This document shows, one piece after another, positions 1 to 64,000 of a DNA stretch of 64,000 nucleotides. Within the stretch, counting starts at the first letter, position 1. Every line of letters begins with the position of its first letter. A program made the position numbers and the translations under genes. Under the pieces are notes generated by a model. The model searched no databases. It was not told the origin of the DNA and saw only the letters and a list, made by a program, of their open reading frames with translations. Origin of the DNA: Achromobacter seleniivolatilans (GTDB lineage: Bacteria; Pseudomonadota; Gammaproteobacteria; Burkholderiales; Burkholderiaceae_B); assembly GCF_030864005.1 (NCBI RefSeq), contig NZ_CP132976.1:2294001-2358000 (forward strand), in the 5' to 3' direction.

Positions 1-79
1 GCGCGGGCGCGCGCAGAAACTTGACGGAGCGGCGTGTGGCCAGGGCGTGCAACGGGGTAGCAGTGGTGGATACGGTCAT
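1..79 (-). CDS. Probable nitroreductase family protein, N-terminal fragment
   Basis: Only the first 26 codons lie in the window; the gene runs off the left edge on the minus strand. The peptide reads MTVSTTATPLHALATRRSV and then a KFLRAPAP-like stretch. A short helix ending in an RRSV/RRSx motif followed by a basic and proline-rich turn is typical of the start of FMN-dependent nitroreductases, where this arginine pair helps bind the flavin phosphate. No clear Shine-Dalgarno sequence precedes the ATG. The fragment is too short to name a subfamily. Confidence 0.45.
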   Translation of the reverse strand, partial: MTVSTTATPLHALATRRSVKFLRAPA

Positions 80-191
80 TGAGTCGGGCGCAAATGGGAA
101 AGAAACAGATTCTCATATTAAGCGATTGCCGCAGCCGGGGCCTGTATCCCCCGCCCTGCAGCAAGGGCATCCATACCTGGTCTGACGCTGT

Positions 192-626
192 TCAGCCCAG
201 GTGCGTGTGCCGTTCCTGGCGTTCTTCGACCTGCATTTCGCTCAGGCCATGCAGGATGCCGCAGTTTTCTGCGTCGGGGTGCGCAGACAGGCAGCGCTGA
301 CGCAGCTCGGTCAACTGGGTCTTCAATTGCGTCAATTCCGCGATGCGCTCATCCACGTGTGAGATGTGCTCGTCGAACAATTCATTAATGGGGCCGCAAC
401 CAGATTGATGATTGTCGGCAAGAGAAAGAATGGCGCGGATTTCGTCCTGCGTCATATCGAGCGCGCGGCAGTTTCGTATTAGCCGCAGACGTTCCAGATG
501 GGATTGCCCATAACTGCGGTAATTGTTCAAACCCCGGTCCGGGGCGGGCAACAGCCCTTCTTTCTCGTAGTACCTCACGGTTTCGACCGTGGTACCGGCC
601 GCCGTGGCCAATTCGCCAATACGCAT
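192..626 (-). CDS. cadR: Cd(II)/Pb(II)-responsive MerR-family regulator, CadR/PbrR type
   Basis: This 144-residue protein has the MerR N-terminal winged helix (MRIGELATAAGTTVETVRYY, residues 1-20), a coiled-coil dimerisation helix around residues 80-113, and a C-terminal metal loop. Cys77, Cys112 and Cys122 lie in the SGCGP, RCLS and ENCG contexts characteristic of CadR/PbrR, which bind cadmium, lead or zinc through three cysteines. The start ATG has a GGAGG ribosome site seven bases upstream. It is divergent from the metal-efflux ATPase gene, the usual arrangement, and should repress or activate that promoter by DNA untwisting. Metal preference between Cd, Pb and Zn cannot be read from sequence alone. 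Confidence 0.9.
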   Translation of the reverse strand: MRIGELATAAGTTVETVRYYEKEGLLPAPDRGLNNYRSYGQSHLERLRLIRNCRALDMTQDEIRAILSLADNHQSGCGPINELFDEHISHVDERIAELTQLKTQLTELRQRCLSAHPDAENCGILHGLSEMQVEERQERHTHLG

Positions 627-663
627 TGCTGCCTCCTGGATCGCATCCGATTGATTTAGGGGG

Positions 664-694
664 TTGACCCTATAGTAACTCCAAGGTGTGGAAT
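664..694 (+). promoter_or_regulatory. MerR-type promoter and operator for the efflux ATPase
   Basis: A TTGACC -35 box (664-669) is separated by 19 bp from a TGGAAT -10 box (689-694). The over-long spacer is the hallmark of MerR-activated promoters. Within it, 667-687 forms an imperfect 21-bp dyad with outer arms ACC/GGT and inner arms AGT/ACT around a central A. This is the expected CadR binding site. Confidence 0.72.
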
Positions 695-724
695 ACGGTC
701 ATAGCTTATTGGGAGGCGATAGAA

Positions 725-3193
725 ATGTCTTTACCTACGGTCAAACCACACGAACTTCAACCTTCGGGGCATGGCACTGCCTGCTGCAACGGCGACGGGC
801 ACGCGCATGACCAAAAGGGAAACGACGCGGCCATGGTCAAACATGACCACGCTGGACATGATCACACTGACCACGGTCAAGGACATGAGCACGCCGACCA
901 CGACCACGCTGGCCACGATCACGGCCATGACCACGCTCACGATCACGTCAGCGCCAACGGCGACGATCACACTCACAGCCACGCGGCACCGGACGCCGGC
1001 TGCTGCGGCCAAAATCACGACACGCAGAATTTCGCCTTTACTGGCGGCGCTGCCGCCGCAAGCACATTGACAGCCGGCCCGGGCCAGTTGCTGGCGCGCC
1101 TGCGCATCGGTCAGATGGACTGCCCGACCGAAGAAACATTGATCCGTAAAAAGCTCAACGCGCTCGATGGCGTGCATGCACTGGATTTCAACCTGATGCA
1201 GCGCATCTTGACCGTGGTCCACGCCGAAGGCGCGCTGGACCGCATCATTGCGGCCATCAAGTCGCTCGACATGACCCCCGAACCCTTGGCCGACGGCGCG
1301 GCGAACGCGCCCGCCCCCGAGGCCAAGCGCGTGAACTGGTGGCTGATCGGCGGCTCGGGCCTGCTCGCGGCCATGTCGGAGTTCTCGCACTTTGCAGATT
1401 GGCCGCTGGCGATCACTGCGGCGCTGGCTGTCGCCTCCATCCTGGCCTGCGGCCTCACGACGTATCGCAAGGGCTGGATTGCCGTGCGCAACGGCAACCT
1501 CAATATCAACGCGTTGATGAGCATCGCCGTCACGGGCGCCGTAATGATCGGACAGTGGCCCGAGGCCGCCATGGTGATGTTCCTCTTCACCATCGCCGAG
1601 CTGATCGAGGCCCGGTCCCTGGACCGCGCCCGCAACGCTATCCGGGGCTTACTGGACCTGGCGCCCGAAACCGCCACGGTGCGGCAGGCTGACGGCAGCT
1701 GGGCCGAAGTGCCGGCGGCACAACTCCAGGTGGGCGCTATCGTCCGTGTGCGCCCGGGCGAACGCATTGCCGCCGACGGCATCATTGTCAGCGGCAGCTC
1801 AGCGATTGATCAATCGCCCATTACCGGTGAAAGCCTGCCCGTGGAAAAGGCCCAGGACGACCCCGTCTTTGCGGCCACCGTGAACGCGGCGGGTTCGTTC
1901 GAATACCGCGTGACGGCTGCGGCCGGCAACACGACGCTGGCCCGCATCATCCACGCCGTGGAACAGGCGCAAGGCGCTCGCGCGCCCACCCAGCGTTTCA
2001 TCGACAAGTTCTCGCGCATCTACACGCCAGCCGTGGTCGGCGTAGCCGTACTGGTCGCGGTGCTACCGCCCTTGCTGTGGAGCCAACCCTGGTTTGACGC
2101 GATCTATCGCGCGCTGGCGCTGCTGATCATCGCCTGCCCCTGCGCTCTGGTGATCTCGACTCCGGTCAGTATTGTCAGCGGCCTGACGGCGGCATCGCGG
2201 CGCGGCATTCTGGTCAAGGGCGGCGTGTATCTGGAAGAAGGCCGCAACTTGAAGTGGCTGGCGCTGGACAAGACCGGCACGTTGACCCACGGCAAGCCGG
2301 TGCAGACCGATCTGCAAGATTGGGATGTGTCCGATCAGACCCGCCACCCGGCCGCATTGATCGCCGCCAGCCTGGCTGCCCGCTCGGACCACCCCGTCTC
2401 GCTGGCCGTGGCTAATGCCGCCCGCGATGCAGGCACCGCGCTGCTGGACGTTGACGCCTTTACCGCCCTGCCCGGCCGTGGCGTCAGCGCACAGATCGAC
2501 GGCGTAACGTTCCAACTGGGCAACCGCCGCCTGATGCGCGAACTGGGCGTGTCCAGCCCCAAGCTGGAAGCGCGTCTGGATGAACTGGAACGCCAAGGCA
2601 AAAGCGCCATCGCGCTGACTGATGGCAGCCGCGTCCTGGCACTGGCCGCCGTGGCCGATACGGTCAAGCCGACCAGCGCGGCCGCCATTGCCGACCTGCA
2701 CTCGCTGGGCGTGCGCACCCTGATGCTGACGGGCGACAACACGCCCACGGCCCAAGCCATTGCCAAGCAAGTTGGTATTGATGAAGCCCGCGGCGATCAA
2801 CTGCCCGAAGACAAGCTGGCCGCTATCGAAAGCAAGCTGTCGCAGCAAGGCAAAGTAGGCATGGTCGGCGACGGCATCAATGATGCACCCGCCCTGGCTC
2901 GCGCCGACATCGGTTTTGCGATGGGCGCAGCGGGCACCGGCACAGCGATTGAAACGGCCGACGTGGCTCTGATGGACGACGACTTGCGCAAGATTGGCAC
3001 CTTCCTGCGCCTGTCGATCGCTACGCACCGCGTGCTGATCCAGAACATCGTGATGGCGCTCGGCATCAAGGTGGTGTTCCTGGTCTTGGCGATGACAGGC
3101 CACGCAACCTTATGGATGGCGGTATTCGCCGACGTGGGCGCGAGCCTGCTGGTGGTTGCCAACGGCCTGCGTTTGCTGCGGGCGGCTAAGTAG
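725..3193 (+). CDS. cadA: P1B-type Cd/Zn/Pb-translocating ATPase with His-rich N-terminus
   Basis: An 822-residue metal-efflux P-type ATPase. Residues about 15-100 are extraordinarily rich in His and Asp (repeats such as HDHAGHDH) and include CC pairs. A heavy-metal-associated domain with MDCPTEE follows near residue 130. The transmembrane CPC metal site (IACPCALV) is near 470, the phosphorylated aspartate in DKTGTLT near 515 and GDGINDAPAL near 715. Its role is ATP-driven export of Cd, Zn or Pb across the inner membrane. The ATG at 725 is chosen over an upstream in-frame start at 686 because 686 lies inside the operator and GGGAGG sits eight bases before 725. Transcription should be CadR-controlled. 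Confidence 0.92.
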   Translation: MSLPTVKPHELQPSGHGTACCNGDGHAHDQKGNDAAMVKHDHAGHDHTDHGQGHEHADHDHAGHDHGHDHAHDHVSANGDDHTHSHAAPDAGCCGQNHDTQNFAFTGGAAAASTLTAGPGQLLARLRIGQMDCPTEETLIRKKLNALDGVHALDFNLMQRILTVVHAEGALDRIIAAIKSLDMTPEPLADGAANAPAPEAKRVNWWLIGGSGLLAAMSEFSHFADWPLAITAALAVASILACGLTTYRKGWIAVRNGNLNINALMSIAVTGAVMIGQWPEAAMVMFLFTIAELIEARSLDRARNAIRGLLDLAPETATVRQADGSWAEVPAAQLQVGAIVRVRPGERIAADGIIVSGSSAIDQSPITGESLPVEKAQDDPVFAATVNAAGSFEYRVTAAAGNTTLARIIHAVEQAQGARAPTQRFIDKFSRIYTPAVVGVAVLVAVLPPLLWSQPWFDAIYRALALLIIACPCALVISTPVSIVSGLTAASRRGILVKGGVYLEEGRNLKWLALDKTGTLTHGKPVQTDLQDWDVSDQTRHPAALIAASLAARSDHPVSLAVANAARDAGTALLDVDAFTALPGRGVSAQIDGVTFQLGNRRLMRELGVSSPKLEARLDELERQGKSAIALTDGSRVLALAAVADTVKPTSAAAIADLHSLGVRTLMLTGDNTPTAQAIAKQVGIDEARGDQLPEDKLAAIESKLSQQGKVGMVGDGINDAPALARADIGFAMGAAGTGTAIETADVALMDDDLRKIGTFLRLSIATHRVLIQNIVMALGIKVVFLVLAMTGHATLWMAVFADVGASLLVVANGLRLLRAAK

Positions 3194-3203
3194 GATCTGT
3201 AGG

Positions 3204-3248
3204 AAATCGGGCAGGCCCGGCCAACTGATGGCCGGGCCTGCCCGATTT
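3204..3248. terminator. Bidirectional terminator between cadA and speG
   Basis: A perfect 20-bp inverted repeat (3204-3223 and 3229-3248) with a 5-nt ACTGA loop begins ten bases after the cadA stop and ends 20 bases before the speG stop. The arms begin AAA and end TTT, so it can serve both convergent genes. Confidence 0.87.
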
Positions 3249-3267
3249 TGCGCCGCATGGATGGGCG

Positions 3268-3852
3268 TCAGCCCGTCTGTTCTTCCTGCGGCCAATCGCG
3301 CAGCACCGGGGCATCAGGCGCACCGGGACCGACATCGCGCAGATGATCGTGTTGCAGCAGCGCCATGCGGTAAGCATCGCGATAGTCGCCGTTGGAAAAG
3401 AACTCTTCGCGCAACAGCCCTTCAATCTGGAAACCGCAGCGTTCATACACGTGAACCGCCGCTGTGTTGTCTTTATCGACCACCAGATAGACCTTGTGCA
3501 GGTTCAACACACGGAAGGCATAACCCACCGCGATTCGGGTAGCCGCTTTGGCGTAACCCCTGCCCTGATAACTGGGCGCAATGATGATCTGGAATTCGGC
3601 GCGACGGTGGATGTAGTCGATTTCCACCAGCTCGACCAGGCCTGCGGGTTGCCCGGTGTCGTGCTCGATGATAAAGCGCCGCTCGTTCTGATCGTGCAAG
3701 TGGCGGTCATACAGGGCGACCAGTTCGTCGTAGGCCTCGTAGGGCTCTTCGAACCAATAACGCATGATGACGTCGTTATTGTTGATCTTGTGCACAAAGT
3801 GCAGGTCGCCACGCTCCAGGGGGCGTATTTTGATATCGGATATTACCGACAT
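3268..3852 (-). CDS. speG: Spermidine N1-acetyltransferase (GNAT family)
   Basis: This 194-residue protein closely resembles Escherichia coli SpeG through its length: [13 protein letters not shown] at the start, [20 protein letters not shown] segments, the [20 protein letters not shown] strand region, the acetyl-CoA loop YQGRGYA (about residue 96), and the tail motifs VYERCGF and [10 protein letters not shown]. It acetylates spermidine or spermine with acetyl-CoA in the cytoplasm to relieve polyamine excess. GGAGG lies upstream of the ATG. It stands alone and converges on cadA. The extra C-terminal 20 residues are Pro- and Gly-rich and unlike the E. coli tail. Confidence 0.92.
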
Positions 3853-4188
3853 AGAAACCTCCGAAAGTGCGGTGATTATATTCGAGCGCGCCCCGTAATG
3901 CCCAATTCATGGGAGTCTTGATATTTTATTGAGTATTTATGCTGCCCTTAGGCCATAAATGGCTCACAAGCATTGATACACCTCATTCTTGTATTTTTAT
4001 TTTCAGTAAAAACGTAACGTAGTACGACGTAATCTTGAGCATTTCAGGTGTACCGCCCACGCAGGTTGCGACCTTGCCCGACACATGCCCGAACGGCCCC
4101 CACTGACACTTATTTGTCATCCTGCATATTGCTTCAAACGCCGCCCTCTTCCACTATTCGTCTCACATCCGATAAAGGGGAAACAAAC
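3853..4188. other. Intergenic region, no gene seen
   Basis: 336 bp between the divergent speG and M81 peptidase genes. The middle (3895-4040) is clearly AT-richer than the surroundings and must hold both promoters, but I see no confident -35/-10 pair or operator. An in-frame extension of the downstream gene through this region lacks a ribosome site and family similarity. Confidence 0.6.
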
Positions 4189-5685
4189 ATGCACATTCTG
4201 GTGGCTGGCTTCCAGCACGAGACCAATACCTTTGCGCCTTCCAAGGCGGGGTACGACAACTTCGTTCGCGGCGAGGGCTTTCCGGCCATGGTTCGCGGCG
4301 AAGCCATGCTGGCGCTGCGCTCGGTCAATATTCCTGCCGGCGGTTTCCTCAACGCCATCCAGGCTCAAGGCCATACGGTGCGCACGGTAATTTGGGCAGG
4401 CGCAAGCCCTTCTGCCCACGTCACCTGTGACGCGTATGAACGCATCGCAGGTGAAATCCTGGACGCAGCCCGTGCAGAACGCTACGACGCCGTCTATCTG
4501 GATCTGCACGGCGCCATGGTCACCGAACACCTGGACGACGGCGAAGGCGAGCTGCTGGCGCGTGTGCGTCAGATCGTCGGACCGGACGTACCCGTTATCG
4601 CCAGTCTGGACCTGCACGCCAACGTGACGGCGCAGATGCTGCAAGAGGCCGACGGCCTGGCTGCTTTTCGCACCTATCCGCACGTAGACATGGCCGATAC
4701 TGGCGAACATGCGGCGCGGCTGCTGTTGGCCCGCATTGCTGCGGGCGGCCAATGGCACCGCCGTGAACGCCGGCTTCCTTTCCTGATTCCGATCAACGGC
4801 ATGTGCACCATGCTGCAACCGTCGCAAGGCGTCTATGAGCTGCTGGCGCAACTGGAACAGACGCCAGGCGTCACATCCATCTCGTTTGCGCCAGGGTTTC
4901 CCGCAGCGGATTTTCCGGAATGCGGGCCGGTGGTGTGGGCTTACGGAACCGATGCCACGGCAGTCGAAAGGGTCACCGAAACGCTGTATCAGCGCGTGCT
5001 GGAACTGGAACCGCAATGGTCGCCCGATTTTCTGAAACCCGCTGAAGCCGTGCGGCAAGCCCAGGCGCTGGCTGCCGGCGCGTCGCGCCCTATCGTGATT
5101 GCAGACACGCAAGATAACCCCGGCGCGGGCGGTGATGCCAACACAACAGGCATGCTGCGCGCGCTGGTTGAAGCAGACGCGCAGAACGCGGCGCTGGGTC
5201 TGTTCTTTGACCCTGCGGCCGTGCAGGCTGCAACGGCTGCCGGCATAGGCAAGCGGGTGAAGTTACGTCTGGGCGGCCAGTCTGGCGTGGTGGGCGACTC
5301 CGCCTTTGAAGGTGAATTCATCGTGGAAACGCTTTCGCCCGGCAAGCTGCGTTTTGACGGCCCGATGATGCATGGCATGGATGTGGATCTGGGTGCAGTC
5401 GCTGGTCTGCGGATCGGCGGCGTGCGCGTGGTGGTCAGCGCCAGCAAAGCGCAGATGCTGGATCGCAACCTGTTTCGCGTCGGCGGCGTGCAGCCCGAAG
5501 ACATGGCGATTCTGGTGGTGAAGAGTTCGGTGCATTTCCGCGCCGACTTCCAACCCATTGCGCAAGAAGTGCTGGTGGCCAAAGCGCCAGGGCCGATGCA
5601 AGCCGATCCGGCGGACCTGCCCTGGACCCGCCTGCAACCCGGCATTCGCGTGCGGCCGCTGGGGCAGCCGTTCGCGGAGCGTTAA
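4189..5685 (+). CDS. M81 family metallopeptidase (MlrC-like)
   Basis: A 498-residue protein of the MlrC/DUF1485 family, named for the Sphingomonas enzyme that finishes microcystin breakdown. The start MHILVAGFQHETNTFAP, the motifs YLDLHGAM (about residue 105), SLDLHANVT (about 142) and PHVDMADTGEHAA (about 164), and the later IADTQDNPGAGGDANT segment are all typical; the His and Asp residues are candidate zinc ligands. The second half is the MlrC C-terminal domain. Most members outside microcystin degraders have unknown small-amide or peptide substrates, so only hydrolase activity is inferred. AAAGGGG precedes the ATG; the frame is open further upstream but that extension is unlikely to be translated. 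Confidence 0.9.
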   Translation: MHILVAGFQHETNTFAPSKAGYDNFVRGEGFPAMVRGEAMLALRSVNIPAGGFLNAIQAQGHTVRTVIWAGASPSAHVTCDAYERIAGEILDAARAERYDAVYLDLHGAMVTEHLDDGEGELLARVRQIVGPDVPVIASLDLHANVTAQMLQEADGLAAFRTYPHVDMADTGEHAARLLLARIAAGGQWHRRERRLPFLIPINGMCTMLQPSQGVYELLAQLEQTPGVTSISFAPGFPAADFPECGPVVWAYGTDATAVERVTETLYQRVLELEPQWSPDFLKPAEAVRQAQALAAGASRPIVIADTQDNPGAGGDANTTGMLRALVEADAQNAALGLFFDPAAVQAATAAGIGKRVKLRLGGQSGVVGDSAFEGEFIVETLSPGKLRFDGPMMHGMDVDLGAVAGLRIGGVRVVVSASKAQMLDRNLFRVGGVQPEDMAILVVKSSVHFRADFQPIAQEVLVAKAPGPMQADPADLPWTRLQPGIRVRPLGQPFAER

Positions 5686-5704
5686 ACAAGCGGTCAAAAC
5701 GGTA

Positions 5705-5737
5705 ACGGGCAGGAGCGCGTCAAAGCGCCCTGCCCGT
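5705..5737. terminator. Hairpin after the M81 peptidase gene
   Basis: ACGGGCAGG (5705-5713) pairs with CCTGCCCGT (5729-5737), with inner GCGC/GCGC pairing across a one-base bulge. No T-run follows, so it is a weak or Rho-assisted terminator candidate between convergent genes. Confidence 0.5.
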
Positions 5738-5856
5738 CTGTGACCCGTGCTTCGGGTTTTGCCGATGCTTCGGCTTATGTCAGCGCCTTGCCTGATACCG
5801 GTGCCCCGGCATTTGCACGTGCTCCAGGTGTTACCTGCCCCCGGGTTTTCGCCGCG

Positions 5857-6561
5857 TTAATTCAGCTTGCCTTGCGGGCTGACAAAGTCTTCCAGCGTCA
5901 GCCCTTTTTCTTTCAAAATGGCTTCCAGCAAGGGTTGCAGCTTGCCCAAGCTTTCCTGGACGGTCTCGCGCACGGTGTCGACCACCACCTGCGTGCTGCG
6001 TTCGATTTCGATATTGACGAAGTCACCCACTTGCTTGTCTTCAAACACCGTCATGCGGCGGGTTTCGGGGATCAGCCAGACTTCAAACCAGCCTTCTGTA
6101 CGGTTGACTTCCGACACGGTCAGGCTGGCGCCATTGATGGCGATGTACCCCTTGGCGAAGACGTACCGGCGGAAAGCTTCCGGGATGCTAAAGCGCATCA
6201 GCCGGTTGGTGTCGGACGACTTCACCATGATCACTTCGGACGTGAAATCGACGTGGCCGGACAAAGGGTGGCCGCCGATTTCTGCGCCATCCTTGGCTGC
6301 GCGCTCCACATTGGCGCGGTCGCCTTCTGAATAGCTGCCCAGCGTGGTGATGGCCAGGCTTTGCAGCATCACGTCAAAGGTGGCCTGGTTTTCAGACAGG
6401 ATTTCGGTGACGGTCAGGCAGACGCCGTCTGTTGATACGCTGGCGCCTATGGCCAGGTCAACGCAGAAACCAGGGGGGAAATCCAGCGTGAAGGTGCGCA
6501 GGCCTTCGCGATCCGCGATTTTCGCGATCTTCGCGGTGCCTTGAACAATACCGGTGAACAT
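5857..6561 (-). CDS. ribE: Riboflavin synthase, alpha subunit
   Basis: This 234-residue enzyme dismutates two 6,7-dimethyl-8-ribityllumazines into riboflavin, the last step of riboflavin synthesis. The sequence has the diagnostic first residues MFTGIVQGTA, two related lumazine-binding barrels (about 1-97 and 98-198) with DGVCLTVTEI and NGASLTVSEV at matching places, IGGHPLSGHVD, and the end motif LIPETRRMT. It is about 20 residues longer than E. coli RibC, the surplus being a C-terminal helix. As in E. coli it stands apart from other rib genes. The 5' region is too short for an FMN riboswitch and shows none of its conserved boxes. Confidence 0.93.
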   Translation of the reverse strand: MFTGIVQGTAKIAKIADREGLRTFTLDFPPGFCVDLAIGASVSTDGVCLTVTEILSENQATFDVMLQSLAITTLGSYSEGDRANVERAAKDGAEIGGHPLSGHVDFTSEVIMVKSSDTNRLMRFSIPEAFRRYVFAKGYIAINGASLTVSEVNRTEGWFEVWLIPETRRMTVFEDKQVGDFVNIEIERSTQVVVDTVRETVQESLGKLQPLLEAILKEKGLTLEDFVSPQGKLN

Positions 6562-6643
6562 ACAGATCCTGAATACGGGGCGGCAGGCCCCTGGACTAAA
6601 ACATCAACGTTAACCGATATTTTGCCAGGAACCGCCCCGCATA

Positions 6644-6669
6644 CGCCGGGTGGCAAGCGCCACCCGGCG
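6644..6669 (-). terminator. Hairpin after the aldehyde dehydrogenase gene
   Basis: CGCCGGGTGGC (6644-6654) pairs perfectly with GCCACCCGGCG (6659-6669) around a 4-nt loop, five bases beyond the stop codon of the dehydrogenase gene. It lacks a T-run on the minus strand. Confidence 0.5.
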
Positions 6670-6674
6670 CGCGA

Positions 6675-8108
6675 TCAATGACGAATCGCGATGGTCTTCA
6701 AGCTGGTGAAGCCATACAGCGCTTCAAAGCCCTTTTCACGGCCATAGCCAGACTGGCGCGAACCGCCGAAGGGCAGTTCCACGCCGCCGCCCGCGCCGTA
6801 GTTGTTGATGAACACCTGACCGGCGCGCAGCTTGCGGGCCAAGCGCATCTGACGGCCGCCGTCGCGGGTCCAGACGCCAGCGACCAAGCCGTACAAGGTG
6901 CCATTGGCGATTGCCAGCGCTTCTTCCTCGGTGTCGAACACCATGGCGGCCAGCACGGGGCCGAACACTTCATCCTGCGCCAGACGGCTGTTGGGCGGTA
7001 CGTCGCGGAACAGCACGGGCGGTTGATAGAAGCCAGCCTCGGGGGTGCCTTCCTTCAGCTTGCCGCGCGCGGCAACCTTCAGCCCTTCGGCCTCGGCTTC
7101 CGCCAGGAAACCGCGCACACGATCGTGCTGACGGGCGTTGATCAGCGGGCCCACGTCCAGGTCTTGCGCGGCCGCGCCAGTGACAGTGGCCGAAAATGCG
7201 TCGGACAGGCGCTTCAACACGGTTTCGTACACGCCGCGCTGGATCAGCACCCGGCTGCCCGCAGAGCAGGTCTGACCGGCATTTTGAATAATGGCGGCCA
7301 GCAACACCGGCAGGGCCGCGTCCAGATCCGCGTCGTCAAATACGATCTGGGGCGACTTGCCGCCCAATTCCAGCGTGACCGGCACGTGGTTTTCGGCGGC
7401 TGCGTGGGCCACCATCTTGCCCGTTTGCGGCGAACCGGTGAACGAAATGTGATCGATGCCGGGATGCGCAGTCAACGCCGCGCCCGCTTCATGCCCGTAG
7501 CCCGTGCAGATATTGAGCGCGCCTGCGGGCAAGCCCACTTCAGCCGCAATTTCGGCCAGCTTCAACAGCGACAGGCAAGCGTCTTCGGCGGGCTTGACCA
7601 CGCAGGCATTGCCCGCAGCCAACGCCGCGCCGACGCTGCGCCCGAAAATCTGCAACGGATAGTTCCAAGGCACGATGTGGCCCGTCACGCCATGCGGTTC
7701 GCGCACGGTCAGCACCGTAAAGCCCGGGGTGTAGGGAATGGTCTCGCCGTGCAGCTTATCGACGGCGCCAGCGTAAAACTCAAAATAGCGAGCAACCGCT
7801 GCGGCATCCGCGCGAGCCTGCTTGATCGGCTTGCCGGTGTCGGCGGATTCCAGCTGCGCCAATTCTTCCTGGCGGTCCAACAGCGTGAAGGCGATTTTCA
7901 TCAGCAAACGGCTGCGCGCAGCAGGCGCCATCTGGCCCCACTCGCCTTCAAATGCTTGCCGGGCGGCCTGAACGGCCTGGTCTACGTCCGCTTCGCGGGA
8001 ACGAGCGATAGCCTCGAACGGCTGGCCATCGGACGGGTTCAGGACGGGAATGGTTTCACCGGTGGCGGCGGCCACCCATTGGTTGGCGATAAAGTTCTTC
8101 TGAGTCAC
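6675..8108 (-). CDS. NAD(P)-dependent aldehyde dehydrogenase (betaine-aldehyde dehydrogenase-like)
   Basis: A 477-residue member of the ALDH superfamily. It shows PWNYPLQIF near residue 150, the cofactor-turn segment FTGSPQTGK, the glutamate motif LELGGKSPQIV, the catalytic cysteine in NAGQTCSAGSR (about residue 283) and NNYGAGGGVELPFGG near the end. It oxidises an aldehyde to the acid; substrate unknown. I place the start at a GTG giving VTQKNFIANQW, where family similarity begins; a longer open frame to 8279 is Arg-rich and unlike the family. No good ribosome site is visible at the GTG. It is divergent from the GntR gene, which probably controls it. Confidence 0.88.
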   Translation of the reverse strand: MTQKNFIANQWVAAATGETIPVLNPSDGQPFEAIARSREADVDQAVQAARQAFEGEWGQMAPAARSRLLMKIAFTLLDRQEELAQLESADTGKPIKQARADAAAVARYFEFYAGAVDKLHGETIPYTPGFTVLTVREPHGVTGHIVPWNYPLQIFGRSVGAALAAGNACVVKPAEDACLSLLKLAEIAAEVGLPAGALNICTGYGHEAGAALTAHPGIDHISFTGSPQTGKMVAHAAAENHVPVTLELGGKSPQIVFDDADLDAALPVLLAAIIQNAGQTCSAGSRVLIQRGVYETVLKRLSDAFSATVTGAAAQDLDVGPLINARQHDRVRGFLAEAEAEGLKVAARGKLKEGTPEAGFYQPPVLFRDVPPNSRLAQDEVFGPVLAAMVFDTEEEALAIANGTLYGLVAGVWTRDGGRQMRLARKLRAGQVFINNYGAGGGVELPFGGSRQSGYGREKGFEALYGFTSLKTIAIRH

Positions 8109-8328
8109 GATGTGCGCAGTAAAGTAGCGGCCGGACGGCCGGTTGCAGAAAAGCCGCCGGCACGCGCGCAGCGTTCCACGCACATGCGAATGTGCGGAAA
8201 AACGGTGAGTGTGCGGGGGCCCATAGTGGCGTGGTCTCCTGGCGCATCCGGCAGGCCGGTTGCGCCGCCTGCGCGTCATGCGGCAGGCGATGTGGTTTTA
8301 TGGCAAGTTACGGGAGGCCGATGTAACT

Positions 8329-8345
8329 TGTCAATTGAATTGACA
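8329..8345. promoter_or_regulatory. Palindromic operator 1 for the FCD/GntR regulator
   Basis: TGTCAATT and AATTGACA flank a single central G, a perfect palindrome. TGTCA-N7-TGACA is the same half-site geometry as the second palindrome 107 bp away. Both lie between the aldehyde dehydrogenase and gntR genes. Confidence 0.65.
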
Positions 8346-8435
8346 GCCTTTATCCCAAGCTTCAGGATATTTTCTTGATGCCTGGGGTAATCCCTAATAA
8401 TTCAGGGGCTTAGAGTGCACTACTCCCCTGGCCAT

Positions 8436-8458
8436 GCTTGTCACGCAAATTGACAAGC
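8436..8458. promoter_or_regulatory. Palindromic operator 2 for the FCD/GntR regulator
   Basis: GCTTGTCA and TGACAAGC form 8-bp perfect arms around 7 bp, again TGTCA-N7-TGACA. It ends 25 bp before the regulator's ATG, and its right arm contains TTGACA, so bound regulator would cover a possible -35 element and repress its own gene. Confidence 0.68.
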
Positions 8459-8483
8459 CTGGTTTTTTTCTAGGACCGCGCCA

Positions 8484-9287
8484 ATGACCGATGTGCGTGA
8501 CCCGCAGCTGGAATCGCTGCTAAACGCCGCCAGCCGCCCCCGTCCCGAACTGGACGTACTGGCAGAGGTGGCCTCGGGTTTGGGCTATGTGCGGGCAGAG
8601 CGTTTTGCCGAGCGCGTTTATGAAAGCCTGTTCTATGCGATTGCCACTGGCAAGATCGCGCCGGGCAACAAACTGCCTGCGGAACTGGAACTGGCCGCGC
8701 TGTTCGAAGTGTCGCGCCCCGTGGTCCGGCAAGCGTTGGACCGGCTGCGCGAAGACCAATTGGTGGAGTCCATCAGAGGCTCCGGCAGCTATGTGCGCGC
8801 CAAGCCTGACCTGATGGGCGGCATGCCCGCCGTGGACCCCGCCCGCCGGGTCGGCCACATTCTGGAAGGTTTGGAACTGCGCATGGTGATCGAACCCGAG
8901 TGCGCCTACCTGGCCGCTCTGCGCCGCACCAGCGATGACTTGCGTGAAATGGACCGCATGCTGACCGGCTATGAAGAGGCCGACGCGTCGGGCGCCATTG
9001 CCCACCACCATGACTACGGATTTCATCGTGCGATTGCCGCCGCCACCAGCAATCAGCGCTTCGTGCAAGTGCTGAAATCGCTGGAGTATGACGTGAGCCA
9101 CGCGGTCAACGTCATGCGCCATCTGGTTCACAGCGAACCCTGGAAGCGCACCCGCGCCGCCATTGACGAACACCGGTACATCTACCGGTTGATTCAGGAG
9201 CAAGATGCCGAAGGCGCCCGCAACGTCATGCGGGCGCACATCGAGAAAGCGAAGAGCCGCATGCTGAACAGCGGCTCGGAGCATTGA
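8484..9287 (+). CDS. FCD-domain GntR-family transcriptional regulator (FadR subfamily)
   Basis: A 267-residue regulator. A 40-residue N-terminal extension precedes the winged helix (about 40-108), with AIATGKIAPGNKLPAELELA and FEVSRPVVRQALDRL as its helix-turn-helix. The FCD effector domain (about 120-255) carries the metal-site pattern of the family: Asp and His in HHHDYGFHRAIA near 170-180 and DEHRYIYRLI near 228. Such regulators sense small carboxylates or sugar acids and bind TGTCA-like palindromes, two of which precede this gene. It likely represses the divergent aldehyde dehydrogenase and itself. It ends five bases before the stop of the convergent exoprotein gene. Confidence 0.93.
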   Translation: MTDVRDPQLESLLNAASRPRPELDVLAEVASGLGYVRAERFAERVYESLFYAIATGKIAPGNKLPAELELAALFEVSRPVVRQALDRLREDQLVESIRGSGSYVRAKPDLMGGMPAVDPARRVGHILEGLELRMVIEPECAYLAALRRTSDDLREMDRMLTGYEEADASGAIAHHHDYGFHRAIAAATSNQRFVQVLKSLEYDVSHAVNVMRHLVHSEPWKRTRAAIDEHRYIYRLIQEQDAEGARNVMRAHIEKAKSRMLNSGSEH

Positions 9288-9292
9288 TCAGG

Positions 9293-12200
9293 TCAATCCT
9301 GTTTCAACGCGCGGCGCTCCGCCTCCGTCAAGCTGGCCAACCCTTGGGCATCGAAGTTCTGGCCGTTGCCCACCAGTTGCACCAGATTGGCGGCGTCGTA
9401 GCGCACGGTCTTATCCGGCGCCTGAGCGCCGGGCGCAGGAGTGGCGGGAGACGGGCCGCCGCCTTGCAGCGGCTCGGCGCCAAAGCCCAACACCTGCACC
9501 GTGAATATCGACGCCTGGTTCTGACGCGCTTCCGCGCGTGAGCGCTGGGCAGTGTCTTGCGCCGCCGCGGCCGCCGAACTGGCGGTGGCGCTGGCATTGC
9601 TCAAGGCCGACACATTTACCGTAGCCATCGCCGGAATGCCCGTCGACTCGCCCTGCCCCTTGATGTTCTCGGCGTTGACCACCCGCAATGCCGCAATGTT
9701 GGCGTCGCCAGAAAAACGGATACCGGCCTCGCCTGCATCAATGGTACCCAGCGGCGCGATCAGGTCAATATCGCCCGCCGGCACTTCCGGAATGGGTGCA
9801 AGCGTTGCAATACCCGCACCAGTGCTGGGCGCATTCGACGACACCGTCACATTGCCCCATTGGTCATACACGCGTTTGGGCGGTGTGTAGACGATGGTGG
9901 ATTTGGAGCCCCGCCCGGCGTTGATGTCGCCTTCTGCGGACCACCCCAGCACGCTGCCGCCAAAGGTCGTCATGATGCGGCTCTGGCCCAGCAGGATGCT
10001 GCCCCGTGAGTACAGTTGAATGTCGCCCGCGCCCTGCGTGACGATGCCCGGGGTGACGTTGCCTTGCACCACCGGCGCTTCTCCTTCCGTACCGAAGACC
10101 TGCGCGCCGCCCGGCGTCAACATCTGGATATTGCCGCCGAACAAGGTATTGACGCCCGCCGACCCATATAGCGTGATGCCGCCCAGATAGACGCGCGGCT
10201 GGCCATCAGCCGTGGTCTGCGGGAACAGCGCCGAAATGGCTTCACGGCCGCGCAGATAGCTGCCAAACCGAACCCCGCCAGCCTCGTTGTATTCCCGGCC
10301 GCCTGCGCGCAATTCGGCGTAGTAGACCTGACGGGCGAAAATACCGCGCTGCTCGGGCGCCAGCGCCTGGAATGCGGCCAGCGCGTCTTCGTCGGCGCCG
10401 GTGTAGCCATGACGTGTCTGCATCCAGTTCACAAGATTCAGCTGGCTGGCCTGCTCATAGTCGGCGGCTAACACGCGTCGCGGTTTGGAACGATCCGCAT
10501 CGCGACTAGCCTGTAATTGGTCCAGAAATGCCTGCGCCCCGCCTTCGTCTCCTGCATAGCCGTGCTGCTCACGCAGCCACTGCGCCAAGGTCAGTTTTCC
10601 GCTATAGAGTTTGACGGCGCTGCCGGGCCGGTCGGCCAGCGCCGAACCGGCTGGCAACAGCTTGGCCGAATCCAGATAGCGCTGCAACAGGCCCTGGTAA
10701 TCCGGACCGGCTGCGCCCGCGCCCGCCACCATGACGATGTCTGCGCCGGGACGTGTGTCATTGACGGCAACAGCGCCCAGGCTCGCGACGCTGGCGCGGT
10801 CGTCCATGCGGATGTCGCGGCCGGCGTTGATTTCCAGCACACCCGGCCCCGCCACGTTGAAACTGCTGTAAAGAATGTCCCGGCCAGCGGACACCAGCGA
10901 TACATCGGTCAACAAGTTGTGCACGAATAGATTGCCGATCGAACTGCCGCTTAGTTCCGACGCAAGGCTCGATGGCTGACCCAACAGCGTGCCGCTGCCG
11001 ACAATATCGCGTCCGGCCATGATGCGCACCGGACCCGCACCGATGTAGGCATTTTGGCCATCCCTAAAGGTCATTTGCTCACCCACGCGCAGACCAACAA
11101 TGTCACCCGCCGCTGCGTAAAAACGCGCGCCTTGCCCGCTGCTGTTGCCCGCCGCGGTATCGTCCGCGTAAGCAAACAGGGGATAGCGCTCGCCCGTGAC
11201 CGTAAGGCGCGCGGCGCCCTGATTGTTGATGACGACAGTGTCGCCGTCCGGGCGTCCGACAAACCCCGGCTGCATCGGCGTAGCCAGCGCACCGGCGGAC
11301 GCGCTGGACATGCTCACGGGATATCCGCTGCCATACAGCGATTGCCCCGCCAAAAACGCGAGTTCGCTGCGCGCAGAAGGCGCCAGCACAATGCCGTACT
11401 GGCTCAAGCTCATCAGGCTGCCACTACTGCGCGACAAGGCAGAGCCACCGTAATAGATGCTGCCTTGCGCCGCGACCACACGCAAGATAGACGGGTACAC
11501 GAAACGGCCGTCGGTCGGCGACGCATCGCGTCCTTCCAGAATGGCATTCGGCTGGGCGTTGTTCGTTTCGGCAGACTGCGTGCTGGGCGTGACATTGCCG
11601 CCCGCGGAGAAAAGATCAATCGCGGTATGCGGCGTCCACAATGAAAACCAGCTGCTGCCCCCGCCCAGATACGGCGTGCCGTTATCCAGCGTGAACGGCT
11701 GCGAATTGCGCTGAGGCGTGCGCCCGGCATCGGCCGCGGCGCCTACCACCAGGTCGCCTCGCGTGTTCAACACCATGGCACTGTCGCCCGGCACCAGAAT
11801 AGGTCCGCCCGTCGCGCTGCCCATCGTTGCCGTGTAGACATCGAAGGAGCGGGTTTCGCGCGAGTCATTCAGCGCGCGTTCGCGGCTGAACTGAAGGTCA
11901 ATACCGCCCAAGGCGCCTGCTTGCAACTGTGTAGCGCCGCGCAGATTGACGATGGCGCCTTGCAGATCATGCACGGGCAGGCTGACCCGACCGTCAAAAT
12001 CCAGCACGTTGCGCGCCGCCAGCGTGGGATTTATGCCGCCGCCAACCCGTAGCGACAAGTCTCCGCCCCCGGTCAGGTGCAGGGCGCCGTCCGCGCCCAC
12101 CCGCCCGGTACTGCCAATCGCCAGCACCAGCGATTGGCTACGCGGATAGCGCTGCTGCGCGGACGTCGTCGAGGTATCCCCCCGTTGCTCGATGGCCCCG

Positions 12201-15200
12201 GCGTCCTGGCCGACACGCACATCCACATTCCCGCCCCCCAAGGCGCCGAACCCCGTGAAGCCCACTTGGTTCGTGGACGCGTTTGATCCCGATCCCACTG
12301 TGGCATAGGTGCCGAAGTTGATCCACCATGCAGTAGGCAGGGCGTGCTGGCCGGACAGGGTCTGGCCCGAACCCTGACGCCATAACCAGTTGCCCAGAGC
12401 GCTGCTGGACGCCTGCGTCAGATCGTTGGTAGACAGCGCGCTGTTGTATTGAGCCAGCACGTCGCCGATCAGTTTGCCGCCGGCAGACAGAATCACATTG
12501 CCGCCATGATCCGGATACCACGCCTGGTAGATGCTGTCCGCGCCACCATCCGTCATGGACTCATACATGCCGGCCCTGTCGAGCAGCACCTTGCCATCAA
12601 CACCCCTGCCACGCGGCTGGTTGTACGAGCTATCCACAGTCGTGGCCGTGCCCGCGGTGTACACGCCGTAGAGCGAATCCATGCGCAGGTCGCCCGCCGC
12701 GGCCAACTCCAGATCGCCCGTGCCTGTGCGCAGCACGCTAGTGCGCGAACCGCCCCGGGCAAGATCGTAGTCTGCGCTGGCCACCTGGCAGAACTCGGGA
12801 TATTCGGAGCACATGCTTGGCCACCCGCCTGCCGGACCTGTATTGAAATCAATCGGCAAACCCACCAGTTCCGGGGCGCCCATATCGATTGCCCCTTTTT
12901 CCGTCCAGACATAGCTGGATTGCACTTCGCAGAACTCGGGATACTCGGAGCACATGCTTGGCCACCCGGCCGCAGGCCCCGACTCGAAATCGATAGGCTG
13001 ACCCGCCAGCTCGGGCGCCCCCATTTCCGCAGCACCCGCTACCGTCCAGACGAGCTTGCCGGCGGGGGTCGCGTTCATCCCGTAATGGGTGTCGGCCAGC
13101 CGCAAGCTGCCATGGGCCGCGTTCGGATTGGTCAAACGCGGGTCCGCCGCGCCCAGGTCGGCGCCGGCCACCAGTTGCAGTGACCACGACTGGCTGCCCG
13201 CTGGCAGCATCTGCGCCAACGCCCAATTGCGTCCGTGATTGCCGTCCGCATCCGCCGGACGCAATGCAATACTTTCAGCGCCGCCCAGCTTTACATCCGT
13301 CATCGATGGAATGATCGAACCCGCTTTCAGCGCGAGCGTTCCCGCCAGTTTGACCGTGGTCACCGCCAGTTGAGGCGGCCTGGGCGCAGACGGCAACGGC
13401 ACACCCGCCGGCCACGTCATCGCCGCTATCGCAGTGTCGCTTACCAATCGAGAACCCGCGCCCAGTTTCATGCCCGCTGTCAGCGCCGTGTCCTGCGCCA
13501 GAATCGAGCCCGCGGCATGCGCAACGCTGCCATCGGCATTGAGAATATCGCCCGATAGCGCGGTGCCTGCGGCGAACGTTGTCGCCCCATTCAGCGTGGC
13601 GACGGCGGGCAGCACCGTTCCCACCTGCATCGTCATGGCCTGGATGGGCAAATCAAAGTTCAGCACCTTGCCGCGCTCGAATGCCGTACCCTCGTGCAGC
13701 GTGACGTTGCCCCCCGGCACCAGCACGTCACCGCCAAACGGCTGCACGCCTTCAACCAGCAGCCAGCCGCCATCGTCCTGCGTGGCAGGCGGTGGCGCAA
13801 AGCCATCTGTAATGCTGCCGTAGACGTTCAAGTCGCCACCGGCGCGGATCGACAAGCCGCCCGGTTCGCCCGCGCCATAGCCGGGCGTACCGGGCAAGGC
13901 GCCTGCTACATAGGAACGCACGTTGGGGTTGACGCTGGCATACCGGTATCCGGACAGGTCAATATCGCCCTGCACGACGAGATCGCCGTCTGCGGTCTTG
14001 CCGATGAGTTCCAGGCCGGGACGCAGATGGAAGGCATCGCGATATGCCGCATTGTTCAACCCCGCCAGCTTGCCATTCATGAGCGTGCCGTTACCCAGCG
14101 CGGCATTCATGAAGGCCGAACTTTCAGCGTGGCGGCGGTCCAGATATGCCTGATCGATGACTTGGTACGGGCGGCCGTTGACCGCAACGTCCGCACTGTC
14201 CGGCGCTTTGTCGTCCCGCTGCACCGCATACACGGCGATTGAGCGCGCGCCTTGAATGTCCAGCCCGCCGCGCGCGTCCACGGCAATATCGCCATGGGTG
14301 GCGGCGCTCGGCGTCAAACTGGGATCGTTGTCGGCTGCCAGGTCGGTGGGCCGCCCTTGCGCGTCGATGCGCGGCGCATACAGCGCCAATGTGCCCAAAC
14401 GGCGTCCATCGTGCTGCCCGGCGGCATTGCCGGCTACCGCAGCCGTCCCATGACGCAAGTCGATGCGCGCGCCGCTTGCCAGCGTCAGCACACCATCGCC
14501 CGAGCGCAATTCCACGATCGCGCGGTTGGGGCTTTCGATGATCTTGCCGTAGCTGTCCACGCGCAGCGCCGAAGCATGTGCGTCCAGCAACGCATTGCCG
14601 GTCAGCGTCAGCCCCTGTTTGGCCGCCAGGCGGATCGCGCCTACGCGTTCGCCGCTGGCGTCGATCACGCCAGCCACCGTCAGGCTGCCGTTGTCTACCG
14701 ACACATTGACCTCGCTCGCTTTGACCTCACTGCCGATGACCAGGCTTCCCTGCTTAAGCTGGAAGCTGCGCCCCCCGAACACCTGCCCATCATTCAAGCG
14801 CTGGTTCAGGGCCGCGAATTCCGTACTCAGCGCGCCGCCCAGGTTCTGGGCGCGGATATTCACGCTGCCTGCACGGTACGGCACCCACGTGCCGCCCGCA
14901 TCGTAATGGCCGCTGGCGCCACCAAGAATGGCGCCTTGCAGCGCTACCACGCCCGCTGCCGCGTCTAGCGCCACGGCCTCGATCGAGCCGGCCTGGTTGT
15001 GCTGCGCAGACACGTCGATGACGCCTCCCGCCGCCTGCACGATGCTGCCGTGCAAGCTGGCCAGCTTGACGTCGCCGCCCCAGCTGTATCGGGTGACGTC
15101 GTTGAACACAATCGCGCGACCAGCCAAGTCCAGGCGGGACGCGCCGGTCAACGTCAAATCCCGATCTGCCTTAAGCGTGAGTTTGCCGCTGGGCAGTACC

Positions 15201-18200
15201 ACTGTGGTGTCTACGATCACGTCCCGCCCGGCCAGGCTCAGTTCGCCTCCCATGGCGCTGGCATCAAGACCTGCCGGGGTCTGTGCGGCAGCGCCTGTAC
15301 CCGAGGTGGCGCGCAACGTGCCCCCGGCAGACATACGAGTGACAGAAGCTGCCTGGCCGGTCAGTAGCGGCGACACCAGGTTCAGATCACCGCCCGTATA
15401 GTCGTAGCCCTTGCCCGCGACATAGGCGCCTTGCTTGTGGTGCACCGCCAGGCCGCCTTCATGGTTCGCCGTGATGCGTTCGCTGGCGTTCAGGTTGACC
15501 GTGCTGAAACCCAGCGCCACGCGCTCGTGCGAAACCAGCGGCTTGACCTGCGCGCGCTTGGCATACCCGAGCGTGATGCGTTCCGCGTCGATGTTCAAGA
15601 CTCCATCGCCATCGCCCGCCCCTCCGGTGATGACCGCACCTGGAGCCTCTTCCGAACCGTTCCAGATCAAGCTGGCGGTGCGCAGCGTCACCGTATTGGC
15701 CGCCGAACCGGCGCCATAGAGTGCTGGTGTGGTCAACACCAGATCCTGCAAGCGCGACTGGCCGTTGGCGTCATACGTGTCCAGCACCACATCGCCGTAG
15801 AAGCGCATGCCATCCCGCGCAGCCAGGCTCAGTGTTTCCAACGCTGGCGCGCCCAGATCGGTGTCGCCACGCAGCAAGCGGTCCAACAGGTTCTGATTCA
15901 GCGTCAGCCCTGCCGGCAGCTTGCCTTGCGCGTCCAGGGACGCCAGGTTCTCGGCGCTGCCGGCATTGATGCCGCCCACGGCCAGCGCCAGATGGCGTGT
16001 GCCATAGCGCACCGCGTCGGTCAGTTCAAAACCACGATAGGTCGCCATGGCAATGGCGCCTTCGGAGTAAAGCCGGGTGCTGCCCGCGCAGACCGCCTCG
16101 CACACGCCGATGCGTATGCTCGCCGGCGCTTCATTGATCAGGCTTGGGTTGAACGGGTCATTGGCCAACATGTCCACCCGCCCGTTAGACACCGCCAGCA
16201 CGCCGCGTGATCCGGGCGAGAAGACATAACCGCGCGCCGAGTCCTGCGTGGCCGCGCCCTGGCCCAACGTGATGATGCTGGCGCCTTGCTCCACCGTAAT
16301 GCCGCTGACACTCCCGGCAGCAACCAGGAACACTGCAGGCGCCACCAGGGTTGCGCCGCTGCGCATGTAGATGTCTCTGGTCGCGCTATCCCTGAACGCC
16401 AAGATATTGCCGCCTTGCCCGTACAGCACCGATGCCTCGCCGCCGATGCTCAAGCCGCCCGCGGCAATCGCGTTCAGGTCCGCATCGCGCAGCGTGGCTC
16501 CTGCAAAACCTGGGGTGCGCATTGCGCCATCCGCGACGATCTCGATACTGTCGCCCTTGTAGACCCTGGACGTGCCGCGCTCACCGCCCTGCGCGCCATC
16601 GCTCTTTACGACGCCGTCAAAGCTGAACGGCCGCTCCAGAGGCGTTTTGCCAAAGACCGGCGTGTTCAGATTGATGTGCAATCGTTTGCCATCCCCGGGC
16701 AAAAGGACGGCGGGCACTCCCAGCCGCGCCGCATCCGCCAGGGCAAATGCCCCCAAGCCCATCTCGTTGTATTGCGAATACGTCCGCAGCACGTCCGCTG
16801 GCGTCAGGATGACTTGGCGGGCGAGCACATCGCGCACCCCGGTGCCTGCGGTGGACAGACGAGCACTGGCGCTGAAAGAGCCGTTGCGCATAGCCAATGC
16901 GCCAAATCTGGAATCGCCTGTCACATCGCCGTTGATTTCGACGCGGTAGGCGCCGGGCAGCAAGGCATAGGAGGATGGCATCAGCGTGTACGTGCCTGCC
17001 GGCAGGCCAGCCACGCCGGCCTGCAGAGTAATCTGCCTGCCCACTGCCGGGTCCACAGCCGCGTCGCCCACAGGCGCTTGGGGCGCCTGCGCCCCCGGCA
17101 CGATGGCGTACACGGGATTGCTGGCCAGGCCGGGCAATGTGAAGCCGCCGTCCGGCCCCATCTGCACCAGGGGATGGTAGCGTGCATCGGTCGAACCGCC
17201 CCGGCCCGACACAAACCCTGCGCCCGTCAACTGGCCGCCGCCAGAAATGTCCACGACCGCGCCCGCCGACACCTGCAACGATTCGCTCTGCAAGGTCAGG
17301 GTGCCCAGCGCCCCGTTGATAAACAAGGGTTCGATCGACTTGCCGCCGTAGGTATACGCGACGCCATCGACCGTGCCGCCGTAAGGCATGACCAACCCCG
17401 CGCCGCTGACCGAGGTCAGGCTGCCCGGGAGCAGATTTAATTGCCCGCCCGAGGTGTTGCTATTACCCAGCAACAGCGTACCCAAAGGCGCGCGCAGCAC
17501 GCCCCCCTGGTTGATGACATCGGCCTCAAGCGTCAAGCTGCCAAACGCCGAGTGCGGCATGGCAGGGTCGGCCAGACCAACGCGAGCCACGTCTATCCGG
17601 CCCGCGCGCAACATGCCTTTGGCGTTAACGGCGGGATAGATTTGCGCGGCCTTTACATCCAGCTGGTTTTTGGTTGCCAGAACGGAAACGCCTTCAATCA
17701 CGTTCGCCGCCAGGAACCGGATGTCGCCCGTGCTGTGCAAGGCGACGCGTTCAAATCCGCGGCGATCCACACCCTGGGCGTCCGTGGGCGCAGTGACGGC
17801 CTTGGACCCGCCAACACTCACGGCGTCGCGCAGATCGATCAGATTGGCCTGAACGGTAAACAGCCCTTGCGATTGCCTGGCTGACCCGGCGATCACGGGC
17901 GCGAAGGCGCCAACATAGAAGTCCGCAAGCGGACGCTTGTGCTCGGCCAGGCGCACATAGGGTGCCGTCACTGTTACCCGCGTTGCAGGGTCCGCGCCAT
18001 TGGCCAATCCGATGGTGCCCGCATACAGCGACACACTGCGGCCGGCGGCCAGCGTGACGTTGTCTCCAAACGTCAGCGTGGACGCCAGCAGACTCACGGC
18101 ATCAAAGCCGCCGTTCTGGATCATGTCTGCCGACACGCGCGCATTGCCATAGGCCAGGTCGCCGCCCGCCAGCGCCGCAATCGTGCCGGGCGCGCCTTCA

Positions 18201-21200
18201 GGCAGACGCTCGCTTGAGATGATCATTTCGCGTTGGGCGCGAACACGATCCGGCACGGTCATTCTTGTGGGGTATCTGTCGCTGTCCAGGCCGATGCTCA
18301 AGGTGCCGCCCGCCGCGCCCGCGCCTCCTGCATGCGCAATCAGATCGCCTTCCAGGTAGAGGCCGCTGCGCGTGGCCACGCTGATATGCCCGCCATCGCC
18401 TGCGACGGCAAGCGCGGGCGCGCCGCTCAAATCCAACACGGCTTGCGCGCCCGAAGCTTGCACGCGTGCGCCGCGCTCGATCAATACAAATTGGTCGGCG
18501 CCGTTGGTCAGCCCGGTAGCAGCATCAATTTCGCCCCCCACCACGATACGGCCGCCGTTCCCGGCCAAGCCATAGCGCCAGCCGCGCGCATCCACCGCGG
18601 TGACGGCGCGAGCCGATGCGTCCAGCACGGCCTGCTGGCCGACGCGGATGGACCGGTTGTGACCGGGCGTGCGCGCAAGCTCGTCCGTCGTGCCGTCCAG
18701 GCGGACCTGGGTCAACACAATGTTGCCGCCCCAGGCATTTAACTGGCCGTCCACGCTTAGTTGACCGGCGCTGCCCAACGAGATGGTCTGGCCCGGGTCC
18801 ACGGACACCACGGCGCCTTGGCCTACGTTCAACAAGGTATGGTCCAGCTTGTCCGCGAGCAGCCCAAGGGTTCCCGCCTGCATGCTCAGACTGGCGCCCC
18901 GCCGCTGGCCCATGGCGCGCGTTTTGGTCGACGGCTGATACAGCTCCGGCAACACCCGTTCCAGTACTTGCGACGTGTTGGCGCCTCCGGCGATACTGCG
19001 CGCGCCATCAATGGCTTGCAGTACCGGCATGGTGACATCAACCACGGCGCCATCCGCCATCAAAAGTTGCTGGTTGGCGGTCAGGTCGTATGAAGAAAAC
19101 CCTTTGTTGAAGAACCCGGCGTCCAGCAACAATGTGCTGGAGCCCGCGTCCGCGGGCAAGCCGCCGCCCACCTGTATGCGCGTTGTCTGCAGAGTCAGCT
19201 TGCCGCCGCCCGACACGCCCTCGCCGTGCAGTTCGCCCGCCAGCGTCAAGCCGCCGTCGTCCGGCAAGGCCCCTTCCCGCACCAGTGACACTGCGCGCAA
19301 GGTCACGTCGCCGCCTTTGCCTCCGCGAAGTTTGCCGTTGGCCTGCATGGCAGCGCCCGACGAGACATCGATTACGCTACCCGGGTCCAGTGTCACATCA
19401 TGACTTGCGCGTATCGTGACGCGCCCGCCATTCAGATATGGCAGATCCTGGGTATTGGCGGGACCCTGCAGCAGATTGCTCCACAAACCGCCTGCATCCA
19501 GCACTGCATTGCGTGTCAGCGTGACCACGCCTTTCGCTGCATCCGGATTCGCGGGGGTATCCGCCGGACCATTGGGCAAGGTCTGGTTCAACACATTCCC
19601 CAGAACAATGTTGCCGCCGCGGGCAGTCAGCCCTGCATCCACCCGCACATCGCTGCCGTATAGCGTGATGCTGCCGCCCGTGGCCACTTTCAAGGCGCTT
19701 TGGACATTGATCTCGTCCAATGCCGCGACACGGATGGCCCCCAACGACAAGCCATTCAACAAGCCCGTGTCCAGCACCAGCTTGCCATCACGGCCAGCCG
19801 GCAATACCGTCGCCAAATCCAGGTCCGATGCGATGCGTTCGGGCGTATCGGTCAGTTCCACTTTCTTTTGGAGAGCGGTCAAACGGTAGTCCAATGCCCC
19901 CGTGGCCTTGTTGAACACGGGGGTGTAGCTGCCCACGATCAGTTGACCGCGCCTGGCCACGGCGTCATGTGGCAGCTTGTAGCCGTCAACCGCCGGCTCG
20001 GCCCGGGTCTGCCGCGCGCCCTGGAACGCTACGCTGGCGATGTCGCCTTCCAGCACTGCCGAAGCCGTTGCAATCACCAGCTGCCCGGCGTCGCGGCCCA
20101 CGGTGTAGCCCTCTTCGTAGCGGCGCTTGGGAGCTAGCAACGGAGAGTAGTAATACGTGGTGGCGCTATCGCCCCAGCGTTCGTGCTTGTCTTCGTAACC
20201 TTGATAGATTCCGCTATAGCGCAAATCACCAGGGGCCTTGGATGCTTCATATAAGCGTCCGTCGGCCCCGCGCAGCCAGGTCTGGTTTAGATAGCCAGAC
20301 TGCACATCCAGCGTGCCGCCGGACAGATTGATGTTGGACCCCTTCTGCGTCACAAGCTCTTTGCCGGTGAAGCTGACGGTGCCGCCCTGCGCCATCCACT
20401 CGCCCACTGTGTGGCCCTGCGTGCCCAAATAACCGCTGACTTCCAGCAAGCCCCCAGCCGTGTACCACCGGTCGCTGTCGTAGCCATTGGTGCCCTTCGG
20501 TACCAGCACCAGCGTACGGCGATCAATCCACACATCCTTGCTGTTCAAGGCCTTGCCGTCGCGGTTGACAGGCGCATCCCGCTGTTCGTTACCCTGCACA
20601 TTGATCTGGACGTTATTGCTTTCCATCGCCAGCGTCACGCCCACCGCGCCAGACACGTCGATCAACGCGCCTTCGCGCACCAGCGTGCGCTGCGCGGCGG
20701 CAACGACGATCTGGCCGCCGGTAGCCAGCGTCAGCGTATCGCCGTGGAAGTCCACCGTGCCGCTGCTGTTCAGTTCCAGGCGTGATTGGTCGCGGAAATC
20801 CACGACGCTCACGATGTTGTCGCTACTGAGCGACACGGGCGTGCGCAAAGCGTCCCGCTGCCCGTCCAGTGCCGTGGTTTTGTCACCGGCTTCAATGACA
20901 ACCGCCGTGACCGCACCGGGCGCCAGCACAATGCTGCCCGCCGAGCCCAAGGCGTTCAAGTGCATCGTGCCGCGAGTATTGACGGTGGTGGTCGCGAGCG
21001 CCACGCCCTGCTGCCGAAGATCGCGGCCAGTCAATGTCACATCGCCTTCGCGTGCTTGGATCAGGCCAGTATTCAGCACCTGTCCAGCGTCTCCAGCCGC
21101 ATTGAATTGCGGCGTGACTTCGGTTCCGCGTGTCGTCGATGTCAGATTGCCATCGGTGCCCAAGCCTTTCTTGATGACGAAGCTGTCGCCCGCAGCCAGC

Positions 21201-22159
21201 ACGGTCTGCCCCTTCGGCGTGGCGATATCGCCGGCATTGCTGACAGCGTTGCCCAGCAGCAGCACATAACCGCCGCCCTGGGTCGACGTGCTGGGGTCCG
21301 CCGTAGCAATGCGTGCGCCTGCCTGGACCTCGATCTTGCCCTGCGCATTCGTGAACGCAGCCAACGAGGCCGGACTGAAGATGCCGTTGCTCCTGAACTG
21401 ATCGTCAGTGATGTCCGTTGCAGCCGCGATCAGGTTGCGGGTGCTGACCTGACTGCTGCCGCTAAACACAATGCCGTTGCGATTGACCACCATGACAGTG
21501 CCATCGCCTTTGATCTGGCCTTGGATCTGGCTGGGACGGGCGCGGGGATCATTTACACGGTTCAACACCGCCCAATTGCTTTGCTGCTTGAAATCCACCG
21601 TGGTGTTGCGCCCCACGTTGAACGTCTCCCAGTTCAGGATCGCGCGGTCGGCGGTTTGCTCAATGGCCACATTGATGCGGCCATCCACTTGCGACTGCAC
21701 GGGCGCGCCAGCTCTCTGCCAGTCTGCTGTCAACGCATTGCCATCGACCTTCAGGCCGCCGTCCGCCAGCCCGTCCGGCACGCCGCCAGCCAACAGCGCA
21801 GCCTGCCGGGCGGCAGCTTGCGCCGCCTGCTGTGCGGCGATGCCGCGTGCCGCCACGTTCAGATTGTTGATCGAGCGTTGCAACTGAGCGTTGGCCTGTT
21901 GCTGCTGATCGCGCTGGCTGGCGGTCGGCACCAATGGCATTCCATTGGGCAGTTTGCCGGTAGACCCCGCCGCATTCTGCACGGCGCCCTTGGCGGCAAA
22001 CCACCCCGAACTGAAGGCCGTCTGCGCCTGCGCGCCGTTCATCACGCCACCTGCTGCCAAGACCAACGCAACGGCCCGGGCGATAGGCGCCATCCGAAAG
22101 CTGCTCTCCGCCGTATAGGCCGGTTGACGATGGTTGCCGCTGCGCCCGCGTGTGCTCAT
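9293..22159 (-). CDS. Giant FHA-like two-partner-secretion exoprotein
   Basis: A 4288-residue surface or secreted beta-helix adhesin. After a long signal region (hydrophobic core near residues 26-41, cleavage likely after NGAQA) comes a TPS/haemagglutination-activity domain (about 140-290) with NWETFNVGRNTTVDF and VVNRNGIVFSGSSQV. Thousands of residues of Gly/Ala/Asp-rich beta-helix-type sequence follow, then a C-terminal region (about 3760-4210) resembling the Pfam family for FHA-family outer-membrane-associated proteins (DUF3739). I chose the ATG at 22159, with GGGAA upstream, over an open-frame start at 22240. The upstream FecI/FecR/STN genes suggest control by cell-surface signalling. No TpsB transporter gene is adjacent, so the secretion partner must lie elsewhere. 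The protein is low in cysteine; those I noticed occur as close pairs. Confidence 0.88.
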   Translation of the reverse strand: MSTRGRSGNHRQPAYTAESSFRMAPIARAVALVLAAGGVMNGAQAQTAFSSGWFAAKGAVQNAAGSTGKLPNGMPLVPTASQRDQQQQANAQLQRSINNLNVAARGIAAQQAAQAAARQAALLAGGVPDGLADGGLKVDGNALTADWQRAGAPVQSQVDGRINVAIEQTADRAILNWETFNVGRNTTVDFKQQSNWAVLNRVNDPRARPSQIQGQIKGDGTVMVVNRNGIVFSGSSQVSTRNLIAAATDITDDQFRSNGIFSPASLAAFTNAQGKIEVQAGARIATADPSTSTQGGGYVLLLGNAVSNAGDIATPKGQTVLAAGDSFVIKKGLGTDGNLTSTTRGTEVTPQFNAAGDAGQVLNTGLIQAREGDVTLTGRDLRQQGVALATTTVNTRGTMHLNALGSAGSIVLAPGAVTAVVIEAGDKTTALDGQRDALRTPVSLSSDNIVSVVDFRDQSRLELNSSGTVDFHGDTLTLATGGQIVVAAAQRTLVREGALIDVSGAVGVTLAMESNNVQINVQGNEQRDAPVNRDGKALNSKDVWIDRRTLVLVPKGTNGYDSDRWYTAGGLLEVSGYLGTQGHTVGEWMAQGGTVSFTGKELVTQKGSNINLSGGTLDVQSGYLNQTWLRGADGRLYEASKAPGDLRYSGIYQGYEDKHERWGDSATTYYYSPLLAPKRRYEEGYTVGRDAGQLVIATASAVLEGDIASVAFQGARQTRAEPAVDGYKLPHDAVARRGQLIVGSYTPVFNKATGALDYRLTALQKKVELTDTPERIASDLDLATVLPAGRDGKLVLDTGLLNGLSLGAIRVAALDEINVQSALKVATGGSITLYGSDVRVDAGLTARGGNIVLGNVLNQTLPNGPADTPANPDAAKGVVTLTRNAVLDAGGLWSNLLQGPANTQDLPYLNGGRVTIRASHDVTLDPGSVIDVSSGAAMQANGKLRGGKGGDVTLRAVSLVREGALPDDGGLTLAGELHGEGVSGGGKLTLQTTRIQVGGGLPADAGSSTLLLDAGFFNKGFSSYDLTANQQLLMADGAVVDVTMPVLQAIDGARSIAGGANTSQVLERVLPELYQPSTKTRAMGQRRGASLSMQAGTLGLLADKLDHTLLNVGQGAVVSVDPGQTISLGSAGQLSVDGQLNAWGGNIVLTQVRLDGTTDELARTPGHNRSIRVGQQAVLDASARAVTAVDARGWRYGLAGNGGRIVVGGEIDAATGLTNGADQFVLIERGARVQASGAQAVLDLSGAPALAVAGDGGHISVATRSGLYLEGDLIAHAGGAGAAGGTLSIGLDSDRYPTRMTVPDRVRAQREMIISSERLPEGAPGTIAALAGGDLAYGNARVSADMIQNGGFDAVSLLASTLTFGDNVTLAAGRSVSLYAGTIGLANGADPATRVTVTAPYVRLAEHKRPLADFYVGAFAPVIAGSARQSQGLFTVQANLIDLRDAVSVGGSKAVTAPTDAQGVDRRGFERVALHSTGDIRFLAANVIEGVSVLATKNQLDVKAAQIYPAVNAKGMLRAGRIDVARVGLADPAMPHSAFGSLTLEADVINQGGVLRAPLGTLLLGNSNTSGGQLNLLPGSLTSVSGAGLVMPYGGTVDGVAYTYGGKSIEPLFINGALGTLTLQSESLQVSAGAVVDISGGGQLTGAGFVSGRGGSTDARYHPLVQMGPDGGFTLPGLASNPVYAIVPGAQAPQAPVGDAAVDPAVGRQITLQAGVAGLPAGTYTLMPSSYALLPGAYRVEINGDVTGDSRFGALAMRNGSFSASARLSTAGTGVRDVLARQVILTPADVLRTYSQYNEMGLGAFALADAARLGVPAVLLPGDGKRLHINLNTPVFGKTPLERPFSFDGVVKSDGAQGGERGTSRVYKGDSIEIVADGAMRTPGFAGATLRDADLNAIAAGGLSIGGEASVLYGQGGNILAFRDSATRDIYMRSGATLVAPAVFLVAAGSVSGITVEQGASIITLGQGAATQDSARGYVFSPGSRGVLAVSNGRVDMLANDPFNPSLINEAPASIRIGVCEAVCAGSTRLYSEGAIAMATYRGFELTDAVRYGTRHLALAVGGINAGSAENLASLDAQGKLPAGLTLNQNLLDRLLRGDTDLGAPALETLSLAARDGMRFYGDVVLDTYDANGQSRLQDLVLTTPALYGAGSAANTVTLRTASLIWNGSEEAPGAVITGGAGDGDGVLNIDAERITLGYAKRAQVKPLVSHERVALGFSTVNLNASERITANHEGGLAVHHKQGAYVAGKGYDYTGGDLNLVSPLLTGQAASVTRMSAGGTLRATSGTGAAAQTPAGLDASAMGGELSLAGRDVIVDTTVVLPSGKLTLKADRDLTLTGASRLDLAGRAIVFNDVTRYSWGGDVKLASLHGSIVQAAGGVIDVSAQHNQAGSIEAVALDAAAGVVALQGAILGGASGHYDAGGTWVPYRAGSVNIRAQNLGGALSTEFAALNQRLNDGQVFGGRSFQLKQGSLVIGSEVKASEVNVSVDNGSLTVAGVIDASGERVGAIRLAAKQGLTLTGNALLDAHASALRVDSYGKIIESPNRAIVELRSGDGVLTLASGARIDLRHGTAAVAGNAAGQHDGRRLGTLALYAPRIDAQGRPTDLAADNDPSLTPSAATHGDIAVDARGGLDIQGARSIAVYAVQRDDKAPDSADVAVNGRPYQVIDQAYLDRRHAESSAFMNAALGNGTLMNGKLAGLNNAAYRDAFHLRPGLELIGKTADGDLVVQGDIDLSGYRYASVNPNVRSYVAGALPGTPGYGAGEPGGLSIRAGGDLNVYGSITDGFAPPPATQDDGGWLLVEGVQPFGGDVLVPGGNVTLHEGTAFERGKVLNFDLPIQAMTMQVGTVLPAVATLNGATTFAAGTALSGDILNADGSVAHAAGSILAQDTALTAGMKLGAGSRLVSDTAIAAMTWPAGVPLPSAPRPPQLAVTTVKLAGTLALKAGSIIPSMTDVKLGGAESIALRPADADGNHGRNWALAQMLPAGSQSWSLQLVAGADLGAADPRLTNPNAAHGSLRLADTHYGMNATPAGKLVWTVAGAAEMGAPELAGQPIDFESGPAAGWPSMCSEYPEFCEVQSSYVWTEKGAIDMGAPELVGLPIDFNTGPAGGWPSMCSEYPEFCQVASADYDLARGGSRTSVLRTGTGDLELAAAGDLRMDSLYGVYTAGTATTVDSSYNQPRGRGVDGKVLLDRAGMYESMTDGGADSIYQAWYPDHGGNVILSAGGKLIGDVLAQYNSALSTNDLTQASSSALGNWLWRQGSGQTLSGQHALPTAWWINFGTYATVGSGSNASTNQVGFTGFGALGGGNVDVRVGQDAGAIEQRGDTSTTSAQQRYPRSQSLVLAIGSTGRVGADGALHLTGGGDLSLRVGGGINPTLAARNVLDFDGRVSLPVHDLQGAIVNLRGATQLQAGALGGIDLQFSRERALNDSRETRSFDVYTATMGSATGGPILVPGDSAMVLNTRGDLVVGAAADAGRTPQRNSQPFTLDNGTPYLGGGSSWFSLWTPHTAIDLFSAGGNVTPSTQSAETNNAQPNAILEGRDASPTDGRFVYPSILRVVAAQGSIYYGGSALSRSSGSLMSLSQYGIVLAPSARSELAFLAGQSLYGSGYPVSMSSASAGALATPMQPGFVGRPDGDTVVINNQGAARLTVTGERYPLFAYADDTAAGNSSGQGARFYAAAGDIVGLRVGEQMTFRDGQNAYIGAGPVRIMAGRDIVGSGTLLGQPSSLASELSGSSIGNLFVHNLLTDVSLVSAGRDILYSSFNVAGPGVLEINAGRDIRMDDRASVASLGAVAVNDTRPGADIVMVAGAGAAGPDYQGLLQRYLDSAKLLPAGSALADRPGSAVKLYSGKLTLAQWLREQHGYAGDEGGAQAFLDQLQASRDADRSKPRRVLAADYEQASQLNLVNWMQTRHGYTGADEDALAAFQALAPEQRGIFARQVYYAELRAGGREYNEAGGVRFGSYLRGREAISALFPQTTADGQPRVYLGGITLYGSAGVNTLFGGNIQMLTPGGAQVFGTEGEAPVVQGNVTPGIVTQGAGDIQLYSRGSILLGQSRIMTTFGGSVLGWSAEGDINAGRGSKSTIVYTPPKRVYDQWGNVTVSSNAPSTGAGIATLAPIPEVPAGDIDLIAPLGTIDAGEAGIRFSGDANIAALRVVNAENIKGQGESTGIPAMATVNVSALSNASATASSAAAAAQDTAQRSRAEARQNQASIFTVQVLGFGAEPLQGGGPSPATPAPGAQAPDKTVRYDAANLVQLVGNGQNFDAQGLASLTEAERRALKQD
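12782..13063 (-). repeat. Tandem 141-bp repeat encoding two 47-residue Cys-paired units
   Basis: Two adjacent units (12782-12922 and 12923-13063) align with a constant 141-bp offset. Each encodes a W...MGAPEL..PIDF...GWPSM segment ending in CSEYPEFC. They lie at about residues 3032-3126 of the exoprotein. The arms differ at scattered positions, so the duplication is not recent. Confidence 0.85.
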
Positions 22160-22210
22160 GAGATTCCCGCTCAATCGTTGAAGTGAGTCTGAAAAAGGTG
22201 CCAATACGCT

Positions 22211-22238
22211 AGGACGAGCGGGATGGCGGGAATCCTCC
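22211..22238 (-). promoter_or_regulatory. Possible ECF-type promoter of the exoprotein gene
   Basis: On the minus strand, GGAGGA (22233-22238) and CGTCCT (22211-22216) are 16 bp apart, a spacing and GGA/CGTC flavour seen in many ECF promoters, with an A-rich stretch just upstream. It would give a leader of about 45 bases. This is a weak motif match and only a suggestion that the adjacent FecI-type sigma factor acts here. Confidence 0.25.
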
Positions 22239-22305
22239 AACTTTTTTTGGCGGCGCTAGTAGCGTCGTGCCGCAGCACGGTGCGCAACGCTCGAATAGCT
22301 TTGCG

Positions 22306-22330
22306 AAAAAAAAGACACGCCAGGCGTGTC
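22306..22330 (-). terminator. Rho-independent terminator after the fecR-like gene
   Basis: On the minus strand GACACGC and GCGTGTC form a 7-bp GC-rich stem with a 3-nt loop, followed by eight T residues (A-tract at 22306-22313). It lies 33 bp after the fecR-like stop and separates that gene from the exoprotein gene, which therefore needs its own promoter. Confidence 0.92.
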
Positions 22331-22362
22331 CTCTTCGGGTTCATCATCAATGTGGGCCGAAC

Positions 22363-23343
22363 TCAGGTAAGCATGAGCAGCCCGCCCGGCAAGCGGCGCG
22401 CGCGCAGATCAAACATCTGCTCCAACTGCGCCAGCGCGGAATCCAGGGATGCAATCAAAAAGCGGCCGCTGACAACACCGTTCTTTGCGCTGTCGTTCAT
22501 CAACACGACGCGGCCAGACCGATAGCGGTTGATCTCGGCAATCACGTCGGACAGACGGGTTTCGTTGAACACCAGTTCGCCGCGCCGCCAGGCCGATACC
22601 GCCGCGGGTTCAATGCGCGCCACACTGCTCACCGCTGCGGCGTCATAAATCATTTGCTGGCGGGCTTGCAGCGCCCGGGCGCCGGCCGGGTGTTCGACAC
22701 GCACGGCGCCTTCAATGCACGTGACGCAGACCTTGCCATCCAGATAGCGGACTTCAAACCGGCCGGCCTGGGCGATGCTGCTTCCCGCACCTGCCACCAC
22801 CGTGAACTTGCGGCTGCCCGATGTCAGGTCAATCGCGGCCTCGCCGGCCAACAAGTCAATTCCCTGGGCGTCATCGGTCACCCGTTGACGGCGCAGGCTG
22901 GTTTCGGTGTTCATCGTGACCTGCACGTGATCCGCCAACGCCAAAGTGCGCTGTTCTCCAGTGCCGGTCCGGTCGTCGGCGCCCCACTCGCCGGGCGACG
23001 GCCACAACCGCGCTGGCGGGAACATCACCGCCACACCCGCTACTGCCGCTGCGCTGACCGCGGCGCCAAGAAAGGCGCGGCGAGCCGGACGCGCTGGCCG
23101 ACGGATTTCCGCTGCATCGGGATGGGTGCGCAGATACTCACGCGCCACGGGCCCAAGCGCGTCCCAGCGCTGCTTGACCTGACCGAACGCCGCCTGATGC
23201 GCCGGACTGATCTGCAACCAACGCTGAAAACCGTCGGTGTCATACGCCGTGACCCGGGTCGACGTCAGCAGGCGCAACCAGACCCGCGCCTGGCTTTGCA
23301 GGTCATCGGGCGCGTTGTCGCGGTCGTCTACGGGCGTATTCAT
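22363..23343 (-). CDS. FecR-type anti-sigma factor / sigma regulator
   Basis: A 326-residue inner-membrane regulator. The N-terminal cytoplasmic segment (about 1-85) has the FecR N-terminal pattern WLRLLTSTRVTAYDTDGFQRWL...HQAAFGQV...W. One membrane segment follows an Arg-rich stretch (about 87-107). The periplasmic FecR domain includes DHVQVTMNTETSLR and IDLLAGEAAIDL. The last 65 residues (LSDVIAEINRY...SGRFLIASLDSALAQLE) look like an STN domain. It should hold and release the adjacent sigma factor. I prefer the ATG at 23343; a TTG five codons upstream is possible, and neither has a strong ribosome site. Confidence 0.9.
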   Translation of the reverse strand: MNTPVDDRDNAPDDLQSQARVWLRLLTSTRVTAYDTDGFQRWLQISPAHQAAFGQVKQRWDALGPVAREYLRTHPDAAEIRRPARPARRAFLGAAVSAAAVAGVAVMFPPARLWPSPGEWGADDRTGTGEQRTLALADHVQVTMNTETSLRRQRVTDDAQGIDLLAGEAAIDLTSGSRKFTVVAGAGSSIAQAGRFEVRYLDGKVCVTCIEGAVRVEHPAGARALQARQQMIYDAAAVSSVARIEPAAVSAWRRGELVFNETRLSDVIAEINRYRSGRVVLMNDSAKNGVVSGRFLIASLDSALAQLEQMFDLRARRLPGGLLMLT

Positions 23344-23429
23344 GGCGTCAGGCGGCAAGTTCCGGCAACTGCGCAGAGGCGGGCCGGATCAGGAGAGGGA
23401 TAGTTGTAGTGTTCATTATTCAAGACGGT

Positions 23430-23450
23430 TGGCGGCGTGCAAAACCGCCA
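23430..23450 (-). other. Hairpin between the sigma and anti-sigma genes
   Basis: TGGCGG (23430-23435) and CCGCCA (23445-23450) form a 6-bp stem with a 9-nt loop immediately after the sigma-factor stop, in a 107-bp gap. There is no T-run. It could be a processing site or attenuator lowering anti-sigma expression; this is inference. Confidence 0.35.
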
Positions 23451-23963
23451 CTATTTTTTGTAACGGCCCATTTGCTGGTCCATAAAGTCATGAGCGCGTC
23501 TTAATTCATGCTCCACCACGCTGACCGTCACGCCCAATCGTTTTGCCACTTCCTTCTGCTGTAGCTGCTCGAGCCGCACCATGATCAGGATCTGACGCCG
23601 GCGCGGCGGCAGGCGGTCCATCAAGGCCACCATCTGATCCAGATCGGACCGGATTTCAGCCGTTTGCGCGGGATTGGGCGCGGGGTCCGCCTGCTCCAGC
23701 AACGCGCTGACCTCATCAAACGACACCACGCGGCTTTGACGGCGCTGCATGTCCACGGCGATATTGACCGCCACCCGCACCAGATATCCGCCCGGGCTTT
23801 TGACGGGCCCCTCTTCTTCGCGGCCATGCAGGCGCAGCCAGGTGTCTTGAAGCGCGTCGCCCGCCAGATCGCCATTGCCCAGCACGCGCGTCAGCCGCCG
23901 CCTGAGATTGGCGTAGTGCTTGGTCAGGTAATCCGTCAACGACAAACGGGCGTCGTCATTCAT
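23451..23963 (-). CDS. FecI-type ECF RNA polymerase sigma factor
   Basis: A 170-residue sigma-70 factor with only regions 2 and 4. Region 2 (about 8-75) contains GDALQDTWLRLHG and GGYLVRVAVNIAVDMQRR; region 4 (about 112-165) contains LPPRRRQILIMVRLEQLQQKEVAKRLGVTVSVVEHELRRA. Gene order with FecR and an STN protein places it in the iron-starvation/cell-surface-signalling group. The chosen ATG overlaps the end of the STN gene by 8 nt, so translation is probably coupled. The likely target is the giant exoprotein gene 1.3 kb downstream rather than a TonB receptor, since no receptor gene is present. Confidence 0.9.
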   Translation of the reverse strand: MNDDARLSLTDYLTKHYANLRRRLTRVLGNGDLAGDALQDTWLRLHGREEEGPVKSPGGYLVRVAVNIAVDMQRRQSRVVSFDEVSALLEQADPAPNPAQTAEIRSDLDQMVALMDRLPPRRRQILIMVRLEQLQQKEVAKRLGVTVSVVEHELRRAHDFMDQQMGRYKK

Positions 23964-24672
23964 CGCGCTGCGCCTCCGAGCCAAATCGCGGCGGATCGCA
24001 GCGCGGCCCGCCAGCGGTAGCGGCGGGCAATATCAGCATCGTCAACGGCTGGGCCATGGCAGCGGGCGGCGCCCGCCCCACCCGGGTCCGTTCCAAGCGC
24101 TCGCGCAGCGCCGCATCGCGCGCGCGGTCGCCGGACGAGGTCAGCAAGCGCACGTCGTGAACCCGAGCGCGCCCGTCCACCCGGAAACGCAGCAGTACGC
24201 GATAGCCGCCAGGGGCTGTCCGGGGGTCGGCGCACAAAGTCTGCCAAAGCCTTTCCTGCACCCAGGCGCCGTACTGGAAGTCGACGGCCCCATGATTCTG
24301 CGGACGCACCTCGGCCAACGTGTACGCATCGGCAGGCCCCCCAGCGGTACGCTCGGGTTTCAGCCCGGTGCCGTCGAGCAAGCGGCGCAAAGCGGCTTCC
24401 GGCGCATACCGCCCCTGCACTGCGGATGATCGCCGCCCGGTCACCAGCCCCGCTTGAAACAGAATCGGCCAGCCGGAAATCGCCGCGTAGCGGTCCAAGG
24501 CAGCGGCCAAGGCTTGAGCGGGGATATCGAAATCCAGCAGCGCGCCCGGCGGATGCGCCACGGCAGCAGCGGCCGTCGGCGCGTCCTTGGCGCCCCAAGC
24601 CGGCGCGGCCAACGCGCACGCGAGCCACAGCGCCCCGCGCCATGGGATCAAGCGCGGCGCGTGCGGACGCAC
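23956..24672 (-). CDS. STN-domain, TonB C-terminal-like exported protein
   Basis: A 238-residue exported protein. A signal peptide (about 1-28, ending PAWGA) is followed by a secretin/TonB short N-terminal domain (about 47-108: LDFDIPAQALAAALDRYAAISG...QGRYAPEAALRRLLDGTGL) and then a TonB C-terminal-like region (about 130-220: YGAWVQERLW...YRVLLRFRVDGRARVHDVRLLTSSG). STN domains of TonB receptors normally signal to FecR, so this soluble protein may substitute for the receptor's signalling part. The start is GTG; upstream sequence offers no better choice. It leads the sigma/anti-sigma operon. Confidence 0.77.
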   Translation of the reverse strand: MRPHAPRLIPWRGALWLACALAAPAWGAKDAPTAAAAVAHPPGALLDFDIPAQALAAALDRYAAISGWPILFQAGLVTGRRSSAVQGRYAPEAALRRLLDGTGLKPERTAGGPADAYTLAEVRPQNHGAVDFQYGAWVQERLWQTLCADPRTAPGGYRVLLRFRVDGRARVHDVRLLTSSGDRARDAALRERLERTRVGRAPPAAMAQPLTMLILPAATAGGPRCDPPRFGSEAQRDE

Positions 24673-25016
24673 CGGGCGGGATGTCCTGGGCGTCCTTCAC
24701 GGCCGCGCGCATCCCCGTCTTTGCGGCGTTGCGGCAAAGACAGGGAGAGAAGGGCCGGAGAGGTCGACAAGGCATGCGCACCATGATGTAGACGCGCATG
24801 GTGGCAGCGGAAGGTTACGTAGCGGTTACATGACGCAAACGAAGACGGGCCGGCACCCGCAGCCGCACCGACGGCACCCACGATGCACGGTATCATCTGG
24901 CCTAGTCGCCCGGCCTGCATCAAACGCTCGGTACGAGCCATGCCATGCGCTGCCGCAAGCCGTTTTCCAGGCTCGACTTACTGGAAAACCGCAACACCAA
25001 ACGATTTTTGAGAACG
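24673..25016. other. Divergent intergenic region with inverted repeat
   Basis: 344 bp between the divergent STN and exonuclease III genes. No convincing gene is present; overlapping frames are Arg/Ala-rich and unlike any family. A 9-bp perfect inverted repeat, GTTTTCCAG (24962-24970) and CTGGAAAAC (24981-24989), lies 27 bp before the exonuclease ATG. It could be an operator or leader hairpin. Confidence 0.5.
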
Positions 25017-25799
25017 ATGAAATTAGCCACTTGGAACGTGAACTCCCTGAACGTGCGCCTGCAACAGGTGCTGGACTGGCTGGCGGCCAATCCGGTTGAC
25101 GTGCTGTGCATTCAAGAACTGAAACTCACGGACGACAAGTTCCCCGAGGCGGCCTTCAAAGAAGCCGGTTATCACGCCGTCTGGGCTGGCCAAAAGACCT
25201 ATAACGGCGTCGCCATCGTTTCGCGTATGCCCGGCACGTCCATGGTCCGCAACATTCCCGGCTATGAAGACCCGCAGCAACGCGTCCTTGCCCTGACCTT
25301 CCCCAGCCCCGAAGGCGACGTGCGCGTGGTTTGCGCCTATTGCCCCAACGGGCAGTCGCTGGATTCGGACAAGTACGTCTACAAATTGGCTTGGTACGAG
25401 GCCATGCACAAATGGCTGGCCGAGGAAATCAAGCAGTATCCCCGGCTGGCCGTTCTGGGCGACTACAACATTGCCCCCGCCGACGAAGACGTGCACAACC
25501 CCGAGAAATGGGAAGGCCAGGTCCTGGTGTCCGAACCTGAACGCGCAGCCCTCCGCGCCCTGCTCGATCTGGGCCTGACCGATTCTTTCCGCCTGTTCGA
25601 GCAGCCGGAAAAGTCGTTTTCCTGGTGGGACTACCGGCAGTTCGCCTTCCGCCGCAATGCCGGTTTGCGCATCGACCACGTCCTGCTGTCCGCCCCGCTC
25701 GTCAAGCGCTGCGTGGCCTGCGTGATCGACAAAGAACCCCGCCGCAACGAGCAGCCCTCGGACCACGCGCCGGTAGTTGCCACCCTGGAATTTGCCTGA
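25017..25799 (+). CDS. xth: Exodeoxyribonuclease III
   Basis: A 260-residue AP endonuclease/3'-5' exonuclease of the EEP fold used in base-excision repair. Catalytic motifs are in order: ATWNVNSL (Asn7), CIQELKL (Glu near 34), YCPNGQ (near 110), VLGDYNIAP (Asp/Asn near 151-153), and the C-terminal SDHAPVVATLEF with its catalytic His. RIDHVLLS near 222 completes the site. Length is standard. The ATG at 25017 is where similarity begins; the open frame continues upstream without family match. The tRNA-Ala gene follows 68 bp downstream on the same strand. Confidence 0.94.
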   Translation: MKLATWNVNSLNVRLQQVLDWLAANPVDVLCIQELKLTDDKFPEAAFKEAGYHAVWAGQKTYNGVAIVSRMPGTSMVRNIPGYEDPQQRVLALTFPSPEGDVRVVCAYCPNGQSLDSDKYVYKLAWYEAMHKWLAEEIKQYPRLAVLGDYNIAPADEDVHNPEKWEGQVLVSEPERAALRALLDLGLTDSFRLFEQPEKSFSWWDYRQFAFRRNAGLRIDHVLLSAPLVKRCVACVIDKEPRRNEQPSDHAPVVATLEFA

Positions 25800-25820
25800 A
25801 AATTTTTGTGTGGCGCCGTG

Positions 25821-25850
25821 TTGCGCGGCGATTTAAAGTTCAGGTATAGT
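25821..25850 (+). promoter_or_regulatory. Promoter of tRNA-Ala
   Basis: TTGCGC (25821-25826), 18 bp spacer, TATAGT (25845-25850). Transcription would start about 10 bp before the mature tRNA. Confidence 0.5.
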
Positions 25851-25867
25851 TTTGCACTTGCTTCATC

Positions 25868-25943
<76 letters not shown>

Positions 25944-26044
25944 AGACAACGTCCAGCACAGTCCACGAAAGTATATGAACTCCTTGGAAATCAAGCCTCT
26001 AAGGGCATTGACTGTCTGACAGAGTTCCAGAAAGTATGTGGACA

Positions 26045-26115
26045 TATACCGTCGCTCGACGGTATCTTCGACGGTATCTCACCAGACCCGGGCTTAAACC
26101 CCGTCAGATACCGTC
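26045..26115. repeat. Four-copy GACGGTATC-type iteron cluster before the integrase remnant
   Basis: Direct copies of CGACGGTATCT at 26057-26067 and 26069-26079 (12-bp period) are flanked by inverted copies: TATACCGTCG at 26045-26054 and AGATACCGTC at 26106-26115, the last ending at the integrase ATG. The position suggests integrase or excisionase arm sites, or an operator controlling int. Confidence 0.7.
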
Positions 26116-27080
26116 ATGCCCTTATCCGATACCGCCCTGCCGCCAGGCGAAGCCCGCTGACAAGCCTTACAAGCTTTCCGATGGTGGAGGCCTGTACCTG
26201 CTAATCAACAAGATTGGAAAGTACTGGCACTGGGACTATCGCCACACTGGCAAGCGAAAGACGTTGGCCGTCGGGGTCTACCCCGACACAGGGCTCGCCA
26301 AGGCCCGGGAGCGCCACCAGGACGCCGGCAAACTGCTGGCCGAGGGGATTTGACCCATCCGCCCAAAGGAAAGCCGACAAGCAGGCAACGGCCCTTGCTA
26401 CGGCGCACTCCTTTGAGGCCATCGCGCGCGAGTGGTTTGCCAAGTAAGCGACACAATGGGCTGCAAGCCATTCCGACAAGGTCATTGCTCGACTTGAGCG
26501 CGACCTGTTTCCCTGGCTTGGACCCCGCCCCATTGTGGAGATCACGGCGCCAGAATTGCTCAAGTGTCTGACGCGAATAGAACAACGCGCGGCAATCGAA
26601 ACCGCTCACCGCGCGCTACAGAACTTCGGCCAGGTAGCGCGCTACGCCGTGCAAACGGGTCGCGCCGAACGCGACGTTTCCCACGACTTGCGTGGTGCGC
26701 TCGCGCCGTGGCGTCCTGTGCAATACGCCCACGTCGTAGAACCTGAGAAAATCGCCATGCAGCTTCGTAAAATCCACGACTGCAACGGCACATTCCCCGT
26801 GATATGCGCATTGCGCTTGGTGCGGATGCTGTTCGCGCGCACTGGCGAATTGCGGCATATGCGTTGGGCTGACATCAACCTCGATGCCGGACAATGGTGC
26901 TATTCGGTTTCCAAAACTGGCAGACAGCACATCGCCTCTCTGTCATCCCAAGCGGTCGAAATTCTGCGCGAACTGCAACCGCTGACCGGGCATCACGAAT
27001 ATGTATTTCCTGGTAGCGGAACAGACCGCGACAAGCTCAAGCACGGGCTTGCCTGCCCCGGCCTGCTTCAAAAGCGATGA
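26116..27080 (+). pseudogene. Tyrosine-type (P4-like) integrase, frameshifted and truncated
   Basis: Pieces of one P4-type integrase occur in order but in different frames. An N-terminal DUF4102-like segment starts MPLSDTALPP, breaks near 26140, and resumes as KPADKPYKLSDGGGLYLLI...GKRKTLAVGVYPDTGLAKARE. It breaks again near 26352 and before 26535. The core-binding and catalytic part then runs 26535-27080 (EITAPELLKCLTRIE...LLFARTGELRHMRW). The first catalytic Arg (RTGELR) is present, but the HxxR box and the tyrosine are missing because the sequence ends after YVFPGSG. It lies in the same direction just after tRNA-Ala, the usual site for such integrases. The island is therefore probably immobile on its own. 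Confidence 0.88.
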
Positions 27081-27876
27081 TTTGGTTGTCCTTAAATCGT
27101 GAGGGCTTCATGCAGACGTTCCTAAGGCCCTTTTTTAGAAAATTCTACCTTCCACGGCTCTTACTATCCTGAGGGCATACCGTAGCACCTGACTCGACAA
27201 AAAAAGTGTGTGTGAAGGCCGCATCCAAGAGTCCCCACCTAACCATCCCTATGTGCACAATCCCTGCACACTTTTAGAAATATAAGCAGCCAGGACGACA
27301 GTTTTTCGCGCACATGGTCTCTATCAGTGCGAAAAACGATGCACCACCGTTGATAGCGGGCGCGGGCAAAACTTTTGAGACAAAGTTAAAGCCGAGACAT
27401 CGGCGAACATGGGTGCGTCGGATCTGCCCTGCGGGGTATAGTCAGTCACAGTGAAGGCTAGGCGAGCTTAGTCGGCACAAAATGAAGCTAGTCCCTATCA
27501 AGAAAAGAGCTTCACATAAGATCAGTAGTACGAACCCGCAAGGCCGAGATCGAGGTACGACTAGTTGCAAACAACTGTAGCGCTGATCGGGAGCATTTAC
27601 GGCAGTGGCAAAAAAAAATGTAAAACGACCACTGTCATGCCTCGGCTGACAGATCTACTCCACACTCTCAGAGTAGGTCGCAAAGCGCGGAAAATGAAAG
27701 ACCGCTAATTCAGTAGAGACAAGACGGAGCGTCAGCCTAATAGCGTGCGGCCGCGCTGAAAGGCAATCATTCATTGATCGCCGTACTCTCGACCTTTGGG
27801 ATACAGGAAAACCTCGCTAGTACGCTCGTACTGCAAACCGCAGATTCGATATCAAATTATCCGTATTCTAAAGGTA
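27081..27876. other. 796-bp island segment without a recognisable gene
   Basis: No open frame of credible composition. Structures seen: GTTTTTCGC (27301-27309) paired with GCGAAAAAC (27329-27337); GGCAGTGG (27601-27608) with CCACTGTC (27629-27636, one G-T pair) enclosing an A9 tract; and a distant pair AAAAGTGTG (27202-27210) / CACACTTTT (27267-27275). It may be decayed DNA or carry a non-coding RNA; I cannot tell which. Confidence 0.5.
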
Positions 27877-29247
27877 TTACTCAATTCGCGCTGGGCGTGC
27901 TGCTTTTCTGACCACATCTGCGACGTGACTCGTCAGCCCAACATCTCCGATCAACAAAATACCCTCCGTTGGATCTAGAGAATTTAACATGCGCCGCAGT
28001 GATTCGAGACCATCCGCAATTGAGAATCTACGCCACACGTGCGGCTCGCCTGGAACAAGAACTTTGCTGAGACTCTGGGTGGCACCCCGATGTAACTGGA
28101 CAATCCACGCCTGCATTCCGTCGTGTACCCATTCAAATCGAATTGGTCCGAGTCGGCTCACTGCACAATCAAATAATGCGACAACATCGTCGACAATTCG
28201 AGCCGGCAGAGTAGTACGAGGCGCAATCCCCCGCATCAGATCTTCACCCTCACCCTCTTTGCCTTCGATTACAGGTGTCCCATTTGCATCAATAATCAGG
28301 GCACCTGAGTATTTGGAAGGGACGGCCTGCTGCGCCAATACTGACGACAAATATTCTCCTGATGGATCTTCTTTGGCCATAAGGAGGAACGGATCAATCC
28401 AGCCATGATGAGTCGTGTATTTCCCCGGGACTTGCTCGCGAGGACACGTACGTATCCAAAACTCCGCACTGCCTGTATCCTTTCCGAAGACAAATGGTGC
28501 AATTCGCCTACCAATAACCATCGTTCTAGGGATCGGCAACTGTGCTTCATTTGCAATCATAAGGCCATAGGCCTTATCGCCAATCAAACGACTAAAGTGG
28601 TTGGGCCACACATTGGACGGGGAAATTTGCAAGACACCGACGCGTTCCAACTCCCATCCGAGGATGTGGGTATTTCGCCAACCGCGCGGCTTGGGATGAA
28701 CACTAAATTCCAGTCGATAGTCGTCATTAATTTCACCATCCAACGCAACCCCATAAACAGTTTCAATAATGTTTGTCGCCCAAGCTCGAGGCAATGACGC
28801 CACCCCTGGTTTCTCCACGCAACGAGGAGTGTCGTCTGGCGCGAATTCCACCGTACCTCCCTGCATAACCCCTGAAACGCCACCATCGTGTATGTCGATG
28901 GTCTCGTTAATAATTACGTGAAAACCAGCAGTCAAAATGCGCTCCGCCACCGCGATCACTTCTTGCGCATTTTCTAATCCATAGACAAATTCGTGACTTC
29001 GCAGGTCATTTGGCTTAAAGCTTCGCACGTTGAGGGACGCTTCAGAACTACGAGCTAGCAACGATATAACAGCGTCGCCTAGATCTTTGAATTTGTGATT
29101 TGGCTCATATCCCAACACGCGCGCATATGCCTGTCGCACTCCTGTGCCCAAATCGGGAGAAAAACTGACAAACTGCGCCACGTTGACGAAGTTTGCGAGC
29201 TGATCCAAGGACTCATCTTTACGAAAAGAATACGAAGTTTGCTGCAT
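27877..29247 (-). CDS. PEP-synthase-like protein: ATP-grasp-like region plus truncated phosphohistidine motif
   Basis: A 456-residue protein, last gene of the island cassette. The middle (about 105-215: INETIDIHDGGVSGVMQGGTV...CVEKPG...ETVYG...EINDDYRLEFSVHP) and the segment RFEWVHDGMQAWIVQLHRG (about 365-383) resemble the nucleotide-binding domain of PEP synthase/pyruvate phosphate dikinase, whose end reads E-W-x-x-D-G-x-x-x-x-x-Q-x-R. Near the C-terminus, GLTSHVADVVRKAARPA copies the swivelling-domain motif GG-x-TSH-x-x-x-x-x-R, with the phosphorylatable His at about 441. The protein stops there: no rest of swivel domain and no PEP-binding barrel. No continuation is evident in other frames. 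The ATG at 29247 is chosen; a TTG directly abuts the previous stop. Function unknown; ATP-dependent phosphotransfer or signalling is inference. Base composition is lower in G+C than the chromosome. Confidence 0.72.
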   Translation of the reverse strand: MQQTSYSFRKDESLDQLANFVNVAQFVSFSPDLGTGVRQAYARVLGYEPNHKFKDLGDAVISLLARSSEASLNVRSFKPNDLRSHEFVYGLENAQEVIAVAERILTAGFHVIINETIDIHDGGVSGVMQGGTVEFAPDDTPRCVEKPGVASLPRAWATNIIETVYGVALDGEINDDYRLEFSVHPKPRGWRNTHILGWELERVGVLQISPSNVWPNHFSRLIGDKAYGLMIANEAQLPIPRTMVIGRRIAPFVFGKDTGSAEFWIRTCPREQVPGKYTTHHGWIDPFLLMAKEDPSGEYLSSVLAQQAVPSKYSGALIIDANGTPVIEGKEGEGEDLMRGIAPRTTLPARIVDDVVALFDCAVSRLGPIRFEWVHDGMQAWIVQLHRGATQSLSKVLVPGEPHVWRRFSIADGLESLRRMLNSLDPTEGILLIGDVGLTSHVADVVRKAARPARIE

Positions 29248-29259
29248 AGTGCGATCCAA

Positions 29260-29853
29260 TTAAATACGATGATTCCGGAGAACTTGAGCAAGTTGAATCA
29301 GTGGTGCCGCCCCCTCTGCGATTTGCTCAATTCGCGTCGCTGCGGCTGTAATCAAAGCTTCTCCTTGCTGCGACCCCACGCAATTTCCCAGCTCATCCAA
29401 GATCGGTAACCCCAAGCGACTCGCACATCGGAATTCCGTAGCACAGCCAACACTGAACTCCCAGCCCGAAACAAGCACTATCGTCGAAACGAACTTTTGA
29501 ATGATTCGAAGCCAGAAAGATAAATACTCTTGTTGCGACCAATCCGGAACCGCAAGACTCGCGGGTTCTATCACTGGCACACTAGAGCGCTCACGAATGG
29601 CGGAAGCGACACGATGGATAGCTTTCTCATTAGGTTGGATCACATCGCTCGTCAAACGGAGCAGATACTCTTGCGACCCCATCACAAAATTCCGTCCTGT
29701 CGATGCATACCATGCGGAAAACCGATTACCGGTGGTAATTGGTCCACTGACGTAGGTTGCCTGTGAATTCGTGACAACGCATCCGACAGCCTGAAGCATC
29801 AGGCCCTGCTCGCGTGTGACACGCCGATCCTCATCAACAGTAATCATTCTCAT
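29260..29853 (-). CDS. Nucleoside 2-deoxyribosyltransferase-like (DUF4406-like) protein
   Basis: A 197-residue protein, middle gene of the island cassette. It has the fold signature of small nucleoside-deoxyribosyltransferase-like proteins: the first strand TYVSGPITTGNRF (about 33-45), a central DWSQQEYLSFWLRIIQKF helix (about 104-121), and the C-terminal VSGWEFSVGCATEFRCASRLGLPILDE (about 127-153), where the Glu of ATEF is at the position of the family's nucleophile. Real members cleave or transfer the base of deoxynucleosides; relatives in conflict systems may act on NAD-like molecules. Activity here is inferred only. It ends 12 bases before the next gene's ATG, and an 88-bp gap separates it from the ATPase gene. 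The start could also be the Met at residue 3. Confidence 0.72.
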   Translation of the reverse strand: MRMITVDEDRRVTREQGLMLQAVGCVVTNSQATYVSGPITTGNRFSAWYASTGRNFVMGSQEYLLRLTSDVIQPNEKAIHRVASAIRERSSVPVIEPASLAVPDWSQQEYLSFWLRIIQKFVSTIVLVSGWEFSVGCATEFRCASRLGLPILDELGNCVGSQQGEALITAAATRIEQIAEGAAPLIQLAQVLRNHRI

Positions 29854-29941
29854 TCACATAAAATTGCGCGAGCGTAGGACACCCTACACCCGACCCTTAC
29901 AAAGCGACAGTTTACTCTCAAGAAGCTGTAACTTTTTGGCT

Positions 29942-32398
29942 CTAACGAACCTCAGCCACTTTCCTCAGGAGGACCGCAACTTTCTTTCGATAGCCGTCGT
30001 CCAGTTCCGACGCGTATGTCCTCACCCATCCTTCAGCGATCACCTCAGTGACCTCGTCCGCGCCCAGCGTTGCGATCGCACTTTTCACCGCCCGCATTTC
30101 AGTAGACGTTAGGCCTGTAGTCGTGTCGCGGCCGTGCGCCGTCGAATCTTCGGGCGCGCACAGCTGCCCGCCGCCTGCGTACGCTTCGCAATGCAGTGCT
30201 AGTAGACAGAAAAACTCTTGCATCGGCGTTTTACGAGGGTCCGTCTTCCCGACAAACCGACTGGAATACGCTTCAATCGATGTCGTCCGCGCCCTTTCCC
30301 TAAGGGTCTTATCCAACATGTCGACCAACTGCTCAACCTGCTCAACTCGAATTCCTGCAATCGTCGCCTTTAGGTCCGTATAACCAAGGAAAAGGGATGC
30401 CCTGATTAGGTCGGATCTCCGCGCCTCAATATCGGATTTAATTTTTTCTAAATTCGTGCTGAAATTATCCACCTTTGATAGGAAACTGTGTATTAGCGCG
30501 ATGCGCTTCTCACCATCCGGAGGCAGAACTAGATATTTTTCGTCAATGCGTCCAGTCCGCTTAATCGCAGAATCGATGCGATCCTCGTAATTTGTCGCGA
30601 CGATAAAAAATGCCCGCTCTTTTCGACGAAGATCGTTCAATTTGGTTAACATCCCCGGAGTCATAAATTGAAATACCGTGTCCTGAGTTGCGTAAATATT
30701 CGAATCCCGATCCAATAAAAAATGATCGATTTCATCAAACAAAATAACGCACTCCGGCTGTGCCATGAGTGCCGTAAAAATGTGTTTAGCCCTAGCTTCA
30801 ACTTGGATTCCGCCGGATGCTAGAAAATCACTAACCGTAATTGTAATTAAACGACGACCTAGCGCCTTTGCCACACTTTCAGCAACGGTCGTTTTCCCCG
30901 TCCCGGGAGGACCGTATAAAAGCATTGAAAACTTGTTTATACTGTTCCTCGATGATTGCGATTCGACAAAAGACTCCCCAATCCTTTCGTAAATTTTAAG
31001 CGGCTCACCGAGTCCACTGACGGGCTCGTTATTTTTAATTTCAGACCAATTGGCCGTTTTCAAAACCTCGTGAGTAAATCTTGAGAGAACAAGCGTCTTT
31101 CGAGCCACGTGGCGATGCAACGAATTGCGGAATGCCAGCATAAAATCCATAACTTGGCTTGTTTCCCATAGGTGAACGACATTCGGTGTGTTGACGTGTT
31201 CGGAATGCCACCCGACCATTTCCCCATCACCGCCGTCAGGCGCCGCCACCCGCACAGCACGTGCTCTTAACCATTGCCAATAGCGCCGTAAGAGACCCAT
31301 GCATTTTGAACCGTAAGTATCATAAATTTCTTCAGCGTCAAATATCTCGCATGCACGCATAAGAGAATTTGCAATCTCGACACTTACAGGAAACAAAACC
31401 AAGCCTTGCATGGTCGACATGAACGGCTTGACAGGCCGCCAGTATGCACTTTCATGCTGAGTGTCTTTCAATACTGAAAGTACGCGATCGAAAACTGTCC
31501 GATCGACCGAACTGCGACGAGAAATCAGCATCCCCTCAAGACAAAACATCAATTCAGCTGGGTCGAAGCGGCTATCCGGTATTGAGCTAAACGAAAGTTG
31601 CTCATGAAGCGTTGTTTCGAAAAATTTGTGAGATTCCTCAAAAAAAGCAACCAGCTCCTCACTATTTTGCGTGCTGCCAATTGGTCCACTCAGGCGCCTA
31701 ATAATCTGCACTAGACGGAGCACAGGAAATGCGTGATTAACCGAAATACCACCCGCGGGCTTAAATAAAACCTTGGGAGTTCTGGCTTTTACCCATGCTT
31801 TTGCTTTATTCAGCGCGCATTCCTTAACCTTTACTGCAATGTCTGCCCATCTATTACTAAAGTCATTCGATGAGGTAGCGCCCCCCCCCCTACATGCCCC
31901 GAATTCTGTCCAATTTGCCTGGCTTATTTCAGCCAACCATGCCAGAGTAAATACATCATCATTGCCATATGTGGCTGAATGCGTTACACCTTTATGATTT
32001 TTCTTCTCAATATTATGGAGCAAGGCGCCGCAGGCCTTAAAAATACGGTCCATCAATGAGTTATCTGTCTCACCTTTTTTTTTCGCCAAGAGAATATCAG
32101 ACGAACTATCTATTTTAAATATATTAGCTTTTGAAGAAATTGCCAGATTTTTATCGCCGGAATCACTGAAAAATCCACCGAAACGCAATAAGGCATTAAT
32201 AATCATGGCGGTAGTGCTTTGGGACAAGCTCTTCGGCGCGCTGCCCTCACCATCACTTAACTGATACGGCCATGCATGGTCGTCGCTAAAAGTTACTTTG
32301 TATATTTTCGCTACAGACACAAGCATGGTCTCGATATCCGCAAGATCTCGCGAATCAACTGGGTACTCTTCAGTCAGGTATGTTTCCAATGTGGTCAT
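29942..32398 (-). CDS. Large AAA+ ATPase with unrecognised N-terminal region
   Basis: An 818-residue protein, first gene of the island cassette. One classical AAA+ module spans about 455-640: Walker A YGPPGTGKT (about 490), a pore-loop-like stretch after it, Walker B VILFDEID (about 553), sensor 1 IVATNYEDRID (about 598) and the arginine finger region KRTGRIDEK (about 610). The spacing is that of FtsH/p97-like ATPases. The N-terminal 450 residues are mostly helical-looking and match nothing I know; the C-terminal 150 residues are also unassigned. No protease or nuclease motif is seen. GGAGGG precedes the ATG. The coding strand holds an A9 run near codon 107 and a G10 run near codon 172, both potential slippage sites. 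It presumably is the sensor or remodeller of the cassette (inference). Confidence 0.86.
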   Translation of the reverse strand: MTTLETYLTEEYPVDSRDLADIETMLVSVAKIYKVTFSDDHAWPYQLSDGEGSAPKSLSQSTTAMIINALLRFGGFFSDSGDKNLAISSKANIFKIDSSSDILLAKKKGETDNSLMDRIFKACGALLHNIEKKNHKGVTHSATYGNDDVFTLAWLAEISQANWTEFGACRGGGATSSNDFSNRWADIAVKVKECALNKAKAWVKARTPKVLFKPAGGISVNHAFPVLRLVQIIRRLSGPIGSTQNSEELVAFFEESHKFFETTLHEQLSFSSIPDSRFDPAELMFCLEGMLISRRSSVDRTVFDRVLSVLKDTQHESAYWRPVKPFMSTMQGLVLFPVSVEIANSLMRACEIFDAEEIYDTYGSKCMGLLRRYWQWLRARAVRVAAPDGGDGEMVGWHSEHVNTPNVVHLWETSQVMDFMLAFRNSLHRHVARKTLVLSRFTHEVLKTANWSEIKNNEPVSGLGEPLKIYERIGESFVESQSSRNSINKFSMLLYGPPGTGKTTVAESVAKALGRRLITITVSDFLASGGIQVEARAKHIFTALMAQPECVILFDEIDHFLLDRDSNIYATQDTVFQFMTPGMLTKLNDLRRKERAFFIVATNYEDRIDSAIKRTGRIDEKYLVLPPDGEKRIALIHSFLSKVDNFSTNLEKIKSDIEARRSDLIRASLFLGYTDLKATIAGIRVEQVEQLVDMLDKTLRERARTTSIEAYSSRFVGKTDPRKTPMQEFFCLLALHCEAYAGGGQLCAPEDSTAHGRDTTTGLTSTEMRAVKSAIATLGADEVTEVIAEGWVRTYASELDDGYRKKVAVLLRKVAEVR
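31881..31890 (-). repeat. Homopolymer of ten G (coding strand) in the AAA+ gene
   Basis: Ten consecutive C on the plus strand encode part of CRGGGAT at about codon 172. With ten the gene is in frame; gain or loss of one base would truncate the protein before the ATPase module. Confidence 0.9.
32075..32083 (-). repeat. Homopolymer of nine A (coding strand) in the AAA+ gene
   Basis: Nine consecutive T on the plus strand encode LysLysLys in AKKKGE near codon 107. A9 runs are classic sites of polymerase or ribosome slippage. Confidence 0.88.
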
Positions 32399-32428
32399 TT
32401 TCGCCCTCCGTTGTTGTTTAAGTTTTCC

Positions 32429-32447
32429 ATTGTAACGGCACTGTTAC
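32429..32447 (-). promoter_or_regulatory. Candidate promoter/operator of the island cassette
   Basis: On the minus strand TACAAT (32429-32434) is a good -10 box about 30 bp before the ATPase ATG. It overlaps a small palindrome GTAAC-N6-GTTAC (32432-32447), a possible repressor site. No strong -35 box is seen. From here to about 32600 I see no gene. Confidence 0.4.
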
Positions 32448-32599
32448 TGCAAAACGCGTCCTCGACCAATTCTCAGCATCTGGCGGGCTACTCAAAGGAG
32501 ATTATCCTTCCGCAGCCTCAGCGGAACGAAGAGGTGTGGGCACCGTCAAGTGATGTAGCAGCGCCACAAACTGAGACGACCTGTTGTGAGGCAATATGG

Positions 32600-32890
32600 A
32601 GGATAGTCGGCCCCGCTCGAACCATTCAATCTTGGCAATGCACGTTCAAACTGGAAATGGGGCTGCGAGGATGAAAGACATGCAGCCGCTGGTGCATCAC
32701 TCTGGCCGAGACCTCCAATCTTGCTTAAACCCCAATCGACAGTTACAGCGGGCTATGGCGTACGCTGCTCCGAGAGCGACGGTTCTGAGCTGCCTTGGCC
32801 GAGCGCGTCAACCGCGTCCTGAAGGGCGCGCTGCTGCCGCAACGTCCTGCCAATATCAACCAAGACAAGGCTGAGGTTCAAGATGTCCGT
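32600..32890 (+). pseudogene. IS3-family transposase (OrfB) remnant
   Basis: Three-frame traces of the C-terminal part of an IS3-type integrase: MKDMQPLVHHSGRDLQS (matching the LVHHSDRGLQY signature), then in another frame GYGVRCSESDGS, then LAERVNRVLKGALLPQRPAN (matching NALAERVNxxLK). Frame changes and stops make it non-functional. No terminal inverted repeats are evident. It marks the right-hand end of the low-G+C island; the chromosomal symporter gene begins shortly after. Confidence 0.68.
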
Positions 32891-32980
32891 CCAAATACAG
32901 GTAATACCTACGGCCAATGATCCGTCCTACCTGTCAACCTATCGCAGGTCGGATCAAACGAACCCGAACCGACCCCGCCC

Positions 32981-34432
32981 TTAAACCGCTTCCTTATCCA
33001 GACGGCGCACCGCAGCGCCCAGCGTGGCGAAGTCAAAGTCTTTGCGCCCGCGCCGCAGCGTACGCATCAGCACCGTCGTCACGACCGGCACAAACGCCGC
33101 CAAGAGGAACGACTCCAACAAGAAGGTCGGCTTGTCGCCCGGCGCCGGGAAGAAATACAGGCCTGCAATCAGGCCCGTGATCGTCGCGGTCGTGGCCGTC
33201 ACGCCATCATGTTTGCGGCTGAACAGTCCGTAGAACACCGGAAATGCGGCAGCGGAGCACAGCAGGTCGGCCAGCAGGAACAGGTACAGCACGCTGTAGC
33301 CTTGCGATGCCACGATCATGACCGGGATGGCCATCAGCAACACCGCCCACCGGGCCACGCGCTTCATGTCCAGGCCGGTGGCATTGGGCATCAGGCGGCG
33401 CATATCGACCGCAACGATGCTGGACACGGCGCTGATCGCCGTGTCGGCGGTACTCATGACCAATGACAGTCCCAGCGGAATCAGGGCGATCACGAACCAG
33501 GCGGGCGCGTGCGGCATGATGATGCTGAACAACGCAATGGAGCTGTCGCCTTCTGGCGCCAGCCCGACAAAAGCCAGGCCGAACAGTCCCATCAAAAAGA
33601 TGAAGGGCGCGGCCAGAATGCCGCCCAGCAGAAAGCCGTTGCGCATGGAGCGCGCGTCCTTCGCCGCATAGATGCGCTGCCAGTTGCCCTGGTGAAAAAT
33701 GCCGGTCAGCAAGATCGCCACAAAGAAGGTCAGCCCCGCCTTCACGCCTACCGGATCAGTCAGGTCCAGCAGTTGCGGCGCTTTGGCTTGCAGCGCTTCG
33801 ATCGTGGGCATGACGCCGCCCGCAGCCTGCCAGCCCACAAAGCAAAGCACCAGCAACAAGGGCACGATCACCATCATCTGCACCTGGTCGGTAAAGATCG
33901 ACGAACGCAGCCCCCCGTAGGTGGTGTAGAGCAAGGTCGTGCCCATCACAATGGCAGCAGTGGCCCACAGCGGCACGGGTGCCAGCATGGTGACCAGTTT
34001 GGCGATGGCCGTGACTTCGGCCGACAAGGCGATGAACAGATAAAACAACATGATGAAAAGCGCCAGCCCGTACATGGGCCGGCCGTAGCGCGCCATCAGA
34101 AATTCCGTCAGCGTGTGTCCGTGCGGGATCAGTTCGCGCATGCGGCGTCCCAGCGGAATCATCACCAGCCGCGGTGACATCGAACCCAGCGCATAACCGA
34201 TCACCGCCGCAAGGCCGCCCCAGGTTGCGGCTTGCGCCGGCGAAAACAAAATCCAGGCGCCCAGCGTGGACGCCATCAGCGTCAGGATCGTGCCAAAAGA
34301 CCCCTGGCTGTTGCGGGCCACGATGTAGTCTTCCAGCGAACCGCGCTTGCGGCGCGTGTACAGCACGCTGGCCACGGCAAAGCCGCCTGAAAACAGCAGC
34401 AGCCACATCAAGGCGGTAGATTGAGTCAACAT
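32981..34432 (-). CDS. Sodium:solute symporter (SSS family), TPP-riboswitch controlled
   Basis: A 483-residue inner-membrane protein with about 12-13 hydrophobic segments. The SSS family is indicated by an N-terminal region ending in EDYIVARNSQGSFG, TLGAWILFSPAQAATWGG, the GRRMRELIPHGHTLTEFL loop and the sodium-site stretch LIPLGLSLVMSTADTAISAVSSIVAVD (about 320-345). GGGAGGA lies nine bases before the ATG. A thiamine pyrophosphate riboswitch in its leader implies that the substrate is thiamine or a precursor such as hydroxymethylpyrimidine; SSS-type predicted HMP/thiamine transporters under THI elements have been proposed before (ThiV). The exact substrate is not shown by the sequence. Confidence 0.92.
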   Translation of the reverse strand: MLTQSTALMWLLLFSGGFAVASVLYTRRKRGSLEDYIVARNSQGSFGTILTLMASTLGAWILFSPAQAATWGGLAAVIGYALGSMSPRLVMIPLGRRMRELIPHGHTLTEFLMARYGRPMYGLALFIMLFYLFIALSAEVTAIAKLVTMLAPVPLWATAAIVMGTTLLYTTYGGLRSSIFTDQVQMMVIVPLLLVLCFVGWQAAGGVMPTIEALQAKAPQLLDLTDPVGVKAGLTFFVAILLTGIFHQGNWQRIYAAKDARSMRNGFLLGGILAAPFIFLMGLFGLAFVGLAPEGDSSIALFSIIMPHAPAWFVIALIPLGLSLVMSTADTAISAVSSIVAVDMRRLMPNATGLDMKRVARWAVLLMAIPVMIVASQGYSVLYLFLLADLLCSAAAFPVFYGLFSRKHDGVTATTATITGLIAGLYFFPAPGDKPTFLLESFLLAAFVPVVTTVLMRTLRRGRKDFDFATLGAAVRRLDKEAV

Positions 34433-34547
34433 GCAGATCGGTCCTCCCGCTGCCGGCGGCTTGCCGGACGCGCAACGCAGCGGACCATCCAGAAATGGGT
34501 GGCCGCAAGATGGATGGAAATCCAGGGAGGGCGCGCGAGTCGTGCGA

Positions 34548-34636
34548 TGTCCTTCCCTTCGCCGGCATTACCCGGATCAGGTTCAAAGGGTTACCGCGAC
34601 CAACGCGGAATCTCAGCCCAAACAGGGCTCCCCCAG
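34548..34636 (-). promoter_or_regulatory. TPP riboswitch (THI element)
   Basis: Read on the minus strand, the conserved THI boxes occur in order: GGGGGAGCCC, GGGCTGAGA, ACCCTTTGAACCTGATC, GGGTAATGCCGGCGAAGGGA. These form the pyrimidine- and pyrophosphate-binding arms. It ends about 115 nt before the symporter ATG, leaving room for an expression platform; GGAGG near the ATG could be masked when TPP is bound. Confidence 0.95.
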
Positions 34637-34753
34637 GAATTGCCGCAAGGTTATGAGAGCAGCGCGCTGATGTCAACGCATGGATTTATGCTAAGTTCGC
34701 CCGCTTGCGGCGCCCGTTCCTTCTGTCCGCTGATGAATTCGACGAGTCCGATC

Positions 34754-35536
34754 ATGCCTATTGCAAAGCCCGCCCCCGCCTTGAACGAACAACTGGTTAT
34801 TGTCACGGGCGGCGCCCGGGGCTTGGGCGCGCATATCGCGCGCGCCTTCCTGCGCGAAGGCGCGCGCGTCGTCATCAACTACCTGAACAGCGCGGCAGCC
34901 GCCCAGACGCTGGCCGAATCCGCGCCCGGCCGCGCGCTCGCCATCCAGGCCGACGTGCGCGATGCGCAGGCGGTGCACGCCATGGTGGCGCAGGCTGAAA
35001 GCCATTTCGGCATGGCCGTTACAACCATCGTGAACAACGCGCTGCCCGCCTTCCAGTTCAACGGCGACGCCCGTCCGCATGCCGACACGCTGACGTGGGA
35101 AAACCTGAATCAGCAAATCGAAGGCAGCGTGCGCGGCGCGCTGAACACCACGCAGGCAGCGCTTCCCGGCATGCGTAAAACGGGGGCCGGCCGCATCATC
35201 AATATCGGCACCAACCTGGTCCAGAACCCGGTTGTGCCGTACCACGATTACACCGCCGCCAAGGCCGCCCTGCTGTCCTTTACGCGTACCCTGTCGCAGG
35301 ATCTGGGCCCCGACGGCATCACCGTCAACATGGTGTCGGGCGGTTTGCTGCGTACGACCGATGCGTCCGCGGCCACGCCCGAAGCGGTGTTTGATTTCAT
35401 TGCGGCCAGCACTCCGCTGCGCAGCGTCACGACCCCCGAACAATTCGCCGATGCGGTGCTGTTCTTTGCCAGCCCGTGGTCGCGCAGCGTGACGGGTCAG
35501 AATCTGGTCGTGGACGGCGGCCTCGTCAAGAACTGA
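34754..35536 (+). CDS. Short-chain dehydrogenase/reductase (FabG-like)
   Basis: A 260-residue classical SDR. The nucleotide-binding motif TGGARGLGAHIA is near residue 18, NNA near residue 97, and the catalytic Tyr-x3-Lys in YHDYTAAKAA near 164-168 with a preceding IINIGTN strand. The end motif LVVDGGLVKN is typical. Ala-Arg after the glycine motif favours NADP. The substrate is unknown. The ATG at 34754 is preferred; an in-frame ATG seven codons earlier is possible. The stop overlaps the ATG of the monooxygenase gene by one base, so the two form an operon. Confidence 0.88.
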   Translation: MPIAKPAPALNEQLVIVTGGARGLGAHIARAFLREGARVVINYLNSAAAAQTLAESAPGRALAIQADVRDAQAVHAMVAQAESHFGMAVTTIVNNALPAFQFNGDARPHADTLTWENLNQQIEGSVRGALNTTQAALPGMRKTGAGRIINIGTNLVQNPVVPYHDYTAAKAALLSFTRTLSQDLGPDGITVNMVSGGLLRTTDASAATPEAVFDFIAASTPLRSVTTPEQFADAVLFFASPWSRSVTGQNLVVDGGLVKN

Positions 35537-36828
35537 TGACCATGCTGCACCTGAACCTGTTTATCTTCGGCTGCGGCCATCACCGCGCAGCCTGGCGCCA
35601 TCCTGACTCGTCGGCTGAACGCCTGGGCGACATCCGCTATTACGAAGAGCTGGCCCGCACCGCCGAACGCGGCAAGCTGGACGCCATCTTCTTTGCCGAT
35701 GGCGCATCCATCGACAGCATCGGCGACGGACCGCGCTGGTATCTGGAACCGCTGACCACCATGGCGGCGATTGCTCGCGCCACGAGCCACATCGGCCTGA
35801 TCAGCACCGTGTCCAGCACCTTCTTCACGCCCTTTCACGCGGCTCGCATGGTCGCGTCGCTGGACCATATTTCGGGCGGACGCATGGGCTGGAATGTGGT
35901 GACATCCATGTTCGATGCCGAAGCGCGCAATCATGGTTTTGACGCCATGCCCGGACACGACTGGCGCTACTCGCGCGCGGAAGAGTTTGTGGATGTTGCG
36001 TTAAAGCTGTTCGACTCCTGGGAAGATGACGCGCTTGTCATCGACCGCAACGGTCTCTATGGCGAGCCGTCCCGCGTGCACAAGATCGACCACCATGGCG
36101 AACACTTTCTGGTCGATGGCCCCTTGACCGTGCCCCGCCCGCCGCAAGGTCATCCGGTGCTGTTCCAGGCTGGCGCGTCCGACCAAGGCCGAGATCTGGC
36201 GGCGCGGCGCGCGGAAGCCATTTATGCCGTGGCCTACGACCTGCCGGCCGCCCAAGTCTATTACCGCGACATCAAGCAGCGCGTACGCGCAGCGGGCCGC
36301 GATGCCTTCGTGCCGATCATGCCAGGGCTGGTCACCTTTGTGGGATCGACCGAAGCCGAAGCCCGGGCCAAGCAGCGCGAGCTTGACGTACTGCTGCCCA
36401 GCGACGCATCGCTGCGCCAGTTGGGGACGTTTGTGTTACAGGACTGCTCGGCGTGGGAGCTGGACGCGCCCGTGCCGGCGCTGCCGCCGCTCTCTGAATT
36501 CAAAGGCCCGCAAGGCCGCTACGCCACCATTTTGCGCATTATCGAAACAGAACAACCCACAGTGCGCCAACTGCTAGGCCGTCTGGCGGCAGGCGGCGGC
36601 CATTGCACGATGGTTGGCACGCCCGAGCACATCGCGGATCAGATGGAACACTGGTTCAGAAACGAAGGGGCTGACGGCTTCAACCTGATGCCGCCGTCTT
36701 TGCCGGGCGGCATCGACGATTTTGTCGAGCAGGTGATTCCGATCCTGCAACGCCGCGGTCTGTTTCGCACCGGCTACGAGCACAGCACCTTGCGCGGGCA
36801 CCTGGGTCTGCAACGTCCAAGTCGCTGA
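35536..36828 (+). CDS. LLM-class FMN-dependent monooxygenase (NtaA/SnaA/DszA family)
   Basis: A 430-residue luciferase-like barrel. The N-terminal HHRAAWRHPDSSAERLGDIRYYEELARTAERGKLDAIFFAD segment, LEPLTTMAAIARATSHIGL, SGGRMGWNVVTS and GHPVLFQAGASDQGRDLAARRAEAIYA are the signatures of the NtaA/SnaA/DszA branch, which use FMNH2 from a separate reductase to oxidise sulfur- or nitrogen-containing organics. No flavin reductase gene is adjacent. The TGATG junction couples it to the SDR gene. The C-terminal VGTPEHIADQMEHWF region is family-typical. Substrate unknown. Confidence 0.92.
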   Translation: MTMLHLNLFIFGCGHHRAAWRHPDSSAERLGDIRYYEELARTAERGKLDAIFFADGASIDSIGDGPRWYLEPLTTMAAIARATSHIGLISTVSSTFFTPFHAARMVASLDHISGGRMGWNVVTSMFDAEARNHGFDAMPGHDWRYSRAEEFVDVALKLFDSWEDDALVIDRNGLYGEPSRVHKIDHHGEHFLVDGPLTVPRPPQGHPVLFQAGASDQGRDLAARRAEAIYAVAYDLPAAQVYYRDIKQRVRAAGRDAFVPIMPGLVTFVGSTEAEARAKQRELDVLLPSDASLRQLGTFVLQDCSAWELDAPVPALPPLSEFKGPQGRYATILRIIETEQPTVRQLLGRLAAGGGHCTMVGTPEHIADQMEHWFRNEGADGFNLMPPSLPGGIDDFVEQVIPILQRRGLFRTGYEHSTLRGHLGLQRPSR

Positions 36829-36856
36829 CGCGCTCTCGCCAGCCGCCGAAGCATCC

Positions 36857-36892
36857 ACAGCGCATCTGCCTGCCGGCATGATGCGCTGTTTT
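36857..36892 (+). terminator. Terminator after the SDR/monooxygenase operon
   Basis: ACAGCGCATC (36857-36866) and GATGCGCTGT (36880-36889) form a perfect 10-bp stem with a 13-nt loop, running into TTTT. Confidence 0.65.
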
Positions 36893-37067
36893 ACATTGCG
36901 CGCAAAATGCACGCAGGTCAGTGCAATTGTTGCCAATTCAGCAATAGACCGACCCTTTCTGTCCGGTATTTCAATCTGCGCACCGCCCATAGAATCGTCG
37001 GGCGGCGACGCGGGGCCGGGTCCATGCGTTGCGTCCGCGATGTCTTGGTCATATCCCTGGTTTTTGA

Positions 37068-38273
37068 ATGCAACCCTTTCTGGATTTTCTCGCGCACAGC
37101 CTTTTCCATTTCAGTGTCTGGCAGATCGTGCTGATTACGCTTGTTGCCACCCACATCACGATTGCGGGGACCACGCTGTATCTGCACCGCAGCCAGACGC
37201 ATCGCGGCGTGGATTTTCACCCTGTCATCGCGCATTTTTTCCGCTTCTGGCTGTGGCTGACGAGTGGCATGAAAACGCGCGAATGGGTGGCGGTGCATCG
37301 CAAGCATCACGCCAAATGCGAACGCGAAGGCGATCCCCATTCCCCTGCGGTCTACGGCGTGATGCGCGTGTTCCTGCGCGGCGCGGACCTCTACCGTGTT
37401 GAAGCATCGTTGGCCTCTACGCTGGAACGCTATGGCCGGGGTACTCCTGATGACTGGCTTGAGCGCAACGTCTACACGCCTCGCAGCACCTGGGGCATTC
37501 TGCTCATGCTTGCCGTGGACCTTCTGGCGTTTGGCGCGCTGGGCCTGACCGTATGGGCCATACAGATGGCGTGGATTCCGTTCTGGGCGGCGGGTGTCGT
37601 CAATGGTCTGGGGCACTTTGTGGGATATCGGAATTTTTCCAGTCCCGATGCCAGCACCAACCTGTTTCCCTTTGGCCTGGTGATCGGCGGAGAGGAGCTG
37701 CACAACAATCATCACGCGCATGCCACGTCGGCCAAGTTCTCCAGCAAATGGTACGAGTTCGACATGGGCTGGCTGTACATCCGGGTGTTGCAGCTGCTGG
37801 GCCTGGCAAAAGTGCGGCGCATCGCGCCCAAGCGTGTCTTGCGAGCCCGGTCACAATCGGCAGAACCCGCAGACCTGAGCACATTGGAAGCCGTGCTGAC
37901 GCATCGCTACGAAGTCATGCGCCGTTTTGGCGCGCTGCTAAAACAGACGGCTTTGCGCGAGCTGCGTGATCGAAAACCGGTCGAAAAGCGGTCGATGCTG
38001 CGGTGGCGGCGGTCGGTGCTGAGAAAATTCCTGCTGCGCCAAGATGTGCTGCTGAACGAAGCTCAGCGTAGCGAATTGCGCTCCGCGTTACACGGCATGG
38101 ATCAGTTGCAGCATTTGGTGGGCATGCGCCAGGCGCTGGCGCGTGTATGGGAAAGCTCATCCGAAAGCAGCGAACAGCTTTTGCTGCAATTACGCGCCTG
38201 GATAGCGCAGGCTAGCGTCAGTGGCATCAGTGGTTTGTCACGCTTTGCGCGTGAACTGGTGCGTTACGCGTAG
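37068..38273 (+). CDS. Acyl-CoA/acyl-lipid fatty acid desaturase
   Basis: A 401-residue membrane di-iron desaturase. The three histidine boxes are HRSQTHR (about 40-46), HRKHH (about 77-81) and HNNHH (about 213-217), with hydrophobic segments between. It should introduce a cis double bond, probably delta-9, into membrane acyl chains. After the third box, about 150 residues form a long basic, likely helical tail (EAVLTHRYEVMRRFG...) found in betaproteobacterial homologues but not in shorter desaturases. The gene is flanked by 239 bp upstream in which, beyond the preceding terminator, I see nothing distinctive. Confidence 0.93.
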   Translation: MQPFLDFLAHSLFHFSVWQIVLITLVATHITIAGTTLYLHRSQTHRGVDFHPVIAHFFRFWLWLTSGMKTREWVAVHRKHHAKCEREGDPHSPAVYGVMRVFLRGADLYRVEASLASTLERYGRGTPDDWLERNVYTPRSTWGILLMLAVDLLAFGALGLTVWAIQMAWIPFWAAGVVNGLGHFVGYRNFSSPDASTNLFPFGLVIGGEELHNNHHAHATSAKFSSKWYEFDMGWLYIRVLQLLGLAKVRRIAPKRVLRARSQSAEPADLSTLEAVLTHRYEVMRRFGALLKQTALRELRDRKPVEKRSMLRWRRSVLRKFLLRQDVLLNEAQRSELRSALHGMDQLQHLVGMRQALARVWESSSESSEQLLLQLRAWIAQASVSGISGLSRFARELVRYA

Positions 38274-38342
38274 AAGACTTGCAAGCGGACGCTGCTTTAA
38301 ATGCACGAAGATGCTTTGCAGCGAACGGTTGATTGGGTAGGC

Positions 38343-38519
38343 CTACCCCGCCAGGGTAGCGGGTTCCTGATGCTTGGCTGGCAATGCCTGCTGGGCCGCC
38401 AGCGCGTTGCGCTTTCGGGTGGCGAGCCAGTCGTACAGGATGACGCCCGGAAGGCGTATAACGGCGGCAGCGGCGCCTGCGATAACGATGGCAATAATAC
38501 TTACAGTCAACCAGGACAC
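38343..38519 (-). CDS. Small single-span membrane protein, 58 codons
   Basis: A GTG-start frame with an excellent ribosome site (AAGGAGGG, eight bases before). It encodes one hydrophobic helix (VSWLTVSIIAIVIAGAAAAV, residues 1-20), then LPGVILYDWLATRKRNALAA and a short polar tail. The pattern of one membrane helix followed by a basic cytoplasmic region suggests an inner-membrane microprotein. It is divergent from the TetR gene, with a 21-bp palindrome between them, so it is probably that regulator's target. I do not recognise a family. Confidence 0.65.
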   Translation of the reverse strand: MSWLTVSIIAIVIAGAAAAVIRLPGVILYDWLATRKRNALAAQQALPAKHQEPATLAG

Positions 38520-38601
38520 CTTAGCGTCCCTCCTTCAGAACCGCCCGAAACAGTTGCCGGACTACAACTTGGCGGTGGCATAGCCACTCGCGGCACAAAA
38601 G

Positions 38602-38622
38602 TGTAATGTACTCTACATTACA
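38602..38622. promoter_or_regulatory. TetR-type operator A
   Basis: TGTAATGTA, three bases CTC, then TACATTACA: a perfect palindrome between the small membrane-protein gene and tetR. A close relative occurs at 41108-41130. Confidence 0.75.
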
Positions 38623-38681
38623 GAATCGCATCACGGGATATTCGTCCCACATTGCCCCTCGGAAACCGGGAGAAATAAGTG

Positions 38682-39320
38682 ATGGCCGAAACCAATGATG
38701 GCGCTATTACTCGACCCCTGACCAGCAAGGGCGAATCGCGGCGGCTGCGCCTGCTTGAAGCTGCCTCGCAGTTGTTGCTAGACCTTGGCTATGCGCAAAC
38801 CTCCATCCAGCGCGTCGTGCAGTTGGCGGGGGGCTCGGCAGCCACTGCTTATCAACTGTTTGGCAATAAAGAGGGAATGCTGGCGGCCGTGTTGCAATTC
38901 GAGCTGGACAGAATGCGGGCGGCGGTGTTCCCGGATGCCCTCGCCAAGCAACCGGCTGGTCCTGCGTTACACGACCTGGCTGTGCGCCTGCTGACCTATG
39001 CCGTCCAGCCCAAATCCGCTGCGTTGCACCGCTTACTGATCTCTGAATGCCACCGCATGCCTCAATTGGCCGCGTCGTTGCAGCTTGCCGTGGACCGGCA
39101 AGTCCACGCGCCATTGGAGCAGTGCCTACAGTTGGCCTGTGAACGTGGCGAGCTGAAAATCGACAATCCACGCCAAGCTGCCCTGATCCTGGGCAACATG
39201 ATCAACGGCATCGCGTTTCACGCACGTTTGGTTGGCGGTTACGCCGAGGGCCCGCATGCCGACCATCTGGTCACCTGCCATTACGGCGTGGACACTCTGC
39301 TGCACGCCTACCGCGTATAA
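38682..39320 (+). CDS. TetR/AcrR-family transcriptional regulator
   Basis: A 212-residue regulator. The helix-turn-helix region (about 18-65) reads RLRLLEAASQLLLDLGYAQTSIQRVVQLAGGSAATAYQLFGNKEGML, with the typical Y-Q-L-F-x-N-K-E end. The C-terminal ligand domain (about 75-212) has no assignable specificity. GGGAG precedes the ATG; a GTG one codon before is possible. The perfect palindrome 60 bp upstream is the probable autoregulatory operator, and the matching palindrome upstream of marC suggests a small regulon. Confidence 0.92.
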   Translation: MAETNDGAITRPLTSKGESRRLRLLEAASQLLLDLGYAQTSIQRVVQLAGGSAATAYQLFGNKEGMLAAVLQFELDRMRAAVFPDALAKQPAGPALHDLAVRLLTYAVQPKSAALHRLLISECHRMPQLAASLQLAVDRQVHAPLEQCLQLACERGELKIDNPRQAALILGNMINGIAFHARLVGGYAEGPHADHLVTCHYGVDTLLHAYRV

Positions 39321-39344
39321 ACGCCATGTAATAGCCACTAAAGG

Positions 39345-40373
39345 CTAATGCTGGCGAATGCGTCGGGAAAAATCGATGGCATCTGCGCCCGGCGCATCGA
39401 GTTTCCCGATATACGCCCGCTCCCGCAGCACATCCAATGGCTGACTCGCGTCCAGCCCCCCTTGTTCGTACAAGTATTCAGGCAAATACCCCGACAGCAA
39501 AATCCGGCGGTCTAGTGGCAGACCAGGCACGATGGCGCGCACCATCTGGTAGACGAGTGTGGTGCAGTTGGCGGTAACGGTGTGATAGAAGCGCGGTTTT
39601 TCGATCAGCGCATTCGCCGTGTTCAGGTAAGACAAAAACAGCTCACGCATGGCAGGCGCCGGCATGCGGACCGGATACAGATAAACGCTTTCACCGCGAG
39701 GCCCTGCTCGTACATACAGAATATCTCGCTCTTCGGCCGCCACGACACTTAGCTCGAACTGTTTGAAAAAGCCGCCTATTTCGGAGAATTGCTCGCCGCG
39801 TTCTTTGCGGATCTCTACTGAAAACACCACATGGCGTCCGTCGGAAAAACCGAAGGATACGAGCGTGTGTGCAATGGCCGGCCCGGCCCAGTACGACAGC
39901 GCCATGTCCACAGAGGTCAATTGATCCAGATCGTATTGACGGGTTTCCCAGCGCGGGGTGTAGTCGGTGTCAGACCGCCAGTCAAAATTTCGGACATTCT
40001 CCAGCGTGACAATGGAACCCTGCGCGGACCCGTGCAGCATCTTTGCCACATCGTCAGCCCAAATTCGATCGTTGGATGGCATCAAGGTCTGCCACCAGCC
40101 TGCCAGCAGCACCAGACCGATCAAATAGGCCCAGGCAGCTCGCGAGCGAAATGTTTGCCCCCGCCGCCATACTGCCGCCCCAGCGCCCAAGCACAAGACT
40201 AGCCAGACCAGCGCCAGCCCCCCCTTGCCCCACGTGCCGCCCGGGGCTTGGTAACCCAGCGCCAGTCCCCCCAACAATGCAGACAGAATCAGCAGCAGGC
40301 TGATGACGACGCGGCCAGCAATCACAAGGCCGCAGCGCATGCGGGATTGCCCGCCTGGCCTAGCCACCGGCAT
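39345..40373 (-). CDS. DUF4105 family membrane protein
   Basis: A 342-residue protein with about three hydrophobic segments in the first 100 residues followed by a soluble, probably periplasmic domain. That domain carries the DUF4105 (Lnb N-terminal periplasmic domain) pattern: NVRNFDWRSDTDYTPRWETRQYDLDQL, AHTLVSFGF, VSVEIRKERGE-like strand, ILYVRAGPRGE and YHTVTANCTTLVYQM with a conserved Cys. Members resemble papain-like/NlpC enzymes and are of uncertain function. The start overlaps the marC-family gene by 14 bp, so the two are co-transcribed. Confidence 0.88.
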   Translation of the reverse strand: MPVARPGGQSRMRCGLVIAGRVVISLLLILSALLGGLALGYQAPGGTWGKGGLALVWLVLCLGAGAAVWRRGQTFRSRAAWAYLIGLVLLAGWWQTLMPSNDRIWADDVAKMLHGSAQGSIVTLENVRNFDWRSDTDYTPRWETRQYDLDQLTSVDMALSYWAGPAIAHTLVSFGFSDGRHVVFSVEIRKERGEQFSEIGGFFKQFELSVVAAEERDILYVRAGPRGESVYLYPVRMPAPAMRELFLSYLNTANALIEKPRFYHTVTANCTTLVYQMVRAIVPGLPLDRRILLSGYLPEYLYEQGGLDASQPLDVLRERAYIGKLDAPGADAIDFSRRIRQH

Positions 40374-41043
40374 GCTGCCTCACGATTTCCAGCACCCCGT
40401 TGATGACGAACTGCACACCCATGCACACCAAAAGAAAACCCATGACCCGTGAGATCGCCTCGACACCGCTTTCACCGATTACCTTCACGATACGACCCGC
40501 CGAGCGCAGGCAAATCCAGAAGAACAGGCCCAGCAACGTAAACACGATGACTGGCGTCACGGCCACCACCCAGCCGGCATAGTCGGGGGCAATGGCGCCA
40601 TCCACGGACGCGGCCCCGCTGATGATCATGGCAATCGTGCCAGGCCCCGCCGTGCCGGGCAGCGCCAAGGGCACAAACGCAATATTGGGAGTCTGCCGTT
40701 TGGTGGCATCCGCCGCCGCCTCCGTTTCCAGCATGCGCGGCTCGGCCGGAGGAAACAGCATGCTGAAGCCAATACTGACCACAATCAAACCACCCGCAAT
40801 ACGCAACCCCGGTATGGAGATACCAAAGGTGTGCATAATCCACGCGCCCGCGTAGTAGGTCACCACCATGATGCCGACGACGTAGAAGGCCGCCTGGGTC
40901 ACCTGCCGTTCGCGCTCTTTATAGGGGATCTGATGCCCAAGGGACAGCAGCAAGGTCATGGAAGTCAGCGGATTGGCCAGCGGCAGCATCAGCGCGAGGC
41001 CGAGGCTGACCAGCTTGCCCAGTTGAAACAGGTCTTGGATCAT
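40360..41043 (-). CDS. MarC family inner-membrane protein
   Basis: A 227-residue integral membrane protein with six hydrophobic segments. The MarC pattern is clear: LALMLPLANPLTSMTLLLSL near the start, IPGLRIAGGLIVVSIGFSML, and FVPLALPGTAGPGTIAMIIS. The family was once thought linked to multiple antibiotic resistance, but that role was not upheld; function is unknown. I use the ATG at 41043 (MIQDLFQLG); the open frame continues upstream across the operator. A TetR-type palindrome lies 65 bp upstream. Confidence 0.9.
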   Translation of the reverse strand: MIQDLFQLGKLVSLGLALMLPLANPLTSMTLLLSLGHQIPYKERERQVTQAAFYVVGIMVVTYYAGAWIMHTFGISIPGLRIAGGLIVVSIGFSMLFPPAEPRMLETEAAADATKRQTPNIAFVPLALPGTAGPGTIAMIISGAASVDGAIAPDYAGWVVAVTPVIVFTLLGLFFWICLRSAGRIVKVIGESGVEAISRVMGFLLVCMGVQFVINGVLEIVRQHAGG

Positions 41044-41107
41044 GGTCGATGAACGAATAATGGGCACTGCCAGCAGCCTGCGGCAAACCCGGATCAGCGG
41101 ATTAATC

Positions 41108-41130
41108 GTGCAATGTACTAGACATTGCAC
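41108..41130. promoter_or_regulatory. TetR-type operator B upstream of the marC-family gene
   Basis: GTGCAATGT, five bases ACTAG, ACATTGCAC: perfect 9-bp arms. Aligned with operator A it shares TG(T/C)AATGTACT and the mirrored ACATT(A/G)CA with identical spacing. It sits between the marC-family and LprI-like genes and could control either or both. Confidence 0.72.
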
Positions 41131-41226
41131 CTGCCTTTTTGCCCCTTGCTTTGCAATTCGTATCTAACTTTCTTACGATGCGCTAGCCTTATCCTTGCAT
41201 GTCACGAACAGGACACCGTTTTGACC

Positions 41227-42630
41227 ATGACACCGAAGTCTTTGCTGGGCGCCCTGCTGCCGCTGGCCCTGGCCGTCACCGCCATCCCCGCACTGGCTGC
41301 GGGCATGGACTGTGCGCAGGCCAAGACGCCGACCGAATTAGCGATCTGCGCCGCCCCAGACCTGCGTCAGCAAGACAGCGATCTGGCCACGGTCTACGGC
41401 AAGTTGCGCGCCGCACGCCCAGACCAGAGCGACGCGCTGCGCGAGGCGCAGCGCGATTGGATGAAGACTCGTAATCTTTGCGCCGGTGACGCCAACTGCA
41501 TCCGCACCCAGTACGACTCGCGCACCAACGAATTGCACACGCAGCTGCGCATCGCCACCGCGTATGTGCCGGATGACACCGACCGTCTCGCACTTGAAGA
41601 CCTGCGTCAAGCCGTCGAGGCCGCCAGCCAGAACGACGCTGAGTTTCCTCTGGAAAACACGCTGGCAGCCTTGTCCGTCAAGAGCGGCGTGACCACATTT
41701 TCCAATGTGCGCGACCACGAAGACGACGACGAAGCGCACTTTCCCAAGAAACGGCCGGACGGGGTCACGCAAGACGAGTGGACCGCTTTGCAAGCGTCCA
41801 ACATTGATGCTGGCGGTGAAAACGGCAACGCGTCCTACACCCTGATCGATCTGGATGGCGACGGACTCCGGGATCTGGTGATCAATTCCTATGTAGGCGG
41901 CACCGGCCTGTACTCGGATATCAGCGCCGTGCGCCGCAATGGCGCCCGATTCACGGCGGCAGCAGCCACGGCGATCCCAGGATTCCCCCATGACGGTGAC
42001 GACACCGTCTCGGAGCTCTATACCTTGAATGGACGGGGTTCGAACCAGTCGGGCGACTGGATTCAGTTGCGCGGCCGCGTGTACGCCGCCTACCGCGTCA
42101 GCCATTACGGCGTGGATCACGTGTATTTGCTGCGGCCGCTGCGCGGCGTGGGTGTAGCGCCCGCGCTGACTGTGCAATACCGGTATCAGCTGTCGGTGCC
42201 CAAGCAGCAAAAGAATGAAGACAAAGGCACCACGCGCATCTTGGATGACACACTGCACGCCGCGCTGACTCAGGCGCTCACGCAAATCAATCCCGAAAAA
42301 ATAATCGCCCCTGCGGACAACCCCAAGCCGCTTTGCCCCATTCCCGCCGGGCTGCCAGAAGTCGACCGCGGCCAATACTACAGCTACGGGCCGGGCCACT
42401 ATGCCTTCGAAATTGTCGGAGACGTAGGCGTCCGGGTCGGCCCGCGCTGCTATGTCGCGCAGTTGATCAACTGGTTCGGCGGCTACGACGCCAAGAACGG
42501 ACTGTATGCCATGATGGGGATGCGCGCGCCCAATGTGGATGGCGAGGAAGACGCATTCACCGTCTTTGGCAAGCGCCGCGCCATCGGGTTCGATACCTCT
42601 ATCAGCCGGGTGGAAAACGGCAGCGAATAG
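41227..42630 (+). CDS. Exported protein with LprI/DUF1311 domain
   Basis: A 467-residue exported protein. The signal peptide MTPKSLLGALLPLALAVTAI ends near PALAAG. Residues about 25-100 form an LprI-type domain (DCAQAKTPTELAICAAPDLRQQDSDLATVYGKL...WMKTRNLC...NCIRTQYDSR) with four cysteines, related to a lysozyme-inhibitor family. The remaining 360 residues include LIDLDGDGLRDLVI, an FG-GAP/EF-hand-like calcium-loop pattern, and are otherwise unassigned. A TTG two codons upstream has a better-placed AGGA site and may be the true start. It converges on the ABC transporter operon. Confidence 0.85.
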   Translation: MTPKSLLGALLPLALAVTAIPALAAGMDCAQAKTPTELAICAAPDLRQQDSDLATVYGKLRAARPDQSDALREAQRDWMKTRNLCAGDANCIRTQYDSRTNELHTQLRIATAYVPDDTDRLALEDLRQAVEAASQNDAEFPLENTLAALSVKSGVTTFSNVRDHEDDDEAHFPKKRPDGVTQDEWTALQASNIDAGGENGNASYTLIDLDGDGLRDLVINSYVGGTGLYSDISAVRRNGARFTAAAATAIPGFPHDGDDTVSELYTLNGRGSNQSGDWIQLRGRVYAAYRVSHYGVDHVYLLRPLRGVGVAPALTVQYRYQLSVPKQQKNEDKGTTRILDDTLHAALTQALTQINPEKIIAPADNPKPLCPIPAGLPEVDRGQYYSYGPGHYAFEIVGDVGVRVGPRCYVAQLINWFGGYDAKNGLYAMMGMRAPNVDGEEDAFTVFGKRRAIGFDTSISRVENGSE

Positions 42631-42657
42631 CGAGCGGCGCAGCCGCCCGCACCGCCG

Positions 42658-43647
42658 TTATCCCGCCAAAGCCGCTTCCTCAAGCAACGGATAAAAGCAT
42701 GCCGCCGACCGCCCTGCGGCCAGGACGTTCAGCGGCGGCACTTGCTGCGCGCAATTTGCCTCTGCCCTTGCGCAACGGGGGTGAAAAGTGCAACCCGGCG
42801 GCAAGTGCGTGGGCGCCGGAATCTCGCCCTCGATCCTGGCCAGGCGGATGCGCGCTTCGGGATCAGGCACCGGCGACGAATCGCGCAGGACCCGGCTGTA
42901 AGGGTGCAACGGATGATCCAGCACCTGGCCGGTCGGGCCGTGTTCGATGATACGGCCCAGATACATGACGCACACGGTGTCGCAAAAGTGGCGAACCACG
43001 CCCAGATCGTGCGAGACGAACACGAAGGACAGGCCGCGATCACGCTTTAAGCGCTCCATCAATTGCAGAATCTGCGCTTGCACCGACACGTCCAAGGCGG
43101 ATACTGGCTCGTCGGCCACGATTAACTCGGGGTCCAGCACAAGCGCACGCGCGATACCGATGCGCTGGCGCTGACCGCCCGAGAACTCGTGCGGATAGCG
43201 GTCCAGCGCCGATAGCGGAAGGCCGACTTCCGAAATGGCCTGATCGACCTTTTCGGCGATCTGGCGCGCATTGCCCATCTTGTGTACGTAGAGCGGTTCG
43301 GCCAGCGCCTGACGCACGGTGCGGCGCGGGTTGAGTGACGCGTAAGGGTCCTGGAACACGATCTGAATACGGCGGCGCAGCGCTCGCATCGCCTGTGCAC
43401 TGGCCTGCCGGATATCCTGTCCGTCAAAGACAATGCTGCCCTCGTCCGGTTCGATCAGGCGCAACAGCGTGCGCGCCACGGTGGACTTGCCGCAACCCGA
43501 CTCCCCCACCAAGCCCAACGATTGGCCGCGTGCGACGCTGAACGACACGTCGTTCACCGCTCGCACAATCTGTTTTTGGCCACCCAGCCACCCGCCACCG
43601 CTTTCAAAGCGTTTGACCAGGTTGCGCACTTGCAGAAGATCGCTCAT
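42658..43647 (-). CDS. Dipeptide/oligopeptide-type ABC importer ATPase (DppF-like)
   Basis: A 329-residue ATPase, last gene of the operon. It has Walker A GESGCGKST (about 47), the signature SGGQRQRIGIARAL (about 158), Walker B LIVADEPVSALD, and the switch His in VFVSHDLGVV. The C-terminal oligopeptide/dipeptide extension HPLHPYSRVL...PPGCTFHPRC is present with the cysteines typical of this subfamily. Its start overlaps the end of the DppD-like gene by 4 nt. Confidence 0.93.
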   Translation of the reverse strand: MSDLLQVRNLVKRFESGGGWLGGQKQIVRAVNDVSFSVARGQSLGLVGESGCGKSTVARTLLRLIEPDEGSIVFDGQDIRQASAQAMRALRRRIQIVFQDPYASLNPRRTVRQALAEPLYVHKMGNARQIAEKVDQAISEVGLPLSALDRYPHEFSGGQRQRIGIARALVLDPELIVADEPVSALDVSVQAQILQLMERLKRDRGLSFVFVSHDLGVVRHFCDTVCVMYLGRIIEHGPTGQVLDHPLHPYSRVLRDSSPVPDPEARIRLARIEGEIPAPTHLPPGCTFHPRCARAEANCAQQVPPLNVLAAGRSAACFYPLLEEAALAG

Positions 43648-44663
43648 GCCTTGTCCTCATAGGGTTCGGCGCGCACCACGCAGCGCACCTGATGCGCGTG
43701 GCCAATGTTGGTCAGCTTGGGGCGTTCGGCCTCGCACCGCGCCTCTTTCAAGCGGCAGCGCGGCGCAAACGCGCAGCCCTTGGGCATGGCCGTAATGGCT
43801 GGCACGCCGCCAGGAATGGATTCCAGCACCGCGCTATCGGTGTCCACCCTGGGCATCGCGCGCAACAGGGCTTCGGTATAGGGATGCGTGGGCCGGGCAA
43901 ACAGCGTCTGCACATCGGCCGTCTCGACGACTTCGCCCGCATACATGACGGCGACGCGGTCGGCAATTTGCGCGACCACGCCCAGGTTGTGGGTAATGAA
44001 CACCACCGCCATTCCATAGGCTGCCTTCAGATCAGACAACAAGGTCAGAATCTGCGCCTGTATGGTGACGTCCAGCGCGGTGGTCGGTTCATCCGCCAGC
44101 AACACCCGTGGTTTACAGGCCAGCGCCATCGCAATCATGACGCGTTGGCGCATGCCGCCCGAGAACTGATGCGGATAGTCGGCAAAGCGCTTGGCTGCTG
44201 CGGGAATTTTCACCTCTTCCAGCACGTCCAGCGCCAAACGGCGGGCCTCGGCCCACGACAACTTGCGATGCTGGCGGATGGCCTCGGCAATTTGGTCGCC
44301 CACGGTCATGGTGGGATTCAGCGAGGTCATCGGTTCCTGGAAAATCATGGCGATGGCTTCACCGCGCAGCTTCATCATCTGCTTTTCGGGCAGCGTTGCC
44401 AGGTCGGTTCCATCCAGCAGAATCTGCCCGCCGCCATGGCGGGCGCCGGCTTCGGGCAACAGACGCAGGACGGACAGCGCCGTGACGCTCTTGCCGCTGC
44501 CAGATTCGCCCACAATGGCCAGCGTCTCATTGCGCGCCACTTGCAAAGACACGTCGCGCACGGCGGCGTGCCACGCGCCGCCAACGCGGAATTCCGTACG
44601 CAGTTCGCGCAATTCCAATACGGGAGCCGCGGCCACCGATGATGAGTCCGGTTGATAATTCAT
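43644..44663 (-). CDS. Dipeptide/oligopeptide-type ABC importer ATPase (DppD-like)
   Basis: A 339-residue ATPase pairing with the DppF-like subunit. Walker A is GESGSGKSV, the Q-loop [12 protein letters not shown], the signature [15 protein letters not shown], Walker [12 protein letters not shown], switch [10 protein letters not shown], and the extension [12 protein letters not shown]...CAFAPRC. I use the ATG giving MNYQPDSS; the open frame further upstream lies inside the permease gene. It is joined to the permease gene by an ATGA overlap. Confidence 0.93.
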
Positions 44664-45532
44664 GAACGCTCCGAACGCAGCTTGGGATCGATGGCGTCGC
44701 GCAAAGCGTCGCCCAGCAAATTCAGCGCCAGCACGGTCAGCAAGATCGCAACGCTGGGAAATACGGTCAACCACCAGGCGTCCAGAATGTTCTCGAAGCC
44801 TTCACGGATCATGCTGCCCCAGGTGGCGGCGGGCGGCGGCACGCCCAGGCCGATAAAGCTCAGCGACGCTTCGGTGCGAATGGCGGACGCCATCCACAGC
44901 GATCCCAGCACCACTACGTCCGACACCATGTTGGGCAGAATATGAACGCCCATCAGGCGCACTGGGCCATAGCCCAACGCCCTGCCCGCTTCCACGAAAT
45001 CCCGTTGTTTCAACGCGATGGTGGGCGCACGCGCCACCCGCACAAACGGCGCAATCTCGGTGATGGCGATTGCGATGATCAGGTTTTCCAGACTGGCGCC
45101 CAGCATCGCTGCCACCATCAGCCCCAGCAACAATGTGGGAAAAGACAGCAGCACATCGACCAATCCCATGATCAGTTGGTCGACCAGCCCGCCTACGTAA
45201 CCGGCCAGAATGCCCAGTGCGGAACCGATGGTCATGGCGATCAGGATGGCGACAAAACCCACCAGCAGGGACACGCGTGCGCCGTAGATCAAGCGCGACA
45301 GCACATCACGGCCATAGCTGTCGGTGCCCAGCCAGAATTCAGCGGACGGCGGCTCCAGCCGGAACGCAATATTTTGGGAAAGAGGATCATGCGGAGCCAG
45401 CCAAGGCGCAAAGACGGCAGCCAGCACAATCACCAGCAGCAAACCAATGCCTACCCAGGACAGTCGATTTTTGGCCAGCGCCTGCCACAAGGCATTGGGG
45501 CGGCTGGCAGGGACAGCGGCGACGGCGCTCAT
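44660..45532 (-). CDS. Dipeptide/oligopeptide-type ABC importer permease (DppC-like)
   Basis: A 290-residue inner-membrane permease with six hydrophobic segments. The APHDPLSQNIAFRLEPPSAEFWLGTDSYGRDVLSRLIYGAR region and the EAA-like loop FVEAGRALGYGPVRLMGVHILPN are typical of DppC/OppC. It carries four-base overlaps on both sides. Confidence 0.93.
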   Translation of the reverse strand: MSAVAAVPASRPNALWQALAKNRLSWVGIGLLLVIVLAAVFAPWLAPHDPLSQNIAFRLEPPSAEFWLGTDSYGRDVLSRLIYGARVSLLVGFVAILIAMTIGSALGILAGYVGGLVDQLIMGLVDVLLSFPTLLLGLMVAAMLGASLENLIIAIAITEIAPFVRVARAPTIALKQRDFVEAGRALGYGPVRLMGVHILPNMVSDVVVLGSLWMASAIRTEASLSFIGLGVPPPAATWGSMIREGFENILDAWWLTVFPSVAILLTVLALNLLGDALRDAIDPKLRSERS

Positions 45533-46470
45533 TTGTATTTCACCCTAGGATCGACCAGCCCATACACCAGGTCAGTCAGCAGATTGACAACAATCACGCA
45601 CGATGCAAACACCACCATCAGCCCTTGCAGCAGTGTGTAGTCCCGGCTGTTCAGCGCACCCAGGATCAGCTTGCCCAGGCCAGGCCGGTTGAAGACGATT
45701 TCGGTCAGCACGGAGTTGCCGATCAGCGTGCCGAAATACAGGCCCACGACCGTCACGATGGGAATCAAGGCATTGCGCAGGCCATGGCGCACGATCAGCC
45801 GCATCGGCCTCACGCCTTTGGCGCGTGCCGTGCGAACGTAGTCTTCGCCCATCACGCCCAGCATCGACGAGCGCGTGACGCGCATCACATAGGCCATCAT
45901 GATCAGACCCAGGTTGAAGGCAGGCAGCACCAGCCCGCGCAGCTGTGTGGTCCAGTCGCCTGAACCCGTTGACCCGATGACCGGGAACCAGCGCAGCTGG
46001 ATGGCAAACACCAGCAGCATCAAAATGGCGGACACAAAGGCGGGAAACGACAAACCGGTCAAGGACAGCAAACGGCCCAGATAGTCGGGCCACGCATTGC
46101 GGCGCAACGCCGCCCAGATACCCATGGGCAAGCCAAAGACCACGCCGATCAAGATGGCGGCGGCAGTCAGTTGCAGGGTCCAGGGCAGCACCAGCGCCAC
46201 CTCTTGCAACACCGTGCGGCCGCTGGCCATGGACACGCCAAAATTGCCCGTCAGCATGTCGCCCAGAAAGTGCAGGTATTGCACATGCGTGGGCAGATCC
46301 AGCCCCAGGCGCAGGCGCAACGCAGCCAGGGCTTCCGCGCTGGCCTGATCGCCCAGCATGACGGCAGCGGGGTCGCCCGGCACCAGCCGCACCAGGATGA
46401 ACACCGCCGTCAGCATCGCCAGTAATGTGGGGATAGCCAACAGCAGGCGCTTGATGGCGTAACGCATCAT
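45529..46470 (-). CDS. Dipeptide/oligopeptide-type ABC importer permease (DppB-like)
   Basis: A 313-residue permease with an N-terminal YAIKRLLLAIPTLLAMLTAVFILVRLVPGDPA segment, six hydrophobic helices, the EAA-like loop YVRTARAKGVRPMRLIVRHGLRNALIP and the end GLVDPRVKYK, all DppB/OppB-like. The start overlaps the stop of the oxidoreductase gene by ATGA, tying uptake to catabolism within one transcript. Confidence 0.93.
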   Translation of the reverse strand: MMRYAIKRLLLAIPTLLAMLTAVFILVRLVPGDPAAVMLGDQASAEALAALRLRLGLDLPTHVQYLHFLGDMLTGNFGVSMASGRTVLQEVALVLPWTLQLTAAAILIGVVFGLPMGIWAALRRNAWPDYLGRLLSLTGLSFPAFVSAILMLLVFAIQLRWFPVIGSTGSGDWTTQLRGLVLPAFNLGLIMMAYVMRVTRSSMLGVMGEDYVRTARAKGVRPMRLIVRHGLRNALIPIVTVVGLYFGTLIGNSVLTEIVFNRPGLGKLILGALNSRDYTLLQGLMVVFASCVIVVNLLTDLVYGLVDPRVKYK

Positions 46471-47612
46471 GATGACCGCTCCGGTGTGGCGCCAGCCGGG
46501 CGCATCAGCCGCTGCGCTTGCAGATTGCCGATGGCGCGGTCCGTATGGCCGCGCAGCACCAGATCCGTCAGCGCCGCGCCCACAACAGGCACCAGTTCAA
46601 AACCATGGCCCGAAAACCCGAACGCATGGAACACGCCGGGCGCATTGGGCGACGGGCCGACGATGGGCAGCATGTCTTCCGTCTTGGCTTCCAGCCCGGC
46701 CCACACGCGCACGATACGAATGTCGCGTACGGCTGGGAATAGATCCGTAGCGGCATGCGCGCCCTTGGCCAATACCTGCATCCGCGCCGTGGAGGTTTCG
46801 CGGTCCAGGTCGGGAATGCCTTGCAGGCCGCCGCCAATCACGAGCGTGCCTTGATCCGACTGCTTGAAGGACAGTGAACGGCCCATGATGGCCACCACCG
46901 GTTTGATGAAAGGCCGCAAACGTTCGCTGACCATCATCATGGAAGACTTGGTTGCCAACGGAATGTCGTCGCCCACCATGGCCGCGACGCGCGCCGACCA
47001 GGCGCCTGCCGCGTTGATGACGTAGGGAGCGGTCCAAGCGCCCGCCTCGGTCAGCGCGCGCCAATCCTGTCCCGCCCGTTCCAGGCCGGTGACGGCGCAG
47101 TGCTCGACGATCGTCACGCCCGCCGCTTCGGCGCTGTGGCGGAATGCGCGCAGCGCGCGATGCGGATCAGCCGCGCCATCGCGCCGCGCAATGGATGCGC
47201 CCAGGCAATGATGGCTGAGTTCCGGCAGCAGCCGCCGCAGTTCATCCGGCCCGATCAATTCTTCATGCGTGTAGCCGCTGGCGCGCAGGCCGCTCACCCG
47301 TGCTTCCAGCGCGGCCAGCGCCTTGGGCGTCTCGGCCACGCAGATCTGCCCATTGGCATGAAATCCGCAGTCGTCGCCCACCAAGGACGGCATGTCGTGC
47401 CACATATCCATGGCTTCCAGCGACAAGTCCAATTCGCCCAGATCGCGGTTCAGGGTCCGCACCCCAGCCGCCGTGGCGCCGGACGCGTGGCGGCCGACCC
47501 AATGGCGTTCGATCACCACGACACGCTTGCCGTGGCGAGCCACCTGCAGCGCGGCCGACAGGCCATGCAGTCCGCCGCCGATCACGATCACATCGCAACT
47601 GCGCGCGTTCAT
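46467..47612 (-). CDS. FAD-dependent oxidoreductase, DAO family (beta-subunit-like, second copy)
   Basis: A 381-residue D-amino-acid-oxidase-type flavoprotein. The N-terminal dinucleotide motif is VIVIGGGLHGLSAALQVARHGKRVVVIER, with ATAAGVRTLNRD nearby; the C-terminal PIVGPSPNAPGVFHAFGFSGHGFELVPVVG closes the FAD site. It resembles beta subunits of HcnABC, opine oxidase and D-hydroxyproline dehydrogenase. The operon encodes two such subunits (the other at 49283-50410), only distantly alike, perhaps giving two enzyme forms sharing alpha and gamma subunits. Confidence 0.9.
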   Translation of the reverse strand: MNARSCDVIVIGGGLHGLSAALQVARHGKRVVVIERHWVGRHASGATAAGVRTLNRDLGELDLSLEAMDMWHDMPSLVGDDCGFHANGQICVAETPKALAALEARVSGLRASGYTHEELIGPDELRRLLPELSHHCLGASIARRDGAADPHRALRAFRHSAEAAGVTIVEHCAVTGLERAGQDWRALTEAGAWTAPYVINAAGAWSARVAAMVGDDIPLATKSSMMMVSERLRPFIKPVVAIMGRSLSFKQSDQGTLVIGGGLQGIPDLDRETSTARMQVLAKGAHAATDLFPAVRDIRIVRVWAGLEAKTEDMLPIVGPSPNAPGVFHAFGFSGHGFELVPVVGAALTDLVLRGHTDRAIGNLQAQRLMRPAGATPERSS

Positions 47613-49009
47613 GCTTTTTCTTCCTCGATATCCAGCGATGCCAATTCGCCCAGGGTCAGCGGCTTGAGCGGCGGCCGAATGCGATAGAAACCCACTTCCG
47701 CGACGGGCCGGTTTTGCTCGGCCGCCAGAATGTGCGCGATGGTGTATCCGCACTGGCGGCCCTGGCACGGCCCCATGCCGGCACGCGTGTACGACTTGAT
47801 CTGGTTGGGTCCCGGCTGGCCGATGGCGGCTGCCTTGCGGATGTCGCCCGCCGTCAGTTCTTCGCAGCGGCACACGATCGTGTCGTCTGGCGGCGAAAAG
47901 ATGCTGGCGCGCGGCGGATACAAAGCATCCAGCATGGGCCGCAGGCGCAACAGCCCGGCCAATTTTTCATGCAACGGGGCAGCCAGACCCAAGGCCGCTT
48001 GCGGCGTCAGACGGCCGGTCTGTTGGGCAATGCCGATGGCGGCAAGCTCGCCACGCACACAGGCAGCTTGCGCGCCGCCGATACCCGCGCCATCGCCCGC
48101 TACGTAAACCCCTGACTTGCTGGTCTGGCCCCATTCGTCCACGTTGGGCGTCAGGCAAGCCTGTTGCACATTCCAGCTGTGATCGCATTCCAAAGCGCGC
48201 GTCATGTGGATCGAAGGCACCACGCCTTCATGCGACAACAGCACGCTGGCCGGCGCGCGCACGGTCTTGCCGTCCCCGCCCGTATATTCCACTTCTTGCA
48301 GACGTCCGTCGCCCAGGGCGCGCAGGGCCGTCACGCCGCGCACGCGCTTGACGCCCGCCGCCTTGATTTCGCGCAACCACGCCATGCCCTTGGACACATC
48401 GCCCCAACCCGCCAGTGCAGCGCCGGCCCACGGCAAGGCGCGGCGCCAGCCTCCGGGCGGAGACGTGTCCAGCCAACCGGCAATCTTGCCGCCAGCACGC
48501 AGCAATTGCGCCATGTACAACAAGGGCAAGGGGCCGCTGCCCGCAACCCATACCGGCTCGGACGGAACCTGACGCGACGTTTTCAGCAGGATTTGCGCGG
48601 CGCCCACCGTCAGCACACCCGGCAAGGTCCAGCCGGGAAATGGCGCCGGACGTTCTTGCGCGCCCAAGGCCAGCACGATTTGATTCGCGCGCACCGCTTC
48701 CGCCTGACCGTCGCGTGTCATGTAGACATGCCAGCCGGGCTCAATCTGCCAGACCTGGGTTTGGGGCTGATACACGGCGCCAGAAGCGCGGAACCGCGCG
48801 GCCAGATCCAGTCCGGCGCGATACTCATCGCCCAATAGTTTGCCGGTCGGCGTACCTGCCACGGCCTCGACCGCCCGCCAGATTTGTCCGCCCGGCGCGG
48901 CTTGCTCGTCCACCACCAGCACCGACAATCCTTGGCCGCGCAGCCCGATGGCCGCGCTCATGCCAGCGGGGCCAGCGCCAATCACCACAACATCGAATTC
49001 GCGTTTCAT
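47609..49009 (-). CDS. Pyridine-nucleotide-disulfide-type dehydrogenase alpha subunit with 2Fe-2S BFD-like domain
   Basis: A 466-residue flavoprotein. The FAD motif VVVIGAGPAGMSAAIGL starts near residue 6; the second dinucleotide region (VWVAGSGPLPLLYMAQLL) is near 155. GVYVAGDGAGIGGAQAACVRGELAA is the FAD-closing motif. The C-terminal 90 residues hold a bacterioferritin-ferredoxin-like iron-sulfur site (CRCEELTAGDI...GMGPCQGRQCGY). This architecture is that of HcnB/OoxA/alpha subunits of heteromeric amine or imino-acid dehydrogenases. The start MKREFD follows the family; overlaps of 4 nt link it to both neighbours. Confidence 0.92.
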   Translation of the reverse strand: MKREFDVVVIGAGPAGMSAAIGLRGQGLSVLVVDEQAAPGGQIWRAVEAVAGTPTGKLLGDEYRAGLDLAARFRASGAVYQPQTQVWQIEPGWHVYMTRDGQAEAVRANQIVLALGAQERPAPFPGWTLPGVLTVGAAQILLKTSRQVPSEPVWVAGSGPLPLLYMAQLLRAGGKIAGWLDTSPPGGWRRALPWAGAALAGWGDVSKGMAWLREIKAAGVKRVRGVTALRALGDGRLQEVEYTGGDGKTVRAPASVLLSHEGVVPSIHMTRALECDHSWNVQQACLTPNVDEWGQTSKSGVYVAGDGAGIGGAQAACVRGELAAIGIAQQTGRLTPQAALGLAAPLHEKLAGLLRLRPMLDALYPPRASIFSPPDDTIVCRCEELTAGDIRKAAAIGQPGPNQIKSYTRAGMGPCQGRQCGYTIAHILAAEQNRPVAEVGFYRIRPPLKPLTLGELASLDIEEEKA

Positions 49010-49314
49010 GGCATCACGCTCCGGCGGCCGAATTGGCGTTCCACACACATGCCTTCGCGCACCGTCACCAGACAGGTCTGGGTGGACGCCACGCCATCCA
49101 CAATGGCCAGGCAGTCAAAGCACACGCCCATCATGCAAAACGGCGCGCGCGGGCTTTCGTGCACGGGCGTGGTCCGGCTGGCGGGCGTCTGCTGGCGCAG
49201 CAGCACGGCTGCCACGGTTTCGCCGGGTTCGGCGGTGACGGACTCGCCGTCGATGGTGAGCGTCAGCGCGGGCGCGCCGGACTCATGCAGCTTTCTGAAC
49301 ATTGAAGCGCTCAT
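49006..49314 (-). CDS. 2Fe-2S ferredoxin-like gamma subunit (HcnA/SoxA-N-like)
   Basis: A 102-residue protein with the plant-type ferredoxin fold of small subunits of amine dehydrogenases. The iron-sulfur ligands are in CMMGVCFDC, followed by the fourth cysteine in QTCLVTV. The sequence LTLTIDGESVTAEPGETVAAVLL is the typical N-terminal beta-grasp. The start overlaps the end of the preceding oxidoreductase gene by 32 nt. It should shuttle electrons between the flavin subunits. Confidence 0.92.
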   Translation of the reverse strand: MSASMFRKLHESGAPALTLTIDGESVTAEPGETVAAVLLRQQTPASRTTPVHESPRAPFCMMGVCFDCLAIVDGVASTQTCLVTVREGMCVERQFGRRSVMP

Positions 49315-50410
49315 GGTGAAAGGCATCCAGGATGTCGGGCAGCGCGCCGCCAGCCAATGCGCGGGCGTATTGCCCCGCATGGAAAGAGGCCAGCGTTACG
49401 CCGGAATGGCACAGCGCGATTTCCGCGCCGGATTGAAGAGGAGAACTTGCATAGACGGGGCAGCCGTCGGGCGTCATGATCCGCAGGCAAGACCACTGCC
49501 GCACCAGCCGGGCTCGCGCCAGGTCGGGCAGAATGCGCAGGGCGTTGCGCGTCATCCGCACCGCGGCCTGAGAAGTGGTGCTCAGGTCGTAGCCGACTTC
49601 TTCTTGCGTCAGCCCAACCATCACCGTGCCTTCGCCGGTCTGGCGGATGCCGCTGGCTGGCACAGGCAAGACAGGCGCCAGTCTTTCGGTCACCAGAATC
49701 TGGCCACGCTGGGGCCGCAGCGGCACATCCAGCCCCACCATCGCACCCAGCGCGGCGGAACCCAAACCGGCGGCGATGACCACGCGCTCGGCACGAGCCG
49801 AAAATGCGCCCGCTGCGACCGAGAACCCGCCACCGGGCAACGGGTCGATTGCGGTAACGGCATGGCGGTTCAGCAATGTTCCGCCCTGGCGCAGAAAAGC
49901 AGTTTGCAGCGCGGCCAGCAGCCGCAACGGATTGACGTGACCGTCCAGCTCGCCAACGCTTGCGCCCGCCACGGCCTGCCCCAAGCGCATTGCCGGATAA
50001 CGGCGCAGCAGCTCGCCGCGATCCAGTACGCGGGCACAGGGCGCCAGTTCAGGCGCTTGCGCGTGCCAGGCGGCAAGACGGGCAACGCGCGCCGAGAGTT
50101 CCGCGTCGCTCATGCAGAAATGCAGGCCGCCCTTGCGTTCGTAGGCCAAGTCCACGCCGCTATCGGCTTGCAGTTGTTCCGCGAACGCGGGCCAGGCCTG
50201 CACTGCCAAATGCGACAAACGTTGGTAGGCCGGGTGGCCATGACCCTTGCCTTGCAGCCACACCAGACCGAAGTTGGCCTTGGCCGCGCGAAAATCCGTG
50301 TCTGCGCCGTCCAGCATCAGCACGCGGCGGCCCTGTCCAGCCAAGCCGTAAGCGATGGCCGCGCCCACCATGCCGGCGCCGGCCACGATGACGTCATAGT
50401 CCTGCGCCAT
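49283..50410 (-). CDS. FAD-dependent oxidoreductase, DAO family (beta-subunit-like, first copy)
   Basis: A 375-residue DAO-type flavoprotein, first gene of the operon. Its FAD motif is VIVAGAGMVGAAIAYGLAGQGRRVLMLDG; FGLVWLQGKGHGHPAYQRLS and SVGELDGHVNPLRLLAAL are family regions. GGAGG lies before the ATG. With the gamma, alpha and second beta-like genes it forms a dye-linked dehydrogenase module resembling opine oxidase, HcnABC or D-hydroxyproline dehydrogenase. The likely substrate is an N-substituted or imino amino acid brought in by the co-transcribed importer (inference). Confidence 0.9.
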   Translation of the reverse strand: MAQDYDVIVAGAGMVGAAIAYGLAGQGRRVLMLDGADTDFRAAKANFGLVWLQGKGHGHPAYQRLSHLAVQAWPAFAEQLQADSGVDLAYERKGGLHFCMSDAELSARVARLAAWHAQAPELAPCARVLDRGELLRRYPAMRLGQAVAGASVGELDGHVNPLRLLAALQTAFLRQGGTLLNRHAVTAIDPLPGGGFSVAAGAFSARAERVVIAAGLGSAALGAMVGLDVPLRPQRGQILVTERLAPVLPVPASGIRQTGEGTVMVGLTQEEVGYDLSTTSQAAVRMTRNALRILPDLARARLVRQWSCLRIMTPDGCPVYASSPLQSGAEIALCHSGVTLASFHAGQYARALAGGALPDILDAFHHERFNVQKAA

Positions 50411-50492
50411 GGCGGAACCTCCTTGTGCGGCAAGATGCGACGCTATAACCTTTGCGACTGGCAAGCTCGCTATCGTCAAATTGGGTTATGGC

Positions 50493-51410
50493 ATGAAAGA
50501 AACGTTGAACCTGCGGCAGATCGAGGCATTTAAGGCGGTTGTCGAACACGGCACCGTCAGCCAGGCAGCTATCGTGTTGGGCGTTTCGCAGCCCGCCGTC
50601 AGCAAGCTGCTGTCCCACCTGGAAACCGATACCGGGCTGTCGCTGTTTGACCGCGTGCGCGGCAAACTGGCGCCTTCCGTGCAAGGCATGCGCCTGTACG
50701 AAGAAATCGACCGCGTGTTCAGCGGGCTGCGTCAGGTGGAACAGGCCGTGGAGTCGATCCGCCGCGATGAGCAGCGCACCCTGAATGTGGGCGTGCTGCC
50801 TGCGCTGTCCGGCTCCTTCATTCGCCGCGTCACCATGCAGTTTTTGAAAACGCATCCCGATGTCCGCGTGTCCATCCAAAGCCGCGGATCGCTGTTCCTG
50901 GCCGACTGGCTGGCTACCCGGCATATCGACGTGGCGCTGGTGGGAAGCCGGGTCGACAATCCATATATCGACCGCGAACCCCTCTTTCCCTACCCGCTGT
51001 TCTGCGCCATGCCCGTCAATCACGAGCTGACGCGCAAACGCGTCGTGCGGCCACGCGATCTGAGCGGCTTGCCGTTCGTGTCCTTTGGCGCAGACAGCCA
51101 GACGCATGAGCTGGTGCGCCAGGCGTTCGACGAGGCAGACGCCAAGCTGAACGTGGTGCTGGACACGAACACGGCGCCCACGGCCTGCGAATTTGTCGCG
51201 GCGGGGCTGGGGGTTTCGTTGATTCATCCGCTGTTTGCCGAAGGGTTGCAAAGCCGCCTGGTGCTGAGGCGGTTCGATCCAGAGTTGCAGTTCCACTTCC
51301 AGTTGTGCCGCGTGCATTCATCACGCAACGCAGCGCTGGTCGAGACATTTGTCGAGGAAGCCCGCAACGTCGCCGCGCAGGTCTCCCGCGAATTGCTCAA
51401 AGGTCAGTGA
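50493..51410 (+). CDS. LysR-family regulator of the dehydrogenase/importer operon
   Basis: A 305-residue LysR regulator. The DNA-binding helix region (about 4-62) reads LNLRQIEAFKAVVEHGTVSQAAIVLGVSQPAVSKLLSHLE, the arrangement of OccR/NocR-like opine regulators. The C-terminal ligand-binding domain is complete. It is divergent from the dehydrogenase operon across an 82-bp gap, the classical LysR layout, so it probably activates that operon in response to its substrate. The upstream open frame overlaps the divergent gene and is not used. Confidence 0.92.
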   Translation: MKETLNLRQIEAFKAVVEHGTVSQAAIVLGVSQPAVSKLLSHLETDTGLSLFDRVRGKLAPSVQGMRLYEEIDRVFSGLRQVEQAVESIRRDEQRTLNVGVLPALSGSFIRRVTMQFLKTHPDVRVSIQSRGSLFLADWLATRHIDVALVGSRVDNPYIDREPLFPYPLFCAMPVNHELTRKRVVRPRDLSGLPFVSFGADSQTHELVRQAFDEADAKLNVVLDTNTAPTACEFVAAGLGVSLIHPLFAEGLQSRLVLRRFDPELQFHFQLCRVHSSRNAALVETFVEEARNVAAQVSRELLKGQ

Positions 51411-51422
51411 TGCAGAGGCGCG

Positions 51423-52988
51423 TCAGGGCGCGGTAATTGTGGTGAGTTCAGTGATGGGCGGCTGCAGGTTCAACGCGCCGCTCAGCGTGTAGCCGTAATT
51501 CACGCGGTCGCCATGCGCCCACACCTGCTTGAGTCCGAACAGCGGCACCGCGCAGACATCGTCATGGATCTGAACCTGAGCCTGCTTCCAGAGCGCCAGT
51601 TGCTTCTGGGCGTCCGGTTCCACGCGCGCTTGGCGGATGGCGTCGTCAGCCACCGAGCAATGCGAAAAATTCGACATCGCCCCCGGCGCGCCAATGGCCG
51701 CTGCCGAATCGTAGAACTCGGTCAGATAGGTGTCCGCATTGGGAAAGCGCGCAGCGCCGTAGAAAACCAGTCCGCTCAAATCCTGCCGGCTCTTGGCCTG
51801 ATAAGTCGCGTGATCCACCACTTCCATCTGCAACTTGATACCGGCCTTGGCCAACTGCGCCTGCACGATTTCCATGATGGGCTGCTGCGCCGAAATATTC
51901 GACACAATGGACTTGATCTCGACCCCGTTGGGGAAACCCGCTACGGCCAGCAGCTTCTTGGCGCGTTCCACGTCATAGGCATAAGCGCCTGTGCCGCAGT
52001 CCTGGCCCAGATAACCATTGGGCACAACCGAACATCCCTTGTCGGCCACATCCTTGCCCGCGTAGCGCACAATCTCGTCCACATTGATCGCGGCAGCCAC
52101 GGCCTGGCGCACCTTTACATTGTCCAGCGGCTTGATATTGCGATTGATATGCAGTGTGCGGAATTCGGCGGGCTCGAAAATATCGATCTTCATGCCGCGC
52201 TTGGCCGAACGCTCAACCCAACGCTGCTCGCGCTTGCCCTGCATCACGTCGATCTCGTTGGACGTAAATGCCAGTTCGCGCGCGCTGTCCGACGGAATCA
52301 TGCGATACATGATGCCGCCCAGTTTGGGTTTGCCGCGGAAGTAGGCGTCATTGGCCACCAGCTTTACGTACTGCTGCGTCACGTGTTCGCCAAAGGCGAA
52401 CGGGCCGGTGCCGATGGGGCCTGCACCGAACTTGTCGCCCAGCTTCTCGGCGGCCTTTTTGCTGACGATATTGCCGCCGTGGTAGTTGGACACCCGTCCC
52501 AGAAACGCCGCATCGGGATACTTCAAGGAGATGCGCACGGTGTAGTCATCCACCGCTTCCACCTTGTCGATGATGGCAAACGTGGCAGCAAAGCTGGACC
52601 GGTTGGCATCGCCTGCGCGCTGGATGGAATACACCACATCCTCGGCCTTCAACTCACCATAGCCGCCATGAAACTGCACGCCGTGGCGCAGATGAAACGT
52701 CCAGACCTTGCTGTCGGCCGAAGCTTCCCAACGTTCTGCCAGATCCGCTTCAAGCGCCTTGGGGTCGGCGCTGCCAGCCGGAAAGCGAACCAGCGCATTG
52801 AACATCTCCGCCGCCACGCCTTTGTCCACGGTGGAAGTGGCACGATGCGGGTCCAGCGTAGCGTTATCGGCCGCGCCTGAACTGATGCGCAACATGGGGC
52901 GTTCTTGCGCCGTTGCCGTGGCGGAAAGACCGGTGCTACAGGCTGCCAGCAATGCGGCCGCAAGAACAAGGTGTACAGGACGTTTCAT
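51423..52988 (-). CDS. ABC importer substrate-binding protein, family 5 (peptide/opine type)
   Basis: A 521-residue exported binding protein. The signal sequence MKRPVHLVLAAALLAACSTG contains LAAC, a possible lipobox, though a later cleavage after ATAQ is also plausible. Family-5 features are PHRATSTVDKGVAAEMFNALVRF, ERWEASADSKVWTFHLRHGVQFHGG, GTGPFAF and LHINRNIKPLDNVKVRQAVAAAIN. It likely feeds the DppBCDF-like importer, from which it is separated by the LysR gene. It ends 12 bp from the convergent LysR stop. Confidence 0.92.
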   Translation of the reverse strand: MKRPVHLVLAAALLAACSTGLSATATAQERPMLRISSGAADNATLDPHRATSTVDKGVAAEMFNALVRFPAGSADPKALEADLAERWEASADSKVWTFHLRHGVQFHGGYGELKAEDVVYSIQRAGDANRSSFAATFAIIDKVEAVDDYTVRISLKYPDAAFLGRVSNYHGGNIVSKKAAEKLGDKFGAGPIGTGPFAFGEHVTQQYVKLVANDAYFRGKPKLGGIMYRMIPSDSARELAFTSNEIDVMQGKREQRWVERSAKRGMKIDIFEPAEFRTLHINRNIKPLDNVKVRQAVAAAINVDEIVRYAGKDVADKGCSVVPNGYLGQDCGTGAYAYDVERAKKLLAVAGFPNGVEIKSIVSNISAQQPIMEIVQAQLAKAGIKLQMEVVDHATYQAKSRQDLSGLVFYGAARFPNADTYLTEFYDSAAAIGAPGAMSNFSHCSVADDAIRQARVEPDAQKQLALWKQAQVQIHDDVCAVPLFGLKQVWAHGDRVNYGYTLSGALNLQPPITELTTITAP

Positions 52989-53419
52989 AACTTCCCTTAT
53001 GCGCCGCGCACTTGCGGCCTTCGTGATCTGTAGTCAGAGGTACAACGTGACAGCAGACTAGAATCGGGAAGCCATGGCGTCAAAGTCCTTCAGGTGCTTG
53101 GTCTATTCCCCAGGGTTATAGGGTCGAGGTTTGGCGTCCCCTGATCCGGGGGGCCGGCAAGATAGCTAGTGGTTAGTACTGAGGACGGAAAATCAGCGGA
53201 TCTAGGGAAAGTACTTAGCTCAGTGGGAGCGAGTCTATCGGCAGCCCATGCGCTGCCGCCGACCACGCCGAGCCAGACTTTTTGCATCATCAATTCTAAT
53301 TATCAATATCCATTAAACTGATGCAAACCTGACGGCGGGCGGCGCTGCCTAGCATACAAGCGCCCGCTGGCTGCGGCCCGTTCCGCAACGCACTCTCTTT
53401 GTGACCCCGGAGTTTTCCC
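52989..53419. other. Divergent intergenic region with inverted repeat
   Basis: 431 bp between the binding-protein gene and hutG. The segment 53090-53290 differs in texture from the flanks and holds a minus-strand 67-codon frame (MMMQKVWLGVVGGSAWAAD...) without recognisable ribosome site or family; I do not call it a gene. A perfect inverted repeat TTTGCATCA (53281-53289) / TGATGCAAA (53319-53327) encloses an AT-rich stretch about 95 bp before hutG. It is a candidate regulator site or promoter region. Confidence 0.5.
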
Positions 53420-54223
53420 TTGAGCGATATTTACCAATTCAGCCGCGGCACCGCCCCCCTGCTGATTTCGATTCCCCATCTGGGCAGTCAGATTCCCGAC
53501 GCGCAACGCGCGCAGATGACGGCGCTGGGCCTGGAATCCGGCGACACCGATTGGCATCTGGACACGCTGTACCAATTTGCCGAGGCGCTTGGCGCTTCCA
53601 TCATCGGCGCGCGCTATTCGCGTTATGTGGTGGACCTGAACCGCCCGCCCAACGATGAAAGCCTGTACCCCGGCCAGACCAAAACGGGCTTGTGCCCTGC
53701 TCAGACATTTCGCGGCGATGCGCTGTATCAGCACGACGGCGTGCTGACGGATGCGGAACGCGAGCACCGCTTGAATACCTATTGGCAGCCTTATCACGCC
53801 AAGCTGCGTGAAGAACTGGACCGCATCAAGGCCGAGCATGGCACGGTGCTGCTGTGGGAAGCGCATTCGATCGCCAGCGTGTTGCCCCGCTTGTTTGACG
53901 GCAAGCTGCCGGACCTGAACATCGGCACCTCTGACGGCGCAGCCTGCGCGCCAGACATTCTGGCAGCGGTTTCCGCACAGCTGGAAAACTGCGCGGACTA
54001 CACCTGGGCCATCAACGGCCGTTTCAAGGGCGGCTACATCACGCGCCATTACGGCTCGCCCGCAGACAACGTCCACGCGATCCAGCTGGAAATGTGCCAA
54101 TCCACCTACATGAACGAAACGCACCCCTATGCGTATCGCCAGGATCTGGCCGGCAAGGTCATCCCGGTCGTCGAAGGCATGGTGCGGGCCGCCCTGGAAC
54201 AGACCACGGCGCGCCAGCGCTGA
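53420..54223 (+). CDS. hutG: N-formylglutamate deformylase
   Basis: A 267-residue zinc amidohydrolase that splits N-formylglutamate to formate and glutamate, normally the end of histidine breakdown. Family signatures are PLLISIPHLGSQIP near the start, DTDWHLDTLYQFAEALGAS, ARYSRYVVDLNRP (about 66-78), WEAHSIASVLPRLFDG, GGYITRHYG and AIQLEMCQSTYMNE. The start is TTG (GGAG eight bases upstream), agreeing with the family N-terminus. No hutH, hutU or hutI is in the window, so the substrate may come from another pathway. A LysR gene follows. Confidence 0.92.
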   Translation: MSDIYQFSRGTAPLLISIPHLGSQIPDAQRAQMTALGLESGDTDWHLDTLYQFAEALGASIIGARYSRYVVDLNRPPNDESLYPGQTKTGLCPAQTFRGDALYQHDGVLTDAEREHRLNTYWQPYHAKLREELDRIKAEHGTVLLWEAHSIASVLPRLFDGKLPDLNIGTSDGAACAPDILAAVSAQLENCADYTWAINGRFKGGYITRHYGSPADNVHAIQLEMCQSTYMNETHPYAYRQDLAGKVIPVVEGMVRAALEQTTARQR

Positions 54224-54259
54224 TTCCCGGTCTACCCCTTGCCCCGGACGCCGCAAGCC

Positions 54260-55273
54260 ATGAATCGCTTTTCCTTCAGCACGACGGAAAACTATCCTGA
54301 ATGGAGTTTGCTGCTGACCTGGGTAGCAGTGGTGGAAGCCGCGTCGGTGTCGGGCGCCGCGCGGCTGTTGGGTCTGTCGCAAGCGGCAGTGTCGCAACGG
54401 ATCAAGCAGCTGGAGGCAGCAATGTCGACCGAACTGCTTGACCGCAGCACGCGTCCCGCCCGGCCCACGCCTGCGGGCGAATTGCTGTTTGACCATGCCG
54501 CGCGTTTGCTCGCGCAGGCGGGCGACATGACGGAAAGCGTGCGCAACCTGAGCCGGGCCAAACGCAATATTGTCCGTTTCGGTTGCGTGGACTCCTTCGC
54601 TGGCACCTTGGGGCCTACGTTGATTCACGGGCTGTCTGGGGCGTCGCGCCAGATCCGGTTATGGTCAGGCATTACGCCCGTGCTGGACAAGCAGCTCGAA
54701 GACCGGCAACTGGATCTCGTGGTCACCACCAGCGCGTCGGCGGGCAAACCCACCATCCGTAAATACAGCTTGTTTTCCGAGCCATACGTGTTGATCGTGC
54801 CGCTTTCGATGAACATGGACAAGATCGATACGCTGAAAGAGCTGGGCACGCGCGCCCAGTTCATCCGCTACAGCGCGCGGTCTTTCATTGGCGCCGAGAT
54901 CGATCGCCTGGTCGAATCGCACGACGTCATCATTGAGCGCACCTTTGAATTCGACAATACTGATCCGCTGCTGAGTCTGGTGACGGCCGGGCTGGGTTTT
55001 GCGATCAGCACGCCGCTGTGCATCTGGCAGTCGCGCCACTTTCTAGATCAGTTGCGCGTGTTGCCGCTGGCGCCGTATCTGGGCATTACGCGCAGCGACG
55101 ACGCCAGCCTGTCACGGACCCTGTATCTGGCCGCCCGCCACCAGGAAGTGGGCAAGCTGCCCACCGAGGCGCGGGACGTGATCCTGATGGCAATGGAACG
55201 GTTGATTCAAAAGGATATTGCTCCGGCCTTGGGGCTGCCGCCTGCGACCTTGTGGCGGAATTTGCGGCGGTAG
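54260..55273 (+). CDS. LysR-family transcriptional regulator
   Basis: A 337-residue LysR regulator with an unusually long N-terminal lead before the helix region (about 15-75: WSLLLTWVAVVEAASVSGAARLLGLSQAAVSQRIKQLEAAM). The ligand domain (about 100-300) is complete. It lies 36 bp after hutG on the same strand and converges on etfA; it is probably the regulator of hutG or of the neighbouring dehydrogenase-ETF operon. I use the ATG giving MNRFSFS; a TTG seven codons upstream is possible. Confidence 0.9.
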   Translation: MNRFSFSTTENYPEWSLLLTWVAVVEAASVSGAARLLGLSQAAVSQRIKQLEAAMSTELLDRSTRPARPTPAGELLFDHAARLLAQAGDMTESVRNLSRAKRNIVRFGCVDSFAGTLGPTLIHGLSGASRQIRLWSGITPVLDKQLEDRQLDLVVTTSASAGKPTIRKYSLFSEPYVLIVPLSMNMDKIDTLKELGTRAQFIRYSARSFIGAEIDRLVESHDVIIERTFEFDNTDPLLSLVTAGLGFAISTPLCIWQSRHFLDQLRVLPLAPYLGITRSDDASLSRTLYLAARHQEVGKLPTEARDVILMAMERLIQKDIAPALGLPPATLWRNLRR

Positions 55274-55297
55274 CGAGGCTACCGCGCGCATCACTCA

Positions 55298-56230
55298 CTA
55301 CCCTACCGACGCCGTCAATACCGGCACGGCCTCGAACAGATCCGCCACCAATCCATAATCCGCCACGCCAAAGATCGGCGCGTCGCCGTCTTTGTTGATG
55401 GCAACAATGGTCTTGGAATCCTTCATGCCAGCCAGGTGCTGGATCGCGCCTGAAATGCCGACGGCAACATACAGTTCCGGCGCCACGATCTTCCCCGTCT
55501 GCCCGACCTGCCAGTCATTGGGCGCATAACCCGCGTCCACCGCAGCGCGGGACGCGCCTAGCGCCGCGCCCAGCTTCTCGGCCAACGGGTCCAGCAGCTT
55601 GAAGTTATCCGCGCTGCCCAAGCCCCGGCCGCCCGCCACCACCACGCGCGCGCCGCCCAGTTCGGGGCGTTCTGATGCCGCGATTTCCCGGCTGACAAAG
55701 CGCGACAGACCCGAATCCGCCACGGCAGGCACCGCTTCCACCGCCGCGCTGCCGCCACTGCTTGCGGCCGCATCAAACGCCGTGGGCCGGATCGTGGCGA
55801 CGATGACGGGGTAGCCGCTTTTCACCGTGGCAATCGCGTTACCTGCATAGATGGGGCGTTTGAAGGTATCGGGCGCCAGCACCTCGATCACATCCGACAC
55901 CTGCGCCACGTCCAGCAACGCAGCGATGCGCGGGGCCACGCTCTTGCCTTGCGCCGTGGCGGCCAGGAACAGATGGGAATAGGCGCCAGCCACCGCCACC
56001 GCCTGCGCGGCCACGGTTTCCGCCAAGCCGGCAGCCAGCTGGGGCGCGTCGGCCAGCAGCACCTTCTCCACGCCTGCAACGCCAGCGGCAGCGTCTGCCG
56101 CTGCCCGCGCATCGGCGCCCGCGACCAGCACGTGGATGGGCATCGCGAGCTTGCCGGCGGCGGCAATGGCGCTTAATGTCGCGCCGTTCAGTGTGCGCGC
56201 ATCGTGTTCGGCAATAACCAGAACTGTCAT
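55298..56230 (-). CDS. etfA: Electron transfer flavoprotein, alpha subunit
   Basis: A 310-residue ETF alpha subunit. The N-terminal domain begins [18 protein letters not shown]; the C-terminal FAD-binding domain (about 185-310) contains [56 protein letters not shown] and [21 protein letters not shown]. It carries electrons from dehydrogenases to ETF-ubiquinone oxidoreductase. The start overlaps the etfB stop by one base. Confidence 0.95.
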
Positions 56231-56979
56231 CAGATCACCTTGGCTTCGTTCTTCAGTTTGTCGACCAGCGCAGCCACATCGGCCACACGGACTCCCGGGG
56301 CGCGCGCAGGCGGCTCTTGCACGCGCAACGTTTCCAGACGGGACACGGGGTCCACGCCCAGCGCCTCCGGCGTCTCAATATCCACCGGCTTTTTCTTGGC
56401 CTTCATGATGTTGGGCAAGGTCACATAACGCGGCTCGTTCAGGCGCAGGTCGGCGGTGACGATCGCGGGCAAGGTAAGTTCCAGCACTTCCAGCCCGCCG
56501 TCGACCTCACGGGTGACACGCACATTGCCGCCGCTGATCTCGATGGCGCTGGCGTTGGTGGCTTGCGGCCAGCCCAACAGCGCGGCCAGCATCTGGCCTG
56601 TCTGGCAGGCGTCATCATCAATCGCCTGCTTACCCAAAATCACTAGCGCGGGCGCTTCCTTTTGCACGACAGCGCGCAACAGCTTGGCCACCGCCAAGGG
56701 TTGCAGTGCGGTGTCCGTCTGCACCAGCACGCCGCGATCAGCCCCGATTGCAAGCGCTGTGCGCAACGTTTCCTGCGACTGGGCGGTGCCGCAAGACACG
56801 GCGACCACTTCCGTGGCGGCGCCCTGCTCTTTCAGCCGTACTGCGGCTTCGACGGCAATTTCATCAAACGGGTTCATCGACATCTTCACGTTGCCAATGT
56901 CGACGCCGCTTTGGTCGGCTTTGACGCGCACGTTGACGTTGTAGTCAACCACACGCTTGACCGCGGCTATTACCTTCAT
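56230..56979 (-). CDS. etfB: Electron transfer flavoprotein, beta subunit
   Basis: A 249-residue ETF beta subunit. [36 protein letters not shown], the AMP-site segment [20 protein letters not shown] and the recognition loop region [11 protein letters not shown] are diagnostic; the last contains the lysine target of methylation in other ETFs. It follows hutD by 23 bp in an operon led by an FAD-dependent dehydrogenase, suggesting this ETF serves that enzyme; a general housekeeping role is also possible. Confidence 0.95.
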
Positions 56980-57002
56980 GCGAATACTCCTGGATTAAGG
57001 AA

Positions 57003-57701
57003 TCAACGAACGCCCCTGCCCTGGGCAGGCGTGCGGGGCGTGGGGTGAACAGACGTTTCATCGGGCGCAAAGCGCAAGTCCAGCAACACAGCGCCCAGCG
57101 CGTACTGCGCAGGCGGTTGCGTCAATACGAAGGCATTGCGCGCAGTGCCGCGACAGGCCGGATCGATAACGAAGTCGCCCGGGGCAAGCATGACGCGCGC
57201 ATCCCCCGCCCCGCCCGCCAGATGCCCCGGCGCCAACGCAAGCATCACGCGCACAGTCTGCGTCGCCGCGTCCGGCGCTGATCCCGCGGCCAACGCCTGC
57301 TGGACCGACCCCGCGCAAACCACGCTGGCCTGGACCGCGCCACGCAGCACAAACAGGTTCAACACGCGCACCGCGCCTCCACGCAGCCGGGACTGGAACG
57401 CCACATCGCCCGCAAATGCCGTGGCGATGCCCGGCAGCAGCGCGACTTCAATGCCGTCGCCCAACAGGTCAACCCCGTCGCCAGACATCACCACCGACAC
57501 GCGGTCATAACCCGGAAAGCAGGAGTACGGACCGTCGCGCTCGATGTCGGCCACGCTGACGCGCCAGCGCGGCGTGCGACCTGGGATGGCGTCATCCACC
57601 GCCAGCGTGCGTGTAACGCCGCCACCGTTTTTCCACGGCTCGGGCGGCAAGGCCAGCCAGTTGGCGCGCGTCGGGCCAGCAGGATCAGGAAACTGCGCCA
57701 A
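57003..57701 (-). CDS. hutD: HutD family protein
   Basis: A 232-residue cupin-like protein of the HutD/DUF886 family. Typical pieces are LPPEPWKNGGGVTRTLAV, WRVSVADIERDGPYSCFPGYDRV and the GDVAFQSRL strand. HutD was linked to histidine utilisation, perhaps controlling formylglutamate or urocanate levels, but its biochemical role is unclear. The start is TTG and the gene overlaps the end of the dehydrogenase gene by 17 bp. Together with hutG 3 kb away it hints at formylated amino-acid metabolism in this region. Confidence 0.88.
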   Translation of the reverse strand: MAQFPDPAGPTRANWLALPPEPWKNGGGVTRTLAVDDAIPGRTPRWRVSVADIERDGPYSCFPGYDRVSVVMSGDGVDLLGDGIEVALLPGIATAFAGDVAFQSRLRGGAVRVLNLFVLRGAVQASVVCAGSVQQALAAGSAPDAATQTVRVMLALAPGHLAGGAGDARVMLAPGDFVIDPACRGTARNAFVLTQPPAQYALGAVLLDLRFAPDETSVHPTPRTPAQGRGVR

Positions 57702-58872
57702 GGCCGTACTTCCCGGTCAGGAGCGCGCCGCTTGCAAAGCGGGTGATGTCGTAAGGCGTAAGCGGCACATCGGTGGCCAAGCCCAGCGCTTCTTGCGCCA
57801 ACACCCGGCCCACGGTGGGTGACAGCTTGAATCCGTGGCCCGAAAAGCCAAAGCCTACGATCAGGCCATGCACGCCGGGCACGCGGCCCAGTACGGGATT
57901 CCAGTCAGGCGTTACGTCGTACACGCCGGTCCAGGACGAGGCCAGGCCCGCCGTCTCATACGCGGGAAAGCGTTCGGCCACTTGCGCGCCCACTTCCGCC
58001 ACGTAGTCCAGCGGAATATCACCCTGTTCAGCGTCGCTCTTTTGCAGCGCTTCGCCCACAATGCCTTCGCTGACCAGCATCTGGTTGCCGCCGTAGCTGC
58101 GGCAATACAGCATGCCGGGCGAGGCCAGATCCTTGTAGACCGGCATCGAATACGTGTACGGCGCTTGCTCGCAATCCAGGGCCAGCACGGCGTGGCGCTC
58201 CGGCACAACCGGCATCGCGACGCCAGTCCATCCGGCGAGCTCCGAGGTCCAGATGTTTTGGGTGCTGATGACGAGCGGACTTGCGTAGTCCCCTTCGGAG
58301 GTGGATACGCCGACAACACGGCCGTTTTCGATCAGCAGTTTTCGCACGTCGACATTTTCACGGATGGTCACGCCACGGCGGCGCGCGCCACGCGCAAAAC
58401 TTGTCGCCACCAGGTAGGCATCGGCAAAGCCGGCTTCGGGTTCAAAGCCGATCAGGGCGGCGTCGTCAAACGTGGCAATGGGCAGCAGCTCACGCGCCTG
58501 GGCGGCATTCAGCAGCTCCAGCGCAATACCTTGATCGCGTTGCTGCGCCAGTGCGCTGCGCAGCGGTTCCAGCTTGTCGTTGTCGGCCGCGCTGATCAGG
58601 TAGCCGCATTTCACCAATCCACACGAGGCTTCGTCATCGCCCACGTAGCTGGCGAAGTTGTTGAATACGTTCCACGAACGCTGTGCCAGTTCCACGTTTT
58701 CCCGCACCGAATAGTGGGTGCGCAAAATGCCGGAGGACTGCGATGTCGTGCCCGCGCCGATCGTAGCCCGATCCAGCACCAGCACGTTCTTCGCGCCCAG
58801 CTCGGCAAGATGAAAGGCCACAGAACTGCCGATCACGCCGGCACCAATCACGATCACGTCATAACTCTTCAC
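57685..58872 (-). CDS. FAD-dependent oxidoreductase, DAO family (sarcosine/dimethylglycine dehydrogenase-like)
   Basis: A 395-residue flavoprotein. The FAD motif VIVIGAGVIGSSVAFHLAELGAKNVLVLDR is followed by GAGTTSQSSGILRTHYS, resembling the His/Ser region where sarcosine-oxidase-type enzymes bind flavin. The closing motif is GVYDVTPDWNPVLGRVPGVHGLIVGFGFSGHGFKLSPTVG. The GTG start gives VKSYDVIVIG. It heads an operon with hutD, etfB and etfA, so its electrons probably go to ETF rather than oxygen. Substrate likely an N-methyl or secondary amino acid (inference). Confidence 0.9.
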   Translation of the reverse strand: MKSYDVIVIGAGVIGSSVAFHLAELGAKNVLVLDRATIGAGTTSQSSGILRTHYSVRENVELAQRSWNVFNNFASYVGDDEASCGLVKCGYLISAADNDKLEPLRSALAQQRDQGIALELLNAAQARELLPIATFDDAALIGFEPEAGFADAYLVATSFARGARRRGVTIRENVDVRKLLIENGRVVGVSTSEGDYASPLVISTQNIWTSELAGWTGVAMPVVPERHAVLALDCEQAPYTYSMPVYKDLASPGMLYCRSYGGNQMLVSEGIVGEALQKSDAEQGDIPLDYVAEVGAQVAERFPAYETAGLASSWTGVYDVTPDWNPVLGRVPGVHGLIVGFGFSGHGFKLSPTVGRVLAQEALGLATDVPLTPYDITRFASGALLTGKYGLGAVS

Positions 58873-59161
58873 GACTAGGCTCCAAGAACAGGTGGCGCCA
58901 GTGTGACCGCGGGTTTTCAAGGCCGCCGCAATATAAGCATGGCGAATACTGAATAGAAGCGGCGCTATCGGACGCGGCTATCCAGACGCCTATCGCCAGT
59001 CTGCGCGACTCGGATTGCTTAAGCAGAACAAATTTTGACCATCGCTGATTCTTATATTCATGCCAGAGCGCGGCCGCCGGGTGACAGTCTGGTCTGCCGC
59101 ACCCCAGAGTGCCGGCGACATGAAATCTATCAGTCAATCTACAGTCAAGTAGGGGAAAAAT

Positions 59162-60160
59162 ATGAACATGAATCGCCGCGCCATGCTGGTGCGCACCGCA
59201 GCCTTGGCGGGCGCCAGCGCCCTTGGATTTCCCATGGTCGCCCGCGCCGCCAATGCGTCCTACACCTACGGCGGTTCCGCTTGGCTGGGTCATTATTCGG
59301 CCTACATCGCCATGAAGACGGGCCTCTTCGCCAAGCAGGGGCTGGACATCAAGTGGCAGAGTTTTGCCACGTCGTCTGACCGGATGAGCGCTGTGATGGC
59401 CGGCAATATCGATCTGGCCGGCACCGGCGTGGTGTCGTCGCTGGCGTTGATGGCAGCCGGCGCGCGCCAGTTCCAGGTGATCGCCACGCCCAACAACTTC
59501 GGCCGCGCGGAAGGCGTGCTCGTGCGCGAAGACGTCAAGTCGGTTGCCGATCTGAAAGGCAAGAAGATCGGCGTCACTTACGCGTCAAGCGCCCACGTGC
59601 TGCTGCTGGACGTGCTGCGTCAGGCCGGTCTGAACCCGGATAAGGACGTGTCCATCATCAACCTGCCGGCGACCAATCTGCTGTCGGCCTACCAGGGCAA
59701 GCAGATCGACGCGGCTGTCGCCTGGACCCCGGCGTTCGACCGTATCAAAGCCGTGCCCGGCACCCATGTGCTGCTGGACGACACCGCCTTCTCGCTCTAC
59801 AAGCAGTACGCCATCACCCCGGGGCCGGACGTGCTGCTGACGCACGCCAAACTGGGACGCGACAATCCGGAGGCGGTGAAGAAATTCCTGCAAGCCGTAT
59901 TCCAGGCCAATACCCTGCTGACCGAGCAACCCGAGGAGGCCGCTGGCGTGCTGCTGGAACTGACCGGCCTGTCCAAAGAAGAACAACTGGCCGTCATCAA
60001 GCAAACGCAGTGGTATTCGGCGGCGGATCAAAAGGCGCTGATGGTGGACCCGGGTAATTTCGTCGGCGGCATGCAAAAGCTGGCCGAGATGCTGGTGTCG
60101 CTCAAGCAGATCGACAAAGCGCCCACGGTCAAGGACTGGGTCCAGGCCTCGTACCTGTAA
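59162..60160 (+). CDS. ABC importer substrate-binding protein, NitT/TauT type
   Basis: A 332-residue periplasmic protein. The N-terminus MNMNRRAMLVRTAALAGASA has a twin-arginine pair before the hydrophobic stretch, and cleavage is likely at VARAAN; Tat export is possible. The mature part is of the SsuA/TauA/NMT1 class: IAMKTGLFAKQGLDIKWQSF, SSDRMSAVMAGNIDLAGTG, DLKGKKIGVTYASSAHVLLLDVLRQAGL and AYQGKQIDAAVAWTPAFDRI. The ligand is unknown; sulfonates, nitrogenous compounds and pyrimidines are all bound by relatives. It is divergent from the dehydrogenase-ETF operon. Confidence 0.92.
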   Translation: MNMNRRAMLVRTAALAGASALGFPMVARAANASYTYGGSAWLGHYSAYIAMKTGLFAKQGLDIKWQSFATSSDRMSAVMAGNIDLAGTGVVSSLALMAAGARQFQVIATPNNFGRAEGVLVREDVKSVADLKGKKIGVTYASSAHVLLLDVLRQAGLNPDKDVSIINLPATNLLSAYQGKQIDAAVAWTPAFDRIKAVPGTHVLLDDTAFSLYKQYAITPGPDVLLTHAKLGRDNPEAVKKFLQAVFQANTLLTEQPEEAAGVLLELTGLSKEEQLAVIKQTQWYSAADQKALMVDPGNFVGGMQKLAEMLVSLKQIDKAPTVKDWVQASYL

Positions 60161-60178
60161 GCACGGAATCGCTTTTCT

Positions 60179-60949
60179 ATGTCCACGCGCTCGTCTTCCA
60201 AGGAGACACGTCTGATCTGGGTCAGCGTGTTTTCACTCCTTTCCTTTCTGCTGGCTTGGGAAGCCCTGTGCCGCGCTGGCGCGGTTGATCCCATCTTTTT
60301 GCCGGCGCCGTCTCAGGTGCTGACTCGCGCCCTGTCCATGTCCGACCAGGGCACGCTGTTCTACAACGTGCTGGCGTCCACGCGCCGGGTGATGGTGGGG
60401 TTTCTGGCGGCAGTCATCGTTGCCATTCCGCTGGGCATTTTGCTGGGCACATCTAAGGTGGCGCGCGCCGTCTTCGATCCCATCATTTCATTCTTGCGCC
60501 CCCTGCCTTCCATGAGCTGGATTCCGCTGTCGCTGCTGTGGTTTGGCATTACCGAAACCCAGAAGTACAGCATCGTGTTCATGGGCTCGTTCGTGCCCGC
60601 CCTGCTGTACGTCATGGAAGCGTCGCGCAGCATAGACCCCGTGCTGGTGCGGGCGGCCCGCAACCTGGGCGCCAACCGCTGGCAGGTGATGCGTGAAGTG
60701 CTGTTCCCGGGTTGCCTGCCGCAGATTCTGTCGGGCATGAAGATCATTCTGGGCCTGTCCTGGACCTGCGTGATCTCGGCCGAACTGGTCGCGTCCAAGG
60801 AAGGCCTGGGGTTCATGATCATGAACGGCAAGGAATTCTTCCAGACTGACACCGTGGTGCTGGGCATGGTCTTGATCAGCTTCACCGTGCTGGTGACCGA
60901 TCTGTGTTTGCGGCTTCTTGAACGATGGGTGCTGGCATGGCAACGATGA
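60179..60949 (+). CDS. ABC importer permease, NitT/TauT type
   Basis: A 256-residue permease (SsuC/TauC class) with six hydrophobic segments. The loop between the third and later helices reads LVRAARNLGANRWQVMREVLFPGCLPQILSGMKIILGLSW, the expected EAA motif, and the region AVFDPIISFLRPLPSMSWIPLSLLWFGI is typical. It follows the binding protein by 18 bp and overlaps the ATPase gene. Confidence 0.93.
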   Translation: MSTRSSSKETRLIWVSVFSLLSFLLAWEALCRAGAVDPIFLPAPSQVLTRALSMSDQGTLFYNVLASTRRVMVGFLAAVIVAIPLGILLGTSKVARAVFDPIISFLRPLPSMSWIPLSLLWFGITETQKYSIVFMGSFVPALLYVMEASRSIDPVLVRAARNLGANRWQVMREVLFPGCLPQILSGMKIILGLSWTCVISAELVASKEGLGFMIMNGKEFFQTDTVVLGMVLISFTVLVTDLCLRLLERWVLAWQR

Positions 60950-61725
60950 ACGATACGATGATCCAGCTGCATGACGTGTCCAAGGCCTATGGCGATGTGA
61001 CTGTCCTGGACAAGGTCAACCTGGAGGTCAAGCGCGGTGAATTCCTGGTGCTCTTGGGCGCCTCTGGCTGCGGCAAGTCCACCTTGCTGAATCTGATGGC
61101 GGGTTTCATCACGCCCAACACCGGCACGGTCACCATCAACGGCAACAAGGTAACGGACGTCACCGCCGCCTGTGGCATGGTGTTCCAGCAATACGCGCTG
61201 TTTCCCTGGCGCACGGTGCAGGAAAACGTGGAATTCGGCCTGAAGATGCGCGGCATGTCCAAGCAGGAACGCGCGCCCATCGCCCGCAAGTACATCGAGA
61301 TGGTGGGTTTGAAACAAGCTGCGGACAAGTATCCGCACGCGCTGTCGGGCGGCATGAAGCAGCGTGTGTCGATTGCCCGCGTGCTGGCCAACGACCCCGA
61401 CGTGATGCTGTTCGACGAGCCGTTTGCGGCGCTGGACGCCATGACGCGCCAGGTCTTGCAGGATCAGTTGCTGTCCATCTACGAGCAAAGCGGCAAGACG
61501 ATTGTTTTCATCACGCACTCGATCGACGAAGCGTTGACGCTGTCCACCCGCATGGCTGTCATGGGGTCCAAACCCGGCCGTATCGTGCAGGATATTCAGA
61601 ACGATCTGCCGCATCCGCGTACTGCCGACGTGCAGTTGTCGCCGCGTTTTGTGGAACTGAAGCGGTCCATCTGGGAACGCGTGCAAGAAGAGGTGACGCG
61701 CAGTATGGAGCTGACGAGCGACTAG
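60937..61725 (+). CDS. ABC importer ATPase, NitT/TauT type
   Basis: A 262-residue ATPase (SsuB/TauB class). Walker A is GASGCGKST, Q-loop MVFQQYALFPWRTVQENVEF, signature ALSGGMKQRVSIARVLA, Walker B VMLFDEPFAALD, switch VFITHSIDEAL. Start at 60937 (MATMNDTM) or 60946 (MNDTM, an ATGA overlap with the permease stop); both are compatible. It is the last gene before a strong terminator. Confidence 0.93.
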   Translation: MATMNDTMIQLHDVSKAYGDVTVLDKVNLEVKRGEFLVLLGASGCGKSTLLNLMAGFITPNTGTVTINGNKVTDVTAACGMVFQQYALFPWRTVQENVEFGLKMRGMSKQERAPIARKYIEMVGLKQAADKYPHALSGGMKQRVSIARVLANDPDVMLFDEPFAALDAMTRQVLQDQLLSIYEQSGKTIVFITHSIDEALTLSTRMAVMGSKPGRIVQDIQNDLPHPRTADVQLSPRFVELKRSIWERVQEEVTRSMELTSD

Positions 61726-61728
61726 CAC

Positions 61729-61754
61729 GGCGGCCCAAACGGGCCGCCTTTTTT
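61729..61754 (+). terminator. Rho-independent terminator of the NitT/TauT-type importer operon
   Basis: GGCGGCCC (61729-61736), loop AAAC, GGGCCGCC (61741-61748), then six T. Confidence 0.95.
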
Positions 61755-61774
61755 AAGCGGTGGTGAACGCCCGG

Positions 61775-62305
61775 CTAGGGGCTTTTTCTGATCACGCCTA
61801 TCGTCACGCCGAAGCTGGCAATCTTGTGCCACTCTTCGCGCGGGTAGCTGAACGTCTCTGCGCCCATGCTGATCTCGTAGGCGACCCCGTCAGGCCCCTT
61901 CCAGAAATAGGGTTTGCCGGGGCTCCAGCCGCAACAGATATGCACCAATCGGGGCATGCCGAAGTTCTGCATCAGGTATGCCTCCATCTGCACCGCCGAG
62001 GCGCCGCTGACTTGGTAGCGGGCGTCCATGGGCTGAATGTAGGAATCATCGTCCTGCTCGCAGCCCAGGTATTCCACGTAATCGGGCTTCTTGCCGAGCG
62101 TCTGAAGAAAATCCTGGCACTGGATGTCGGGGCGCGCAAGCCCCATGGCGCGGCCCTCGGCCTCCCAATTGGCCAGAGCATCAGTGGGAGTCATGGTCTG
62201 TTCAGCAGCACTGGCGGCAAGCGCCGAAAGCGACAGACTCATCAGCAAGCACAGCGGTACTACCCAAGCGCGGCGTACACGGGCCACGCGCAAATTCAGT
62301 GTCAC
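61775..62305 (-). CDS. Small exported protein, probably DUF4952 family
   Basis: A 176-residue protein if the GTG start is used, with a signal peptide (VRRAWVVPLCLLMSLSLSAL, cleavage near AASA). The mature part has IQCQDFLQTLGKKPDYVEYLGCEQ, ARYQVSGASAVQMEAYLMQNFGM and LVHICCGWSPG, matching my memory of DUF4952: a first cysteine pair, a short helix, then a CCGW motif. Function unknown. An ATG at 62341 would add 12 residues overlapping the LysR stop; I prefer GTG because the longer N-region is acidic and AGAGGA lies just before GTG. Probably co-transcribed with the upstream LysR gene. Confidence 0.72.
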   Translation of the reverse strand: MTLNLRVARVRRAWVVPLCLLMSLSLSALAASAAEQTMTPTDALANWEAEGRAMGLARPDIQCQDFLQTLGKKPDYVEYLGCEQDDDSYIQPMDARYQVSGASAVQMEAYLMQNFGMPRLVHICCGWSPGKPYFWKGPDGVAYEISMGAETFSYPREEWHKIASFGVTIGVIRKSP

Positions 62306-62330
62306 GGCATCCTCTACGTTCACCGGATTT

Positions 62331-63305
62331 TCAAGCCGCATCCGTTATGGACGGCCGAGTATGCCATGCCCCCGTGCTGCGCCCCTCTTCCGCCAGGAAC
62401 TCGACCAGCGCCGGCAAGGACGCATCCATTGGCCGGTTGGCCTGCAAACGCATCACGTACCCCCAAGACCCCGGCATGCGCAGCTGGGGCATCAACGCCA
62501 CCAATCGGCCGCTGGCCAAGTCTTCATCGATTAGCGGAGCACGGCCCAACGCAATGCCTACGCCTGCGGCCGCGGCAGCCACCACCGTGCTCAAACCGCT
62601 CAACAGCATCGGCTCCTGCCAGTCGGCCTCTGCCAGACCCAGACGCGGACTCCAGGTCCGCCAGTCGGTTTCCGGACTGTCGATGTGTTTTTCCTCTAGC
62701 CAACGGTGGCGCAGAAAAATACGCGGGTCGTCCCGGTCGGCAGCACCGATCAGCGCGGGGCTGCAAACGGGCACTACGGTTTCGGTCATCAGCGGGATGT
62801 CCCCTGCCGCGGCTAAGTGCGGTCCGACGGCCCGCACATGCAGAAACGCCAGATCAATGTCCTGGCTTTTCCAGGCGGGGTCCTGGCTGGCATGCAGGTA
62901 GACCTGCACATCTATATCAGGATGCAATTCAATGAAGCGGCCAATACGCGGCGCCAGCCACAACGCGGCCAGCGACGGGTTGGCCGACACGTTCAATGTG
63001 TAGCGGCGGCGTCCTCGCGCCGTAGCTCGGACGTTGCGGCAGGCGGTCTCCAATAGGGTCAAGGCCTGTTGTACGGATATCAGCAGATTGGCGCCCGCGT
63101 CCGTGGTCTCGGCGCGGCGTACCGTTCCGCCCCGGCGCAGCAATGACACGCCCAGATCCGCCTCCAGCGCGCGCAATTGATGGCTGACGGCGCTCTTCGT
63201 GACGTTCAACTCCGCAGCGGCGCGGCTCAAACTGCCCAGGCGGGCGACGGCCTCAAAGGCGCGCAAGGCAGCCAAGGGCGGAGTGTGATTGGGTAGATCG
63301 GCCAT
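62331..63305 (-). CDS. LysR-family regulator, GcvA-like
   Basis: A 324-residue LysR regulator. The helix region LAALRAFEAVARLGSLSRAAAELNVTKSAVSHQLRALEADLGVSLL (about 11-56) and the following LLRRGGTVRRAETTDAG are GcvA-like. The ligand domain LNVSANPSLAALWLAPRIGRFIELHPDIDVQVYL is typical of the GcvA/AmpR group. Its target is unknown; neighbours are the exported protein (same strand, downstream) and a divergent ABC exporter. Confidence 0.92.
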   Translation of the reverse strand: MADLPNHTPPLAALRAFEAVARLGSLSRAAAELNVTKSAVSHQLRALEADLGVSLLRRGGTVRRAETTDAGANLLISVQQALTLLETACRNVRATARGRRRYTLNVSANPSLAALWLAPRIGRFIELHPDIDVQVYLHASQDPAWKSQDIDLAFLHVRAVGPHLAAAGDIPLMTETVVPVCSPALIGAADRDDPRIFLRHRWLEEKHIDSPETDWRTWSPRLGLAEADWQEPMLLSGLSTVVAAAAAGVGIALGRAPLIDEDLASGRLVALMPQLRMPGSWGYVMRLQANRPMDASLPALVEFLAEEGRSTGAWHTRPSITDAA

Positions 63306-63398
63306 GGGTAGAGTTTATCTCAACCCATGATTGAAAAACTATCGCTTTCGCGTGCCGGGCGGATCAGTGACCATGCAGGCTGTGATTGGAGCATTGAT

Positions 63399-64000
63399 AT
63401 GTATTTCGACTCTCGATTGTGGCAACTGACAGCCGGCCTGCGGGCCAGCATGGCAGGCGGGATTTTCCTGGGCCTGCTGGCGCTGGCGGCAGGCATTGCA
63501 CGTTACGTCTTTCTGGGCCAATTGCTGGCCCGCGTGTTTGATGGCGCCCCCTGGCAAGACTGGATCGCGCCCGCAGTGTGCGTGGGCGCGATGGTGCTGC
63601 TGCGCGCGTTTTTTGATCATTGGCGCACCGTGCAGGCCAATCGCACGTCGGCCACGATTCAACACTCGCTGCGCGGCCGGCTGTACGACCGCATCGTCGC
63701 ATTGGGACCGGCCTGGTTCGCCAACCAGCGTACGGGCGGCGTCATGCTGACCGTGGTGGATGGCGTTGAGCAACTGCAAACCTTCTTTGGCCAATACCTG
63801 CCGCAGGTCGCCATCGCGGCCGCTGCACCCTTTGCGATATTTGCGGTGATTGCATTCTGGGACGTGCCCACGGCGCTGGTCTTTCTTGTGGCCGCGTTGT
63901 TCGCACTGTTCGGCCCGATGGCCGTGCATATGCTGGACCGCCGCGCGAGCCAGGCGCGCACCCGCTCGCTGAATGCGTTTGGCGAAGACTTTCTGGATGC
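63399..64000 (+). CDS. ABC exporter, CydD-like, N-terminal fragment
   Basis: The gene begins at an ATG with GGAG nine bases upstream and runs off the window after 200 codons. The visible part is a transmembrane domain with several hydrophobic helices; phrases such as RTGGVMLTVVDGVEQLQTFFGQYLPQ and LNAFGEDFLD resemble the export ABC family that includes CydD. The nucleotide-binding domain lies beyond the edge. Whether it is a true cytochrome bd assembly protein or a fused multi-domain relative cannot be judged. Confidence 0.8.
   Translation, partial: MYFDSRLWQLTAGLRASMAGGIFLGLLALAAGIARYVFLGQLLARVFDGAPWQDWIAPAVCVGAMVLLRAFFDHWRTVQANRTSATIQHSLRGRLYDRIVALGPAWFANQRTGGVMLTVVDGVEQLQTFFGQYLPQVAIAAAAPFAIFAVIAFWDVPTALVFLVAALFALFGPMAVHMLDRRASQARTRSLNAFGEDFLD

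What the first reader, a model, noticed from the sequence alone, without database searches (positions are those of the whole stretch)
27877..32398. Three-gene island cassette: AAA+ ATPase, deoxyribosyltransferase-like protein and PEP-synthase-like protein
Seen: three intact same-strand genes with short gaps (88 and 12 bp) form the only intact cargo of a tRNA-linked island and are AT-richer than the flanks. Known: AAA+ remodellers, nucleoside-deoxyribosyltransferase-like folds and PEP-utilising ATP-grasp enzymes are each found in nucleotide metabolism, and the first two recur in bacterial conflict systems. Inferred: a sensor ATPase plus two nucleotide-handling enzymes could deplete or modify (deoxy)nucleotides or make a signal upon infection. 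I do not recognise this trio as a named defence system.
Basis: partly seen in the sequence, partly recalled or inferred. Interest (0 to 1): 0.87.

Follow-up and report, generated by a model that had tools for sequence, protein, structure and literature searches.

The report
Dikinase–deoxyribosyltransferase–AAA defence-like cassette
Three genes carried on a small mobile island form a conserved unit, found beside known antivirus genes in distant bacteria, that probably protects cells by changing or destroying nucleotides with an unusual phosphate-transferring enzyme.

Summary
Three intact minus-strand genes (gaps 88 and 12 bp) sit in a ~7.0-kb insertion behind tRNA-Ala that is missing at that place in several close relatives. 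They encode (1) a classic AAA ATPase with a long, mostly helical N-terminal part, (2) a DUF4406/nucleoside-deoxyribosyltransferase-like protein (NDT), and (3) a protein without a family name whose model shows an ATP-grasp plus phosphohistidine swivel domain, as in rifampin phosphotransferase and pyruvate phosphate dikinase, with catalytic residues kept in 87 of 88 relatives but no PEP/pyruvate domain. The trio is a conserved operon: same order and strand in 13 of 13 loci with all parts, NDT and dikinase fused in 7. The dikinase family (2348 database hits) also swaps partners: membrane proteins in place of the AAA, an anti-phage-type dGTPase with QueC and PfkB-NDT, or a YfbR-like phosphatase with a kinase-adenylosuccinate synthetase. 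Neighbours include type I restriction, HerA, AbiE and MADS-type genes (no matched control). PADLOC 2023, Pfam, NCBIfam and ten searches of open-licence papers named nothing like it. Best reading: a nucleotide-targeting immune module; its chemistry is inferred and nothing has been tested at the bench.

The parts
25868..25943 (+). tRNA-Ala (CGC), insertion site of the island
   Evidence: ARAGORN; tRNA end is the left junction against relatives
25945..32977 (.). Insertion (island), about 7.03 kb, absent at this site in 7 of 29 same-genus loci read
   Evidence: GC dip
26036..26353 (+). Integrase-like fragment 1 (read by eye)
   Evidence: ORF list; broken
26535..27080 (+). Integrase-like fragment 2 (read by eye)
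   Evidence: ORF list; broken
29942..32398 (-). AAA ATPase, 818 aa: mostly helical N-terminal part (about 1-420) plus classic AAA module (Walker A 496-502, Walker B D555/E556)
29260..29853 (-). DUF4406 / nucleoside 2-deoxyribosyltransferase-like protein, 197 aa, invariant Glu140 in an S-x-G-C-x-x-E motif
   Evidence: PF14359 E 9.4e-7; PHROG_355 E 1.4e-7; alignment A3
27877..29247 (-). Dikinase-like protein, 456 aa (460 from TTG at 29259): N-terminal domain of unassigned fold, ATP-grasp domain, C-terminal phosphohistidine swivel motif T443-S444-H445 (numbered from the TTG)

Best explanation
The cassette is a horizontally moved immune (anti-phage or anti-mobile-element) module that acts on nucleotides. 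SHOWN by sequence and model: a conserved AAA-NDT-dikinase operon, the NDT and dikinase often one polypeptide, catalytic residues kept, known defence genes among the neighbours, and a dikinase family that elsewhere lies beside dNTP- and nucleoside-acting enzymes. INFERRED: the NDT breaks the base-sugar bond of a (deoxy)nucleotide; the dikinase loads its swivelling histidine from ATP and passes the phosphate to the product (or to the nucleotide itself), so that (deoxy)nucleotides are drained or turned into a dead end; the AAA protein, through its helical N-terminal part, holds the pair inactive or activates it when infection is sensed. In some loci a membrane protein stands where the AAA would be, which suggests that the NDT-dikinase pair is the enzymatic core and that the third gene is an exchangeable trigger or executor.
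For: Linkage: AAA, NDT and dikinase in the same order and strand in 13 of 13 loci with all parts, of 88 loci in which the dikinase was found. Searches that started from the AAA: 3 of 3 plasmid records and 3 of 3 viral contigs with the AAA also hold the dikinase; 34 of the 60 best AAA hits (own protein included) share a contig length with a listed dikinase or NDT hit, 26 do not (offset control 0.62 of 120). In the 9 trio genomes (chosen for the trio) the only full-length AAA relative is the one beside the pair; 0 of 8 genomes with NDT and dikinase but no AAA nearby hold one elsewhere (several are incomplete assemblies). Fusion. Mobility and rarity: own genome only among 61 (itself and 60 relatives), 1 of 369 in the class; empty site. 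Catalytic residues: K229, R270, E376, Q388 and H445 in 87 of 88. Fold. Defence neighbourhood: type I R-M, HerA, AbiEi, AbiEii, mad3, mad8 and PDC models among 111 neighbour proteins of 12 trio loci; by eye HerA- and SIR2-like genes next to L003, the nearest row in the tree, and type I R-M at L080; HipA at L123. Partner swapping: PADLOC dGTPase E 1e-142, PycTM E 2.8e-8; gene behind a plasmid-borne dikinase annotated 'anti-phage deoxyguanosine triphosphatase'; tree.
Against: No activity, substrate or protection was measured. The neighbour scan had no matched control, so enrichment is not quantified, and not every locus has defence neighbours (for example plasmid L136). Some dikinase relatives sit in plain nucleotide or phage contexts: phage replication genes (L087), a deoxynucleotide monophosphate kinase (L091), a dCMP deaminase in a Patescibacterium (L079), SpoVR (L066, L067). 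Foldseek itself ranked RimK- and Ddl-type ATP-grasp enzymes first (E 2.7e-5, TM 0.24) and rifampin phosphotransferase only 16th (E 2.4e-4). No sequence-level match to PPDK or NDT structures was found, and the profile alignment to the genome's own PEP synthase is not significant. In PPDK an arginine (R337, position recalled) stands where this family has H390. The AAA N-terminal part has no fold assignment.
Confidence: 0.5

Rival explanations
1. Signal-making module: the NDT-dikinase pair makes a nucleotide-derived second messenger and the AAA (or the membrane protein in other loci) is the responder, as in cyclic-nucleotide defence.
For: In L040, L044 and L060 a protein with 3-4 hydrophobic segments lies directly upstream of NDT-dikinase; L081 lies head to head with a protein matching PADLOC PycTM (E 2.8e-8) and, weakly (E 0.0035), a CBASS 2TM effector.
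Against: No cyclase was matched in the trio; the AAA module is not a known responder type (recalled); the membrane cases are few, and the L073 relative of that protein shows no hydrophobic segment by the same crude count.
Confidence: 0.2
2. Nucleotide salvage or metabolic module carried by chance on an island: NDT and a nucleoside-phosphorylating dikinase recycle bases, AAA is a chaperone.
For: Copies next to a dCMP deaminase and a guanylate-kinase-like gene (L079) and a deoxynucleotide monophosphate kinase (L091), and in a phage replication module (L087).
Against: No NDT or AAA was found beside those copies; the dikinase is absent from the 36 other genomes of the genus, patchy across phyla, and the trio is in several places beside defence genes.
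Confidence: 0.15
3. Enzymes for a modified base or nucleotide (DNA modification or natural-product like), with the dikinase as phosphorylating step.
For: In other loci the dikinase sits with QueC, PfkB-NDT, a nitroreductase, an OGG-like glycosylase, TGT (L076), or a kinase-adenylosuccinate synthetase fusion.
Against: I recognised no other intact gene of that kind among the island's ORFs, and in the neighbour families as listed nothing beyond AAA and NDT recurs steadily in the trio loci.
Confidence: 0.1
4. Decaying island passenger without present function.
For: The integrase is broken and about 0.8 kb and 0.6 kb without a clear gene flank the trio.
Against: All three frames are intact and invariant residues are kept; AAA and NDT relatives at 76% and 79% identity share a contig length (397422), though no dikinase of that contig is listed separately (hits are 90% clusters).
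Confidence: 0.05

Closest known systems
Pyruvate phosphate dikinase / PEP synthase
   Different: No PEP/pyruvate-binding domain, 460 aa, an added N-terminal domain, His390 in place of Arg (recalled)
Rifampin phosphotransferase (PMC4844700, start of abstract seen in a listing)
   Different: No domain between the two; different partners
VadK (PMC13400623, passages read)
   Same: Precedent for a PPDK-derived protein that kept ATP-grasp and His domains, lost the PEP domain and still autophosphorylates
   Different: Described as a metabolic regulator; no NDT or AAA partner is mentioned in the passages read
Nucleoside 2-deoxyribosyltransferases / DUF4406
   Same: PHROG_355 in 21 of 25 and DUF4406 in 17 of 25 family members; invariant Glu
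   Different: Fused or linked to the dikinase; substrate unknown. NDT domains were proposed as conflict effectors fused to AbiJ-type domains (PMC3710099, passages read)
IetAS
   Same: AAA module of IetA is the best PADLOC match (E 2.1e-17)
   Different: Match confined to the AAA module; no subtilase in the cassette
dNTP-depletion defence (dGTPase, dCTP deaminase)
   Same: Dikinase relatives sit next to an anti-phage-type dGTPase
   Different: No HD hydrolase or deaminase matched in the trio
Pycsar / CBASS
   Same: PycTM-like protein beside one NDT-dikinase pair (L081)
   Different: No cyclase or CD-NTase matched in the trio

Membership tests
PEP synthase / PPDK | ATP-grasp nucleotide-binding domain | tested here: met
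PEP synthase / PPDK | Phosphohistidine swivel domain with catalytic His | tested here: met
   aligned range ends at model 460 and PPDK 471; T-S-H 443-445, His in 87 of 88
PEP synthase / PPDK | C-terminal PEP/pyruvate-binding domain | tested here: not met
   protein ends at the swivel motif (460 aa); no Pfam family in the window's protein
Rifampin phosphotransferase | Rifampin-binding domain between ATP-grasp and His domains | tested here: not met
   the His motif follows Q388 of the ATP-grasp domain within about 55 residues
Nucleoside deoxyribosyltransferase-like fold | Profile match and nucleophilic Glu | tested here: met
   PHROG_355 E 1.4e-7, DUF4406 E 9.4e-7; E140 invariant in 25 of 25. 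That E140 is the nucleophile is inferred; no structure was predicted
Nucleoside deoxyribosyltransferase-like fold | Base-sugar bond cleavage or transfer | not testable with these tools
   needs enzymology
IetAS | IetA-type AAA protein over its full length | tested here: not met
   NF042959 56 bits against a cut-off of 510, residues 490-657 only
IetAS | Partner subtilase | tested here: not met
   the partners are NDT and dikinase
dGTPase / dCTP deaminase defence | HD dNTP triphosphohydrolase or cytidine deaminase | tested here: not met
   no such match in the trio
CBASS / Pycsar / Thoeris | CD-NTase, cyclase or TIR signal enzyme | tested here: not met
   no such match in the trio
Anti-phage defence system (general) | Recurs in defence islands | tested here: inconclusive
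   many PADLOC matches among 111 neighbours of 12 loci but no matched control, and which loci carry them is known by eye for two only
Anti-phage defence system (general) | Protects cells against phage | not tested
   needs plating assay

The most novel reading that the evidence does not exclude
A phosphohistidine dikinase family is the common hub of a whole, undescribed network of nucleotide-based immune modules. It moves phosphate or pyrophosphate from ATP, by way of its swivelling histidine, onto a (deoxy)nucleoside or nucleotide, making a dead-end or chain-ending nucleotide or an alarmone-like signal, while interchangeable partners supply the substrate (NDT, dGTPase, YfbR-like phosphatase) or carry out the response (AAA, membrane proteins).
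Probability: 0.22. Interest if true: 0.92.

Novelty: new variant of a known kind. Interest (0 to 1): 0.74.

Why it matters
Nucleotide-targeting immunity is known through hydrolases, deaminases and cyclases (recalled). A dikinase-type phosphotransferase as the constant part of such systems would add a new chemistry, and a family with 2348 database hits, hypothetical or unnamed in the 120 listed, would gain a testable role. It would also give the anti-phage-type dGTPase a recurrent partner in these lineages, and a handle on neighbouring gene sets that have no name either.

Tried and rejected
PEP synthase or rifampin resistance: rejected, third domain missing. IetAS: rejected. Internal duplication of the ATP-grasp C-lobe in the dikinase's N-terminal part: suggested by the order of strands and helices and by motif reading, but profile comparison gave probability 0.1, so that domain stays unassigned; VIA-align rows span mainly 168-460, so its fold was barely tested, and likewise residues before 358 of the AAA protein. 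NDT and dikinase by sequence against solved structures: no relative. Annotated phages: no match to the dikinase or to the AAA N-terminal part, although 9 IMG/VR contigs hold the dikinase and 3 of them the AAA. Promoter- and terminator-like sites: 5 and 9 against 6.2 and 6.4 in shuffles. A first clustering marked nearly every dikinase as 'DUF-PEP' because fused proteins linked the two groups; it was replaced by profile searches. L041 and L063 gave no dikinase frame in my gene caller and were left out of the counts. The tree used 86 of 88 sequences (rows of 380 residues or fewer dropped). In a phylum sample the dikinase is in 6 of 398 genomes and the AAA N-terminal part in 1, the own. Literature: ten searches; no title or abstract start listed describes the trio or the dikinase family. 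The library holds open-licence papers only.
Full report
WHAT IS THERE. The window lies at 2294001-2358000 of a 6.86-Mb genome. Three open frames run on the minus strand, in transcription order: an 818-residue AAA ATPase (32398-29942), a 197-residue protein (29853-29260) and a protein of 456 or 460 residues (ATG at 29247 or TTG at 29259, to 27877). The gaps are 88 and 12 bp. GC is 0.47-0.51 across 27-33 kb against 0.59-0.69 in the adjoining windows.

THE ISLAND. A tRNA-Ala(CGC) ends at 25943. The stretch 25300-25943 was sought in 37 genomes of the genus, own included, and matched at full strength in 36; the incomplete G033 gave only a weak match. Of the 29 other loci that I read, seven (L094-L100) pass from the tRNA end to the sequence found at ~32978 in the window within 66-158 bp; L103, L121 and L110 do so after 413, 663 and 972 bp; the other 19 show no match to that right-hand sequence within the roughly 3.6 kb held. 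The insertion is thus ~25945-32977. It also carries an integrase-like gene in two pieces. The dikinase profile finds nothing in the 36 other genomes of the genus nor in 24 of the order, and only the own genome among 369 of the class, so the cassette is a rare, acquired item. The genome's ordinary PEP synthase-like gene lies elsewhere (PPDK_N match at 2112054-2113052).

THE TRIO IS CONSERVED. The dikinase gave 2348 homologues, the AAA 704 and the NDT 15 (candidates capped for the first two, the best 120 listed for each of these). From 80 genome loci (best of 103) and 9 viral contigs, 88 including the window gave a dikinase frame. By profile they fall into: 13 with AAA and NDT (7 with NDT fused to the dikinase; in L080 the dikinase frame is split), 12 with NDT but no AAA found (in L051 and L059 the NDT gene is 3.4-4.0 kb off; L020, L027, L073 and L074 are contigs of 3.1-4.2 kb where an AAA could lie beyond the end), 28 with the YfbR/adenylosuccinate set or part of it, 24 with dGTPase, and 11 with none of these. 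In the 13 the order AAA, NDT, dikinase and the strand do not vary. Tests from the AAA side: its N-terminal part finds 3 plasmid records, all 3 with the dikinase about 1.6 kb away on the same strand; its profile finds 3 viral contigs, all among those with the dikinase; 34 of its 60 best hits share the length of their contig with a listed dikinase or NDT hit, 26 do not, a lower bound since only 120 dikinase hits are listed (offset control 0.62 of 120). In the 9 trio genomes, which were chosen for the trio, the only full-length AAA relative is the one at the trio; none of 8 NDT-dikinase genomes holds one (some are incomplete assemblies).

PARTNERS CHANGE. The tree of 86 dikinases puts the window with Paraburkholderia L003 (100/99) and needs 20 changes for the five contexts, where 4 would be the least, so partners have been swapped repeatedly. 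L040, L044 and L060 have a protein with 3, 3 and 4 hydrophobic segments directly upstream of NDT-dikinase, where the AAA would be; a relative in L073 lies downstream on the other strand and shows no such segment by the same crude count. L040 gave no Pfam family and L060 only one below its cut-off (L044 was not run); none of the three gave a PADLOC family. L081 lies head to head with a PycTM-like protein (E 2.8e-8). L074 has a fused NDT-dikinase followed by a YfbR-like HD protein (E 1.3e-17). The dGTPase context includes a protein matching PADLOC's dGTPase (E 1e-142), and often QueC, a PfkB-NDT fusion, a nitroreductase and an OGG-like glycosylase; on plasmid NZ_CP121643.1 a gene just behind the dikinase is annotated 'anti-phage deoxyguanosine triphosphatase'. 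The other large context holds a YfbR-like 5'-deoxynucleotidase (E 5.7e-6, just above its cut-off), DUF7002 and a kinase-adenylosuccinate synthetase fusion.

NEIGHBOURS. Of 111 proteins of 200 residues or more around 12 trio loci, scanned at E 1e-15, PADLOC families matched include a full set of type I restriction-modification, HerA, AbiEi and AbiEii, mad3 and mad8 (two proteins each), a type II methyltransferase and several PDC candidates (119 families in all, of which 25 are shown; one protein may match many). By eye, the type I set is at L080, HerA- and SIR2-like genes at L003, and the L086 trio lies between a portal-like and a terminase-like gene. I looked at 8 of the 13 plasmid records with the dikinase; one (L132) has no annotation. 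Of the other seven, the trio L123 neighbours HipA, L124 AbiE, SIR2 and DUF87, L133 VapBC, L134 AbiJ-NTD4, L135 dGTPase and a restriction-endonuclease annotation, L125 a nuclease and a UvrD-type helicase, and L136 an HNH endonuclease and otherwise metabolic and transport genes. There was no matched control, and my ORFs come from a simple gene caller.

AGAINST. Copies without NDT or AAA beside them occur in a phage replication module (L087, by eye; L088 has the same gene lengths), near a deoxynucleotide monophosphate kinase (L091), near a dCMP deaminase (L079), near TGT (L076) and near SpoVR (L066, L067). These suit an enzyme of nucleotide metabolism in general, and the defence role may belong only to some branches.

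MECHANISM. Most of the recognised recurrent partners act on nucleotides, nucleosides or bases, and one partner is fused to the dikinase. So the dikinase's acceptor is probably a (deoxy)nucleoside, a nucleotide or a sugar phosphate made by the partner. I think depletion or dead-end conversion of (deoxy)nucleotides under control of the AAA protein is most likely; signal making comes next, favoured by the membrane proteins found where the AAA would be. Neither is shown.

STANDING. A conserved, mobile, defence-associated unit is well supported (my estimate 0.75); protection against phage by nucleotide chemistry about 0.5; the exact chemistry is open. Among known kinds it is a new variant of nucleotide-targeting immunity; ten literature searches and PADLOC 2023 name nothing like it.

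Noticed in passing
28 loci of class B1 (L004, L010, L013 and others) and plasmid loci L124, L125, L133, L134, L136: Conserved set around the dikinase: YfbR-like 5'-deoxynucleotidase, DUF7002 protein and a P-loop kinase-adenylosuccinate synthetase fusion, on chromosomes and plasmids, some copies beside AbiE, SIR2/DUF87, VapBC or AbiJ-NTD4; the mix recalls 2-aminoadenine (Z) biosynthesis (recalled) and looks like a module of its own. A paper search for DUF7002 found nothing.
   Followed up: partly
24 loci of class B2 (L023, L035, L038, L039, L042, L045, L047, L048, L054 and others) and plasmid locus L135: Dikinase next to an anti-phage-type dGTPase, often with QueC, a PfkB-NDT fusion, a nitroreductase and an OGG-like glycosylase.
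   Followed up: partly
L040:1772-2707, L044:8714-9361, L060:8392-9327, L073:2111-2860: A protein family with 3-4 hydrophobic segments (none counted in L073), directly upstream of NDT-dikinase in three loci and downstream on the other strand in L073; possible membrane effector, no PADLOC match for the three run.
   Followed up: partly
L059:9986-14560: An 826-residue metallophosphoesterase protein with hydrophobic segments lies between the dikinase and the NDT gene.
   Followed up: no
L079:3013-5536: In a Patescibacterium the dikinase is followed by a dCMP deaminase and a guanylate-kinase-like gene (the latter by eye), hinting at nucleotide salvage.
   Followed up: partly
L087, L088, L091: Viral contigs carry the dikinase among replication genes (L087 by eye; L088 by equal gene lengths) or next to a deoxynucleotide monophosphate kinase (L091).
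   Followed up: partly
Model of the window's dikinase, 27877-29259: The best match among predicted viral structures is Gp139 of Bacillus phage G (E 6.4e-7, 329 columns), a possible relative in a jumbo phage.
   Followed up: no
L067:7114-9744: SpoVR beside the dikinase holds an intein-like insert with a LAGLIDADG domain; the SpoVR in L066, whose dikinase is nearly identical, does not.
   Followed up: no
L080:9986-11400: The dikinase of the Sinorhizobium fredii trio is split into two frames (199 and 318 aa), probably broken there.
   Followed up: no
L002 (G000:C1:2287312-2288226, about 6 kb before the window): A second PPDK_N match in the genome carries a TAG inside its frame.
   Followed up: no
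L086:1-10451: The fused trio sits between a portal-like and a terminase-like gene (by eye) in a viral contig, a place where phages may carry accessory genes.
   Followed up: no
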